DNA from: a bacterium (Candidatus Blackallbacteria) CG13_big_fil_rev_8_21_14_2_50_49_14
Lineage (GTDB): Bacteria; Cyanobacteriota; Sericytochromatia; UBA7694
DNA length: 50,167 nucleotides
Direction: 5' to 3'
NCBI GenBank assembly: GCA_002783405.1
Contig: PFGG01000059.1
Span: forward strand, 1-50,167
Position 1 is the stretch's first letter. Each line of letters starts with the position of its first letter. Positions 1 through 50,167 of this stretch are shown in pieces. A model generated the notes under the pieces. The model was not told the DNA's origin and made no database searches. It worked only from the letters and a program-made list of their open reading frames with translations. Made by a program: the position numbers and the translations under genes.

Positions 1-175
1 GATTGGCGGTGCAGTGGGTGGTTTGGGTGCCGTCACGATCGGTGGCTTGGGCAATCTGGCGCTGGGCTCCCTGGGTCTGGCCGGCATGCCCTTAACGATT
101 GCAACCGTGGCCTTGGGGGCTGTCGGTGGTGTATTGGGTGGCCAACTCGCCAAACCCATGACTGATTCTTTCTAA
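1..175 (+). CDS. C-terminus of glycine-rich hydrophobic protein (5' end outside window)
   Basis: An open frame enters from the left edge and stops at a TAA at 173-175, giving 57 visible residues. They are almost entirely Gly, Ala, Leu, Val and Ile with GxxxG-type spacing, like a membrane-inserting glycine-zipper tail. The segment MPLTIATVALGAVGGVLGG aligns with LPLTIASVAGGVVGSLL near the C-terminus of the next gene, so the two are tandem paralogues. The frame is closed by a strong hairpin terminator about 40 bases downstream, so this is a genuine gene end. No known family is recognised and the function is unknown. Confidence 0.7.
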   Translation, partial: IGGAVGGLGAVTIGGLGNLALGSLGLAGMPLTIATVALGAVGGVLGGQLAKPMTDSF

Positions 176-215
176 AATTAAAGTTTATTTTGTAAAACTC
201 ATCATTACTCCCTTG

Positions 216-260
216 TGTCTGGAAATCTTGCCCAAGATTTCCAGACATTTTTTCTTTTTT
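216..260 (+). terminator. Rho-independent terminator after the first glycine-rich gene
   Basis: A perfect 15-base inverted repeat (TGTCTGGAAATCTTG, 216-230, with its complement at 233-247) leaves a 2-base centre and is followed by a T-rich tract at 248-260. It separates the two glycine-rich paralogues into different transcription units. Confidence 0.9.
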
Positions 261-367
261 GAACACCAATTTTCTTGGAAATGAGCCTGTTTTCTTAACC
301 AGAAACAAGCAAGTTCTTAACCTTTTCTTCTATAACTTAACTAGGAATATTTTCAAAGAAGAAAGCC

Positions 368-1150
368 ATGATAACCCTTCAAGCACTTCCTACAACACCC
401 TCTCTTCCCGCTTTGGGCCAACTGCCTGTCAGCGCGCCGACAAAACCTGTCGTTACGCGGGAAGATATCGATTGGGCACAAAAGCTTGATAAAAAGATGG
501 AAATTGGCTATGTTCCCAGCCCAGAGGATCAGAAGCGCTATAATCAGATTGTGGCCAACCTTACCGCCGTTAAGGATGGCGGAGGCTACGCCTACCAAGA
601 CACCACTTCTTTCAGCAACAATCCCCGTGGTTTCTCTGCGATTGGCAGTTTGGTCGGACGCACCCTTTCAGGGGGCTATGTGGGTTATGCCTATGGCGCA
701 GAATTTGCAACGGTTACCCAGTCTACTTATCAAACCGTTAAGAACGGAATTGTGGGCGGGCAGTTCGGTCAGGCCTTTAAGGGCTTGGCGGGAGGCCTGA
801 AGCAAACAGGAATTATTTCACTCAAGGCCGGTGGTATTTCGAGTGCCATCAATGCCGGCACTTCTTTGATTTCCAACGCGTTTGAAACCATTTCCGGCCG
901 CCAGACAGCCAAAGAAGCTGTGGGCAATGTGGCTGCAGATACGGTGGGCGGCTTTCTCTCGGGGGCTGGTGCCGCTGTCTTTTCGGGCATGACCACTTTG
1001 GGGGTTTCAATTGCCGGAGCAGGCAGTTTGCCGCTTACGATTGCCAGCGTCGCTGGCGGCGTGGTGGGAAGTTTGTTGGTAGACAAGGGTTTCAAAGCTT
1101 CAGGTCTGTTCACCATGTTGAAAAACAAAGTCACCCGGATGTTTGAATAG
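368..1150 (+). CDS. Glycine-rich hydrophobic-tail protein, unknown function
   Basis: 260 residues, starting at an ATG preceded by GAAGAAAG. The first ~75 residues are polar and Pro-rich with no Sec signal. From about residue 88 the protein is very rich in Gly, Ala and Ser, and residues 190-240 form a nearly continuous hydrophobic stretch with GxxxG/GxxG spacing before a short basic tail (KNKVTRMFE). The C-terminal 45 residues resemble the truncated protein just upstream, so this is a tandem pair. Glycine zippers of this kind occur in membrane-inserting peptides, bacteriocin-like proteins and some secreted effectors, but nothing ties this protein to any one of these. I recognise no named family. 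Confidence 0.75.
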   Translation: MITLQALPTTPSLPALGQLPVSAPTKPVVTREDIDWAQKLDKKMEIGYVPSPEDQKRYNQIVANLTAVKDGGGYAYQDTTSFSNNPRGFSAIGSLVGRTLSGGYVGYAYGAEFATVTQSTYQTVKNGIVGGQFGQAFKGLAGGLKQTGIISLKAGGISSAINAGTSLISNAFETISGRQTAKEAVGNVAADTVGGFLSGAGAAVFSGMTTLGVSIAGAGSLPLTIASVAGGVVGSLLVDKGFKASGLFTMLKNKVTRMFE

Positions 1151-1590
1151 CTCATTTTTCGCTGGCTCCAAGGGTTTACGCATTTCACGCTTTTCTTTCT
1201 GATTTTCATCCCTTTCACGCTTTTGCTTTTTCCGTGCTCTGAGTTTTGAGCGCTTCTTCTCTTCACTGTGCTGCATTTAAACTGGGCTCGTCTTGCTTGT
1301 TTTTGAGTTTTACAGGCTAAAATTCGTTTCTATCGCCCATCAATCAAGCGCCCTCTTGCTGCCCGCCTTCGGATTTCTCTTTTCTGATTAGAATGCTTGT
1401 GGCTTGTCTTTACTTGGTTTTGGCTTTGTAGGATCTGTATGAGATAGGTGACGACTTGCTTTGCTCGAATTTCGCACAAGAGTTTAAAAATTTAAGCAAA
1501 AATAGTTAAAAATTGCCAATCGCATATTTTCTTTTTGAAATGATTATGATAAGATTAAGAAATAGTAAAGCTTTGTTTGGGTTAATCGTA
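1151..1590. other. Intergenic region, no gene seen
   Basis: 440 bases without a convincing gene. The + strand is pyrimidine-rich in its first half, with the 12-mer TTTCACGCTTTT repeated at 1183-1194 and 1213-1224. The second half becomes AT-rich and probably holds the promoter of the lipoprotein gene at 1591. I see no clear terminator hairpin and no tRNA. Confidence 0.5.
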
Positions 1591-2556
1591 ATGAAAAAGT
1601 TAAATTTAAGGTTGTCAGTTTCCTTTCTTTCTTCACTGTTTGTGACAACCGCTCTCATGGGCTGTAATGCCTTGCCCAGTGTGCAGGTTGTACCTGCCCA
1701 GCTTCAGCGTGCAGCTGCCTCACAGCCTAAAAATCAAACAGATCGTTATCTGTGCAGCGTTGAAAACCGTGAAGGCAGTGCAATTGTTAAAATTCTCGAT
1801 CTGCAACAACAGGGTGTCCGTTCGGTCATGATCCCCGGGCGTGTAAAAAATATGGATGGGGTTCAGAGCGAAGGAAAGCTCTATGTCAACGCCATTCCAG
1901 CAGGCAGCCAGGATCAGACGATCTACGAAGTCACCATTCAGACGGGCCAGGTACGCCGACTTCTGTCGTTCTCTCAGATTGGTTTAAATACCGAAGACTT
2001 TCTGATTCAAAATGGCAAACTCTATGCTGTAGGTGTTCAGAACCACCGTACCACCTTGATGAGCTATGATTTTAAAGCCTATGGCTGGCAACCCGTTGTT
2101 TACGATTTTCAACCGGGTGTTCTGCAATTTGGCAATCAAAGTCAGGATTTGCAGGTTTTGCATTTTGGTTCAGGCATTATGACCCGCACGATGGTGAACC
2201 TTGCCAACCGTCAGACCTATTCCTTTAACTATTCGTTCAATTACAAGGCGCAAGGCACTGAAGATTATCTCTACAGTGGCATTATTTCACGCAATGGGCG
2301 TTATATCTTTGCCAGCATCAATGATAAAATTGAGCGCTATCAGCTGGAAGACAAGCAGGTCAACCGTTTGGCTCCGATTACGCTGCCCCATGCCCTGCCC
2401 CGCTATGTCGCACTTTCTCAGGATGGGCAGCAACTGTATATTTCACATAATCAGGAAAACCGAATCAGCAGAGTTATTTTTAATCCCGATGGCGTCACCT
2501 ATCGGATTGAAGATTTGGCTTTTCCAGGACATCATCAGGAATTGGCTGTTTTTTAA
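1591..2556 (+). CDS. Lipoprotein with beta-propeller-like repeats
   Basis: 321 residues from the ATG at 1591, which begins a typical lipoprotein signal: MKK, hydrophobic core, lipobox LMGC with Cys25. In-frame ATGs upstream (1513, 1540, 1546) would put 15-26 non-signal residues before it, so 1591 is preferred. The mature part shows repeated strand-turn units ending in phrases such as ALSQDGQQLYISHN, typical of WD40/YVTN-type beta-propellers, but no blade motif is strong enough to name a family. Likely anchored in a membrane facing the periplasm. The stop overlaps the start of the metallophosphoesterase (TAATG), so the two are probably co-translated. Substrate or partner unknown. Confidence 0.75.
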   Translation: MKKLNLRLSVSFLSSLFVTTALMGCNALPSVQVVPAQLQRAAASQPKNQTDRYLCSVENREGSAIVKILDLQQQGVRSVMIPGRVKNMDGVQSEGKLYVNAIPAGSQDQTIYEVTIQTGQVRRLLSFSQIGLNTEDFLIQNGKLYAVGVQNHRTTLMSYDFKAYGWQPVVYDFQPGVLQFGNQSQDLQVLHFGSGIMTRTMVNLANRQTYSFNYSFNYKAQGTEDYLYSGIISRNGRYIFASINDKIERYQLEDKQVNRLAPITLPHALPRYVALSQDGQQLYISHNQENRISRVIFNPDGVTYRIEDLAFPGHHQELAVF

Positions 2557-3353
2557 TGCAGAAGCCCCTGGCTTGGGCCACAGATATCCATTTGGATCAT
2601 TGTGACGCGAATGTGATTGCAGAATTTGCAACGCAGATTCGCGCCACGGGAGCCCAGGTGCTTTGTCTGACAGGGGATTTGGCTGAGTCTCAGAATCTTG
2701 TGGACTATCTTCACTCCCTGGCCGAGATGATTCAAATGCCGATTTATTTTGTCTTGGGCAACCATGATTATTATCATGGCAGCATTGCTTCTGTACGTAA
2801 AACCCTGGCCGATCTCCAAATCCCTGCGCTTCATTGGCTGCCGCATACGGGGCCTGTGGAGCTGGGGGCAAAAGTTTGCCTGATTGGGCATGACGGCTGG
2901 TCAGATGGGCAGCACGGTGATTTTTCACGCTCTACGATTCGCCTCAAAGACTATCGCTTGATTGAAGAATTGGCGCAGGCAGGTCAAGCGGGGTTGCTTG
3001 CGCAATTGCAGGCTTTGGGAGCTGAGTCTGCGGCGTGGTTCCGGGCCCGATTGCCTGAGGTTCTTGCGCATTATCAGCAGGTTTATCTGCTCATGCACCC
3101 CCCGCCTTTTCGCGAGGCTTGTCTCTATGGCACTGAGATTGCTGATGATAATTGGGCTCCCCATTTTATTTGCAAAGCAGTCGGAGATTTGCTTTTGGAG
3201 CTGATGCCTCAGTTTCCCCAAACCCAGTTGACTGTTCTGGCGGGGCATACTCACAACCCCTGTGATATTCAGATTTTAGCCAATCTGCGCGTGCAGGTGG
3301 GCAAGGCCGAGTATGGGGCACCGGCCCTGGCAGGTTTGTTTGATATTTTTTGA
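2556..3353 (+). CDS. Calcineurin-like metallophosphoesterase
   Basis: 265 residues carrying the ordered metal-binding motifs of the superfamily: DxH (D10, H12), GDLAES (D41), GNHD (N69, H70, D71), a later H181 in LMHPPPF, and GHTH (H231, H233). These ligands build the two-metal centre that hydrolyses phosphomono- or diesters. There is no signal peptide, so it is probably cytoplasmic. Its ATG overlaps the stop of the lipoprotein gene by one base, indicating coupling. The substrate cannot be read from the sequence; the family includes cyclic-nucleotide, lipid and nucleotide phosphoesterases. Confidence 0.88.
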   Translation: MQKPLAWATDIHLDHCDANVIAEFATQIRATGAQVLCLTGDLAESQNLVDYLHSLAEMIQMPIYFVLGNHDYYHGSIASVRKTLADLQIPALHWLPHTGPVELGAKVCLIGHDGWSDGQHGDFSRSTIRLKDYRLIEELAQAGQAGLLAQLQALGAESAAWFRARLPEVLAHYQQVYLLMHPPPFREACLYGTEIADDNWAPHFICKAVGDLLLELMPQFPQTQLTVLAGHTHNPCDIQILANLRVQVGKAEYGAPALAGLFDIF

Positions 3354-3417
3354 TTAAACTAGGTCTCTGCTTGGGGGCCGTGTTATCTTAAACGTATCAT
3401 CTGCAAGGAGATCCGCT

Positions 3418-3906
3418 ATGTCTGCATCGGTCTATGATTTTGAAGTCAAAACGATTACGGGTGAAACAACCACCTTGGAGCCCTATCGCAACAAGGTGCT
3501 GGTGATTGTCAATACGGCCAGCAAATGTGGTTTAACCCCACAATATGAAGGGCTTGAAAAGCTTTACAGGTCCTACCGTGAGCAGGGACTTGAAATTTTG
3601 GGGTTTCCCTGTAACCAGTTTGGTTTGCAGGAACCTGGCAGCGAAGCTGAAATTCAAAGTTTTTGTCAATTGAATTTTAAGGTTGATTTTCCCATGTTTT
3701 CTAAGATTGAGGTCAATGGGTCTGATACCCATCCGCTCTATGCCTATTTAAAAGATGAAGCTCCGGGTCTTTTGGGATCTAAGCCGATCAAGTGGAATTT
3801 CACCAAGTTTCTGGTCAACCGTGAAGGCAAAGTTTTAAAACGTTTTGCACCCACCGATACCCCTGAAAGTATGGAGTCTGAAATCAAACGGGCTTTAAAG
3901 AAATAG
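3418..3906 (+). CDS. Glutathione peroxidase family (2-Cys, probably thioredoxin-dependent)
   Basis: 162 residues, full length for a bacterial GPx. The peroxidatic centre is NTASKCG with C37; the rest of the tetrad is Q71 in GLQEPG and W126/N127 in KWNFTKF. FPCNQFG is at 63-69. C83 in the helix before NFKVDFPMF sits where the resolving cysteine lies in thioredoxin-dependent (plant/insect-type) GPx enzymes, so reduction by thioredoxin rather than glutathione is likely. Cytoplasmic; removes H2O2 and organic hydroperoxides. A good AAGGAG lies just before the ATG. It ends 4 bases from the convergent EnvC-like gene, with no hairpin between them. Confidence 0.93.
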
Positions 3907-3910
3907 GGGT

Positions 3911-5077
3911 TTATCTGAACCAGGGCAGGGGATCGACCGGCGAACCATTTTTACGCACTTCCAAATGCAGGTGGGGCCCTGTACTGTAGCCAGTGCTGCC
4001 CACGGCCGCGATGATTTGGCCCTTACGCACTTTTTGACCCGGTCTGACATAGAAGGCTGAGGTATGGGCATAAAGCGTGACGATGCCTTGCCCATGGTCG
4101 ATCATGACGGCTTTGCCATAGCCTCCCATCCAGGAGGCATCGAGCACAACCCCGTGATCCGCTGCGCGGATCGGTGTGCCTGCGCCTACGCCAAAGTCCA
4201 TGCCTGTGTGTAAACGCCGTGTGCCAAAGATCGGGTGTACACGCCAACCATAGGGAGAGGTCATCGTGCCGCCAAGAATAGGAGACGAGAAGCGACCTGA
4301 GCCGAGGGGCACTGTGCTCATGCGGTTGCTGCGTGAAGCATAGAGTTCGCGCAGATAATCCGCAATTCTGCGCGATTCAGCTTCTAAGGCTTTCATTTCC
4401 CGTTCGTAATAGGCTTTGTCTTTTTGAACCTGTAAAAGTCGGGCCACTTCTTTTTTCTTCTGGTACTCGTGCTGGGCTTTGGCTTCGGCTTGTTTTCGCG
4501 CTTTAATACCCAAATCCTGGCGTTTGATCATTTGCTGGTATTGCAGGCGTTCCAGTTTTTCTTTTTCCAGGCGCATTTCTTCGAGCATTTTTTTGTCCTG
4601 AAGCGCCAGAAATTTGAAATAATTCAGGCGCCGCATAAAAGAGGTCAAATTTTGAGCCTCGACCAATTGGTTAACCTGGGAATAGCGGCGCAGTTTATAC
4701 ATTTCACGCAGGCGATCCTGGGCGCCATCGAGACGGTTTTCCCAGGCCTGTTTGGATTTGAGCAATTGTTGGGTAATTTCTTCGACCTCTTTTTGGGCCA
4801 CTTCATAGCGCCGGTTGGCTTTGTCGAGTTCCAGCTTGGTTCTTTCAAGCTCTTGCTGAATATCTGAAATATTTTCTTTGGATTCTTTGGCCTTGAGTTC
4901 GAGCTGTTTGACCTTGTTTTTGAGGGCCTTGATCCGTGTTTCGTTGTCTTTGAGCTCTTGTACTTTGGTGCGCACTTTTTGCTTGGAAGGCGCACTTTGA
5001 GAGGGCAGAGACAGAGACAAGACAAGACAGGCCAAGACGAGGGCCGCAGATCGTGAAAGATGTTTGGAGAAGCGCAT
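3911..5077 (-). CDS. EnvC-like murein hydrolase / activator, M23 peptidase domain
   Basis: 388 residues: signal peptide (about 1-28), a long Lys/Glu/Gln-rich coiled coil (about 33-245), then an M23 (LytM) domain (about 265-385). The M23 zinc ligands look intact: H290xxxD294 in LHTGMDFG and H369xH371 in GPHLHLEV, with H338 in LYAHTS. With all ligands present it could cleave peptidoglycan cross-links itself, unlike E. coli EnvC, whose degenerate LytM domain only activates amidases. It acts in the periplasm. It is the last gene of a minus-strand run uvrC - small membrane protein - this gene, with 9 bases separating it from the small ORF. Confidence 0.9.
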   Translation of the reverse strand: MRFSKHLSRSAALVLACLVLSLSLPSQSAPSKQKVRTKVQELKDNETRIKALKNKVKQLELKAKESKENISDIQQELERTKLELDKANRRYEVAQKEVEEITQQLLKSKQAWENRLDGAQDRLREMYKLRRYSQVNQLVEAQNLTSFMRRLNYFKFLALQDKKMLEEMRLEKEKLERLQYQQMIKRQDLGIKARKQAEAKAQHEYQKKKEVARLLQVQKDKAYYEREMKALEAESRRIADYLRELYASRSNRMSTVPLGSGRFSSPILGGTMTSPYGWRVHPIFGTRRLHTGMDFGVGAGTPIRAADHGVVLDASWMGGYGKAVMIDHGQGIVTLYAHTSAFYVRPGQKVRKGQIIAAVGSTGYSTGPHLHLEVRKNGSPVDPLPWFR

Positions 5078-5086
5078 AAGCTTATT

Positions 5087-5200
5087 TTACAAAAAGCTGG
5101 CGAGGGATACAACCAGACTCAAAAGGACACTGAAGACCATGGCGGTGATAATGAACCAAACAACGATTTTTTTATTGTTTTGACGAGATTTACGTGACAT
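5087..5200 (-). CDS. 37-residue single-pass membrane protein (DUF4044-like)
   Basis: Short open frame, ATG at 5198-5200 (complement) and TAA at 5087-5089. The product has a basic, polar N-terminus (MSRKSRQNNKK) followed by one hydrophobic segment (IVVWFIITAMVFSVLLSLV, residues 12-30). The layout, especially KK-x-VVW before the membrane segment, resembles the tiny DUF4044 membrane proteins of Firmicutes and Cyanobacteria, but from memory only. It fits exactly between the uvrC stop (10 bases upstream) and the EnvC-like start (9 bases downstream), so a coding role is more likely than chance. Its Shine-Dalgarno would be the AGGAAAT at the end of uvrC, rather far from the ATG. Function unknown. 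Confidence 0.6.
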   Translation of the reverse strand: MSRKSRQNNKKIVVWFIITAMVFSVLLSLVVSLASFL

Positions 5201-5210
5201 AAAGCGAAAA

Positions 5211-7022
5211 TTATTTCCTGAAATATTGGTAAACAGTTTGCGCCACTTTGCGTGGCAGACCGCCTTTGAGCATCAATTCCTGAAGCTCAGCTTTTTTTAT
5301 TTTATCGAGGGAGCCAAAGACCTGCAATAAATGCACCGGGCGATGCGCTCCAATACCGGGTACGCGATCCAGTTCAGAGTGCAGGGTACGCTTCTTGCGC
5401 AGACTGCGATGATAGGTCAGGGCAAAGCGATGGGCCTCGTCTCTTAACTGTTGTAAAAGTTTCAAGGCGGGGGAATGACGCGGCAAGCGAACAGGTTCGT
5501 GGCGATCCGGGAATATCAGCAGTTCTTCTTTTTTTGCCAATCCTACCAGGGCCGGGGGTTTCAATCCTGCTTTGTCAAAGGCGCGCATGGCAGCGCTGAC
5601 CTGACCTTTGCCTCCGTCGATCAGAATTAGATCGGGCAAGGCCTGGTTTTCTTGAGCCAGTTTACGGTAGCGCCGTGAAACCACCTCTTCCATGGAGACG
5701 AAATCATTGGGAATGCCTTCTGCGCTGCGAATTTTATAACGGCGGTAAAGCGCCTTGGCCTGCATTCCATTTTCAAGCGCCACGAGTGAAGCAACGGTTT
5801 CCTGGCCTTGGAAATGCGAAATATCAAAGCCTTCGATCAGATGGGGTGGGTGTTTTAGTTCCAAGAGTTGCCGCAATTCCTCAAGGCCTTCCAGGGCCAA
5901 ATCATAGTGCGCATCAGATTCTGCTTTTTTGAGACCGGCCAAGGCATTTTTTTCAACCATCTCCAGCAGGGCTTTCTTTTCGCCTCTTTGGGGGCAATGC
6001 AGGCCCACTTTTCCCTGACGGCGTTCACGCAACCAGTTTTCCATTAAGGAGGGTTCTTCTAATTCCTGGGGCAATAAGATTTCAGGGGGAATATCAATAT
6101 CCCGTGAATAAAACTGATAGAGAAAACGGGTCAGTATTTCAGAGGGTTCATCTTCCTGGCGAATACTGAAAGTATGGGGTAAGGGGGTTTGTAGAATGCC
6201 TTCGCGCACTGGAAAAACCGCCAAATGGCACATCAGGGGGTTGCGGGCCATATGAATCAGATCCAGATTCCATTCGGGTTTCCCCACAATTTTCTGGTTT
6301 TGGGTTGGCACGATATAGCGTTGCAGGGCTGCCAATATATCGCGCATCTGGGCGGCCTGCTCATATTGCATCTGGGCGGCATGGCTGCGCATGCGGGCTT
6401 CGAGTTTTTCGCGTAAAACCTGAGATTTGCCTTCGAGAAAAAGGCGTATGTCCTGCAACATGTCTTTGTAAGCTTCAGAACTTACTTTTTTTTGACAATG
6501 CCCCAAACAGCGTTTGATTTGAAAATAGATACATACCTGTTTTTCTTTGCGGGGATCTTTGCATTTTTCAACGGGAAAAATTTCACGAATGGCGGCCAAA
6601 AGACCATTGATGGCACTGGCACTTGGGTAGGGGCCAAAATAAAGCGATTTGTCTTTGTGCTGGCGTTGTCTGACCATTTCTACCCGTGGGTAAGCATCTT
6701 GCCAGTTGATGCGGATATAGGGAAACCCTTTGCTATTTTTGAGCAAGGTATTGTATTTGGGTTGGTATTTTCGAATCAGCTGTTCTTCTAAAACCAAAGC
6801 TTCGACTTCAGTATCGGTGATAATGGTTTCGATCCGCGTGACCTGTTCCACCATTTTTTCGATTTTGGGGCCGTGCAAGGGCCGCCCTGTTTGAAAATAA
6901 CTGCGTACCCGGTGCGTGAGTGAACGGGCTTTGCCAATATAAATAATTTGGCCCGCGTGATCATGCATTAAATAAACACCTGGCTGAGAAGGAATGAGTT
7001 TGAGTTGTTCCTGAAGATCCAT
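5211..7022 (-). CDS. uvrC: Excinuclease ABC subunit C
   Basis: 603 residues, normal length. GIY-YIG nuclease at about 14-95 (PGVYLMHD, YIGKA), which makes the 3' incision. Four conserved cysteines at C154, C164, C172 and C176. UvrB-binding UVR motif at about 203-235. RNase H-like endonuclease domain at about 395-540 with D400 (GFDIS), D469 (LIDGG) and H531 (DEAHRFA), which makes the 5' incision. Helix-hairpin-helix DNA-binding tail at about 552-603 (RVPGIG). Works with UvrA/UvrB in nucleotide excision repair; neither is in the window. First gene of the minus-strand run with the small membrane protein and the EnvC-like hydrolase, an uncommon partnership. Confidence 0.97.
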   Translation of the reverse strand: MDLQEQLKLIPSQPGVYLMHDHAGQIIYIGKARSLTHRVRSYFQTGRPLHGPKIEKMVEQVTRIETIITDTEVEALVLEEQLIRKYQPKYNTLLKNSKGFPYIRINWQDAYPRVEMVRQRQHKDKSLYFGPYPSASAINGLLAAIREIFPVEKCKDPRKEKQVCIYFQIKRCLGHCQKKVSSEAYKDMLQDIRLFLEGKSQVLREKLEARMRSHAAQMQYEQAAQMRDILAALQRYIVPTQNQKIVGKPEWNLDLIHMARNPLMCHLAVFPVREGILQTPLPHTFSIRQEDEPSEILTRFLYQFYSRDIDIPPEILLPQELEEPSLMENWLRERRQGKVGLHCPQRGEKKALLEMVEKNALAGLKKAESDAHYDLALEGLEELRQLLELKHPPHLIEGFDISHFQGQETVASLVALENGMQAKALYRRYKIRSAEGIPNDFVSMEEVVSRRYRKLAQENQALPDLILIDGGKGQVSAAMRAFDKAGLKPPALVGLAKKEELLIFPDRHEPVRLPRHSPALKLLQQLRDEAHRFALTYHRSLRKKRTLHSELDRVPGIGAHRPVHLLQVFGSLDKIKKAELQELMLKGGLPRKVAQTVYQYFRK

Positions 7023-7286
7023 TATCTCAGTTTAACAGGCGAGGTGAGCGTCTGAGAGCAGAACTTTTCAGGATATTTTCAAGCGACACAAATGAGAGGT
7101 GCTATAACCCGATGGCGAAACGATTCAAGCAGGCATTCTCAGCGAAGTTGGGGCAAATTATGGTAAAGTATTTTCAGATGGCTGGGGTGGGCTCACCTTT
7201 TTTGATTCCTGTTTTAAGCAGATGCATTATTCAGGCCCAGCACTTAAACCGGTGGAGACTCAGAGCATCATGAAACTCACAAGCGT

Positions 7287-8429
7287 ATGAATCCCAAGCT
7301 GAGGGGTTGGCTGACCCTTGGGTTTTTTCTGGGCCTGGCGGGCTTAATTTACCTGATTCGCGATATTTTACTGCCCTTTATTTTCAGTGGTCTGTTTGTC
7401 TATTTATTGGCCCCTTTTGTTGATTATCTATCGCGTCAGAAATTTTTGGGTAAACCTGTTTCGCGTGGTCTGTGTGTCTTGCTGGCCTATATTTATGTGT
7501 TTATTGGTTTTGGTATTTTAGCCGTGATTGTTTTGCCGCCTTTATACCAAGAGGTGGTGCGCATTGGGCGGGATTTGCCCAATCAGTTTGAGCATTTGCG
7601 GGCTGTGACCTTGCCGACCTTTCTTCAGCAATTGGAGTATCTCAATACCCGGTTTCAGTTGCATCTTGATGTGCAAACCTATGCCAATCAAGGGCTTGAG
7701 ACTCTTTTAAAAGCCAGTGAGGGTCAATTCGAATCCTTGGCCATGCATATGCAGACTTTGGTCAAGCTTTTATTCTCGGCTTTGAGTACCTTTCTGGTTA
7801 TTTTTATCGTCACTGCTTTTGTTTTGATTGACCTGCCCCAAATCAAGCGTGGCTTATTGGAAAATATTCCGGTTCGTTATCGTTCTGGCATTTTGGATCT
7901 GGTACATGCCATTGATAAGGATCTCAGCGGCACGATTCGCGGGCAATTGGTGATTTGCATGATCAATGGCTCTCTGACCACTTTGGGACTCGTTTTATTA
8001 AAGGTTAAGTTTGCCATGACGATTGGTTTGGTGGCAGGGGTCTTCAGTCTGATTCCTGTCTTTGGTGCGGTGATCAGCACCGTTCCCGCTGTGATTATCG
8101 CCTTGACTCAGTCTCTGTGGACCGCCCTGGCTGTGATTGGTGTGATTATTATCATTCATTTGATCGAAGCCAATCTTTTGAATCCCAAGATTTTGGGGCA
8201 TACGGTAGAGTTGCATCCTGCGATTATTGTGTTTGCAATTATTGTTGGAGAGCATTTCTTTGGGGCGGTAGGACTTTTGTTTGGGGTGCCTGTGGCGGCT
8301 ATTCTGCGTTCGATTTTACGTTATCTTTATCGCAAATACTTTGCCGATGAACTTCTTGACTCCCCAGCCCCCGATCCTGCTGTGGAGCAAAACCTTGCCG
8401 AAAATCTCTTGAAGGGAGATCTGGGATGA
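7287..8429 (+). CDS. AI-2E family transporter (PerM/UPF0118-type permease)
   Basis: 380 residues with about eight hydrophobic segments and the central soluble region (about 90-155) typical of the family. Hallmark stretches are present: IRGQLVICMINGSL (217-230), LIPVFGAVISTVP (255-267), HPAIIV (310-315) and GAVGLLFGVP (326-335). Members export small molecules (autoinducer-2 in E. coli TqsA) or act as Na+/H+ antiporters, so the substrate is open. The ATG overlaps the stop of a 6-codon frame (ATGA at 7287-7290), and no clear Shine-Dalgarno is seen. It overlaps the next gene by four bases, making it the head of a three-gene coupled unit. The 264 bases upstream, shared with divergent uvrC, hold no clear gene. 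Confidence 0.9.
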   Translation: MNPKLRGWLTLGFFLGLAGLIYLIRDILLPFIFSGLFVYLLAPFVDYLSRQKFLGKPVSRGLCVLLAYIYVFIGFGILAVIVLPPLYQEVVRIGRDLPNQFEHLRAVTLPTFLQQLEYLNTRFQLHLDVQTYANQGLETLLKASEGQFESLAMHMQTLVKLLFSALSTFLVIFIVTAFVLIDLPQIKRGLLENIPVRYRSGILDLVHAIDKDLSGTIRGQLVICMINGSLTTLGLVLLKVKFAMTIGLVAGVFSLIPVFGAVISTVPAVIIALTQSLWTALAVIGVIIIIHLIEANLLNPKILGHTVELHPAIIVFAIIVGEHFFGAVGLLFGVPVAAILRSILRYLYRKYFADELLDSPAPDPAVEQNLAENLLKGDLG

Positions 8430-9928
8430 GCAAAGAAAAAAGCGGCGACTATTTTTCCATGTCGGATGAGGAGCATGCGCCCTCTCAAAAACAACCTTCA
8501 CGGGGTCAACAGCACAATCTTCGCAGTCAGTTTCTTGAAAAAGCAAAACAATTTATGGATGATACCGCTCTCGGTGAAACCAAAGGTTTGCTCAATCAGC
8601 TTTTGGGAAAAGCTGAGGAGCCCCAGGCGCTTGAGCCTGAAACAGAAGTGGTGCAGGAAGATTGGGAAGATGACTGGGAAGAGGATGAAGAAGAAGAGTT
8701 TGATTATTCTGATCCTGAATCGATTCGGGTAGGTTATGCCAAACCGGGCAGTAAGCCGCCCCCCAAACGTAAAACGCTGGATGAAGCACGGGATGAAAGC
8801 TTTGATATGAAACTGGAAGGCCTCTCTGGTCTTTTGAATCGTTTTGGCGCTGAACGTGTCGAGGAAGAAAAGCCCGAACCCAAAAATACAGCCCAGATCG
8901 ACATGGCTTTGTTTTCTGGGCAGATGCAGAAGATCTATGCCTTGATGGCTGAACAGTCGGGTGAAAGTGCCCAGACCGAATGGCTTCGGCCTGAAATTCT
9001 TTCGCTTTTGCGAATTTCTAACAGCCCTGAACTGATTATGGAGTTTGTGATTGCGGGGGTTTTTGCTGCAACCCCTGAAAATTTTATGGCACAGAGTGAT
9101 GTGGATTATATTATCCGTCTTTTGCATCAAATTGGGATTGACTTGCCTGCAGAAACCGTCATGGAGGCCATTTCACAAACCTTTATGTTTGCAGAGCGGG
9201 TGCACCGTCTTTATGCCAAATTGCTTGAAACGCCTCCGCAATTAAGTGCTGAACAGGTGGCCCGCCAAAAAGAAAATCTGGCCAAACTTTTTATTCATCA
9301 AGTGGCTCATTTTTATGAGACAGATCATAAGAGTGTGATTCGCACCTTGGCTGAACGTTGGACCGCCACTTGCAAAATGCTGGTTGAAGATCTAAGTGAA
9401 ATCGAGCGGATTCACCAACAGCTTTCACTTTTTAAAGAGCGAAAAATGGCCTCTGCGACGATTTTTCAAAAATCCATTCGGGCTGAGGAACGGGCTTTGG
9501 CGCAATGGGAGTTATTGAGAAAAATCGCATGGGATATTTCGGCCTTAAAAAAAGTCACCCTGCTCTTAGAAGAGCATGAAGCACTTCAAAAATTGCAGAT
9601 TTTTCCAATTCAGTATCTGCTGCCTGAAGAGGCGACTCTTGCTTGGGATGTGGTTCCTACATGGCAGGATATTCAAACCATTTTTGCGGTTTTTCAAGCG
9701 CATAAAATTCAGCCTTCTCAGCACAAACAGCCTGAATTTCAGGCCCAGTCACAACCTGATTTATCGCCCTTAAACCAGAAAAAAATTGTGACACGGGCTA
9801 AAAATGGTGAAGTCAGAGCGCTGAAAGAAATTACAGCCTATAAACATGTGCGTATGACCCAGATTCGGAATGATTTGGGCCGCCCCAAAGGCGAGAAGCA
9901 AGGGCCTGCTGCGGTGCATGAGGTATGA
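8426..9928 (+). CDS. Uncharacterised 500-residue protein with acidic linker
   Basis: Starts inside the stop of the permease gene (ATGA) and ends inside the start of the esterase gene (ATGA), so all three are translationally coupled. The N-terminal ~65 residues are polar. Residues 70-95 are extremely acidic (runs of Glu, Asp and Trp such as EDWEDDWEEDEEEE). From about residue 160 to 430 the protein is predicted mostly helical with regular Leu/Ala/Glu patterning. There is no signal peptide and no membrane segment. I recognise no domain. The coupling suggests a cytoplasmic partner or regulator of the permease or esterase, which is inference only. Confidence 0.8.
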   Translation: MSKEKSGDYFSMSDEEHAPSQKQPSRGQQHNLRSQFLEKAKQFMDDTALGETKGLLNQLLGKAEEPQALEPETEVVQEDWEDDWEEDEEEEFDYSDPESIRVGYAKPGSKPPPKRKTLDEARDESFDMKLEGLSGLLNRFGAERVEEEKPEPKNTAQIDMALFSGQMQKIYALMAEQSGESAQTEWLRPEILSLLRISNSPELIMEFVIAGVFAATPENFMAQSDVDYIIRLLHQIGIDLPAETVMEAISQTFMFAERVHRLYAKLLETPPQLSAEQVARQKENLAKLFIHQVAHFYETDHKSVIRTLAERWTATCKMLVEDLSEIERIHQQLSLFKERKMASATIFQKSIRAEERALAQWELLRKIAWDISALKKVTLLLEEHEALQKLQIFPIQYLLPEEATLAWDVVPTWQDIQTIFAVFQAHKIQPSQHKQPEFQAQSQPDLSPLNQKKIVTRAKNGEVRALKEITAYKHVRMTQIRNDLGRPKGEKQGPAAVHEV

Positions 9929-10833
9929 AAAAAGAGTCTTTGCCTCCGGCGATTGAGGCGCTCTTGGCACCCTCAGCTTCGCTTTACCCCCAGGCTGAAG
10001 ATTGGAAACCCACCCAGAAAAAACACAGTTTGAGTGGGGATTTTCGTTTGCACCGTCAATTTCCTTCGGCCTATCTGAACTATGCGCGCGATATTATTGT
10101 GTATCTTCCACCGGGTTACAAACGTACCCGTTTACGTAGATATCCCGTGCTTTATATGCATGATGGCAATAATATTTTTGATACAGCCACTTCTTTTGCC
10201 GGGATTGAATGGCAGGTTGATGAGCATGTTGAACGCTTGGTGAAGGCCAAGCAACTTGAAGAAATTATTGTGGTGGGGATTTATAATTCACCCGATCGCG
10301 AATTTGAATATACCTGGACCCCTATGCTTCAGGCCGATGGCGTAACAAGAGGGGGGGACGGGCGAAAATATGCGCGTTTTTTAACAGAAGAACTGAAACC
10401 TTTTATAGACCATGTTTACCGTACCCGACCTGAACCTGAGTATACCGGCGTTGCAGGCTCTTCATTGGGGGGATTGATTTCTTTTTATTTGGGCATTTAC
10501 TACCGGCATGTCTATTCGCGGATTGGGATGCTTTCTCCCTCGTTGTGGTGGAACCATTACCAGATTTTAGAGGAAGTCCAAGCTTTAGATACAGGTTTAA
10601 AAATTTGGGTTGATATGGGCACCGAGGAAGGCGCTTCGCCTGAAGAGACGATTACCTGGACTACCCGCCTGGTGGCACGTTTGGAGCATCAGGGCTATAC
10701 CTGCGATCAGGATTTGCGTTTCTGGTTGGATTATGGCGCTCAGCACAATGAGGCGGCCTGGGCCCGGCGTGTAGGAGAGATGCTTTTGTTTTTTTATCCC
10801 AGACGGCCCACCCTCAAAAAAACAAAGATATAA
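9925..10833 (+). CDS. Alpha/beta-hydrolase, putative esterase (esterase D / Fes-like)
   Basis: 302 residues. The fold signature of the 'putative esterase' family (PF00756) is clear: YLPPGY (60-65), PVLYMHDGNN (74-83), nucleophile elbow GSSLGG with S180, SPSLWW (204-209) and a late histidine H274 in GAQHNEAAW that probably completes the triad with an Asp (D230 is a candidate). There is no signal peptide, so it looks cytoplasmic. The family covers enterochelin esterases, feruloyl esterases and S-formylglutathione hydrolases; the substrate cannot be assigned. Last gene of the coupled three-gene unit. About 95 AT-rich bases follow before the next gene. Confidence 0.87.
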   Translation: MKKESLPPAIEALLAPSASLYPQAEDWKPTQKKHSLSGDFRLHRQFPSAYLNYARDIIVYLPPGYKRTRLRRYPVLYMHDGNNIFDTATSFAGIEWQVDEHVERLVKAKQLEEIIVVGIYNSPDREFEYTWTPMLQADGVTRGGDGRKYARFLTEELKPFIDHVYRTRPEPEYTGVAGSSLGGLISFYLGIYYRHVYSRIGMLSPSLWWNHYQILEEVQALDTGLKIWVDMGTEEGASPEETITWTTRLVARLEHQGYTCDQDLRFWLDYGAQHNEAAWARRVGEMLLFFYPRRPTLKKTKI

Positions 10834-10927
10834 ATAAAGCTTAAACTGAACTAACCTTTCAGTACGAAAAAAAGCTTTGTTTTGGGGTATAAAAACAAAA
10901 CAGAGTTCATTTCTTGAGGAGAATCCT

Positions 10928-12076
10928 ATGCAAGTTGGCCAAAATCCGCTGAATCCAACCTTCGTCAATCAGTTGCAACAAATCACGTCAGATGGAAAAA
11001 TCTCTCGAGATGAGTACAAGCAATTGAAGCAGATGGTTCAGAATTTGGATGTACCAGATTCTGAAAAAACCGCTTTCCTGAAAATGGCTGACAAAATGAA
11101 AAATTTGACCAATATTGGTTTCTTTAGCAATGGAACGCTTGAAAAAAGTGAAATGGCCAATCTCGAAAAGATGGCGGGTGAGCTGAAAGATTCTCAGTTG
11201 GTACAGGAACTCTTTGGTCAATTTAAAGATGCAGCCAATCCTGTTGCGGATAAGTCTTTGTTTGGCTCGATTGGCGAGTTCTTTCGCAATCTTTTTTCAT
11301 CCGGCGAACCCGACGACAGTTATCAGGAAGCAGATTGTCGCATTGATAATTCAGGCTATGGACAATCCTGTTTTGATCCCAATGGTTTTCAAATGCCACA
11401 AACGGGAACTCCGGGAGCGAGCGATCCCAATGCTCCCCAAGGCCCGGCAGGGGTCAGTGGGCCTCAAACCGTAGGGGCTCCTCCCCAGGCTCCAGGCAGC
11501 AGCAATACCTATACTTCGCAATGGGAAGAACGTCAGGCGGCTCGGGCGGGTCGTTTAAGTGGCAACCCCGCTGTCTATGCACGTGAATCACAGGCCAATT
11601 GTGGCCCCGCTTCAGCTTCTATGATTATGAAACAATTTGGGCTTTCAGCCCCTTCTTTGCACGATATCCGCCGCAGTGTAGGCGGGCGTTTATCTACCTC
11701 TGGAAACGAAAGTGGAGCCTTTGCCTTGAGTACGGATCAGGTTGCTTCAGCCGTGATTAAACAGGCTGCTGCCCAAGGTAAGCAAGTGACGGTGAGTACC
11801 CATTCGCTCTCCAGCAACGGTCGCCAGGCCTTGGCCCAGATCAAAGAGCGCTTGGATCGTGGCGAAAAGGTGATTCTGTTAACCGGGGGGTTTGGTGGCA
11901 CAGCAGGACACTATACGGTGATCAAAGGAGTGAACCCTGATGGTACGTTTATTGTGGATGATCCTGCCCGCGGCCCCAATCAGATCCGCACTGCTGACGA
12001 GTTGCAACGGGCCATGACCAACCGCCGCGAAGCGGGTCGAGGGGTTAGCCAAATCATTGCCTTTCAAGGGGCTTGA
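10928..12076 (+). CDS. C39-like cysteine peptidase domain protein with EF-hand-like N-terminus
   Basis: The ATG at 10928 follows TTGAGGAGAAT, a strong ribosome site; an ATG at 10877 in frame lacks one. The product has 382 residues. Residues 18-40 (SDGKISRDEYKQL) read like a single EF-hand calcium loop inside a helical domain. A Pro/Gly/Ser-rich linker covers about 125-200. Residues 215-380 are a papain-like C39-type domain with C225 (QANCGPAS), H328 (GHYTVI) and D344/D345 (VDDPARG). All three catalytic positions are present. There is no signal peptide, transporter or leader-peptide gene nearby, so it is not a standard bacteriocin-processing C39. A terminator follows. Target unknown. Confidence 0.78.
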   Translation: MQVGQNPLNPTFVNQLQQITSDGKISRDEYKQLKQMVQNLDVPDSEKTAFLKMADKMKNLTNIGFFSNGTLEKSEMANLEKMAGELKDSQLVQELFGQFKDAANPVADKSLFGSIGEFFRNLFSSGEPDDSYQEADCRIDNSGYGQSCFDPNGFQMPQTGTPGASDPNAPQGPAGVSGPQTVGAPPQAPGSSNTYTSQWEERQAARAGRLSGNPAVYARESQANCGPASASMIMKQFGLSAPSLHDIRRSVGGRLSTSGNESGAFALSTDQVASAVIKQAAAQGKQVTVSTHSLSSNGRQALAQIKERLDRGEKVILLTGGFGGTAGHYTVIKGVNPDGTFIVDDPARGPNQIRTADELQRAMTNRREAGRGVSQIIAFQGA

Positions 12077-12108
12077 AACACGTTTGTAGATAAGGGTTTG
12101 AGTTTAAA

Positions 12109-12147
12109 ACCGCAGGGGAGTTATCTGAACTCCCCTGCGGTTTTTTG
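12109..12147 (+). terminator. Rho-independent terminator after C39-like gene
   Basis: A 14-base GC-rich stem (ACCGCAGGGGAGTT at 12109-12122 pairing with 12128-12141) and a 5-base loop are followed by a run of T at 12141-12146. Confidence 0.95.
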
Positions 12148-12261
12148 TATTAGATTTGATTGATAAGAATCAATAATAAAAGTTCAAGTCTAAAAAGCTT
12201 TCGCTTTCTCCCATGTGGTTTAATTATAGGTAGCTTATGTAGCCTATTTTTGGGGTCTGTT

Positions 12262-12906
12262 ATGCTGAAAAAATTATGTAAAAGTGCTGCGATTTTAATC
12301 TGTCTATGTTCCTACTCAGCTTGTTCTGAGCCTGTTTTGCAATCTGAAAAAATAGAAGCCTTTCAGGGGGTTTTTAAGCAAAGATCTGATTTTTTAACCG
12401 AGCAAAATCCTGCTGTTCCAGATTTTTTAAAAATTCTGGAAGCTGAGCTCTTACAGGATTTAAAAAATGGACATCGTTCGCTTTATCAAAATGAGACAGG
12501 TTTTTCTGTTTTGCTTTTGGCTGGCAGTGAGGGAAGCCATTTTGTGCCTGAAAATGCTCAAACCGAATCGGAAGTTGTTTATCCCGCGATCTTGGTGACT
12601 GCACCTCTGGCTGGACAGGCAGAGGTTTTTAAAGGGACATATCGTAACCACACTTTTCTGTCTGCAGATGCTGGAGCGAAATTGCATTTTACAGGGGCCG
12701 CCTGGTTGCTTGTCGCAAATGAGCAAGAGAAGGTTCAGATTTCGCAAGGTGAACTCTCTGCTCAAGACAGTGCCAACCAACCTCCTGCAACCAATCCCAC
12801 GGTGCGTGCTGTGATTACGCCTGGCGAGCGTCATGCACATGAAGATTTGGAGACTGCGGCAGAGGAATACCTCGAGCACCAGGATCCAAATTATCAGGAA
12901 GAATAA
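12262..12906 (+). CDS. Predicted lipoprotein, unknown function
   Basis: 214 residues from the ATG at 12262, which gives a short lipoprotein signal with the lipobox-like sequence SYSAC (Cys21). The upstream in-frame ATG at 12160 would add 34 residues including a second hydrophobic stretch and is less likely. The mature protein has an N-terminal helical part and a strand-rich middle (about 95-175), with a Pro/Asn/Glu-rich tail. No domain recognised. It lies 6 bases before the next gene, so the two are probably one transcript. The palindrome TTGATT-N6-AATCAA (12156-12173) lies in its leader region. Confidence 0.65.
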   Translation: MLKKLCKSAAILICLCSYSACSEPVLQSEKIEAFQGVFKQRSDFLTEQNPAVPDFLKILEAELLQDLKNGHRSLYQNETGFSVLLLAGSEGSHFVPENAQTESEVVYPAILVTAPLAGQAEVFKGTYRNHTFLSADAGAKLHFTGAAWLLVANEQEKVQISQGELSAQDSANQPPATNPTVRAVITPGERHAHEDLETAAEEYLEHQDPNYQEE

Positions 12907-12912
12907 GCTTCC

Positions 12913-14511
12913 ATGAGACCTGTTCTGAAAACAGAGCAAGTAATTAAGATTCGCAAAGCCAAATTGGTTTTGCGAAATCTTTTAGAGCAAAGTGGCCTGA
13001 AACATAAATATGTCATGGAGCGTCTGGTCGAGGCTGGTTTTGAAATTAAAAAATCGACCTTTGCCAATTGGTTTGGAACGGCCGATAATAACTTACACCG
13101 TCCACCAGAAGATGTGTTGGCGCCGCTGGTTCGTATATTTCTACAAAACCAGTCCCAAATTTCTGAAGCAGAAACGCTCGAACAACTGTGTTATTTATTG
13201 GGATACCGAGCGCCGGTTTTGAAAACTTCAGAAGAAATTCTTTCTCAGCTTTCAGCTGAATTGGAATGGGTGGGGCTGGAACAATTGGAGCACCGGCAAA
13301 ATCAGCTGCAAATCTATATCGATCGTCTCGATCAGCTTTTAAGCAAAATCGAACCCCTGGTCATGGATTTTGACAAGGGTGCCCCTGTGATTCGGATTCC
13401 CTATGGTGAAGGGCGTCAGGTCACTGCCCTGACAGGGAAAAAAGGGTCTGAATTACAGCAGTACCGAACGTCTGAGGGCTATGAAGTTCCCTTAACGCAT
13501 ATTCAGTCTCTGGATATCCTCAGTGAAATTATCAACCAGATGAATGAGGGTATTCATATTCTCAGAACCTATGTTGAAAACTTGCTGATGGGAGCCGACG
13601 AAATCTCTTCCGCTTGTTTTCAAAGGGTTGAGGATTTTGTCTCTTATACTTGGGAGATCTCAGATCGTCTGCTTTATAATAATTTTTTATGCCGTTCAAA
13701 TCCGCTCTTGCGTAAAACGCTTTTGCGTATGATGGCGACTTGCCAGGGCATTCGCTATTTATTGCAAAGCCAGGAAGGCAATTATAATTTTCAACCCTTT
13801 AAAGCGATTCTCAGCCACAAGGGAGATTTGCACTCCTCAGAAATTAATTGTGCAGTGGCTGTCTATACAGGAATTATTGCCCGTCAAATCATTAAAACCT
13901 TTCGCTCTCCCAATTCTCTTCAGCAGGGCTTGCAGCTCTTTGAAAAATCCAGAAACAAGCTCGAACGCTGTGCCCAGTCTTTATCGTTGGAAGAAGATCG
14001 CTATTTTTTTCTGAAAGAATTGGCGAATTTATACCATGATATTGCCTCTTTGATGCTGACGCATCAAGAGCATCTACCCCATATCATGGAGCAGGCCAAT
14101 GAATGGATGGGGAAAGCCGCTTTTTATTATGATCAGGTCTTATCCGAACCCAATGCTTTTACTTTGGGTTTGAATCCTCCTCGTCTGCTGCGTTTGCAAT
14201 CCTTTCGCTTGATGGCCAAGGCCTGGGTCTGTTCAGACCCAGAAACCGTACTTTCTGAATTGAGTCTGATTCAGGGGGTGGACGATCTTTCGGGCACCTA
14301 TTGGGTCACCATGATGTCACAAGCGATTGTTTGGGGGATTTTGGCCCTGCGTTTTGATGCCCAATTGCCAAAAGCCAAAGAACAAGCCTGGGATGCGCTG
14401 CGCAAAGCGAGTTTGGTGACGGGTTTGTCACAGCGCACAGAGCAGGAAATCCAAAATGATTTTGTACTAAAGTCTCTTTTTAGTAACAAAAATATAAAAG
14501 TTCAAGCTTAA
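12913..14511 (+). CDS. Large protein with N-terminal HTH-like region, possible regulator
   Basis: 532 residues. Residues about 10-78 look like a XRE-style helix-turn-helix: an amphipathic helix (RKAKLVLRNLLEQSGL), then VMERLVEAGFEI and KSTFANWFG, where the last resembles a recognition helix. The remaining ~450 residues are predicted helical, with repeated Leu/Glu pairs that could form TPR-like hairpins. There is no signal peptide or membrane segment. It shares a transcript with the lipoprotein upstream and lies directly before an imperfect palindrome and the porin gene, so control of the porin/chemosensory block is a reasonable guess. No family could be named and DNA binding is unproven. Confidence 0.65.
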   Translation: MRPVLKTEQVIKIRKAKLVLRNLLEQSGLKHKYVMERLVEAGFEIKKSTFANWFGTADNNLHRPPEDVLAPLVRIFLQNQSQISEAETLEQLCYLLGYRAPVLKTSEEILSQLSAELEWVGLEQLEHRQNQLQIYIDRLDQLLSKIEPLVMDFDKGAPVIRIPYGEGRQVTALTGKKGSELQQYRTSEGYEVPLTHIQSLDILSEIINQMNEGIHILRTYVENLLMGADEISSACFQRVEDFVSYTWEISDRLLYNNFLCRSNPLLRKTLLRMMATCQGIRYLLQSQEGNYNFQPFKAILSHKGDLHSSEINCAVAVYTGIIARQIIKTFRSPNSLQQGLQLFEKSRNKLERCAQSLSLEEDRYFFLKELANLYHDIASLMLTHQEHLPHIMEQANEWMGKAAFYYDQVLSEPNAFTLGLNPPRLLRLQSFRLMAKAWVCSDPETVLSELSLIQGVDDLSGTYWVTMMSQAIVWGILALRFDAQLPKAKEQAWDALRKASLVTGLSQRTEQEIQNDFVLKSLFSNKNIKVQA

Positions 14512-14524
14512 GTTTAAATCACTG

Positions 14525-14561
14525 TTTCCTAAATGATGTAATAAGATCATTTGGTAGGAAA
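14525..14561. promoter_or_regulatory. Imperfect 13-bp palindrome upstream of porin gene
   Basis: TTTCCT-AAATGAT (14525-14537) is complementary to ATCATTT (14546-14552) plus AGGAAA (14556-14561), with an 8-base loop and a 3-base bulge. No T-run follows, so it is a poor terminator. It sits at the head of an AT-rich promoter-like stretch (14562-14640) before the porin. It could be an operator, a leader hairpin or a weak end for the preceding gene. Confidence 0.45.
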
Positions 14562-14662
14562 GGTGTATTTATTTCGTTATAAAATAGCAATTCCTTTTAT
14601 TAATATATGATCTAATGTAATAATTTTTGCCCAATTATTGATTCTTGAGGTGTCATTCTGTC

Positions 14663-15970
14663 ATGCAAAAAAATTTGAAAAAAATGTCTTTAAGTTTAAG
14701 TTTGAGTGTTTTGTTTTTAACTGCCCAGGCTTGGGCGCTGCCTGCTGCCCAAGCCGCAGATCCCTTGACTGCTGCAGCCCAAGCTGCTTCTGACGAAGAA
14801 GAACCCAATTTAGATGATATTGAAGAAACTCCGTCAACAGAAGAGCCGACTCCTGAAGCTTCTTCTGAACCCCAATTGAAATTGCCTGATGAAAAACCAA
14901 CGGATCCCAATGCTGCATCCATTGATGAAATTGATGAACTTTTGAACAGTGAAATTGCCTCTGGTAAAACAGGGTCTTTTGGGGCACGCTTGAATGAATT
15001 GGGCGTATCTACCTATCTTCACGGTTATGCGGTGATTGATGCCAATGCAGAATTAAGTCCGGCGACTTTTGATATGCATTATTTTAATATCTTTGTGGGT
15101 GCCAATATCAAAGACCTTTTGATTGCTGAAATTCAGCTTGAAAAAGAGCACGGGGGCGATGACCAACAGATTCGTTTTGGTCAATTGGATATTGTGGCCA
15201 GCCCCTTGAGCATTTTCAGAGTGGGTAAATTCCTGGTGCCTATCGGCTCTTTCAATACCTATCTCTATCCTGAATATATCAATAAAATGCCTGACCGCCC
15301 CTTTGCCATGCAAGAAGTAATTCCTGTCTCCTGGGGGGATGTCGGTGTTCAGGTCTTTGGGCGTTATGATTTTGGCATTGACCAGAATATTAACTATGCG
15401 CTTTATGCCATTAATGGTTTGCATGATGCCACCGAAACCAGTTCTGATTCAGATGATGCCAAACTCAGTTCCGGGTCTTTGCGCAAAATGCGCAATAACC
15501 ATATAGATAAAAATCTGGACAAGGGTTTGGGCGGACGCGTAGGCGCACGCTTGCTTCCTGGCTTGGATTTGGGTTTCTCTGCCTATACCGGCGCGACCAG
15601 CAATGATGGCAAATTGCGCACCAGTATCTTTGATTTTGATTTGAACTATGAAGTGGGTAATTTTGACTTCAAAGGGGAATATGCCATGGCCCTGCAAGGC
15701 ACAGGCAGTGGCAATATCACCAAACAGGGCTTTTATCTGCAAGGGGCCTATAAGGTCTTTAACTGGCTTGAGCCTGTTCTGCGCTACGACATGATCAATT
15801 ACAGCAATTCAACGGCAGAGAATAAACAACGCGTATCCGTAGGGGTGAATTTTTATCCCTTTGCAGATACTTGGTCTCTGTTTATGTTGAAAACCGCTTA
15901 CTCCTATACCCTGCAGGAGAATAACCAGACCCCACATTCTCTGATAGCCCAAGCAGCAATGGGCTTCTAA
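14663..15970 (+). CDS. Outer-membrane porin (phosphate-selective O/P-like beta-barrel)
   Basis: 435 residues from the ATG at 14663, chosen because TTGAGGTG lies at a good distance upstream. Signal peptide about 1-32, with Ala-rich cleavage sites near AQA. Residues 40-85 are acidic and Pro-rich. From about residue 105 the sequence alternates polar and hydrophobic residues like beta strands (HGYAVIDANAEL, GANIKDLLIAEIQLE, FRVGKFLVPIG) and ends in Gly-Phe, the outer-membrane barrel signature recognised by BamA. The RVGKFLVPIG/PVSWGDVGVQVFG pattern recalls OprO/OprP-type porins. The solute is not evident. It is followed by a strong terminator and then the YfiR-like gene and the chemosensory operon. 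Confidence 0.75.
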   Translation: MQKNLKKMSLSLSLSVLFLTAQAWALPAAQAADPLTAAAQAASDEEEPNLDDIEETPSTEEPTPEASSEPQLKLPDEKPTDPNAASIDEIDELLNSEIASGKTGSFGARLNELGVSTYLHGYAVIDANAELSPATFDMHYFNIFVGANIKDLLIAEIQLEKEHGGDDQQIRFGQLDIVASPLSIFRVGKFLVPIGSFNTYLYPEYINKMPDRPFAMQEVIPVSWGDVGVQVFGRYDFGIDQNINYALYAINGLHDATETSSDSDDAKLSSGSLRKMRNNHIDKNLDKGLGGRVGARLLPGLDLGFSAYTGATSNDGKLRTSIFDFDLNYEVGNFDFKGEYAMALQGTGSGNITKQGFYLQGAYKVFNWLEPVLRYDMINYSNSTAENKQRVSVGVNFYPFADTWSLFMLKTAYSYTLQENNQTPHSLIAQAAMGF

Positions 15971-15978
15971 GGTGGTTC

Positions 15979-16021
15979 TGCCGCGTGTGTCTTGAATACA
16001 CGCGGCAGGCCTGTTTTTTTA
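15979..16021 (+). terminator. Intrinsic terminator between porin and YfiR-like gene
   Basis: A 10-base stem TGCCGCGTGT (15979-15988) pairs with 15998-16007 across a 9-base loop, followed by GGCCTG and seven T. Only about 17 bases separate its end from the next start codon, most of it Shine-Dalgarno, so there is little room for a separate downstream promoter. It may act as a partial terminator (attenuator). Confidence 0.85.
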
Positions 16022-16038
16022 TCAAAAAGGAGTAATTC

Positions 16039-16584
16039 ATGAAAGCAAAAATTAAAACGTATTTTTCAATTTGTCTTGTTTTTATGTTGGTGATGGGGTT
16101 TTCTGGGGTCGCAGATGCAGCCTCTTATAAAGTGATTTCTGATAAAACCGGGGTTGTTTTCTTTGCAAAATTGATTCGTTTTGTCAGTACTCTGCAGGGA
16201 AAGCCGATCAAGGTCGGTATTGTTTATGATTCCGTAAACTCAAGTTCTGTTTCCTCAATGAAACAAGTCAAAGCGGGTTTAGGCGCCTATGGCTATGAAA
16301 CTTTCCCTGTGCCCCAGAACGCGGTTGGAAATGCCCCGTCCTATGGCATCAATGTCTTTTATTTTGCAAAAGGTTCTAATGCGGCTGAAGCTGCATGGGT
16401 GGCAAATGCCAGCCATATTTTTACCTTTACGACCAATGTGCGTGAAATTCAATCAAAATCTGCTTCGCTCTGTGTGATCAACTACAAGGGCAAGAACCGT
16501 ATTGTCGCCAGCCAAACGGCTTTGTCTCAACAGGGGCATAGTTTAAGTTCTGGTATTTTGCGTTATGTTTCAATGCTTCCCTAA
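16039..16584 (+). CDS. Secreted YfiR/DUF4154-like periplasmic protein
   Basis: 181 residues with an excellent AAAGGAG before the ATG and a clear signal peptide (about 1-27, ending GVADA). The mature part resembles the YfiR (DUF4154) layout: an N-terminal helix with FFAKLIRFV, a strand IKVGIVYDS, a central Rossmann-like section, a single Cys (SLCVI) and the closing helix SSGILRYVSMLP. In Pseudomonas YfiR is a periplasmic repressor of a diguanylate cyclase. The match here is by pattern and distant. It lies between a porin and the chemosensory operon, 43 bases before the PATAN gene with no terminator, so a periplasmic sensing role for that system is plausible. Confidence 0.5.
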   Translation: MKAKIKTYFSICLVFMLVMGFSGVADAASYKVISDKTGVVFFAKLIRFVSTLQGKPIKVGIVYDSVNSSSVSSMKQVKAGLGAYGYETFPVPQNAVGNAPSYGINVFYFAKGSNAAEAAWVANASHIFTFTTNVREIQSKSASLCVINYKGKNRIVASQTALSQQGHSLSSGILRYVSMLP

Positions 16585-16627
16585 CCTGTCTGTGAATATT
16601 TGAAAGTTTTTTTTGAGGTGAGAAAAT

Positions 16628-18859
16628 ATGTTTTTTGGCGGTTCTAAACTCAAGCTGAGAATTGAAGAGCTTGAGAAAGAGTTTCAGACTGAGAAGAAGA
16701 AAGTTGAAGAACTGTCTTCTGAAAAAGTGGCTTTAAAGGCACAAAAAGATGAAGTCGAAACAGAAATTCAGGCACTCAAACAGAAAGTTTCTCAACTCAA
16801 TCAACAGCTTGATCAAAGCAAAACAGACAGAGAGTTTCAGTTGAAAACCCATCAGGATCTTCAGCAGAAATACGCTCAACTGCAAAAAACAGTTCAGGAG
16901 TTGGAGCTTAAAAATCTTAAATTTTTAGACGCCGACTCAAAGATCAAAAAAGCAGAAGATTCAGCCCAAAAGTATAAAGATGAGCAAGATCGTTTAAGCC
17001 TGCGCCTCAAGCAAAGCGAATCTGATTTGCAGGGGGCCCAGGCTGATCTTGAGACTTTGTCTCAAAAACACAAAGAACTTCAGGATCAGTATCAGAAGAT
17101 CAAGCCTGAATTAGAGAAGTTGAAAAAACTGCATGAAGAAAATCAGCGTTTAAAAGAGGAGGTTCAGAAGCTTAAACAAAAAAGTCTCTCAGACAATTCC
17201 ACTGTGAAAGCCGCTCCGGCCCCTGTTGAGCCCAAAAGCCCTCAAGGGTTTACAGGAAAGGTTGATGATATCACCCTCTTTGACCTCTTGCAGATGTTGG
17301 TGAATGCCCATAAAAATCAGATTGTTAATTTTAAGGACCGCGCAACAGCCAAAGACGGACAAATTTATGTGCGCAATGGTGAAATTATTCACTCAGAGTT
17401 TGCGCATTTAAAGGGTTTACAGGCCTTTCTTCTGATCATGTCAAGTAAGCATGGTTCTTTTTCTGTCTCCGCTTGGAAAGAGCCAACAGAAGAGACGATT
17501 CAAATGCCTGCAGCCAATTTGTTTATGGAAGTGGCGCGTGTCATGGATGAGCGCGAGGCCTATCTGAATAATTTAGAAGTGCCTGTCGGCTCGATTGAAA
17601 ATATGTCTGAAGAAGAAGTTTTGGCGGCTGCCAAAAAGATTGAAAACACGATTCAGATAGGAAAATCTTTGGTGAAGTCAGTTGCTGGCAATATTGTCAG
17701 TGATGAGCCGATGAAGCAGGCCATTCAAAAAATTCTGGTGGTGGATGATTCCGCTACCATTTTATCGATTATCAAGAAATATTTACTTTCGCAAGGTTAT
17801 ACCACTTCCACCTGCACCTCGGCCAAAGATGGCATTGCCCTGATGCAGAAAGAAGAGTTTGATTTGGTCATTACTGATTTGGATATGCCAGAAATCAATG
17901 GGGTGGAGTTTTTCCTGTGGATTAAAGGCAATAAGCCCCAAACCCAGGTGATCATGATGACGGCCTTTGGTTCCGAAGATATTCGTGAATTTGCAAATTC
18001 CGTGGGAATTCTTCGCTATTTTGAAAAACCATTGAATATGAAACAAGTCAAACAAGTCTTGGACGAAATCAGTGAAGAGCACAAAGTAGGGGGAGATATT
18101 ACCAATGTCAGCCTGCTTGATTTTATTCAAATGCTGGTTTTGTCACGCAAACAGAAATTGGTAGAGGTGATTGACCCGATTACCAAAACCAGTGGAAAAA
18201 TCTATTTGGCCTTTGGTGAAATTGTGCATGCCGAATATCTCGATAAATTAGGTGAAGAGGCTTTTTATCCTTTGATGGCGATGAAAAGTGGACATTTTCA
18301 AGAGTTGAGTTGGGAAGAGCCTGCTCAAAAAAGCATTGAAACCAGTCCGATGAGATTGTTTATGGAGGCTGCACGTCGAATTGATCTGGAAGATATGAAC
18401 TTGAAAAATATGGCCCAGATTGACGATATGTTCCAAAGCACGCTTGCTGAAACGGCTGTTGAGAGCAAGCCTGAGTTGCAAAAAGCAAAAGAGGAACACG
18501 ATTTTACGATCTATGAAAGTGGCAAGGTCTTAAATATTCAGGTAGGTTCAAGCAAGAAAAACGAAGTGCTTGAAATTTTGAGTGCCTTTACACAAAATCT
18601 GAATGAGAGCGCAAAAATGCTTGTGCTCAAAGAACTCACCCTGTCAGTTATCTTTGAGTCTGATTTGGTTTCTGAAATCAATATTGGCCCCCGTTACCCA
18701 GGCGCAACGGCCAAAGGCTTGAAAATGGGCGATAGCATGGAAAAGGCTGTTGGCTTATACGGCACGCCCCGCCTCAGTTCGAATCGTGGGGTTATTTGGG
18801 ACAGCATTTCTGTCTTTTCTCAAGATTCTGAAACGATCAATACGATTCGATTGGCTTGA
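16628..18859 (+). CDS. Coiled-coil / PATAN / receiver / PATAN response regulator
   Basis: 743 residues. A long coiled coil (about 5-187) is followed by a PATAN/DUF4388 domain (about 207-285: FTGKVDDITLFDLLQML, YVRNGEIIHSEF). A receiver domain (about 366-480) has acid pocket D373/D374, phospho-acceptor D417 in TDLDMP, T445 and K467. A second PATAN follows (about 487-563: GDITNVSLLDFIQMLV, YLAFGEIVHAEY), and then a C-terminal part with KGLKMGDSMEKAVGLYG (697-711). In cyanobacterial PatA/PixG the receiver is C-terminal and PATAN occurs once, so this architecture is unusual. First of a same-strand run of chemotaxis genes; probably the output regulator, since no stand-alone CheY is present. Start is supported by GAGGTGAG. 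Confidence 0.87.
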   Translation: MFFGGSKLKLRIEELEKEFQTEKKKVEELSSEKVALKAQKDEVETEIQALKQKVSQLNQQLDQSKTDREFQLKTHQDLQQKYAQLQKTVQELELKNLKFLDADSKIKKAEDSAQKYKDEQDRLSLRLKQSESDLQGAQADLETLSQKHKELQDQYQKIKPELEKLKKLHEENQRLKEEVQKLKQKSLSDNSTVKAAPAPVEPKSPQGFTGKVDDITLFDLLQMLVNAHKNQIVNFKDRATAKDGQIYVRNGEIIHSEFAHLKGLQAFLLIMSSKHGSFSVSAWKEPTEETIQMPAANLFMEVARVMDEREAYLNNLEVPVGSIENMSEEEVLAAAKKIENTIQIGKSLVKSVAGNIVSDEPMKQAIQKILVVDDSATILSIIKKYLLSQGYTTSTCTSAKDGIALMQKEEFDLVITDLDMPEINGVEFFLWIKGNKPQTQVIMMTAFGSEDIREFANSVGILRYFEKPLNMKQVKQVLDEISEEHKVGGDITNVSLLDFIQMLVLSRKQKLVEVIDPITKTSGKIYLAFGEIVHAEYLDKLGEEAFYPLMAMKSGHFQELSWEEPAQKSIETSPMRLFMEAARRIDLEDMNLKNMAQIDDMFQSTLAETAVESKPELQKAKEEHDFTIYESGKVLNIQVGSSKKNEVLEILSAFTQNLNESAKMLVLKELTLSVIFESDLVSEINIGPRYPGATAKGLKMGDSMEKAVGLYGTPRLSSNRGVIWDSISVFSQDSETINTIRLA

Positions 18860-18867
18860 TAATTCAA

Positions 18868-19323
18868 ATGACAGTCGAAACACAGGCCATCTTGTTCAAA
18901 AGCAAACATTTTCTCTTTGCGATAGAAGTTGAAAATATTGTTGAAATCACGAGGATTATTAATTTTGAGCCCGTTTCCTCCCATGGCGGATGTGCTCAGG
19001 GTTATTTCTACTATCGGCAGGAAACCCTGCCTGTAGTAGATGTTTGCCGTTATTTTAACTTTAATCACGGGCCATTTTTGATTGAGAACCTGATTGCTGT
19101 GGTTTCTGGCCCAGAAAATAAAAAAGCGGGTCTTCTCTTGGACGAAGTTCTTGATATTGTCAATCCTTCAGAGTATCCCAGGGTGACCTCTTATCAGATT
19201 GCTCCCAAATATTGCCGATATGCGATTGAATTAGATAAAAATAAGATACCTGTTTTGAATATCTCGAATATATATCTTGAGCTTGTTCAAAACTTATCTT
19301 CGTCACGTCAAAATGCTTCTTAG
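18868..19323 (+). CDS. CheW-like coupling protein (first copy)
   Basis: 151 residues from the ATG at 18868; a TTG at 18856 overlapping the previous stop is an alternative. It has the CheW-type two-sheet pattern: FLFAIEVENIVEITRI, a linker with an active turn, ETLPVVDVCRYF, AVVSGPENKKAGLLLDEVLDIV and IPVLNISNIY. No catalytic residues are expected. CheW links receptors to the CheA kinase in arrays. This copy is more divergent than the second and may serve a special receptor or the PATAN regulator. It overlaps the cheR start region. Confidence 0.75.
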   Translation: MTVETQAILFKSKHFLFAIEVENIVEITRIINFEPVSSHGGCAQGYFYYRQETLPVVDVCRYFNFNHGPFLIENLIAVVSGPENKKAGLLLDEVLDIVNPSEYPRVTSYQIAPKYCRYAIELDKNKIPVLNISNIYLELVQNLSSSRQNAS

Positions 19324-20767
19324 TGAACACGTCAAAATGACGAGATCTTTGGAACAACTTTCTGTTCAATTAACCCATGAGTTAAGTCAAACCTATGGTT
19401 TGGCCATTGATCAGAAAACAAAAAAATCTGTTTTACGAATTTTGCTTGAGCATCAAATCGATATTCAAACAAAGTCTTATGCAGATCTTTGCCAATGGCT
19501 GATCAATGAGATGTCAGTCAATGAAACTTATTTTTTTAGAGATCAGGTTTTAACCCAGTGCTTTATTAAATATTTGCATCAGTGGACGAAATCTGAAAAC
19601 AGGGATTTAACCATTTGGTCGATGGGATCCTCAAGCGGTGAAGAAGCTTATACCTTTGCCATGTTGCTCGATGATTACGGCGTTTCTTCACTGGCCAATG
19701 CAAAGATTCGGATTTTAGGTTTTGATATCAGTACTCGCGTTTTGGAACAGGCAAAGTCAGGTCGTTATCAAGAGTTATCCTTACGGGCCACCAATTCTTA
19801 TTATCTTGCCAAGTATTTTAAGCGAGAGGGCGAGAGCTACCTTTTAGCGGATCAAATTCGAAATGCTGTGCAATTTTTTCATTTTAATCTTGCCAAAGAT
19901 ATTTTTAATCAGCCATTGATTGACGAGTTGATTGCTAAAAATGGGGTGCCCGATATTATTCTCTGCCGTAATATTTTAATCTATTTTAAAAAAAGGTTGG
20001 CATTGAATATTGTTGGCCAGTTTTCTCAAATTCTGCAGCCCGATGGCTATTTTATTACCAGCCCTCAAGAGGCATTTCTCTATCAAATACCACCGTTTTT
20101 GTCTCAAAGCAAAGAAACTGCTTTTATTCTTCAAAAATCAGACCCCAGTCTTTGCCTGCCAAAATCACGTTCTCACGAAATCAAAAAAGAAGAACCCGAT
20201 TTTGTTGCTGTGTCTGAGCCGGTTTGCTTAACAGGATCTTTAGAAAATCAAGCTCCTGAAATTTTACCCAAGCCACAGCATTTGATGTCACAAGAGACAG
20301 ATTCTGATTTTGAACCTATTTTACGTACCTTGACGGATCAATCCTCGTGGGAAAGAGTGTTCTTACATGAGGCTGTTTTAAAATTTCAAAAACAAGAATA
20401 TCAACAGGCCGATCAGATTTTGGGGCGGATTATTGAACGGGATCCTACCTGTTACTGTGCCTATTTGGTTCAGGCTTATCTTTCACAAAAGCAAGATTTC
20501 TGGGAGAAATCATTTGAGTATATTCGAAAATCAAGATTTGTACGGCCTGATACGGTTTTGGAGCATTATTTACTCAGTCAGTATTTTCTGAACTCTCATA
20601 AACATGAGAAAGCTTATCAGTCTGCAAATCGGGCTTTGAGTCTTTACCAAGATTCTGAAATTTCGCCCTTGGAGTTTCAGCTATTAGAGTGGCTTGGAAT
20701 CAGTCTTTCAGATTTACTGCCAGCTTTTTATCCAGCCCAGAAAAAAGGAGAGACCTTCCATGTCTGA
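19313..20767 (+). CDS. cheR: CheR methyltransferase with TPR-like C-terminus
   Basis: 484 residues from the ATG at 19313 (another ATG at 19337 is equally possible; a TTG at 19277 is less likely). N-terminal helical CheR domain, then the SAM-binding Rossmann domain: NETYFFRD, GSSSGEEAYT (SAM loop), ILGFDIS and CRNILIYF. It methylates glutamates of the MCP, using S-adenosylmethionine. The last ~150 residues form helical repeats (QADQILGRIIERDPTCYCAYL) resembling TPRs, as in CheR proteins that dock to other partners. The MCP downstream shows no obvious C-terminal CheR-binding pentapeptide, so the TPR part may supply the docking. Overlaps the second cheW by 8 bases. Confidence 0.92.
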   Translation: MLLSEHVKMTRSLEQLSVQLTHELSQTYGLAIDQKTKKSVLRILLEHQIDIQTKSYADLCQWLINEMSVNETYFFRDQVLTQCFIKYLHQWTKSENRDLTIWSMGSSSGEEAYTFAMLLDDYGVSSLANAKIRILGFDISTRVLEQAKSGRYQELSLRATNSYYLAKYFKREGESYLLADQIRNAVQFFHFNLAKDIFNQPLIDELIAKNGVPDIILCRNILIYFKKRLALNIVGQFSQILQPDGYFITSPQEAFLYQIPPFLSQSKETAFILQKSDPSLCLPKSRSHEIKKEEPDFVAVSEPVCLTGSLENQAPEILPKPQHLMSQETDSDFEPILRTLTDQSSWERVFLHEAVLKFQKQEYQQADQILGRIIERDPTCYCAYLVQAYLSQKQDFWEKSFEYIRKSRFVRPDTVLEHYLLSQYFLNSHKHEKAYQSANRALSLYQDSEISPLEFQLLEWLGISLSDLLPAFYPAQKKGETFHV

Positions 20768-21296
20768 GCGTAATCCCTATATTCTTTTAAAAAATGAAAA
20801 AGAAACAGAATTACTGAAATCCCGTACCCAAGCGCTTGCACAGTCCTCTGCCGCGATTGAAGAAGCCTTGATGCGTTTGGGGGCTGTTGAATATTTGATC
20901 TTTTGGGCTGGGAGCCACCGCTATGCCCTGGATGTCCGCTTTGCGGGAGAAGTGCATGTAGAAGTGTATTGTGAGCCTTTGCCCTATGTACCGGAACTGA
21001 TCCGGGGGATTGCCAATATTCGCGGCGAGATCATGGTACTGATCGACTTAAGTTTGCTGATGGGGTTTGAGCCCCAAGCCAAGCGCAGCCAATACAATGT
21101 GATTCCTCTCCATTTCAATGGGCGTAAGTTGGGGATCATCGTCGATGAATTTGAAGACCTTTCAAGTATTCCGACCAAACATATTCTAAGTGAGGCTGCT
21201 GTTCCCCGGCATATTCAAGGTATGACCATCAGCCAGATTTATATTATTCAAGCCCAGTCGCTTATTTATGATGAAAGAATTTATATTGTTGATTAA
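20760..21296 (+). CDS. cheW: CheW coupling protein (second copy)
   Basis: 178 residues. The ATG at 20760 follows AAAAAAGGAGAG at a good distance, inside the end of cheR; a longer in-frame start at 20694 is not supported. Canonical CheW features: LIFWAGSHRYALDVRFAGEV, a receptor/CheA-binding core PYVPELIRGIANIRGEIMVLIDLS (in pieces PYVPELIRG and IANIRGEIMVLID), LGIIVDEFEDL and a C-terminal strand. The N-terminal ~45 residues are an extra helix. It couples the MCP at 21325 to the CheA at 23396. Confidence 0.92.
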   Translation: MSERNPYILLKNEKETELLKSRTQALAQSSAAIEEALMRLGAVEYLIFWAGSHRYALDVRFAGEVHVEVYCEPLPYVPELIRGIANIRGEIMVLIDLSLLMGFEPQAKRSQYNVIPLHFNGRKLGIIVDEFEDLSSIPTKHILSEAAVPRHIQGMTISQIYIIQAQSLIYDERIYIVD

Positions 21297-21324
21297 TTTG
21301 CCCCAAAAGAAAGGTATTTAGCGA

Positions 21325-23370
21325 ATGAAATTTAAATTAGCTCAAAAACTAGCCATTATTGGAGCTTGCTTTTGTCTTCCTACAGTTGGGCTCTTGACTT
21401 TTTCAGTGACTAAAATGAATGCTGAAACCCAGGCGGCTCAAGAGGAAGTTCGTGGATTGAAATATGTTTCGATTTTAAAAACTGTTTTTGAAAAAATAAC
21501 CGCGCATAAAACTCTTGTGCAAAAATTAGCCGGTGGTCAACAGGAATTGAGACCTCAAATTATGAACCTGCAAAAAGAATTGTCTCAACTCTTTACTGAA
21601 ATACAGGAAATCAATAAGACCAACAATAACCGTATCGATTTAGTCAAAGATATTAGCGCTACTGCAGCAAAATGGAATGAACTGAAAAAAGAAGTGCTTG
21701 AATTTTCAGTGGAGGGCAGCAATCAAGCGCATCTTGAATTTTTATCAGTACTTAAAAAATTGATTATTGCTGTGGGTGATAGATCAAAATTAATTCAAGA
21801 CCCAGAGATCGCTTCGTTTTATTTGGTGGATTCAACCTTGAATAAATTGACTTCAAAAGTACAAATGAATGCCCAGGTTACAGAGCTGATTGATAAAATT
21901 ATCGAAGGCCAAGGACTTTCTGCCGATGATTTGAGCAGTGCCGCTGAGTTGGAAGATTTATTGGGAAATAATAAAAACAAGGGCCAGATTGATACCGACA
22001 ATACTTCAAAAGTGGCAATTTTCGCTGGTTTATTGAGTACTTCAGCCCGTGATTTGAATTCGGGTTATGAAAAAGTACTTGCTTCTCTTGTCGGAAAAAA
22101 AGGGCAAGTTTATCAAGATTTACAGGAAAGTCTCAAAAAAGATCAGGCTTTAACGAATAAGTTTTTGGTCTATATCAATACGAATTTTATTAAACCTAAA
22201 AAACCAGTCGTGCGTGTTGATGAATTCAATGCGCTCAGAAAAGAATATCTTCAAGCAGATTTCACATTGTGGGACAGTTCTCAAAGTTTGCTGCAAACGA
22301 TTTTGCAGGAACGTATTTCAAGCTTGAATCAAAATAAATGGATCAGTATTTTACTGTCCTTGTTATTGACTTTGATTGCGCTTTCTTTGGCTGTTTACAT
22401 GACCCGTTTGATTCTGGTTGCGATTACGCAGTTAGAGCAGGCTGCCAATAAGGTGGCTGAAGGGGAATTGGATGTTCAGGTTTCGCAAATCTTAACCGGG
22501 GATGAACTCGAAAGTCTGAGCAAAGCTTTCAACCAGATGGTTCAGAATATTGCTTCTGCCGATTCACAATTGCGTGAAGGCACGGTGAGCATGGAATTAT
22601 TAGAAGAGAAAATTGACAGCTTGAATCAGCTCACAGAGCAGATCAACCGTGCAAAAGAGGAGTCAGAGCGTAACAGTTATTATTTGCAGTCTCTGATCAA
22701 AACCACTTCTACTTCGATCTATGAAATTAAACAAACTTCAGATTTGGTGGCCGATAATGCCCGAATTGTAAGAGATGTGGCTGAAACCTCGGTGAATATC
22801 TCCTCTGAAGGACAGAGTGCTGTTTCCAATTCGATTAACAGCGTTGAAAAAATCAAACAACAAATGGAAACCATTGCCCATACCATTCTCAATTTGAGTA
22901 AGCAGACCCAGGCCATTGGCGATATTATTTCCACTGTAAATGATATTGCCAAACAGTCGAAATTGCTGGCATTCAATGCGACCATTGAGGCTTCTAAAGC
23001 AAATGAATATGGAAAAGGCTTTTCTGTGGTTGCCAATGAAATTCGTATTCTCTCAGAGGAATCCCGTGAAGCTACTTACCGTATTTCAGAAATTTTGGGT
23101 CAGATTCAAGGGCTTACCAATCAGGTCGTGATGCTGGCTGAAGATGGTATGAAACTCTCCGATTCTGGAGTTCAACTTTCACTGACCGCTGGAGAAACGA
23201 TCGACAAACTGGTCGATTCGATTCGCAACTCTGCTGAAGTGGCCACCCAGATTGCACTTTCTTCTCGCGAGCAAAAAGAGGGCATGGAGCAACTCGAAGA
23301 TACCATGAGAAGTATCAACCTCAAAATTCCAGATGAGGCTGAAATTTTGAATATGATAGCGACTGCCTAA
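21325..23370 (+). CDS. Methyl-accepting chemotaxis protein with divergent signalling tip
   Basis: 681 residues. TM1 at about 12-28, a helical periplasmic sensor (about 30-335), TM2 at about 338-360, HAMP (about 361-415) and a coiled-coil cytoplasmic domain. The hairpin tip reads IAKQSKLLAFNATIEASKANEYGKG in two short stretches, where most MCPs have QTNLLALNAAIEAARAGE. The changes (Q-S-K, F, T, S-K, N) suggest a specialised CheA/CheW interface. VVANEIRILSEES follows as in normal MCPs. The sensor region is a four-helix-bundle type with no named ligand motif. It is the only MCP in the operon. Confidence 0.9.
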   Translation: MKFKLAQKLAIIGACFCLPTVGLLTFSVTKMNAETQAAQEEVRGLKYVSILKTVFEKITAHKTLVQKLAGGQQELRPQIMNLQKELSQLFTEIQEINKTNNNRIDLVKDISATAAKWNELKKEVLEFSVEGSNQAHLEFLSVLKKLIIAVGDRSKLIQDPEIASFYLVDSTLNKLTSKVQMNAQVTELIDKIIEGQGLSADDLSSAAELEDLLGNNKNKGQIDTDNTSKVAIFAGLLSTSARDLNSGYEKVLASLVGKKGQVYQDLQESLKKDQALTNKFLVYINTNFIKPKKPVVRVDEFNALRKEYLQADFTLWDSSQSLLQTILQERISSLNQNKWISILLSLLLTLIALSLAVYMTRLILVAITQLEQAANKVAEGELDVQVSQILTGDELESLSKAFNQMVQNIASADSQLREGTVSMELLEEKIDSLNQLTEQINRAKEESERNSYYLQSLIKTTSTSIYEIKQTSDLVADNARIVRDVAETSVNISSEGQSAVSNSINSVEKIKQQMETIAHTILNLSKQTQAIGDIISTVNDIAKQSKLLAFNATIEASKANEYGKGFSVVANEIRILSEESREATYRISEILGQIQGLTNQVVMLAEDGMKLSDSGVQLSLTAGETIDKLVDSIRNSAEVATQIALSSREQKEGMEQLEDTMRSINLKIPDEAEILNMIATA

Positions 23371-23395
23371 ACCTCAATCATCCAGGAATTAAATT

Positions 23396-25522
23396 ATGAA
23401 TGATATGGATTTTGAGCTCAGTGTAGATCCTGAAATTTTTGAGATATTTCGTACCAGTGCGCAAGAGCATTTGGAAAAGATTACTGAACATTTGTTTCGA
23501 CTTGAAAATGACAGTAGTCAACTGACTCAGGTATTAATCGAAATTTATAGAAGTGCCCATACGCTCAAAGGAGATTCCAATTCAGTGGGTTTGACCCAGG
23601 TGGGCACGATTGCCCATGGAATGGAATCGTATATCGGCAGCTTACAAAAAGAACAAGATTCTTTTGATGCGGTGAAGTTAAACAAGCTGTTTACGTTTGC
23701 CAAAGATATCCGTGAAAGTTTGGCAGAAGAAGAGCGTAAATTGGGGTTGGCGCCTGCACTGATCGATGTGGATGTGGCGGTTCAGGAAGAAACGCCTCCC
23801 GAAGATATTTCTGCGGGAATGCCTTCTGATACTTCAAGCAAGGCTCAAAACTGGCTGCGTGTCAATGCCAATAAGCTGGATTTCCTGATTAACCGTACAG
23901 GAGAATTGGGAACCTATCGTGCCGTTTATGATACCTATATTGCAACGGTGAAAGAATGGGTCTACGCTTTGCGTCGCAGCCAGGAAGAAAGCCGCTTGAA
24001 AATTCTCAAAAATAGAATTGAAACAGAAGCTGCGGATCTCCTTGAGCAGATGCGCCACCACGCGCTTGTTTTTGACTCCTTATTGGATGATTTGAGTATT
24101 GAGCTGGCCCAGATTCGCCTGCTTGAATTTAAAACCCTGTTTAATTCTTTGCGTGTAACCGTTAAGAATACTTCTCTTTCGTTGGGGAAGTCGATTCAGT
24201 TTGTCACCGTGGGTGAAGATATCAAAGTGGACAGGTTTATTCTCGAAAAATTAAAAGAACCTCTGGATCATATTGTCAGAAATGCTTTGGATCATGGCAT
24301 TGAAAGTGCTCAAGAACGGCTGCTTCAGAATAAAAATGAAACAGCCAATATTCAGCTGCGTGTGGGCTTGAGCGGGGGAGACCTTTTGATTGAACTTGAA
24401 GATGATGGCAAAGGTCTTGATTTTCATAAAATTAGAAACAAAGCGCTGCACTTGAATTTATTTCCTGAAGAAAAAATCATGGCGATGTCTGAACAGGAAC
24501 TGACCGATTTGCTTTTTGTTCAGGGCTTTTCAACTTCAGAAACCATTACCAATGTCTCAGGACGTGGTATGGGGTTGGATATTGTTAAAAATATCATTGA
24601 AAATACCCTTCAGGGTTCTATTTCAATTCGGTCTCAACCCGGACGGGGAACACGTTTTTCGATTCGGGTTTCATTGCAACTTACCAATTTCGAATCAATT
24701 TTTATTCAAGTTTCAGATCGTATTTTTGCCGTTCCAAATACTTCGCTTGAGTCGATTGAGGCCTTGAGCTCTCAATTGCTTCTGCGTGGAGAAGAGGGGC
24801 AAACCTTTTTTAACTACCGGGATCAATCGGTTCCACTTGAAGATTTAGCGGCTATTTTGGGAATTGAGCGTGTTCGGCCGGTGGTTTACGATCAAGGATA
24901 TGTCATGATTTTTCAGCGTGAAAGTAAAATTGCGGCTGTGATTATTGATGAAATTCTTGAGAGCCGCCAGATTTTTATGAAGCCTTTGGGGCAACAAATT
25001 ACCAAGTTAAAAAATGTTTCTGGAGCAACGCTACAGGCAGATGGAAAGCCCGTACTGGTTTTAAATCCGGTTGAAATCATCGATGAGGTATCAGGTTTCT
25101 CTAAACTGGTGGTTCATTCTGACGAAGATGCCCAGTTTTCTGTAACGCGTAAGAAGGTCTTGGTGGTGGATGACTCGATTACTACCCGCACGTTGGAAAA
25201 AAACATCTTAGAAACCAGTGGTTTTGAAGTGGTGATTGGCACCAATGGGGAAGAGGGCTGTCAATTGCTTGCGCAACATCGTCCTGATATCGTGATTACG
25301 GATTGTGAAATGCCGTTGATGGATGGCTATGGCTTTACGCGTTGGATTCGGGCTTCGAAATATAAACATTTGCCTGTGATTATGGTAACCTCTCTTGCCG
25401 ATGAAGAATTTAAACGCAAGGGGGTGGAAGCTGGGGTGGATGCTTATATTGTCAAAGGTGAATTTAACCAACAAACATTTTTGGAGCGCATCAGTAAGCT
25501 TTTGCAGCAGTCCTTAGAATAG
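23396..25522 (+). CDS. cheA: Hybrid chemotaxis histidine kinase CheA with C-terminal receiver
   Basis: 708 residues. HPt domain (about 10-115) with phosphorylatable H55 in SAHTLKGD; the P2 CheY-binding domain seems absent. Dimerisation helices follow (about 150-260), and an HATPase domain with N box VRNALDHGIES, G1 DDGKGLD and GRGMGLDIVKN. The CheW-like P5 domain is at about 435-565 and the receiver at about 588-708 with D636 in ITDCEMP. The built-in receiver may serve as phosphate sink or compete with the PATAN regulator and CheB. Autophosphorylates when the array is active and passes phosphate to the regulators of this operon. Confidence 0.95.
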   Translation: MNDMDFELSVDPEIFEIFRTSAQEHLEKITEHLFRLENDSSQLTQVLIEIYRSAHTLKGDSNSVGLTQVGTIAHGMESYIGSLQKEQDSFDAVKLNKLFTFAKDIRESLAEEERKLGLAPALIDVDVAVQEETPPEDISAGMPSDTSSKAQNWLRVNANKLDFLINRTGELGTYRAVYDTYIATVKEWVYALRRSQEESRLKILKNRIETEAADLLEQMRHHALVFDSLLDDLSIELAQIRLLEFKTLFNSLRVTVKNTSLSLGKSIQFVTVGEDIKVDRFILEKLKEPLDHIVRNALDHGIESAQERLLQNKNETANIQLRVGLSGGDLLIELEDDGKGLDFHKIRNKALHLNLFPEEKIMAMSEQELTDLLFVQGFSTSETITNVSGRGMGLDIVKNIIENTLQGSISIRSQPGRGTRFSIRVSLQLTNFESIFIQVSDRIFAVPNTSLESIEALSSQLLLRGEEGQTFFNYRDQSVPLEDLAAILGIERVRPVVYDQGYVMIFQRESKIAAVIIDEILESRQIFMKPLGQQITKLKNVSGATLQADGKPVLVLNPVEIIDEVSGFSKLVVHSDEDAQFSVTRKKVLVVDDSITTRTLEKNILETSGFEVVIGTNGEEGCQLLAQHRPDIVITDCEMPLMDGYGFTRWIRASKYKHLPVIMVTSLADEEFKRKGVEAGVDAYIVKGEFNQQTFLERISKLLQQSLE

Positions 25523-25574
25523 CTCCTGTGCTATACTGGCTTTTATTTTGACTTATTTAAGGAATTTAATTGGC

Positions 25575-26582
25575 ATGGGTCCTGCTCTTAAGGTTTTAGT
25601 TGTGGATGATTCTCTGGTTGTTCAAAAATCCTTGGGTAAATCTTTAAGTGGTTTGGAAAATCTCGAAGCGATTGATTATGCCTGCAATGGCGTAGAAATG
25701 TTGAATAAAATCAGTATTTTTCAGCCAGACGTGGTGATCTGTGACTTAAGAATGCCCTATTTAGATGGAATTGATGCTGTTGCAAAATTGCAGCAGGAAC
25801 TAAAAAAACCACCGATCCCGATTATTTTTTTCTCAGCAAATTTTGACGATCAGCAAATAGGCTCTAAACTCTCTGGTTATCTTCATTATGATTGGGTGCG
25901 TACCGTAAATAAGCCCAAAGGCTTGCATTATGATGGGGTTGCTCAGGAATTGAGAGATTTGTGTCTTACGCTCAGTCAACGTTTTCCCCAACATTATCGA
26001 AAATTAGAAGAAAATCAAAAAATTGAAATTATTTGTTTGGGGGCCTCTGCTGGTGGGCCTGATGCATTGTGTGAGTTATTTCATGTCATGGGTAAAGTTT
26101 CTTTGCCTATTTTAATTTTGCAGCACAATACGCCTGGTTATAGTCGAAATTTTAAAGAGTGGTTGAAGGGGTGTACCCAGATGCCAATTCAAGTCGTTGA
26201 GCAAAGGCAAGACATTCACGCTGGAGTTATTTATTTGCCGCTCGATAACCATCATTTATGGGTCAGCCCTGATCGCAAATTGAATTTACGAAAAAATTCA
26301 GAACAGGATCGTTTTTGTCCTTCGATTAATTTAACATTGAGTTCAGTGGCTTCTGCTTATGGGGCTTCTACAATGGGCGTTTTGCTGTCAGGCATGGGAG
26401 ACGATGGGGTGGAGGGTTTGCGGGATATTTTTAACTATAAGGGTGTCACGATCGTGCAGAACCAGGCCAGTTGCAAGGTATTTGGCATGCCAAAATCGGC
26501 TTTGCGGCAAAATATCGTACAAATGACGCTTTCACCTGAAGAAATTGGACTTTGGATTAAACGGATAGCTCAAGTTGATTGA
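25575..26582 (+). CDS. cheB: Chemotaxis methylesterase/response regulator CheB
   Basis: 335 residues from the ATG at 25575, with AAGGA upstream (a TTG at 25548 is an alternative). Receiver domain (1-~125) with D11/D12 and phospho-acceptor D57 in CDLRMP. Methylesterase domain (about 150-335) with the catalytic triad S158 (LGASAGG), H184 (LQHN) and D277 (GMGDDGVEG). It removes methyl groups from the MCP when phosphorylated by CheA. Last gene of the chemosensory operon. It converges with the transposase remnant, whose stop codon lies only 8 bases away. Confidence 0.93.
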   Translation: MGPALKVLVVDDSLVVQKSLGKSLSGLENLEAIDYACNGVEMLNKISIFQPDVVICDLRMPYLDGIDAVAKLQQELKKPPIPIIFFSANFDDQQIGSKLSGYLHYDWVRTVNKPKGLHYDGVAQELRDLCLTLSQRFPQHYRKLEENQKIEIICLGASAGGPDALCELFHVMGKVSLPILILQHNTPGYSRNFKEWLKGCTQMPIQVVEQRQDIHAGVIYLPLDNHHLWVSPDRKLNLRKNSEQDRFCPSINLTLSSVASAYGASTMGVLLSGMGDDGVEGLRDIFNYKGVTIVQNQASCKVFGMPKSALRQNIVQMTLSPEEIGLWIKRIAQVD

Positions 26583-26590
26583 GTTAATTT

Positions 26591-27028
26591 TTAGCGTCCA
26601 GATTCGTTTTTAAGATAATTTCGAATCGATTCTTTTGAAATACTGCAAACCAGATTGAGTTCAATCATTTTCTCTGCCAGTGTACGCAGACTCCACGTTT
26701 TTTGACCTTTTGGCGGGGGGCCAGAAGCCAACCGTTTGAGGGTAATCTGAGCTGTTTGATCCAATTTCGGCGGTTGACCACTGCGCGGTTTATCTTTGAG
26801 ACACAAACCTTCGGAGCAATAACGCTTTTTGATATTGATAATGGCCTGTTCCGACAAGCCCGTTTCTCGGGCTATTGCCTTATTGGATTGTTGATCATCG
26901 GCCATTAAAAGCACTTGTGCTCTTCTAAATTCCCGCTTTTTAGTTTCCTTCGGGGATAAGATGAGTTTCTCAAGCTCTTGTTTTTCTTGTGTTTTTAAAT
27001 GGATGGTATACTGTTGATTTTGTTTCAT
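26591..27028 (-). pseudogene. IS630-type transposase remnant (HTH half only)
   Basis: 145 residues with a start ATG and a stop TAA. Residues 30-95 are the duplicated winged HTH of IS630-family transposases (REFRRAQVLLMADDQQSNKAIARETG in parts, SEQAIINIKKRY, LKDKPRSGQPPKL), followed by TWSLRTLAEKM and ISKESIRNYLK. In IS630 transposases a DDE catalytic domain of ~170 residues follows; here the frame stops at once and cheB occupies the space beyond. No terminal repeats were identified. It is either a decayed insertion or a free-standing HTH protein derived from one. It lies 35 bases downstream of the beta-strand-rich gene on the same strand. Confidence 0.7.
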
Positions 27029-27063
27029 CAGACGACTTCACTGTTTATTTTCATTTCAGCCTC

Positions 27064-28704
27064 TTAAAAATTCCAACTTGCTGAAAGATTGAAAGAGGGG
27101 GAGGCTTGATCCGATGACAGTTTTAATTCTGCCACCAAAGGGATAGCTTGGGTTCCATCACCATAAAGCCTGATACTGCTGTCCCACTTTGCTTGCCCCC
27201 CTTGTGGAATATACCGTGAATATTTACAATCCATAGCAACGCCATCATCGGGGCGTTGGGTAGAATAGCTAACGGTATAGTTCCGATTATTCAGTTGTGG
27301 ATCAATTTTGCTGCGTTCCTGATCTATTTGAAATTCCCATTTGCTACTGACAGACGAATAGGGCAAATCAGCTTGTGGGGCAGGTGTTTCTGCGCCTGTA
27401 TTTGGATCGACGGCTGTATCTGTAGTGGGCTCCGGCGAGGCAGGATCGGTGATGGTCAATTTGGCAGAGTAAAGTTCTGCATTATTGACTTTATTGGTGT
27501 ATGAGAGTGCACCGCTCAGATACGTATTGAAGGTGTGTTTTAAATTGACTTGATTTGATTCTGTTGAATTGACCACACCCGATTGTGAGCTACTGGTTAA
27601 GACCTCTCGTGAATGCACGTAGCCCAGCGTGGTGGCTTTGCTGATTTCATAATCTAAGTTTGCATCTGTGCTGGTGGTCGTATTGCGCCCTACGATTGAG
27701 TTGCCATTGCTGTCGCAATCCAGAAATGAAGCAACAGTTTGTTTTTGACTGACGCCGACTGAAAGATCTTTCCCCAATTTGGTATTGGCACTGATGTTTT
27801 GTTGGGTTTGGGGGAGTGCAAATCCTTCTGTAAGCTGGGTGGGATCAATCCGTTCCTGTCCATAATTGATGCTGGTATCACCATAGGAAACACCTGCGCT
27901 CAGGCTTTGTTTATGGGCCTCGAGGGTTTGGTTCTGCTGAATTTCTCCGGAAACAGAAAATGTTTTAGGGTCTGGTGGGGATGCTTGTTCACCTTCAGTT
28001 TTGGAGGGGTTCTCAGTTGTCGCTGTGGCTTGACCTTCTGGTGGATCTGGGAGCTTTTCGGTATGGCTGTAATTAAAACCCAAGGTGGTGGTTTGGCTGT
28101 CTTTTTCCGTTGCATAGGAGCCATTGAGCTGCAGATCCGGGGAGGCGTGATAAGTGCCTGCTGTTTCGGTGGCTTGGTCGCCATTCTCTAAAAAGCGTTG
28201 GGTATGATCGATTGCAAAGAGCTCATTTCCTTCTGCATCCCGTTTGGTCATACCCAATTGAACCGAGACATCTGTTTGGGTATAGCTTGGCTTCTCCGAT
28301 AAACGACGAACACCTGAAATCAGAGGTGCAGGGGTATCGCTGCTACCTTTTTTCAGTCCCATACTAATTTTTTGACGAAATTCTAAACTGCCTTGGCTGT
28401 CTGTTTTTTGGTTGGCCCCGAAATTAAGTTGAGAGGCTTCAAAATCGGCCGAAGTAGGACGTACTCCTTGCCACGTGCCTTGAAGATCTGTTTCTGTGGA
28501 ATAAACGGGCCCCTTTGATTCTGTACCCAAATCCGGTAGATGAGAGGGCGCATTTTCGGTGTCAGTAGATACTTCTGAAGGACTCCAGGTACTTGAGTTG
28601 GAAAGGATACTCCCGCCCTGTTGTCCTTTTGAGACACTGTCAATATCTGTGCGGGTATTGACCAGGTATTGGCTGGTAGAAGAAAAATTGGAAACGTTTG
28701 GCAT
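27064..28704 (-). CDS. Beta-strand-rich, barrel-like protein without Sec signal
   Basis: 546 residues, rich in Ser, Thr, Gln, Asn and Gly. From about residue 105 onward the sequence alternates like amphipathic beta strands (LGFNYSHTE, SLSAGVSYGDTSINYG, NLKHTFNTYLSGALSYTNKV), and it ends in Trp-Asn-Phe, the kind of aromatic end seen in outer-membrane barrels. The ATG at 28704 is the only reasonable start, and no hydrophobic signal precedes or follows it, so Sec export is not visible. Pro/Thr-rich loops at about 215-245 and 410-440 fit extracellular loops. Second gene after the coiled-coil protein (19-base gap). Function and location unknown. Confidence 0.7.
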   Translation of the reverse strand: MPNVSNFSSTSQYLVNTRTDIDSVSKGQQGGSILSNSSTWSPSEVSTDTENAPSHLPDLGTESKGPVYSTETDLQGTWQGVRPTSADFEASQLNFGANQKTDSQGSLEFRQKISMGLKKGSSDTPAPLISGVRRLSEKPSYTQTDVSVQLGMTKRDAEGNELFAIDHTQRFLENGDQATETAGTYHASPDLQLNGSYATEKDSQTTTLGFNYSHTEKLPDPPEGQATATTENPSKTEGEQASPPDPKTFSVSGEIQQNQTLEAHKQSLSAGVSYGDTSINYGQERIDPTQLTEGFALPQTQQNISANTKLGKDLSVGVSQKQTVASFLDCDSNGNSIVGRNTTTSTDANLDYEISKATTLGYVHSREVLTSSSQSGVVNSTESNQVNLKHTFNTYLSGALSYTNKVNNAELYSAKLTITDPASPEPTTDTAVDPNTGAETPAPQADLPYSSVSSKWEFQIDQERSKIDPQLNNRNYTVSYSTQRPDDGVAMDCKYSRYIPQGGQAKWDSSIRLYGDGTQAIPLVAELKLSSDQASPSFNLSASWNF

Positions 28705-28723
28705 TGTAGAATTACCCTGAATC

Positions 28724-29320
28724 CTAGTTTTCTTGATTCAAAAGCAAATAATGGCTTCTGGATCTCTCAACCTGAAGTTGCAATTTATCGACCACTGTAT
28801 TTTGCTGTTCGAGTGCCCAGCGTCCCTGTTCTGTTTCCGCATGCAGGCGCTGCACTTCAAATTTGAGCGTGTTTATTTTTTGTTTCAGTTCTGAAGGGGC
28901 ATTTTTTCCGGGGTGGATCTGGCTTTGATAATCTGAAAGCAGATCCTGAGCTTGTTCATAGCGGCGGAAGCTGAGCAGATATTTACTTTGAATTTGGCTG
29001 AATTTGTCTTGGGCCTGGTGGAGGGATTTTTCGTCTTTGAGCAAGCTTTGCTTGGCCTTTAGTTTGCTCTCTTCTAAAGCTTGTTCTTTGGCTTCGGTTT
29101 GCAGGTCTTCTGGTTCGAAGAATTGAATATTCATTTCTTCGGTGTCTATTTTATTGGGGGATTCCAATGATTGTGGCCATTGCAGTGAGACTTGATCCTG
29201 GGGAAGTTGGAGATCCAGACTTTGATTGACAAGGCTCTCTTTTGCGGGCATGGCCGTGGGATTGGGGGGCCAGATCTGGTTTTGTAAAGGTTCTGGCGAA
29301 CGGTTGATATTGGGTAACAT
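28724..29320 (-). CDS. Coiled-coil protein, unknown function
   Basis: 198 residues, ATG preceded by ACAGGAGCC. The first ~60 residues are Pro/Asn/Gln-rich and disordered in appearance; residues about 70-195 form a long charged coiled coil (EAKEQALEESKLKAKQSLL in part, YEQAQDLLSDY, KINTLKFEVQRL). There is no signal peptide or membrane segment. First gene of a two-gene minus-strand unit with the beta-strand-rich protein, so the two products probably act together. No family recognised. Confidence 0.7.
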   Translation of the reverse strand: MLPNINRSPEPLQNQIWPPNPTAMPAKESLVNQSLDLQLPQDQVSLQWPQSLESPNKIDTEEMNIQFFEPEDLQTEAKEQALEESKLKAKQSLLKDEKSLHQAQDKFSQIQSKYLLSFRRYEQAQDLLSDYQSQIHPGKNAPSELKQKINTLKFEVQRLHAETEQGRWALEQQNTVVDKLQLQVERSRSHYLLLNQEN

Positions 29321-29622
29321 GACTGGCTCCTGTCAGTAGCTATATACTTTGATCCTAGCAGTTCAAAAAACCTAAATTGTGTTTAGATTTGTACTTTTGA
29401 GAGATTTGATTTGTCTATTCTGAGGCATTTGTCTACAAGGTGATTTGAAAATAGGATATTTGAATACTTTGGTTTAATAGGTGTTGTTTTTTGAGAAAAT
29501 CGCGATATATTTTGTTGGTGCATTATTTTTAGATTGTTTCAGAAGAAAAGCCCAGAAAATCACTCTTTTGAGTCATCTTCTGGGCGCTTGTTTTGGCCTT
29601 GATTTTAGGCGAGGAAGCTGAA
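29321..29622. other. AT-rich intergenic region with terminator
   Basis: About 300 bases between the coiled-coil gene and mscL. It holds the mscL terminator (29540-29585) and the AT-rich upstream region of the coiled-coil gene, with a promoter-like TATATA about 15-20 bases from the ATG side. I see no small gene. Confidence 0.5.
29540..29585 (-). terminator. Terminator of mscL
   Basis: Read on the minus strand, GCCCAGAA (complement of 29578-29585) pairs with TTCTGGGC (complement of 29550-29557), with an inner ACTC/GAGT pairing. TTTTCTTCT follows. It ends transcription arriving from mscL. Confidence 0.75.
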
Positions 29623-30057
29623 TTACGCTTTTTGTTTTAAGAGAGCATCGCGAATTTCGGTCAATAAAATCTCTTCGCGGCTGGGTTCTGGGGGCGCTGG
29701 AGGAGCAGCGGGTGCTTCTTCCTCTTTCTTTTTCAGGTTGTTGATCATTTTTACCATCACAAAAACGGCGAGGGCCATGAGGGTAAAGTCGAAGACATTT
29801 TGGATAAAGTTGCCCACGTTGAGGGTGACAGCTTCAGCCGTTACTTTGCCTGCGGCATCTAAAACGGCTGCTTTAAGCGGAATTTTAATTTCTGTAAATT
29901 TAATGCCTCCTGTGATTAAACCCAAGGGAGGCATCAGTACATCTGAAACCAGTGAGGTGGTGATTTTACCGAAGGCACCCCCAATAATGACACCTACAGC
30001 CAGATCGATGACATTGCCTTTGACGGCAAACTCTTTAAATTCTTGAATAAACCCCAT
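29623..30057 (-). CDS. mscL: Large-conductance mechanosensitive channel
   Basis: 144 residues. Basic/aromatic N-terminal helix [10 protein letters not shown], then TM1 with the family signature [19 protein letters not shown] (14-32), a longer periplasmic loop than E. coli (about 45-80, several Lys), TM2 at about 85-105 and a charged C-terminal helix ending in a predicted bundle after a Pro/Ala hinge ([11 protein letters not shown]). AAAGGAT lies just before the ATG. The homopentamer opens under membrane tension and releases solutes during hypo-osmotic shock. Monocistronic with its own terminator. Confidence 0.97.
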
Positions 30058-30102
30058 ATGATATCCTTTCGAGTGCGTATTCTTGTGCAGTATATAAAGA
30101 GT

Positions 30103-31596
30103 TTAACGGCGAGGGCCGGGATATCTTTGTAAGAGAAGCGGCGTGGCTCCTTTTGCTGCAATTACGGCTTGGTAAGCTGCGACGCCATCGGTTGGAATAC
30201 GTTTCAGACTGGCATCGGTTTGGGCTTCAACCTGATACAGCCCAAAGCGGGAATCGAAATCTCCCCATTCATAATTATCCGTGATCGACCAGTGAAAATA
30301 GCCGATTACCTGTGCGCCATCCTGAATGGCCCTTTGCATATGGTAGACATGGTGAATGATATGGTCACTTCGTCTCCAGCCATCTGCACGGGGTTGGTTT
30401 TGAAAGGTTCCGATTCCATTTTCAGCAATTACAATGGGTTTGTGAAATCTGCGCTGATAATCCATCAAAACATTGTATAAACCTTCAGGGTAAATGGGCA
30501 TGCGCCAAGTTTCATGTGCGTTCATGATTTGTTCAATTTTATTGAAGCGATAGTAGTAATCAAACGCAACATAATCAAAGCGGCCCAATAAGGCGACTGT
30601 GCCATTGTTGCGTGCGGATGTCTCGCTGGCGTAATGAACAGGTTTAAAGATCTGATTGGCATGAATCGCATAGGCAAAATCACCACTTTTGAGTCCGTCA
30701 ATAAACCAGTCTGAATCAGCAAAGGCTTCAATTGTCCTGGCGTTCATTGGATCTGCTGAAGACGCATAGGATTTGGGTGTTTTTGCAAAAGGATTGTATT
30801 GAAATTGGAAGATATTTGCAGAGACCATGGCCTGTGGATTGATGCCGTGAATTCGATCATAGGCTCTGGCATGGGCTTTGAGTACATTCCAGCCTGATCT
30901 CAGAAAACCAAGGGGAGAATGGGTCCCGGGTGGGGTTTTCCCAAATAGATGGGCAATGGGTAGCCAGATATTGGGTTCATTAAAGGTGATCCAGAAACGC
31001 ACATCGTTGCCCATTTCCCGAGCGATGCGATCTACATAGCGCAGATACAATTCGATAGTATCAGGATCTTCCCAGCCTCTCAAACCATCCCGATCGCTGT
31101 CCTCTAGAAGCCATTGCGGATAGGTAAAATGTACCAAGGTAACGAGAGGTGTCATACCATGCTTGCGTACGGTTTGAATTAGGCGTTTGTAATGGGCAAT
31201 CTGATTTTCATCAAACTCTCCGGGTCGGGGTTCGATGCGACTCCATTCCACACTCAGACGGAAGGCATTGACGCCCATTTGCTTTGCGAGCAGAATATCT
31301 TCTTCATAGCGGTTATAAAAATCAACGGCTTTCCCACTGCGATGCTTGGTTTTGCCTGCCTGTTCCCAGAAATACCATTGGCTGTTGGTTTCATTGCCTT
31401 CAGCTTGATAACCCGCTGAAGAGACGCCCCACATAAAGTTTGAGGGGGTTTGGCGGAATGAGGTTGTTTTGAGGGTATTATTCTGTGCTGCAGGTAGGGC
31501 TTGAGGAAGGGGAACAGGGCTGCACGCTGCAAGAAAGATACAAAATGTAACAATATTTAAAAACAGAGGAATTTTTTTGAAATTCTTGGATTTCAT
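30103..31596 (-). CDS. Glycoside hydrolase family 1 lipoprotein (beta-glycosidase)
   Basis: 497 residues from the ATG at 31596. This start gives a lipoprotein signal with lipobox LAAC (Cys25); the longer frame to 31743 adds 49 residues that hide the signal. The GH1 barrel spans about 50-485: FMWGVSSAGYQAEG, acid/base E207 in TFNEPN, nucleophile E392 in IAENGIG, and W/E residues of the aglycone site (WSITDNYEWGDF). It should hydrolyse beta-linked glucosides or galactosides with retention. GH1 enzymes are mostly cytoplasmic; a membrane-anchored one facing the periplasm or surface is less usual. Monocistronic; divergent from the lipoprotein at 31825. Confidence 0.88.
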   Translation of the reverse strand: MKSKNFKKIPLFLNIVTFCIFLAACSPVPLPQALPAAQNNTLKTTSFRQTPSNFMWGVSSAGYQAEGNETNSQWYFWEQAGKTKHRSGKAVDFYNRYEEDILLAKQMGVNAFRLSVEWSRIEPRPGEFDENQIAHYKRLIQTVRKHGMTPLVTLVHFTYPQWLLEDSDRDGLRGWEDPDTIELYLRYVDRIAREMGNDVRFWITFNEPNIWLPIAHLFGKTPPGTHSPLGFLRSGWNVLKAHARAYDRIHGINPQAMVSANIFQFQYNPFAKTPKSYASSADPMNARTIEAFADSDWFIDGLKSGDFAYAIHANQIFKPVHYASETSARNNGTVALLGRFDYVAFDYYYRFNKIEQIMNAHETWRMPIYPEGLYNVLMDYQRRFHKPIVIAENGIGTFQNQPRADGWRRSDHIIHHVYHMQRAIQDGAQVIGYFHWSITDNYEWGDFDSRFGLYQVEAQTDASLKRIPTDGVAAYQAVIAAKGATPLLLQRYPGPRR

Positions 31597-31735
31597 GCTG
31601 ACCATCGCACCAAAAGGGATTATTCTTAATAATATCTTAATTTCATATAAAAGTAAATTCAAAAAAAGCAGATTGAATTGATTTTGAATCCCATTTTGTT
31701 GACGCGGAATCCGTTTAAAGTGTGATCTGGGTCTA

Positions 31736-31764
31736 TTGCTCATTCAGGATGTCTTGCCTACAAT
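31736..31764 (+). promoter_or_regulatory. Putative sigma-70 promoter of the duplicated-domain lipoprotein
   Basis: TTGCTC (31736-31741), a 17-base spacer and TACAAT (31759-31764). The start codon is 60 bases downstream. Reasonable consensus match, not tested. Confidence 0.45.
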
Positions 31765-31824
31765 AGCCTTAGGGTTATTTTCAAAATTCCTTGTATTTAC
31801 TAATTCAGGAGATCTGTTTTTATT

Positions 31825-32502
31825 ATGAAGATGCGTTTTGCTTGTCTTTTTTTATTGAGCTCTTCGATGCTGATCGTTGGTTGTGACAATACCACCAATA
31901 ATGCACCTAAAAATGTCGTGACGCAAACGACCAATAGCGCTCCTCAGCAAGTGGTCAACAATACTACAATTATTAATCAGGGTGAAACCCGGTCGGATGA
32001 AACCACACGTTCTACTTCTCCTTCTGCTGCCCCTTCTGCTCCTTCTACGGCTCCTGCTGCAACGCCGGCCCCTGCTGCTTCTAACTGTGGCAAGTTAGAT
32101 ATTCGCGATGACGGTTCCTGGCATTTTCCACGGCCAGATAAAACGCCACGTATTTTACAAAGAGGGGAGTATCAACTCTTTCAGGATGGTTCAGCAAAAA
32201 TCACCAAAGCGGGTGAGCCTGATGTGGGAGCGGTGATTAAACCACCGGGATGCCCCACATCCAATGCTTCGCCGACGCCGACTACACCTGTGGCCAGTCC
32301 TGCCTCTTCTGGAACGACGACTCAGCCCACAAACTGCCGTCTGGATATTAAAGCTGATGGTTCCTGGTCTATTCCCCGCCCCCCCAGCGGTACGCCCCGT
32401 ACCCTGCAAAAGGGAGAATACCAACTCTTTCAAGATGGTTCAGCAAAAATCACCAAAGCGGGTGAGCCTGATTTTGGGCAGATTGTAAAACCACATTGCT
32501 GA
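31825..32502 (+). CDS. Lipoprotein with two Cys-bracketed repeat domains
   Basis: 225 residues. Signal with lipobox LIVGC (Cys20), then a Ser/Thr/Ala/Pro-rich linker (about 25-87). Two copies of a ~55-residue domain follow, residues 88-143 and 171-225, each starting and ending with a Cys and sharing LDI-x-x-DGSW, PRPxxTPRxLQ and GEYQLFQDGSAKITKAGEPD. The paired cysteines suggest one disulfide per domain. A second Pro/Thr-rich linker joins them. No family is recognised. Exported, membrane-anchored, perhaps surface-exposed binding modules. Monocistronic, with its own promoter and terminator. Confidence 0.75.
   Translation: MKMRFACLFLLSSSMLIVGCDNTTNNAPKNVVTQTTNSAPQQVVNNTTIINQGETRSDETTRSTSPSAAPSAPSTAPAATPAPAASNCGKLDIRDDGSWHFPRPDKTPRILQRGEYQLFQDGSAKITKAGEPDVGAVIKPPGCPTSNASPTPTTPVASPASSGTTTQPTNCRLDIKADGSWSIPRPPSGTPRTLQKGEYQLFQDGSAKITKAGEPDFGQIVKPHC
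32086..32499 (+). repeat. Direct repeat encoding duplicated domain
   Basis: Two coding units, 32086-32253 and 32335-32499. Their central ~55 bases (coding YQLFQDGSAKITKAGEPD) are nearly identical at the DNA level, including third positions, so the duplication is recent or maintained by gene conversion. Confidence 0.85.
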
Positions 32503-32514
32503 TTTAAGTTTTTT

Positions 32515-32547
32515 AAAAGCCCTCCGTTTTTACGGAGGGCTTTTTTA
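32515..32547 (+). terminator. Bidirectional terminator
   Basis: AAAAGCCCTCCGT (32515-32527) pairs with ACGGAGGGCTTTT (32532-32544) across a short T loop and continues into T residues. It serves the lipoprotein gene and can also act for the convergent M50 gene, since TTTT follows the stem on the minus strand. Confidence 0.93.
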
Positions 32548-32577
32548 TGGTCGTTTGAGCTGGCTTTTGAGGCGTAT

Positions 32578-33210
32578 TTAAGCCAAGAATGAAAAAAGAT
32601 GCACCAAAAACTCAAAGATAACTTGCATGACCTTATAAATTTGTCCAAAGAATATATCCCGTACACCCGGCAAGAAGACCAAGGCAATTAAAATGGCGGG
32701 GCCATAGGGTAAGAGCTGATCAAATTGAATTTGCAGCCTGCGGGGCAGAAATCCTCGCAAGACCCCTGCACCATCTAAGGGAGGCAAGGGCACCAAATTA
32801 AAGACCATCAGCAGCAAATTGAGTGAAATACTGATGACCAAAGGTTCTTTGATAAAGTCCTGTCCTGTTTTGTTGCCCAGATAGAGCAGAATAATGCTCA
32901 GAATAGCCAAAAGCAGATTGGCCAAGGGGCCAGCCGCTGCAATAGCCGGCATTTGCCAGGCGGGGTTGCGCAGATTTCGCGGATCAACGGGCACGGGTTT
33001 GGCCCAGCCAAAGCCTACAAAGACAACCATCAGCGCGCCCATCAGATCGAGATGCGCTATCGGGTTGAGTGTGAGTCTGCCTTCACGGGCGGCGGTATCA
33101 TCTCCAAAAATATGGGCGGCATAGGCATGGGCTGCCTCATGAAATGAAATGGAGATGATGAACAGGGGCAAGAGGATCAGCAGATCCAAAGGGTTTGAGC
33201 GAAAAATCAT
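32578..33210 (-). CDS. Site-2 protease family (M50) membrane peptidase
   Basis: 210 residues from the ATG at 33210, supported by AAAGAGGT; an ATG at 33237 lies in the end of the nucleotidyltransferase gene and lacks this. Zinc motif HEAAH (H24, E25, H28) in the first membrane segment, and NLVPLPPLDG (138-147, D146) in a later one, as in the small SpoIVFB/Rv-type S2P proteins without a PDZ domain. Four to six membrane segments. It cuts substrates within the membrane; the target is unknown. Overlaps the upstream gene by four bases (ATGA), so it is translated together with the CCA-type enzyme. Confidence 0.92.
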   Translation of the reverse strand: MIFRSNPLDLLILLPLFIISISFHEAAHAYAAHIFGDDTAAREGRLTLNPIAHLDLMGALMVVFVGFGWAKPVPVDPRNLRNPAWQMPAIAAAGPLANLLLAILSIILLYLGNKTGQDFIKEPLVISISLNLLLMVFNLVPLPPLDGAGVLRGFLPRRLQIQFDQLLPYGPAILIALVFLPGVRDIFFGQIYKVMQVIFEFLVHLFSFLA

Positions 33211-34487
33211 AGTACCTCTTTGAGTTCTTGGGCCCATTTTTGAGCCAGTGCAAATTCTTCTTCTTTTGAATGGACCAGGCCATCCAGTCGAAAATGGTGG
33301 AGCTTTTCTAAAATTTCGCGCATCTGGGGGCCTGGTTTGAGTATCGTTTTTAGGTCATGCCCAGAAATTTCAGGCTTGGACAGACGCAGCTCGCCCCAGA
33401 AGTATTCTGCGGCTTGTGCCAGTTCGCTTTCGGGAAAACGGGCCAACCAGAACCAAAGGGTGAGATCTGGGATGGGTTTAAGCGTTTGATACACTTGGTG
33501 AGGTTTGAGGGTTTTCCAATTCAGTGCCAGCATTTTTTCCGTTTGAACCACGATCGCTTCCCAGGAACGCACTTGGTGCTGATTGAGTTCCAAGTGTGGG
33601 ATCAGCTCTGCTCTGCGCGGGACGCTCAGGGCTTCTAATAGGAGACAAAGCGGGGCAGCCCATTGGTCATGGGCTTCGGCAAACCAGGGTTCCCACTGTT
33701 CCAAACGATTGAGTGCACCGAGTAAATTTTCGTTGAGTCTCAATTCTGGATCCAGGCAACGCAAGACATTCAGCGCTTCCAACGCGAGAAGACTGGGAAG
33801 TGGATCTGCAAAACTTAAAACTTTGCGGAGCTCTGTTCGGATCCGGGGCGAGAAAAAGCGATCAAAAATACCTGTTTGCATGGTTTCAGAGATCAATTGC
33901 GCGGTTTGAGATTCTATTTGAAAACTTAAAGCATGTTGTAAGCGGCAGGCCCGCCAGCAGCGCACAGGGTCTTCTCTGAATTTATTCTCATGCAGGGTGC
34001 GCAGGAGGCGATGTTCGAGGTCTTGGTAACCATTGAAATAATCAATCAGTTCTCCAAACTCTCCGGGCAGCAGCGCAATCGCCATGGCATTGATCGTAAA
34101 ATCTCTGCGTATCAGATCGGCGTGGAGATCACTGAAGCTGACTTTGGGATTCGCGCCAGGATGGGCATAGGTCTCTGTTCGGGCTGTGGCGATGTCCAGG
34201 TGAAGGCGCTGATCAAATTTAAGTTTGGCTGTACCGTACTGTTCAAAGATCTGAAGCTGGCCTCCACAGCGTCTTTGCATTTCCTGCCCAAGCGCTTCTG
34301 CTCCTCGGTGTTCAACCACCAGGTCGATATCCCAGTCAAACTCACGGTGGGGGAGCAGCAGATCGCGAATACTTCCGCCAATTAAAAAGACGCGCAAATC
34401 AAGAGCTGCAGCGCTTTCACCCACATGATGAAGGAGTTCCAAAACTTCTGCAGGAAAATAAGCCTGCATTGAACGAATCAGTTTCAT
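33207..34487 (-). CDS. cca: CCA-adding enzyme / poly(A) polymerase family nucleotidyltransferase
   Basis: 426 residues. Class II head domain: FLIGGSIRDLLL (35-45), catalytic DxD D53/D55 in WDIDLVV, and the RRDFTINAMA motif with the following ENKFREDPVRCWRACRLQ neck region (read in parts). The C-terminal ~230 residues are the helical body. The family adds CCA (or A or CC only) to tRNA 3' ends; the split cannot be made by eye. tRNA maturation, cytoplasmic. A terminator lies just upstream of its start between it and groEL, so it has its own promoter somewhere in the short gap or beyond. Confidence 0.88.
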   Translation of the reverse strand: MKLIRSMQAYFPAEVLELLHHVGESAAALDLRVFLIGGSIRDLLLPHREFDWDIDLVVEHRGAEALGQEMQRRCGGQLQIFEQYGTAKLKFDQRLHLDIATARTETYAHPGANPKVSFSDLHADLIRRDFTINAMAIALLPGEFGELIDYFNGYQDLEHRLLRTLHENKFREDPVRCWRACRLQHALSFQIESQTAQLISETMQTGIFDRFFSPRIRTELRKVLSFADPLPSLLALEALNVLRCLDPELRLNENLLGALNRLEQWEPWFAEAHDQWAAPLCLLLEALSVPRRAELIPHLELNQHQVRSWEAIVVQTEKMLALNWKTLKPHQVYQTLKPIPDLTLWFWLARFPESELAQAAEYFWGELRLSKPEISGHDLKTILKPGPQMREILEKLHHFRLDGLVHSKEEEFALAQKWAQELKEVL

Positions 34488-34500
34488 AGCCGTATTTTAC

Positions 34501-34530
34501 CAAAGGAAAAGGGGCCCGGAGGCCCCTTTT
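34501..34530 (-). terminator. groESL terminator
   Basis: AAAAGGGGCC (34507-34516) pairs with GGCCCCTTTT (34521-34530) around CGGA. On the minus strand it is followed by T-rich sequence and lies 37 bases beyond the groEL stop. Confidence 0.92.
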
Positions 34531-34566
34531 AGATTATCTTCGTGTCGGGAATCGGTGCCGGGAGGC

Positions 34567-36237
<1,671 letters not shown>

Positions 36238-36250
36238 TTATTCCTCCTGA

Positions 36251-36550
36251 TTATCTTTCAACAATTGCGAGAATATCTTTTTCAGAGATAATCAGATATT
36301 CTTCACCCTGAGCTTTGACTTCTGTGCCACCGTACTTAGCGAAAATGACACGGTCACCTTCACGAACTTCCATGGCTGAGCGTTTGCCGTCTTCCAGCAA
36401 TTTGCCGGGGCCTACAGCCAGAACTTCAGCTTCTTGGGGTTTTTCTTTAGCGGTCTGGGGCAACAAAATGCCACCACTGGTTTTTTCTTCACCTTCGATT
36501 ACTTTTACCACCACCCGGTCACCCAGGGGCTTCAGAAATGTCTTTGCCAT
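36251..36550 (-). CDS. groES: Co-chaperonin GroES (Cpn10)
   Basis: 99 residues with [10 protein letters not shown], the mobile loop [19 protein letters not shown] (in part) that binds GroEL, and the C-terminal [21 protein letters not shown] lies about a dozen bases before the ATG. First gene of the groES-groEL operon. Confidence 0.98.
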
Positions 36551-36599
36551 GTGTGTCTAAGACCTCCATTTGAGTTTGGCATATCGGAGAATTTATTCT

Positions 36600-36626
36600 T
36601 TAGCACTCATTAACATAGAGTGCTGA
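36600..36626. promoter_or_regulatory. CIRCE operator (HrcA-binding site)
   Basis: TTAGCACTC - 9 bases - GAGTGCTGA matches the CIRCE consensus TTAGCACTC-N9-GAGTGCTAA with one mismatch. It sits 50 bases before groES, at the expected transcription start. HrcA should repress groESL here and be released on heat shock; hrcA is not in the window. Confidence 0.96.
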
Positions 36627-36637
36627 TATATGTATTC

Positions 36638-36666
36638 ATGATGATCGATTCTTTCAGGACTGTCAA
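36638..36666 (-). promoter_or_regulatory. Putative groESL promoter
   Basis: On the minus strand: TTGACA (36666-36661), a 17-base spacer and CATCAT (36643-36638). The predicted start falls just before CIRCE, consistent with operator control. Confidence 0.65.
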
Positions 36667-36730
36667 GAGAATTTTGAGTTCAAAAGCAAAAAAATTATCA
36701 CTCGCACAGTAAGAGCGCTAATTAAAATTC

Positions 36731-36766
36731 AAATAAAAAGAGGGGCTGTTGAAAACAGCCCCTCTT
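36731..36766 (-). terminator. Terminator of atpB
   Basis: AGAGGGGCTGTT (36739-36750) pairs with AACAGCCCCTCT (36754-36765), a 12-base perfect stem, with TTTTTATTT on the minus-strand exit side. It isolates atpB from groES downstream. Confidence 0.93.
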
Positions 36767-36778
36767 CCTGGGTTGGTT

Positions 36779-37786
36779 TTAGTGGTGTTCGGCGACAACC
36801 GCTCCGATATAAGATGCTGTCAACATAGAGAAGATAAAGGCTTGGATAAATCCAACCAAAACTTCCAGGGTCATCATGGGTAAAACGACCACGCTGGTGA
36901 CGATCAGGGGAGCGGTTAAGAAGAGCAGAATCCCCATCACGATTTCGCCTCCGATGATGTTTCCGAATAAACGGAAAGTCAGTGAAAGAGGACGGGTCAA
37001 ATCTTCCATCATATTGAGCGGGAAGAGAAACCACATGGGTTGAAAATAATGCTTGAAATGGGCCAGGCCTTTTTTACGAATGCCAAAATACCAATAGGAA
37101 ATAACAGAGATGACTGCAATAGCGCCATTTGTATTTACATCATTGGTGGGAGAGGCAATTTCAAAACCATGGGGAGTGCCAAAGAGTTCAAGCACGCGCC
37201 AGGGCAAAAGACCCAGCCAGTTTGAACAGAGCACAAACAAGAAAATGGTGCCGATCAAAGGCACATAGCGATAGGTGTCTTTGTGAACCTGTGAAGAGAC
37301 GATGCTGTTCGCCAGATCGACTACAGATTCAAAGAAAACCTGTTTTTTCTCGGGTTTTTTGCTGAGTTTGCGCGTGCCCATAAAGGCCAGCGCAATCAGA
37401 ATGGCCATGACCAACCAACTGCCCATCAGGGTATCCAAATGGACTTTGGCTGGACCGATCTGAAGATTGTAGTGGCTGGGAGGATGATAAGAAGAACTTG
37501 CTTCATGGTGTTCTTCTGCTCCGCCATGTTCTTCTGGGGTGCCATGTTCTGTATTTGAAGCATTATGTGTTTCTTCGGCACTGTGCTCGGTCGTCATGGT
37601 GACGCTGCCGTGCTCCGTGTCGGAGGGCTTACCGTGAGTTTCATTACTGCTGTGCTCAGTACTGGAGACAGTGCCTTGCTCCGTGCTGGAGGTGCTGTGT
37701 TCTTCTACAGCGCTGTGCTCAGTACTGGAGACAGTGCCGTGCGATTCTTCGGCCTGATGGTGTTCTGTTGCAAATGCAGGCTGCAC
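36779..37786 (-). CDS. atpB: F0F1 ATP synthase subunit a with His-rich N-terminal extension
   Basis: 335 residues, about 80-95 longer than usual. The core (about 105-335) is a normal a-subunit: first TM about 124-137, SNWLGLLPW (188-196), ILED-like MMEDLTRPLSL (259-269), the essential Arg R272 in FRLFGN, and a last TM pair ending at AEHH. The first ~95 residues are Ser/Thr/Glu/His-rich repeats (TEHS, EEH) with 14 His, one Lys and no Arg. The GTG start at 37786 follows AAGGAG at 7 bases, so the extension is translated. The N-terminus of subunit a faces the periplasm, so it would be exposed there. No other atp gene is nearby and terminators or gaps isolate it on both sides. Confidence 0.93.
   Translation of the reverse strand: MQPAFATEHHQAEESHGTVSSTEHSAVEEHSTSSTEQGTVSSTEHSSNETHGKPSDTEHGSVTMTTEHSAEETHNASNTEHGTPEEHGGAEEHHEASSSYHPPSHYNLQIGPAKVHLDTLMGSWLVMAILIALAFMGTRKLSKKPEKKQVFFESVVDLANSIVSSQVHKDTYRYVPLIGTIFLFVLCSNWLGLLPWRVLELFGTPHGFEIASPTNDVNTNGAIAVISVISYWYFGIRKKGLAHFKHYFQPMWFLFPLNMMEDLTRPLSLTFRLFGNIIGGEIVMGILLFLTAPLIVTSVVVLPMMTLEVLVGFIQAFIFSMLTASYIGAVVAEHH
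37502..37786 (-). repeat. Degenerate TEHS/EEH repeat tract coding the atpB extension
   Basis: The 285-base coding tract repeats short units. The 20-mer GTGCTCAGTACTGGAGACAG (plus strand) occurs twice, near 37650 and 37714, showing growth by duplication. Confidence 0.75.
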
Positions 37787-38001
37787 AACCGTTCTCCTTA
37801 TATATATTGCTTGATTGGATGTACAGAGTAGTTAAGCTCAAACCTTGAAGCTCAATTTGGTGTAACCAGACAGTCTCAAACGTGTTTGACAGGAGGGTTT
37901 TGATTCCAGCGCAAACAAATCGAGGCAGGTACACACTGACTCATGCTCAGGAATTTTAGCATAGGCCAAGAGCCTCCCGCCAGATCATCACGCTTTTGAG
38001 A

Positions 38002-38676
38002 TCAGTTCTCTGGGGGAAGGCTGGGATTTAGCTCCAGATATTTGCGTTTGATCTCTTTGAGATCCTGCCAGGCCAGCCATTTGGGAGACCCTTTCTGGCG
38101 GGAATCATTGCGTAAGAGATAGGCTGGGTGAAAAGTGGGCATACACCAAATCGCGTTCCAAAAAATCCACTTTCCCCGTGCGCGGGAGATAGATTGATTT
38201 TCGCCAAACAGACCTTTTAAGGCGGTTGCTCCTGTCAGGATGATGATTTGGGGTTGAACGAGCTGAATCTGTTGTTCCAGAAATGGGAGACAGGTCTGCA
38301 TCTCTTGCTGTGTTGGGGTGCGGTTCTGGGGCGGGCGGCATTTGACTACATTGGCGATATAAGTGTCTTGCTGACGATCAAAACCCACCGAGGCAAGCAT
38401 TTTTGTAAGCAATTGCCCTGCTTTGCCTACAAAGGGCACGCCAGTTTCATCTTCGTGTTGCCCAGGGCCTTCTCCTATCACCATTAAGTGGGCCGCTGGG
38501 TTGCCATCCGAAAAGACGGAAAAAGTTCGGCCCTTGTATAGCCCACATTTTTGGCACTGACTACAGGCTTGAGCCAGTACCTGCAGGGCTTGCTCTTTTT
38601 CACTCTGTTTTGGGGCGCTGAAATGCGCCCGATCCGAATCTGGATTTTGATTAGAGAATGAATTTTGATGGCTCAT
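38002..38676 (-). CDS. Uracil-DNA glycosylase family 4 (Fe-S type)
   Basis: 224 residues. The four Fe-S cysteines of family 4/5 are in place: C41xxC44 (QCQKC), C113 (NVVKC) and C129 (MQTCLPF). Motif 1 GEGPGQHEDETGVPFVG (68-84, in part), and motif 3 HPAYLLR (183-189). The first ~30 residues are an extra polar tail. It removes uracil from DNA to start base-excision repair; the cluster is structural. Some members are fused to or act as phage-type polymerase regulators, but the intact motifs favour a glycosylase. Monocistronic, about 215 bases from atpB. Confidence 0.92.
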   Translation of the reverse strand: MSHQNSFSNQNPDSDRAHFSAPKQSEKEQALQVLAQACSQCQKCGLYKGRTFSVFSDGNPAAHLMVIGEGPGQHEDETGVPFVGKAGQLLTKMLASVGFDRQQDTYIANVVKCRPPQNRTPTQQEMQTCLPFLEQQIQLVQPQIIILTGATALKGLFGENQSISRARGKWIFWNAIWCMPTFHPAYLLRNDSRQKGSPKWLAWQDLKEIKRKYLELNPSLPPEN

Positions 38677-38794
38677 CTGATTGATAGATGGTTTTTTATC
38701 AAGATATTAATTGTAAAGGCTCTTCAAGATTATATCATGCTGTTCAGAGCTTCTGAAGATTGAATTAAAGGCGCGAATCCCCATTCTGACTTGC

Positions 38795-38822
38795 TTGGCA
38801 GTGGGATATGCTATGCTATAAT
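38795..38822 (+). promoter_or_regulatory. Promoter of the acidic protein-prfA operon
   Basis: TTGGCA (38795-38800), a 16-base spacer and a perfect TATAAT (38817-38822), about 46 bases before the ATG at 38869. Confidence 0.7.
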
Positions 38823-38868
38823 AGACTTTCATAAAATTCGACCAAATCGGGAAGAGAGAAACTGCCCC

Positions 38869-39441
38869 ATGAGCGATTCTGAGACCCAAATCTGGGAAGA
38901 TGAAGACACCAATAGCATCATTCAGGAAGACGCCGTCTCTGATGCCCTGTCTTTTCTGGATGATCCAGAAGAAACCCCTTATGACTTCGAAGATGAGGAA
39001 GTGCAAGCGGCTTTGGAAGTGGAGCAGGGTATGGATGATGATTATATTCCTGCCATGGATCAGGATGACAGTCTGAATGAAGATTTTCCCGCAGAAGAAG
39101 CATCTGATAATTTTGAAATACAGAGTGATCTGTCTTTGGAAGAAGAAGTAATGAATACTGAAACCGAAATGATAGAAGAAGAAGTGCTTGAAGCAGAAAG
39201 TTTCGAAGCCTATCCCTCCTATGAAGAAGAACCTGCTGTCGAAGATGCCGCAGCCACGTCTGTCGAAGTTTCAGAACCCGCCCCTGCCGTGCAGGAAGGT
39301 GCAGATGATTTTAATCTTGCCACTTTAAATCAGTTGGTGGATGAAATCCGTCAGGAAAGTGAACGTGTTGCCGAAATGAAGTCTTCTGTGGCAAAAGCGT
39401 TGAGCCTGATCCAAGAAATGACTGAATCGCTAAAGTCGTGA
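38869..39441 (+). CDS. Very acidic protein coupled to prfA, unknown function
   Basis: 190 residues from the ATG at 38869. The upstream in-frame start at 38791 lies on the promoter and is rejected. Most of the protein is Glu/Asp-rich and probably disordered ([19 protein letters not shown] in part); the last ~45 residues ([21 protein letters not shown] in part) form a coiled coil. There is no signal peptide. Its TGA overlaps the GTG start of prfA (GTGA), so the two are translationally coupled. I recognise no family; the linkage suggests a role near translation but does not show it. Confidence 0.78.
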
Positions 39442-40529
39442 TAGCCCCTTTTGAAGCCATTCTACAAAAGCATCAGGAACTGACAGAGTTATTGTCAGAT
39501 CCTGATGTGATTCGTGATCAGGAGCGTTTTCGCAAATACGCCAAAGCACATGCCGAGCTTGAAGAAAAAGTGGCGATTTACCATGAATTGGAAAAGGTCA
39601 ATCAAGACCTTGCCAATACCCAGGAAATGGTACGTGAAGAGCAAGATGCTGATATGAAAGAGCTGATTCAGAGTGAACTGCAAGAGTTGACCGAACGACA
39701 GGCTCATTTAGAAAACACACTGCAGTTAATGCTTTTGCCCAAAGACCCCAATGATGAGAAAAACATCATGTTGGAAATTCGTGCGGGAACAGGGGGCGAA
39801 GAAGCTGCTTTGTTTGCTGCCGATCTGATGCGGATGTATACCCGTTTTGCAGATCAAAAACGCTGGAAAACCACCATTTTGTCCTTAAATGAAACGGGCT
39901 TGAATGGGATTAAAGAAGCGGTTTTGGCCATTGAAGGCGATAGCGTTTACAGCTATTTGAAATATGAGTCTGGGGTGCACCGTGTTCAACGGGTGCCCGA
40001 TACTGAAGCTTCAGGGCGGATTCACACCTCTGCTGCGACAGTGGCTGTTATGCCTGAGGCTGAAGATATTGATATTGAAATCAATCCTGCGGATTTGCAG
40101 ATGGATACCTACCGTTCAGGTGGGGCCGGGGGCCAAAACGTCAACAAGGTTGAAACCGCTGTGCGTATTACCCATGTGCCGACAGGTATTGTGGTGGCTT
40201 GCCAAGAAGAGCGCTCCCAATTGCAGAACCGCATGAAGGCGATGTTGATGCTCAAGACCAAAATGTTGGATCGCTTGACCCACGAGCAGAACCAAGAGCG
40301 TGCAGATGCGCGTAAGTCCCAGGTGGGCAGTGGAGATCGCAGTGAACGTATCCGGACCTATAATTTCCCAGAAAGTCGGGTCACCGATCATCGGATTAAG
40401 CTGACCCTGCATAAACTGCCAGAAATTTTAAATGGCGATCTCAATGAAATGATCGATGCCTTGATCACTGCCGATCAGCAGGCCAAGCTTGAGGAACTCA
40501 CCCAGCAGGATGAAGTGGCTTTGGCCTAA
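39438..40529 (+). CDS. prfA: Peptide chain release factor 1
   Basis: 363 residues, full length. GGQ at 231-233 ([14 protein letters not shown], in part) triggers peptide release. The stop-reading motif is PDT (187-189), the PxT type of RF1, so it reads UAA and UAG. GTG start overlaps the TGA of the acidic gene. prmC, which methylates the GGQ glutamine and often follows prfA, is not found here; the next gene is convergent. Confidence 0.97.
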
Positions 40530-40542
40530 CGCTTCGCTGGTT

Positions 40543-41373
40543 TTAAGTTTTTTCAAAGTAAAAAGGCAATTTTTCACGAATCACGACGGGTGTTTCTATT
40601 GGGATTAATTCTGAAAGTTCAGTCACATCCTGATTAAACATGCGAACACAGCCATGTGAGGCTTCTGTGCCGATGCTGTTTGGATTATTGGTGCCATGAA
40701 GCGCATATCCCGACCAGTGCCTGCTGGGATAGGCCGATTTTGTATAGATCAACAGACGTCTAACCCCCCAACCTGTATTCGGGTAGGGCATGATTTCTTT
40801 TTTTCCCATGATAAAAAGTCCTGTAGGGGTGGGAGTACGTGGGCGACCCGTTGCAATCGGATAGGTTTTCTCAAGAATATCATTCTGTACATAATAAAGC
40901 GCAAAATTGTATTTATCGACCAGAACAAAGGTGGCTGCAGGGCGCTCTGAAAGATGGTAGAGGGTCAATTTTTGTTGATTGATAAGAGTCTCTTTGTTTT
41001 GGAGTTTTAGAATCAGTTCATTGCTTCCTGTTTCCAGGGCGATAGCGGGTAAAAAGAAAGCCTCACCTGCTTTTATTTTCTTTTGGAGGACAGTTTTTTG
41101 ATTGAGCATTAGGCTTAGCTCAAAGTTCTCCGATGAAGTTTTTTCTCCCAGCACTGAAATCCAAACACCTTTTAAATTGGAAATGACCTGGTGATTGGCG
41201 AGTGCGACAGAGAGCCAGACGTTGGGCGGCTGCTCTGAAAGCGAAATCTGAGTTTCCTGCTTTTGCAGGGGAGTGGAAAAGGCTTGTATTTCATAGTCCG
41301 GTTTGAGGGGGAGTGCGAGGGCCGAAAGGTTCAGAAAACTCCAACAGAAAAGGGCAAGGCCAAGACGTTTCAT
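40543..41373 (-). CDS. L,D-transpeptidase (YkuD family)
   Basis: 276 residues. Signal peptide about 1-20 (ALA cleavage). Residues about 25-140 are a strand-rich region, perhaps a substrate-binding or carbohydrate-binding-like module. The YkuD domain covers about 146-265, with H226 in LHGTN, SIGTEASHGCVRM, H240, nucleophile C242 and R244. It forms 3-3 peptidoglycan cross-links or attaches proteins to the wall, in the periplasm. The upstream gene ends two bases before its ATG, so they form one operon. It converges with prfA. Confidence 0.93.
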   Translation of the reverse strand: MKRLGLALFCWSFLNLSALALPLKPDYEIQAFSTPLQKQETQISLSEQPPNVWLSVALANHQVISNLKGVWISVLGEKTSSENFELSLMLNQKTVLQKKIKAGEAFFLPAIALETGSNELILKLQNKETLINQQKLTLYHLSERPAATFVLVDKYNFALYYVQNDILEKTYPIATGRPRTPTPTGLFIMGKKEIMPYPNTGWGVRRLLIYTKSAYPSRHWSGYALHGTNNPNSIGTEASHGCVRMFNQDVTELSELIPIETPVVIREKLPFYFEKT

Positions 41374-41374
41374 T

Positions 41375-41878
41375 TTAATAATCCCGGATTAGAATTTGCG
41401 TGATCTTTTTGTTGCGTACGTAAAAATCGGTTCCTTTTCGGCCGCCCAGCGTATATTTCAAATAAATGGAACCCCGCTGAATTTTTTTGAGTTGTTTGCC
41501 ATAGGCTTTCAGCAATTCTGCTTCAGAAGAGCCGACATGGATGCCTTCGGGGGTTTTAAACTCAGGAGTATTGACTTCGAAAATAAAAATATGATGTTTC
41601 ACATCGCTGTAAACTTGCAGAGGATAACTGTTGTTTTCTTTGTTTTTTGTGCCAAAAAAGAAATAATAAACAATTTGCCCTTCATATTCGGTGTCTTTTC
41701 CAGTGAGTGTTGGTTTTGAGCCTAATTTCTTTGTGAGCTCTTGGATTCCTGTTGTATCAGGCATTCCCAGGGCAACATTTGCAATGCTTTTTCCTGGCTG
41801 GATCGGGGTGGGCGCAAATGCCAGGGCCGGAAAACTCAGCGCGAAGGTCAGAAACACAAAGGGTATTTTAAATCGCAT
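41375..41878 (-). CDS. Small secreted protein, partner of the L,D-transpeptidase
   Basis: 167 residues from the ATG at 41878, chosen for the AGGAG 8 bases upstream and the signal peptide it begins (about 1-22). The mature part has two related segments: NVALGMPDTTGIQELTKKLG and GIHVGSSEAELLKAYGKQL, each a small turn with G-S/D-x-x-E-x-x-x-x-YG-type ending, like repeated modules. The same GxxxGxSxxExxxxYG pattern is at the end of the PATAN regulator. No family named. Operon with the L,D-transpeptidase. Confidence 0.72.
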   Translation of the reverse strand: MRFKIPFVFLTFALSFPALAFAPTPIQPGKSIANVALGMPDTTGIQELTKKLGSKPTLTGKDTEYEGQIVYYFFFGTKNKENNSYPLQVYSDVKHHIFIFEVNTPEFKTPEGIHVGSSEAELLKAYGKQLKKIQRGSIYLKYTLGGRKGTDFYVRNKKITQILIRDY

Positions 41879-42067
41879 ACAGGAAACTCCTGAAAAACTT
41901 AGTCTGTTCAAGCTTCTGGATTCATTATGCCTGATCTTCTTGTCAGAGTCCAAACCAGAGTCTTTCTGGCTTGGACTCTCGCCTGAATTAAGGTAAACTG
42001 TTAATGTGAAATACAAGTATCAGCTTGCTATTTCCTTATTTCTCGGCAGAAAATCTAACAGATAATC

Positions 42068-44803
42068 GTGATACAACAATTCAAAGCTTTGTTTGTAAAA
42101 AATACCCCTGTCTTTGTCAGCATGATGGGGGTTTTGGTTGCTTTGATCCTGGTCAGCACCTATTTAACAGGTTCTTTGATTGGACCAGAGGACGCGCTTC
42201 AAGATTTTTATTTTAAGACCCGTTTTCGTACCTTTCAACCCCATCCTGATATTGTTTTGGTGGGCATTGACGATAAAACGACTTCCAATCCGAAATATGG
42301 CTACCCCCTTCCGCGTACGGAATATGCCGCTTTTCTGAATAAACTTCATGAGCAGGGAGCCAAAGCGATTGGTTTTAATATCCTTTTTGGTACGCCCAGC
42401 AAGGACCCCTCGGTAGATCAAAAACTGTTTGATGTCCTTGATAAAAGTAAAGACCACAAAAATATTGTGATGCCTTTTTTCTATGATTATTCTACTGGAA
42501 ATACCAATACTCCCTTTGCTAAGTTACAAACCTATATTTCAGCCTTGGGGAATGTCTCTACCTATCCTGGAGATGTTACCCATTTTATTGAAGCCCAGGC
42601 GATAAATCAAAATGCTGTGCCCAGGCAAGTTCTTTTTCCCATGGGGTTGGAGCTGGCGCGCTTATATTTGGGTTTGCAGAGTACAGATATTCAGATTCAT
42701 GGCAATGAATTGATTTTAGGCAATTATGCGAAATTCCCGCTTGAGAATAACAATCTGATTCGTTTGCCTTACCAAGGACAATCTGGATTCTTTCCTGTTT
42801 ATTCTTTCGCAGATGTCATGTCGGGAGAGGCCAAAATTAATTTTCAAGGTAAATTGGTCATCTTGGGTGTTATGGCACCTACCCTGGGCGATGTCACGAC
42901 CAGCCCATTTGGCGATCAGGCCAGTAAACCCATGTATGGAATTGAAATTCAGGCGCATTTGGCCCAGAGTTTGCTCAATAAACGCCCCCTTCACCACGCG
43001 AACTCCATTCTTTTGATCATTTCTCTTTTATTAATCGGTGGGCTTTCTGGCTTGGTTTTGCCGCGTTTTGCCCTTTCGCGTCAGATCATAATGCTCTTGG
43101 GCCTGTCGGTTGTATTTTTATTTATTGCAGTTTTACTGTTTAATTTTACCGATTTCCTCTTGGATATTGTGCCTGTCTTTATTTTTTCGGTGGCCATGAT
43201 CATTGGCGTTACGATCATGATTTGGGTGCGTTCTAGTTTGGCTCTCAGTGAACAGATTCAGGCCATTCAAGAAGATCAGCGCAAAGTTCCCAAGCCCAAT
43301 TTTAATCAAAAGATTGAACATACCTTGACCACTCTGTTGTATATCAGTCAGGCGGCTTGGGTGAGTTACCGTGAATTGAATCTTGATAAAAAGCAAATGA
43401 TCTTACGTGAAGTGAAAAGCCGTGACGGCAAGTTCAGCGATGAAGAGCGCCTGGAAATTGACGAAGAGCTGGATGAAAAAGAATTGCCCACCCGTTACGA
43501 GCATTTACCACCCTATTATGAAGCGCTTTCTGCTCAGGAAGTTCCTTTACGTGCAGTGCCGATTGATTTTTCCCGTTTGCCTGAGAGCCTTCGTGAGGCC
43601 TATACCCAGCATCTTGATTTCAAACGCCGTTATAGCAATCTCAGAGAAAGTCAGTTTGTGCTTTTGCCTTTCTTTGATCCGCACCGTCAGTTGATCGGAC
43701 TCTTTGAGATTTTCTATCCTGTTCATCTTGAAATGGATGAACTTTCAGGACAGTTGCTTGAAAATGTGCATCAAGCGGCCACCACGACTTTGCTGCAAAC
43801 CTTTACCAAAGAGGGACCGGCCCGTGATTTGATTCCTGGCTTTGAAGAAAGAATCGAAGCCTTGCGCCAATTGCGCAAAAAAGCAGATGATGAAGCTTTG
43901 TTCTTTGAAACGGTTTTGCAAAGTACCACCAACCCCGTTGTGGTTTGCAATCAATTGGGCGAAATTAATTTCTACAATGAAAATTTTGTGCATACCTTGC
44001 GCCTGTCTGAGGAAGAAAATTTAACCCATGCCAATATTATTCAGCTTTTGGGACGTGTTTTCCATATGCAATCCCAGCAATGGCAAGATATTTGGCAGAC
44101 AACTGTATTCAGACGCAAGCAAAAAGAAGTTCAGGTCACCACCGAGTGGGGGGTCTACCATTTGTCGCTTACGCCTGTTGTGGACAAGCGCGCAGAGGTA
44201 ACCGGGGTGGTGATGGTCTTGACGGATGTTACCAAACTGCATCGCCAGGCCAATTTCGATAAGCTGACAGGTTTATACAACCGGCGTTATTTCGATGAGC
44301 TTTTGCTCAAAGAGTTTCAACGTACCCAGCGCAACCCTGACAAGCCGTTCTCTATTCTTTTAATGGATATTGACCATTTTAAAAGCTTCAATGATACCTA
44401 TGGTCACCAGGTTGGCGATCAGGTTCTTGCAAGTTTTGGTCAGGTTTTGTCCAAAACAGTGCGACGAACGGATATGCCTGTGCGTTATGGGGGTGAAGAA
44501 ATGGTCGTGATTTTGCCTGACACGAAATTAGAGCAGGCGGCAATCGCAGGTGAAAAAATTCGCAAGGTTGTAGAATCCATGCAGCTTTATGATTTGGAAG
44601 GCAATCCCATTCGTCAGATTACAACCAGTATTGGGGTTGCTCAATACAGTCCACGCGATCAAAAACCTGAAGATCTGGTTCGACGGGCAGATGATGCTTT
44701 GTATAAATGCAAAGGTGCGGGCCGGAATTGTATTCATCTGCATCGGGACAGCCAGGGCATTGTGAAATACCATCCGGGTCAGGTATCTTCCCCCGCAAAT
44801 TAG
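42068..44803 (+). CDS. CHASE2-PAS-GGDEF diguanylate cyclase
   Basis: 911 residues, GTG start. TM1 at about 15-38; periplasmic CHASE2 sensor at about 40-310 (DIVLVGIDDKT, GAKAIGFNILF); three TMs at about 316-390; an intermediate cytoplasmic region (about 400-600) with a GAF-like feel; a PAS domain (about 615-735: FETVLQSTTNPVVVCN); and a GGDEF domain (about 740-895) with DKLTGLYNRR, DIDHFKSFNDTYGH and active site GGEEM (808-812). The RxxD product-inhibition site (R799-D802) is present five residues before it. It should make c-di-GMP and be feedback-inhibited. Monocistronic; the external signal is unknown. Confidence 0.92.
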   Translation: MIQQFKALFVKNTPVFVSMMGVLVALILVSTYLTGSLIGPEDALQDFYFKTRFRTFQPHPDIVLVGIDDKTTSNPKYGYPLPRTEYAAFLNKLHEQGAKAIGFNILFGTPSKDPSVDQKLFDVLDKSKDHKNIVMPFFYDYSTGNTNTPFAKLQTYISALGNVSTYPGDVTHFIEAQAINQNAVPRQVLFPMGLELARLYLGLQSTDIQIHGNELILGNYAKFPLENNNLIRLPYQGQSGFFPVYSFADVMSGEAKINFQGKLVILGVMAPTLGDVTTSPFGDQASKPMYGIEIQAHLAQSLLNKRPLHHANSILLIISLLLIGGLSGLVLPRFALSRQIIMLLGLSVVFLFIAVLLFNFTDFLLDIVPVFIFSVAMIIGVTIMIWVRSSLALSEQIQAIQEDQRKVPKPNFNQKIEHTLTTLLYISQAAWVSYRELNLDKKQMILREVKSRDGKFSDEERLEIDEELDEKELPTRYEHLPPYYEALSAQEVPLRAVPIDFSRLPESLREAYTQHLDFKRRYSNLRESQFVLLPFFDPHRQLIGLFEIFYPVHLEMDELSGQLLENVHQAATTTLLQTFTKEGPARDLIPGFEERIEALRQLRKKADDEALFFETVLQSTTNPVVVCNQLGEINFYNENFVHTLRLSEEENLTHANIIQLLGRVFHMQSQQWQDIWQTTVFRRKQKEVQVTTEWGVYHLSLTPVVDKRAEVTGVVMVLTDVTKLHRQANFDKLTGLYNRRYFDELLLKEFQRTQRNPDKPFSILLMDIDHFKSFNDTYGHQVGDQVLASFGQVLSKTVRRTDMPVRYGGEEMVVILPDTKLEQAAIAGEKIRKVVESMQLYDLEGNPIRQITTSIGVAQYSPRDQKPEDLVRRADDALYKCKGAGRNCIHLHRDSQGIVKYHPGQVSSPAN

Positions 44804-44916
44804 TCTCCATTGTCTGGCTGTCTTTTGCTGGATTTCCAGAAAGATCTGAACTGCTTGTTTCTTTATGGGAGAGGTTTCAGGGGCTTGAAAAAGCTGTTGG
44901 CAGCAGGTCATTCTCT

Positions 44917-46188
44917 TTAATTTTTGTCAGTGAGACCTGAAATTGAGAAGGTTTCTACCCTGAAGATAAAGCCATTTTTAAGCGTCCAGATTTCGTAGTC
45001 ATTGCGAACATCTCCCACCTGATCCATATTGAGATCGCCGGAGACTCCCTGGTAATCAATATCTTCTCCTTTGGCCAAGAGTGCGAGCGCCTGTTTTAGC
45101 CCTTCTTGCCCTGGCCGGATCTGGGTGCCGGGCGGACTGGCAACTTCCCGAATCGCCTGTCTTAAATCATGGGTTGAAGAAAAATGAGTGCGTTGTATGG
45201 CCAGGGCCGCCAATAGGACGGAGTCGTAAGTATTGCCGGCAAAGGAAACAGGAAAATCGCCATACTCTGCGATATAGGCATCCTGAAAAAACTGAAAATC
45301 GCCCTGTTGAGAAGATGCTGAAGGAATGGTTCCTATTGAAGTGTCTAATTTTTCAGGGTGTTCGACCCCTTGAACGATTTCTGAAGCTTTCAAGCCATCA
45401 GAAAAAAACCATTTGATATCTGGGGCGAGACCGCTGGACATCCAGGCATTGAAGATCGCCGGTGCTTCACCAGGATAGCCGATAAAACAAACAGCCTCTA
45501 CGGGTTGCTTGAACAGGGCTTTAATTTCTTCAAGATAGCTTGTTTTGATGGCTTCGGGATAGGCTATTTCATTGAGAACTTCGGCGCCATTTTTTTTGAG
45601 GCCTTTTTTAATCACCTGATTTAAAGATTGGCCATAGGCATTATCAATATAGAGAGTGGCTATTTTTTTAAAGCCAAAATCATGTATTTTAGAAACTAAA
45701 ATTTGTCCTTGGAAAGCATCTGAGGGCACGGTTCTAAAAAAATAATCTTCATCCTCCAGGCTGCTGAAGATCGCTGAGGTCGAAGCCGGGGAGATCATGG
45801 GGATTTTTTTTTCTTTTACAATATCGAGAACCTGGCGACTTTCCTGGCTGCTGGAGGGGCCAATCAAAGCTTGAATTTTGGGGTTTTGATCAAGCAAATC
45901 TTTGACGCGTTGAGCGGCCAATGTGCCGTTGGTTGCAGAATCAATATGAAAAAGTTTGACCGGCATATTGTGAATGCCTCCAGCCAGATTTAAATGCTGC
46001 ATCGCCAGATCTGCTGCTTTGCGGCGCGAGGGGCCTTTTGCCGAAAGAGAGCCTGTTATGGGCATGGCAACCCCCAATTGTACGCTGGGCGACTCTTGTG
46101 GACTTGTGCCTGGCATTTGGCAGGAAAAACTCAAAAAACTCAGGGCGAGCATGATTGCTCGCCCGGAATTTCGAAAAACTGTTTTCAC
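44917..46188 (-). CDS. Branched-chain amino-acid-type ABC substrate-binding lipoprotein
   Basis: 423 residues. Lipoprotein signal with LSFSC (Cys23). Peripla_BP_6 fold: LGVAMPITGSLSAKGPSRRKAADLAM in part, ALIGPSSSQESRQVLDIV, IPMISPASTSA (ligand loop with Ser/Thr), FFRTVPSDAFQG, YIDNAYGQSL and FAGNTYDSVLLAA. These bind the alpha-amino and carboxyl groups of Leu/Ile/Val or related ligands. No permease or ATPase gene is adjacent, so it is an orphan component or works with a distant transporter. The next gene upstream ends 9 bases before its start, so they may be co-transcribed. Confidence 0.9.
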   Translation of the reverse strand: MKTVFRNSGRAIMLALSFLSFSCQMPGTSPQESPSVQLGVAMPITGSLSAKGPSRRKAADLAMQHLNLAGGIHNMPVKLFHIDSATNGTLAAQRVKDLLDQNPKIQALIGPSSSQESRQVLDIVKEKKIPMISPASTSAIFSSLEDEDYFFRTVPSDAFQGQILVSKIHDFGFKKIATLYIDNAYGQSLNQVIKKGLKKNGAEVLNEIAYPEAIKTSYLEEIKALFKQPVEAVCFIGYPGEAPAIFNAWMSSGLAPDIKWFFSDGLKASEIVQGVEHPEKLDTSIGTIPSASSQQGDFQFFQDAYIAEYGDFPVSFAGNTYDSVLLAALAIQRTHFSSTHDLRQAIREVASPPGTQIRPGQEGLKQALALLAKGEDIDYQGVSGDLNMDQVGDVRNDYEIWTLKNGFIFRVETFSISGLTDKN

Positions 46189-46197
46189 AGAATCAGA

Positions 46198-47325
46198 CTA
46201 ATAGACGTCAATCCGAATCTGATCTTTCAGGGTCGGATTGTCTACAGAAATGGCTTCCAAAACTGTACTGCCAGATTTAACGCCTAAGACAGTGCCATCT
46301 GCCAAGACATTCAAAATATCACCTTGAAGGGTACGCCATTGTACCGCTTGGGTTTTTTCTTGATTGGCGTAGGTCGTTGTGGCTGATAGTTGAAGTGTTT
46401 CACCTTTTTTCAGCTTTAACTGGCGTACTTCACTGTCTACACGAATAGAGGCAGGCTCAGAATAGGCAGGAATGCTATCTACATATTCATTGACAATGGC
46501 TTGCAACTGAGATTCACTCAGCTCGTTTTTATAGCGTTTTTGCAAAGCATCAGAAACTTTTTCAAGATCTTTCAGGCTTTTGTTCAAATAAGCCAGATTG
46601 ACTTTTTTATTGCGAGCTTGAGCAGCTTGTTTTACCAAGTCGACAGCGGTTGAGCCTAAATCCAGATCTGAAGCGGCTGTTTGGCCAGCCTCTCCTGTTT
46701 GCAGGGTTGAACGCAAACTCAGGAGGGGGTGTTTGGCTTCTACTGTATAGGTTTTGTTGGGCGCTACCTTGGGCATGACATAGCTGGCCACGAAATAAGG
46801 TTGACCGTTGATATATTGCAGAACCGTATTGTTGACAAAGGCCTGCTGACCTAATTCTGGAATGACCAGACGGAAATTATCACGGAAAAACTCAGCCCAG
46901 AATCCAACCGCCAAGCCAGAGGATTTTACAGAGCGAATTCCAAATACGGATTGTGCGGGTAAAACTCCCAATGGTGGAGCGGTAATGCCCTGGGGGGGAG
47001 CCGTAATCCCTTGCGGTGGAGCGGTAATGCCTTGGGGCGGAGCTGTAATACCCTGAGGGGGAGCGGTGATTGAGCTCAGATCAGAGGGTGAGAGTACCAA
47101 GCCAGCAGGAATTTTCAATTGGCCGGTAACGCTTGCATTGCCCAAAGAGGGTTTAATCGCATAGCCTGGGACACTTTGAACCTCAATGGGAACCAGAGAG
47201 GCTGTTGCAGCGGTTTGAGTACCAGATATATTAACGGTAGAGGGGGCCTGTGAGCTTGAGCTACAAGAAGCCAGTAATGAAACCGTTACTGTGGCAAGAA
47301 CCGATTTCGCAAATTTGTTTTTCAC
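46198..47325 (-). CDS. Lipoprotein with ITAPPQG repeats and BIG2-like domain
   Basis: 375 residues. Lipobox LLASC (Cys21). Residues 86-120 are five perfect or near-perfect copies of ITAPPQG. The middle part (about 125-290) is unassigned, with a helical stretch at 225-275. The C-terminal ~85 residues are BIG2 (bacterial Ig-like) in style: LKLKKGETLQLSATTTYANQ in part, VQWRTLQGDILNVLADGTV in part, and GSTVLEAIS. BIG2 occurs in adhesins and surface proteins. The repeat may be a flexible stalk. 9-base gap to the binding protein gene downstream. Confidence 0.78.
   Translation of the reverse strand: MKNKFAKSVLATVTVSLLASCSSSSQAPSTVNISGTQTAATASLVPIEVQSVPGYAIKPSLGNASVTGQLKIPAGLVLSPSDLSSITAPPQGITAPPQGITAPPQGITAPPQGITAPPLGVLPAQSVFGIRSVKSSGLAVGFWAEFFRDNFRLVIPELGQQAFVNNTVLQYINGQPYFVASYVMPKVAPNKTYTVEAKHPLLSLRSTLQTGEAGQTAASDLDLGSTAVDLVKQAAQARNKKVNLAYLNKSLKDLEKVSDALQKRYKNELSESQLQAIVNEYVDSIPAYSEPASIRVDSEVRQLKLKKGETLQLSATTTYANQEKTQAVQWRTLQGDILNVLADGTVLGVKSGSTVLEAISVDNPTLKDQIRIDVY
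46966..47070 (-). repeat. Five 21-bp tandem repeats (ITAPPQG)
   Basis: 105 bases = 5 x 21, in frame, coding ITAPPQG x4 plus ITAPPLG. Third positions differ between copies (e.g. GGGGGAGCC against GGTGGAGCG), so the repeat is held by protein-level selection or is old. Copy number may vary between strains. Confidence 0.9.
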
Positions 47326-47603
47326 GTATATTTACCCATATTACGAAGAGTGTCTGTATTATAACATGACGTTTTGCAATTTCAATCTCTCTCCCAGATC
47401 TAATTTTTCAGAGCCTGATTAATTTCTAAGCCTCTCTTTATTACTTTATGGTTTAAATAGCGTTTTTCTCATCTCATTCCTCTTTTAGGGCGAATTGTGC
47501 CCGATGGGCATTGGGAGTATCATTCTAGAATGCGTTTCAGTCTTCGCTGATATCTTGGGTTAGAATAGTGCAATCCTAATCCTGGTTTTGTGGAGGTATT
47601 CAG

Positions 47604-48491
47604 ATGCCGAAAGTTGATCAACATACACAAGTGGTTGGGTTGATGGGCTATCCCCTTTCGCATAGTTTTTCGCCCGCCATGCACAATGCAGCTTTTGAAG
47701 CCTTGAAACTGAATTATGTTTATATTCCCATGCCTGTTCCTCCAGGACGTTTAAGTGAAGCTGTTCAAGGGTTGCGCGCCTTAAATTTTGTGGGAGCCAA
47801 TGTTACGATTCCTCACAAAGAAGAAATTATTCCTTTTCTGGACTATGTGACAGAAGAGGCCCAATTGGCAGGGGCTGTGAATACGCTTTTCTGGACAGAA
47901 GACAGCTATTTGGTGGGGGACAACACGGACGTCGAAGGTTTTCGGCGCACCCTGCAGGAATGGAAGATTGATCTGCAGGGCAGAACGGGAGCCATTATTG
48001 GTTCTGGGGGGGCTGCTCGTGCCGTGGCGATTGCCCTGGCCCGTTCTGGCGTGAAAGAAATTATTTTTTGGGCCCGTCGTTATGAAGCTGTACAGCGGGT
48101 GATTGAAGACCTTCAGCCTCTTTTTCCAGATTTGGTCTGGAGTTCTCATACCAAATCAACCCCTGTCTGGGCTGACGACCTGACACGTACTTCTTTGCTG
48201 GTCAATGCCTCACCTGTGGGCATGTTTCCCCATGTTCAAGATTCACCGCTCAGCCGATCCATGTTGGGAATGCTGCCAGAACAGGCCCATGTCTATGATT
48301 TGGTTTATAACCCGCAAGAGACGCTTTTGCTTAAAACTGCCCGAGAATTGGGTTCGCTCCAGACCCATTCCGGCGTAGATATGCTGGTTTTTCAAGGGGC
48401 TGTTGCCTTTGAACGTTGGACAGGCCAGGTCCCGCCCGTGGCATTGATGCGAAATATTATCCTGGAGCGTTTAAGTCTGGCTTCTGATTAA
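47604..48491 (+). CDS. aroE: Shikimate dehydrogenase
   Basis: 295 residues. Substrate-binding N-terminal domain with GYPLSHSFSP (15-24), NVTIPHK with catalytic K72, and GAVNTL; D109 in DNTDVEGF is the second catalytic residue. NADP-binding Rossmann domain with GSGGAARA (133-140) and basic ARR after the second strand for NADPH. It reduces 3-dehydroshikimate in the aromatic amino-acid pathway. GGAGGT precedes the ATG. No other aro gene is adjacent. Confidence 0.96.
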   Translation: MPKVDQHTQVVGLMGYPLSHSFSPAMHNAAFEALKLNYVYIPMPVPPGRLSEAVQGLRALNFVGANVTIPHKEEIIPFLDYVTEEAQLAGAVNTLFWTEDSYLVGDNTDVEGFRRTLQEWKIDLQGRTGAIIGSGGAARAVAIALARSGVKEIIFWARRYEAVQRVIEDLQPLFPDLVWSSHTKSTPVWADDLTRTSLLVNASPVGMFPHVQDSPLSRSMLGMLPEQAHVYDLVYNPQETLLLKTARELGSLQTHSGVDMLVFQGAVAFERWTGQVPPVALMRNIILERLSLASD

Positions 48492-48704
48492 AGTTCAACC
48501 CAGTTTACTCCCCGTTGCAAAATATGACATAAATTTTGCTTGATTATTAAATATATGTAAATTAAGAAAATTATTTACGTATTGGTGATAAATATATTTC
48601 TATTGAAATTAAATTCCGGTAAAATGAGCATTATTAAATGAGGTTATATTGAGAGACCTCGACCTAATTTCAAGGGAACGCTCAAATATAAGGAGATGTA
48701 TCCA

Positions 48705-49826
48705 ATGTCTAAAGATTTCTCACAAACAGAAAAGGATTTGCGTTTGTTTTCTGAAATGTCCAGTCAGGGCCATGAACAAGTGGTTCATTTTTATGACGAA
48801 TCCGTGGGGTTAAAAGCCATTATTGCCATTCACAGTACTGTGCTTGGGCCTGCTTTGGGAGGAACCCGCATGTGGCCTTATGAGTCAGAAGCCGATGCGC
48901 TTAAAGATGTGCTGCGCTTATCACGCGGCATGACCTATAAAGCAGCTGTAACAGGCCTCAATCTGGGGGGCGGCAAAGCCGTTATCATTGCTGATCCTAA
49001 AAAAGATAAAAGTGAAGCGCTGTTCCGTACCTTTGGCCGCTTTGTTGAAAGTTTGGGCGGTCGATATATTACTGCCGAAGATGTGGGTATCAATGTCAAT
49101 GATATGGAATATGTTCGCACTGAAACGCGCCATGTAACGGGCTTGTCGCGTGCTATGGGTGGAAGTGGTGATCCTTCTCCCATTACCGCTCAGGGTGTCT
49201 ACCAGGGAATGCGTGCCTGTGTGGAAGAACTTTATGGCAGTGATTCTCTGAAGGGAAAACGTGTCATGATTCAGGGCTTGGGGCATGTGGGCACTTCACT
49301 GGCTGAGCTTTTGGCCCAGGAAAAAGCGGAATTGATTCTTACAGATTTGGATATGGGGTATACCGAAGAAGTTGCTGCAAGATTGGGTGGAAAAGCCGTC
49401 GCTCCGGATGAGGTTTTCTCGATTGAAGGCGATATTTATTCTCCTGCAGCCTTGGGGGGCGTGATCAATGACCGCTCCCTTGAGCAGTTTGGTTATAAAA
49501 TTATTGCCGGTTCAGCGAATAATCAGCTTGAAGACGAAATTCGCCATGGCTTGATGCTGAAAGAGAAAGGCATTCTTTATGCCCCTGATTATGTCATCAA
49601 CGCAGGGGGGCTGATCAATGTCTGGAACGAACTGCAAGGCTATAATAAACGCAAGGTTTCAAAAGAAGTACAAGGCATTTATACGGCTTTAAAGCAAATT
49701 TTTCAAATTGCAAATAAAGAACATCTTCCTACCAATTTGGCCTCAAATCGTTTGGCTGAACGTCGGATTGAGCAACTTTCAAAACTGAGTCGGATTCATA
49801 TTCCTGCTTCCTGTAGATCCTGCTGA
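48705..49826 (+). CDS. Leucine (branched-chain amino acid) dehydrogenase
   Basis: 373 residues from the ATG at 48705; AAGGAG ends at 48695, giving proper spacing, whereas the ATG at 48696 is directly next to it. Glu/Leu/Phe/Val dehydrogenase fold: GGTRMWPY, K79 in TYKAAVTG, catalytic K91 in LGGGKAV, and the NAD-binding GLGHVG (191-196). APDYVINAGGLINV is typical of leucine dehydrogenases. It interconverts branched-chain amino acids and 2-oxo acids with NAD. The end (SCRSC) differs from the usual tail and lies about 50 bases from the mobile element's end, so insertion may have altered it. About 210 AT-rich bases upstream hold no gene. Confidence 0.93.
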   Translation: MSKDFSQTEKDLRLFSEMSSQGHEQVVHFYDESVGLKAIIAIHSTVLGPALGGTRMWPYESEADALKDVLRLSRGMTYKAAVTGLNLGGGKAVIIADPKKDKSEALFRTFGRFVESLGGRYITAEDVGINVNDMEYVRTETRHVTGLSRAMGGSGDPSPITAQGVYQGMRACVEELYGSDSLKGKRVMIQGLGHVGTSLAELLAQEKAELILTDLDMGYTEEVAARLGGKAVAPDEVFSIEGDIYSPAALGGVINDRSLEQFGYKIIAGSANNQLEDEIRHGLMLKEKGILYAPDYVINAGGLINVWNELQGYNKRKVSKEVQGIYTALKQIFQIANKEHLPTNLASNRLAERRIEQLSKLSRIHIPASCRSC

Positions 49827-49883
49827 TTTTGCTACGTGTCAGTGTATTCGAAGCTTCAGATACGGTTTTAATAACCCGTCAAC

Positions 49884-49912
49884 GATCCCGGCCTAAAGGC
49901 CAGAGCTTGTAA
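49884..49912 (-). ncRNA. Possible 3' scaffold of the TnpB omega-RNA (reRNA)
   Basis: In TnpB elements the guide RNA scaffold overlaps the 3' end of tnpB and the right end, and its guide comes from flanking DNA. Here a 7-bp stem (with two G-U pairs) and TTTA loop follow the tnpB stop directly, then GTTGAC. If correct, the guide would begin near 49877 and run towards lower coordinates. Confidence 0.4.
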
Positions 49913-50167
49913 CTAACCAAAGGAGATGTTCCCTTGAGTTGCTACAATAGGCTGGTTGAAGCACGAAGTGCGGATCGCACCGCGAGACAGCCCTTTAAAT
50001 TGCAAATAATTGGCGCGAATATTAATCGCAGCATTGTGGTCTGCGTGGCAAGTGAATTTGCACACACGGCACTTAAACACAGACTGTTCAGGGCGATTGG
50101 AGCGGGAAACATGTTTGCACTGAGAACACTTTTGCGAGGTGTAACGGGGGTCAACAAAAACAACACT
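49913..50167 (-). CDS. tnpB: TnpB (IS605 OrfB), C-terminal part
   Basis: 84 residues in frame, ending at TAG (49913-49915). It begins VVFVDPRYTSQKC. The zinc ribbon has C14xxC17 and C33xxC36, and the last RuvC acid is D43 in HADHNAAINIR, all hallmarks of TnpB, the RNA-guided nuclease of IS200/IS605 elements. The N-terminal part is outside the window, so integrity is unknown. A different frame of the same strand (49942-50166) is a shadow of this gene. Confidence 0.92.
   Translation of the reverse strand, partial: SVVFVDPRYTSQKCSQCKHVSRSNRPEQSVFKCRVCKFTCHADHNAAINIRANYLQFKGLSRGAIRTSCFNQPIVATQGNISFG

Follow-up and report, generated by a model that had tools for sequence, protein, structure and literature searches.

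The window, by which we mean the whole 50,167-nucleotide stretch of Candidatus Blackallbacteria DNA that was analyzed, carries an atpB gene whose product joins a subunit a of F-type ATP synthase to a long tail rich in His, Glu, Ser, and Thr (Table 1). The open reading frame called originally is real, although the strand had been left unstated; the gene is read on the minus strand, and stop codons are abundant on the plus strand over the same interval. The first 99 residues contain 14 His (positions 9, 10, 16, 24, 30, 45, 51, 59, 68, 74, 81, 87, 93, and 94), 19 Glu and one Asp (20 acidic residues in all), a single Lys, K53, which provides the one tryptic site of the tail, and no Arg. Pfam model PF00119 (ATP-synt_A) spans residues 122-327 at 180.4 bits, against a cut-off of 33.9, and the score against TIGR01131 also lies above its cut-off. 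Residues R272, N276, E261, and Q315 occupy invariant alignment columns. The whole core, Arg272 included, is shared with canonical subunit a of the chloroplast and cyanobacterial type, and the nearest solved relatives are chloroplast subunit a, both by sequence and by fold (6fkf_a, E 5e-11). Judged on its sequence, the extended AtpB is a member of the F-type subunit a family by every membership test made. Its C-terminus, ending in GAVVAEHH, has no His-rich extension.

Table 1. Features of the atpB locus, in window coordinates.
Feature	Position	Strand	Basis
atpB (335 aa, from GTG to stop), encoding an N-terminally extended subunit a of F-type ATP synthase	36779..37786	-	PF00119 E 5.9e-53; TIGR01131 147.9 bits (cut-off 102.6)
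His/Glu/Ser/Thr-rich tail, residues 1-99, predicted disordered	37490..37786	-	composition; pLDDT <50 over residues 1-110
Shine-Dalgarno AAGGAG, 7 nt before GTG	37794..37799	-	AAGGAGAACGGTT-GTG common to 5/5 family genomes
TM1, residues 117-140, then Lys-rich (cytoplasmic) loop	37367..37438	-	predicted structure and sequence
Codon of essential Arg272 (E. coli Arg210 position)	36971..36973	-	invariant column R272
Terminator-like hairpin (intrinsic), 16 pairs and T run, just past stop codon	36735..36769	-	sequence

The original prediction described the locus accurately. Its counts for residues 1-95 (14 His, one Lys, no Arg) were reproduced, an ordinary subunit a with the essential Arg at residue 272 does follow the extension, and the AAGGAG that it placed ahead of the GTG was located with a 7-nt spacing. 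The gene is solitary as claimed, no other atp gene being found around it among the open reading frames of the window, and the terminator of its own that had been proposed corresponds to a strong hairpin that resembles a terminator and is accompanied by a T run. Two CIRCE-like elements lie between atpB and groES, at 36600-36626 and 36695-36721, with one and two mismatches respectively. None would be expected by chance, and the pair points to possible HrcA-type control of groESL.

That the extension is made, as had been argued from the Shine-Dalgarno sequence, is very probable. The stretch AAGGAGAACGGTT-GTG-CAG is identical at the start of the gene in all five genomes of the family described below, and in one of them (G003, locus L011) no alternative in-frame ATG, GTG, or TTG occurs before TM1; these two observations support translation. 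The GTG can be taken as the start because an in-frame stop lies just 5-15 codons upstream of it in four of the five. The initial residues, M-Q-P/L-A-F/L/Y-A, are preserved at the protein level through synonymous codon changes, and the tail frame remains open for 89-123 codons in every family genome despite differing sequences. The MQPAFA segment has the look of a signal peptide cleavage site, but a signal peptide was rejected: there is no hydrophobic stretch, and the highest 15-residue hydropathy value within residues 1-100 is -0.78.

In an AlphaFold model built from a shallow alignment, block means of pLDDT are about 29-40 over residues 1-100, and the tail is left unplaced relative to the input funnel. 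The tail most likely lies outside the inner membrane, in the periplasm beside the proton-entry side. The sequence after TM1, TRKLSKKPEKK, is Lys-rich, which by the positive-inside rule would place the tail outside, and an N-terminal tail free of Lys and Arg suits translocation across the membrane. Residues 8-16 of E. coli subunit a are found on the periplasmic side, where their neighbors are the b N-terminus and the C-terminal end of a c subunit (PMC7251095). The periplasmic N-terminus of the original prediction is therefore the expected side, both from E. coli and from the Lys-rich loop.

Genomic setting of the extended and tail-less subunits

The housekeeping ATP synthase genes of this genome are found in three places. 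Contig C20 carries a canonical F1 operon, b'-b-delta-alpha-gamma-beta-epsilon (alpha and beta found by search, the rest read from sequence), with neither a nor c; an ordinary c gene, whose product has no Na+-type ES motif, stands alone on C11; and subunit a is encoded on C59, the contig of the window. All partner subunits for an F-type subunit a are therefore present. The genes on C20 and C11 have other genes on their flanks, so that a contig-edge artefact was rejected as the source of the split operon in this genome. It had been proposed to look for the remaining atp operon elsewhere; it lies on C20 and C11, with no additional subunit a gene in either place.

The original prediction also held that a second, normal atpB inside a complete atp operon would make the extended gene a paralogue. 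Two further atpB copies do exist, and formally they answer that description, yet both belong to N-ATPase-like operons (C14:28-38k and C21:74-84k) and both lack the tail. The c subunits of these operons have an ES motif and an extra Glu, as in Na+-type rings. The C14 copy scores 361.4 bits against model TIGR03306 (altF1_A; cut-off 302.1) and is preceded by two small atp genes, while the C21 copy is similar to it but more distant and falls below that cut-off. The extended AtpB reaches 118.4 bits against the same model and has no atpQ/atpR-like neighbors, which places it outside the N-ATPase type. Searched with PF00119, relatives G001-G004 yield the extended gene alone. A reading of the extended gene as a spare paralogue was rejected, the other atpB genes being N-ATPase-like and the relatives carrying the extended gene only. 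From the F1 operon that has no a or c gene, and from the sole matches in G001-G004, the extended AtpB is, on gene content, the housekeeping, proton-type subunit a, with its gene relocated. N-ATPase sequences have been reported previously in Sericytochromatia (PMC8047818).

Relatives that carry a name are Candidatus Sericytochromatia metagenome-assembled genomes. Within the family, atpB and atpE are on different contigs (G000, the present genome, through G003, where the G003 contig is short); outside it, atpB adjoins atpE in the class relatives in which both genes were found. In a phylogenetic tree, the five family AtpB sequences form one clade (100/99) among Sericytochromatia and cyanobacterial subunits, apart from the two other copies of the same genome, whose joint placement is a long-branch join and not for close reading.

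Conservation of the tail and similar segments on other proteins

A search of related genomes for similar atpB extensions, as suggested originally, found the tail in all five genomes of one family of Sericytochromatia, which are non-photosynthetic relatives of cyanobacteria, with 89-123 residues, 12-21 His, and 0-2 Lys or Arg. That the trait is family-wide, and that similar tails occur on other respiratory and ion-transport proteins, had been missed. When 385 open reading frames of the genome were scanned in 95-residue segments, the AtpB tail was the densest in His (15 residues; the next had 12). Given this rank and its conservation in all five genomes, the His density of the tail is not a product of chance.

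The tail is kept in composition, not in sequence. His, at 12.8-17.8% of tail residues (mean 14.6%), is the steadiest residue across the five genomes (CV 0.13); total Asp plus Glu (12-20%, CV 0.19) and Thr (CV 0.15) are likewise steady. Glu (2.5-19%) and Asp (1-14%) individually trade places, and Ser (8-27%) and Gly (3-20%) vary as widely. Repeat units differ between genomes, from 24-nt units of TEHS type in G001 to 12-nt xHGD units in G002, always in multiples of 3 nt, and the His codons are a mixture of CAC and CAT. Few His columns can be aligned (7/19, 12/26, and 8/19), His residues are separated by gaps of 1-15 with no fixed spacing or motif across the family, and no conserved tail motif was found beyond the first six residues and a YHPP/YHAP junction. 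Over the tail, pN/pS takes values of 0.50-0.65, less than 1 yet well above the 0.12-0.30 of the core; these values are rough, given aligned repeats and near-saturated synonymous sites.

Beyond the family, a sister family (G005) has only a short stub, GNSVVEHASSAAEHAEG (EHASSAAEHAE), and G007 has a short N-terminus of the form EHAS...GHAAEAAH. A sample of the phylum comprised 244 genomes, 240 with a match; inspection covered the part of these matches that was listed, leaving aside the N-termini of G012, G013, and G016. Among the matches listed, open frames longer than 360 residues outside the family were confined to G176 and G180, and both were rejected as tails, being upstream read-through without a His tail. 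A tblastn search of a plasmid collection with the AtpB protein found ordinary subunit a only, at below 60% identity. In G006, a relative at the level of order, the N-terminal part of atpB is broken by a frame change (C1:113999-114523, locus L165), which may be an assembly error or real; TAG recoding was rejected there, the frame being simply broken.

Similar segments were sought in 1983 open reading frames covering 2.31 of the 5.65 Mb (41%) of the genome, under a criterion of at least five His in a 40-residue stretch with few hydrophobic residues. Six were found: atpB, a CitMHS_2 protein of the ion-transporter superfamily, an SCO1/SenC-like protein, a cytochrome c, a protein with AAEH repeats, and one doubtful open reading frame. 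Four of the six segments are on respiratory or ion-transport proteins, and two of those four belong to one gene cluster, an enrichment noticed post hoc. The CitMHS_2 protein (L160:2698-4224, equivalent to G000 C65:82.7-84.2k, minus strand) has a His-rich, Lys/Arg-poor N-terminal tail in five of five family genomes, with two tandem copies in G003. The cytochrome c, a membrane-anchored protein of an oxidase cluster (L166:10562-11167; G000 C35:210.5k), has PKTEEHA repeats between its anchor and its haem domain. Its counterparts in all five family genomes have His- and acid-rich linkers of TEEH or HGD repeats, with a genome-specific flavor that matches the atpB tail. Among 120 permutations, the pairing of linker composition with the atpB tail of the same genome ranked first, and the corresponding pairing for CitMHS_2 tails ranked 15th. 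Neither the CitMHS_2 tail protein nor the linker cytochrome c has a homolog in the other relatives searched. That such tails occur on AtpB and on at least two other respiratory or ion-transport proteins suggests that they may serve to collect or buffer protons (or metals).

Three further observations were made on such segments. The SCO1/SenC-like protein, encoded in the oxidase cluster (L166:4231-4986), has an inserted SHAHSEHSHNREEQ stretch (SHAHSEHSH). The AAEH-repeat protein (L262:16724-17533), with family unassigned, has an AAEH/ATH run with 11 His in 40 residues. Short His-rich stretches such as MSHAATVDQQHPHAEHHHEEHS stand at the N-termini of oxidase subunits I, III, and IV (L166:778-2493, 3135-3458, 8317-8952, and 8952-9596). 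The N-termini of these oxidase subunits are expected on the cytoplasmic side, so the His-rich trait is not strictly periplasmic.

Possible functions of the tail

We tentatively prefer a reading, possible rather than probable, in which the housekeeping AtpB has gained a disordered periplasmic tail of about 90-120 residues that would serve as a tethered brush of imidazole and carboxylate groups, gathering and buffering protons at the input funnel. Situated in the periplasm next to the funnel of the proton input half-channel, the tail would bind periplasmic protons on its Asp/Glu residues and closely packed His (pKa near 6-7), store them locally, and pass them to the funnel. The local supply might thereby be buffered when arrival of protons from the bulk limits the motor, with a presumed benefit to ATP synthesis. 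By simple pKa sums, the tail has a charge of about -17 at pH 7.5 and of about -4 at pH 5.5, its His residues accounting for the uptake of roughly 11 protons. This function is favored by the steadiness of His and of Asp plus Glu while most other tail residues swing, and by the housekeeping c subunit having no Na+-type ES motif while the N-ATPase-like a subunits have no tail. For E. coli Fo, Yanagisawa and Frasch have proposed that a funnel lined with carboxylate and imidazole groups acts as a proton antenna (PMC9447477). There such groups are likewise found where protons enter subunit a from the periplasm but are parts of folded core subunits, whereas here they would be on a flexible added tail whose antenna function is putative. 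The His-rich C-terminus of ice-worm ATP6 raised ATP synthesis in E. coli, according to the account of Dunkley et al. 2025 given in PMC12796488. The proton-gathering reading is weakened by the His-rich oxidase N-termini on the expected cytoplasmic side, by the few alignable His columns, and by the post hoc character of the enrichment among the six segments. It is weakened also because conservation of composition fits metal binding too.

Metal binding is the main rival, in our estimate a somewhat doubtful one: the tail may be a low-affinity sponge or sensor for Zn, Cu, or Ni at the periplasmic face, which would either shield the funnel from channel-blocking transition metals or store copper or zinc for the nearby respiratory chain, the two variants taken together. 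Spaced His with Glu or Asp are classic Zn and Cu ligands, and the SCO1/SenC-like protein with the SHAHSEHSH insertion is of a copper-chaperone family and shares its oxidase cluster with the cytochrome c. Subunit a of P. aeruginosa has a probable zinc site that affects ATP synthesis, which counts for this reading although the site is cytoplasmic (PMC12796488). However, the variable gaps between His residues form no fixed spacing or motif across genomes, no gene recognizably connected with metals lies next to atpB in the window, and the steady acidic content is not explained by metal binding alone.

It is unlikely that the tail serves chiefly as a spacer or topogenic segment, a polar N-terminus without Lys or Arg that crosses the membrane first, enlarged by near-neutral repeat growth, with no special job for His. 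Lys plus Arg number 0-2 in the presumed N-out tails of AtpB and CitMHS_2, against 1-9 in the cytochrome c linkers behind a membrane anchor, as a topogenic role would have it. The rapid evolution of the tail, its slippage-like repeats, whose units are multiples of 3 nt, and its lack of a signal peptide agree with such a role too. A neutral spacer would, however, be expected to lose His somewhere, and its constancy at 13-18% in five of five genomes amid turnover of other residues weakens this reading, as does the absence of any loss of the tail among the five. Very unlikely is a contact function, in which the tail would, for instance, anchor subunit a, encoded apart from its partners, to peptidoglycan, the b/b' stator, or similarly tailed respiratory complexes: the N-terminal helix of E. 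coli subunit a does make contact with the start of b and with the C-terminal end of a c subunit, its truncation breaking the enzyme (PMC7251095), and atpB tail and cytochrome c linker compositions co-vary by genome, but predicted disorder, fast sequence change, and the lack of motifs beyond the two ends of the tail argue against it.

Proton gathering by the AtpB tail admits a wider form, which we consider quite unlikely, in which AtpB, the oxidase-cluster cytochrome c, and CitMHS_2 of this family would bear matching disordered periplasmic brushes, jointly making up a proton buffer at the membrane surface or a relay there from pumps to consumers. It has long been argued whether protons pass from pumps to ATP synthase over the membrane surface and whether their delivery is limiting for the motor. 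The AtpB tail, a natural and removable His-rich addition at the presumed input side, is suited to a clean grafting experiment, with built-in controls in the short-tailed sister family and the two tail-less N-ATPase copies of the same genome.

Our search of openly licensed papers found no literature on His-rich or N-terminal extensions of bacterial subunit a. From sequence comparison, the arrangement is distinct from the N-ATPase, ice-worm, and Bacteroidota kinds. Relative to canonical subunit a, there are about 90 extra His- and acid-rich low-complexity residues at the N-terminus, and the gene stands apart from atpE and the F1 operon. The subunit a of N-ATPases (TIGR03306), present in two copies in this genome, is without a tail. 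ATP6 of the ice worm Mesenchytraeus has a His-rich extension on the same subunit, but as described in PMC12796488 it is C-terminal, whereas the extension here is N-terminal, on what is presumed to be the input side, and is shared by a whole bacterial family. Bacteroidota subunit a also has an extended N-terminus, in part His-containing, but the six that were read start with a hydrophobic segment resembling a signal peptide, and their N-terminal region is longer and more conserved, whereas here there are repeats only and no signal peptide. Long atpB open frames are the rule among the 41 Bacteroidota genomes sampled.
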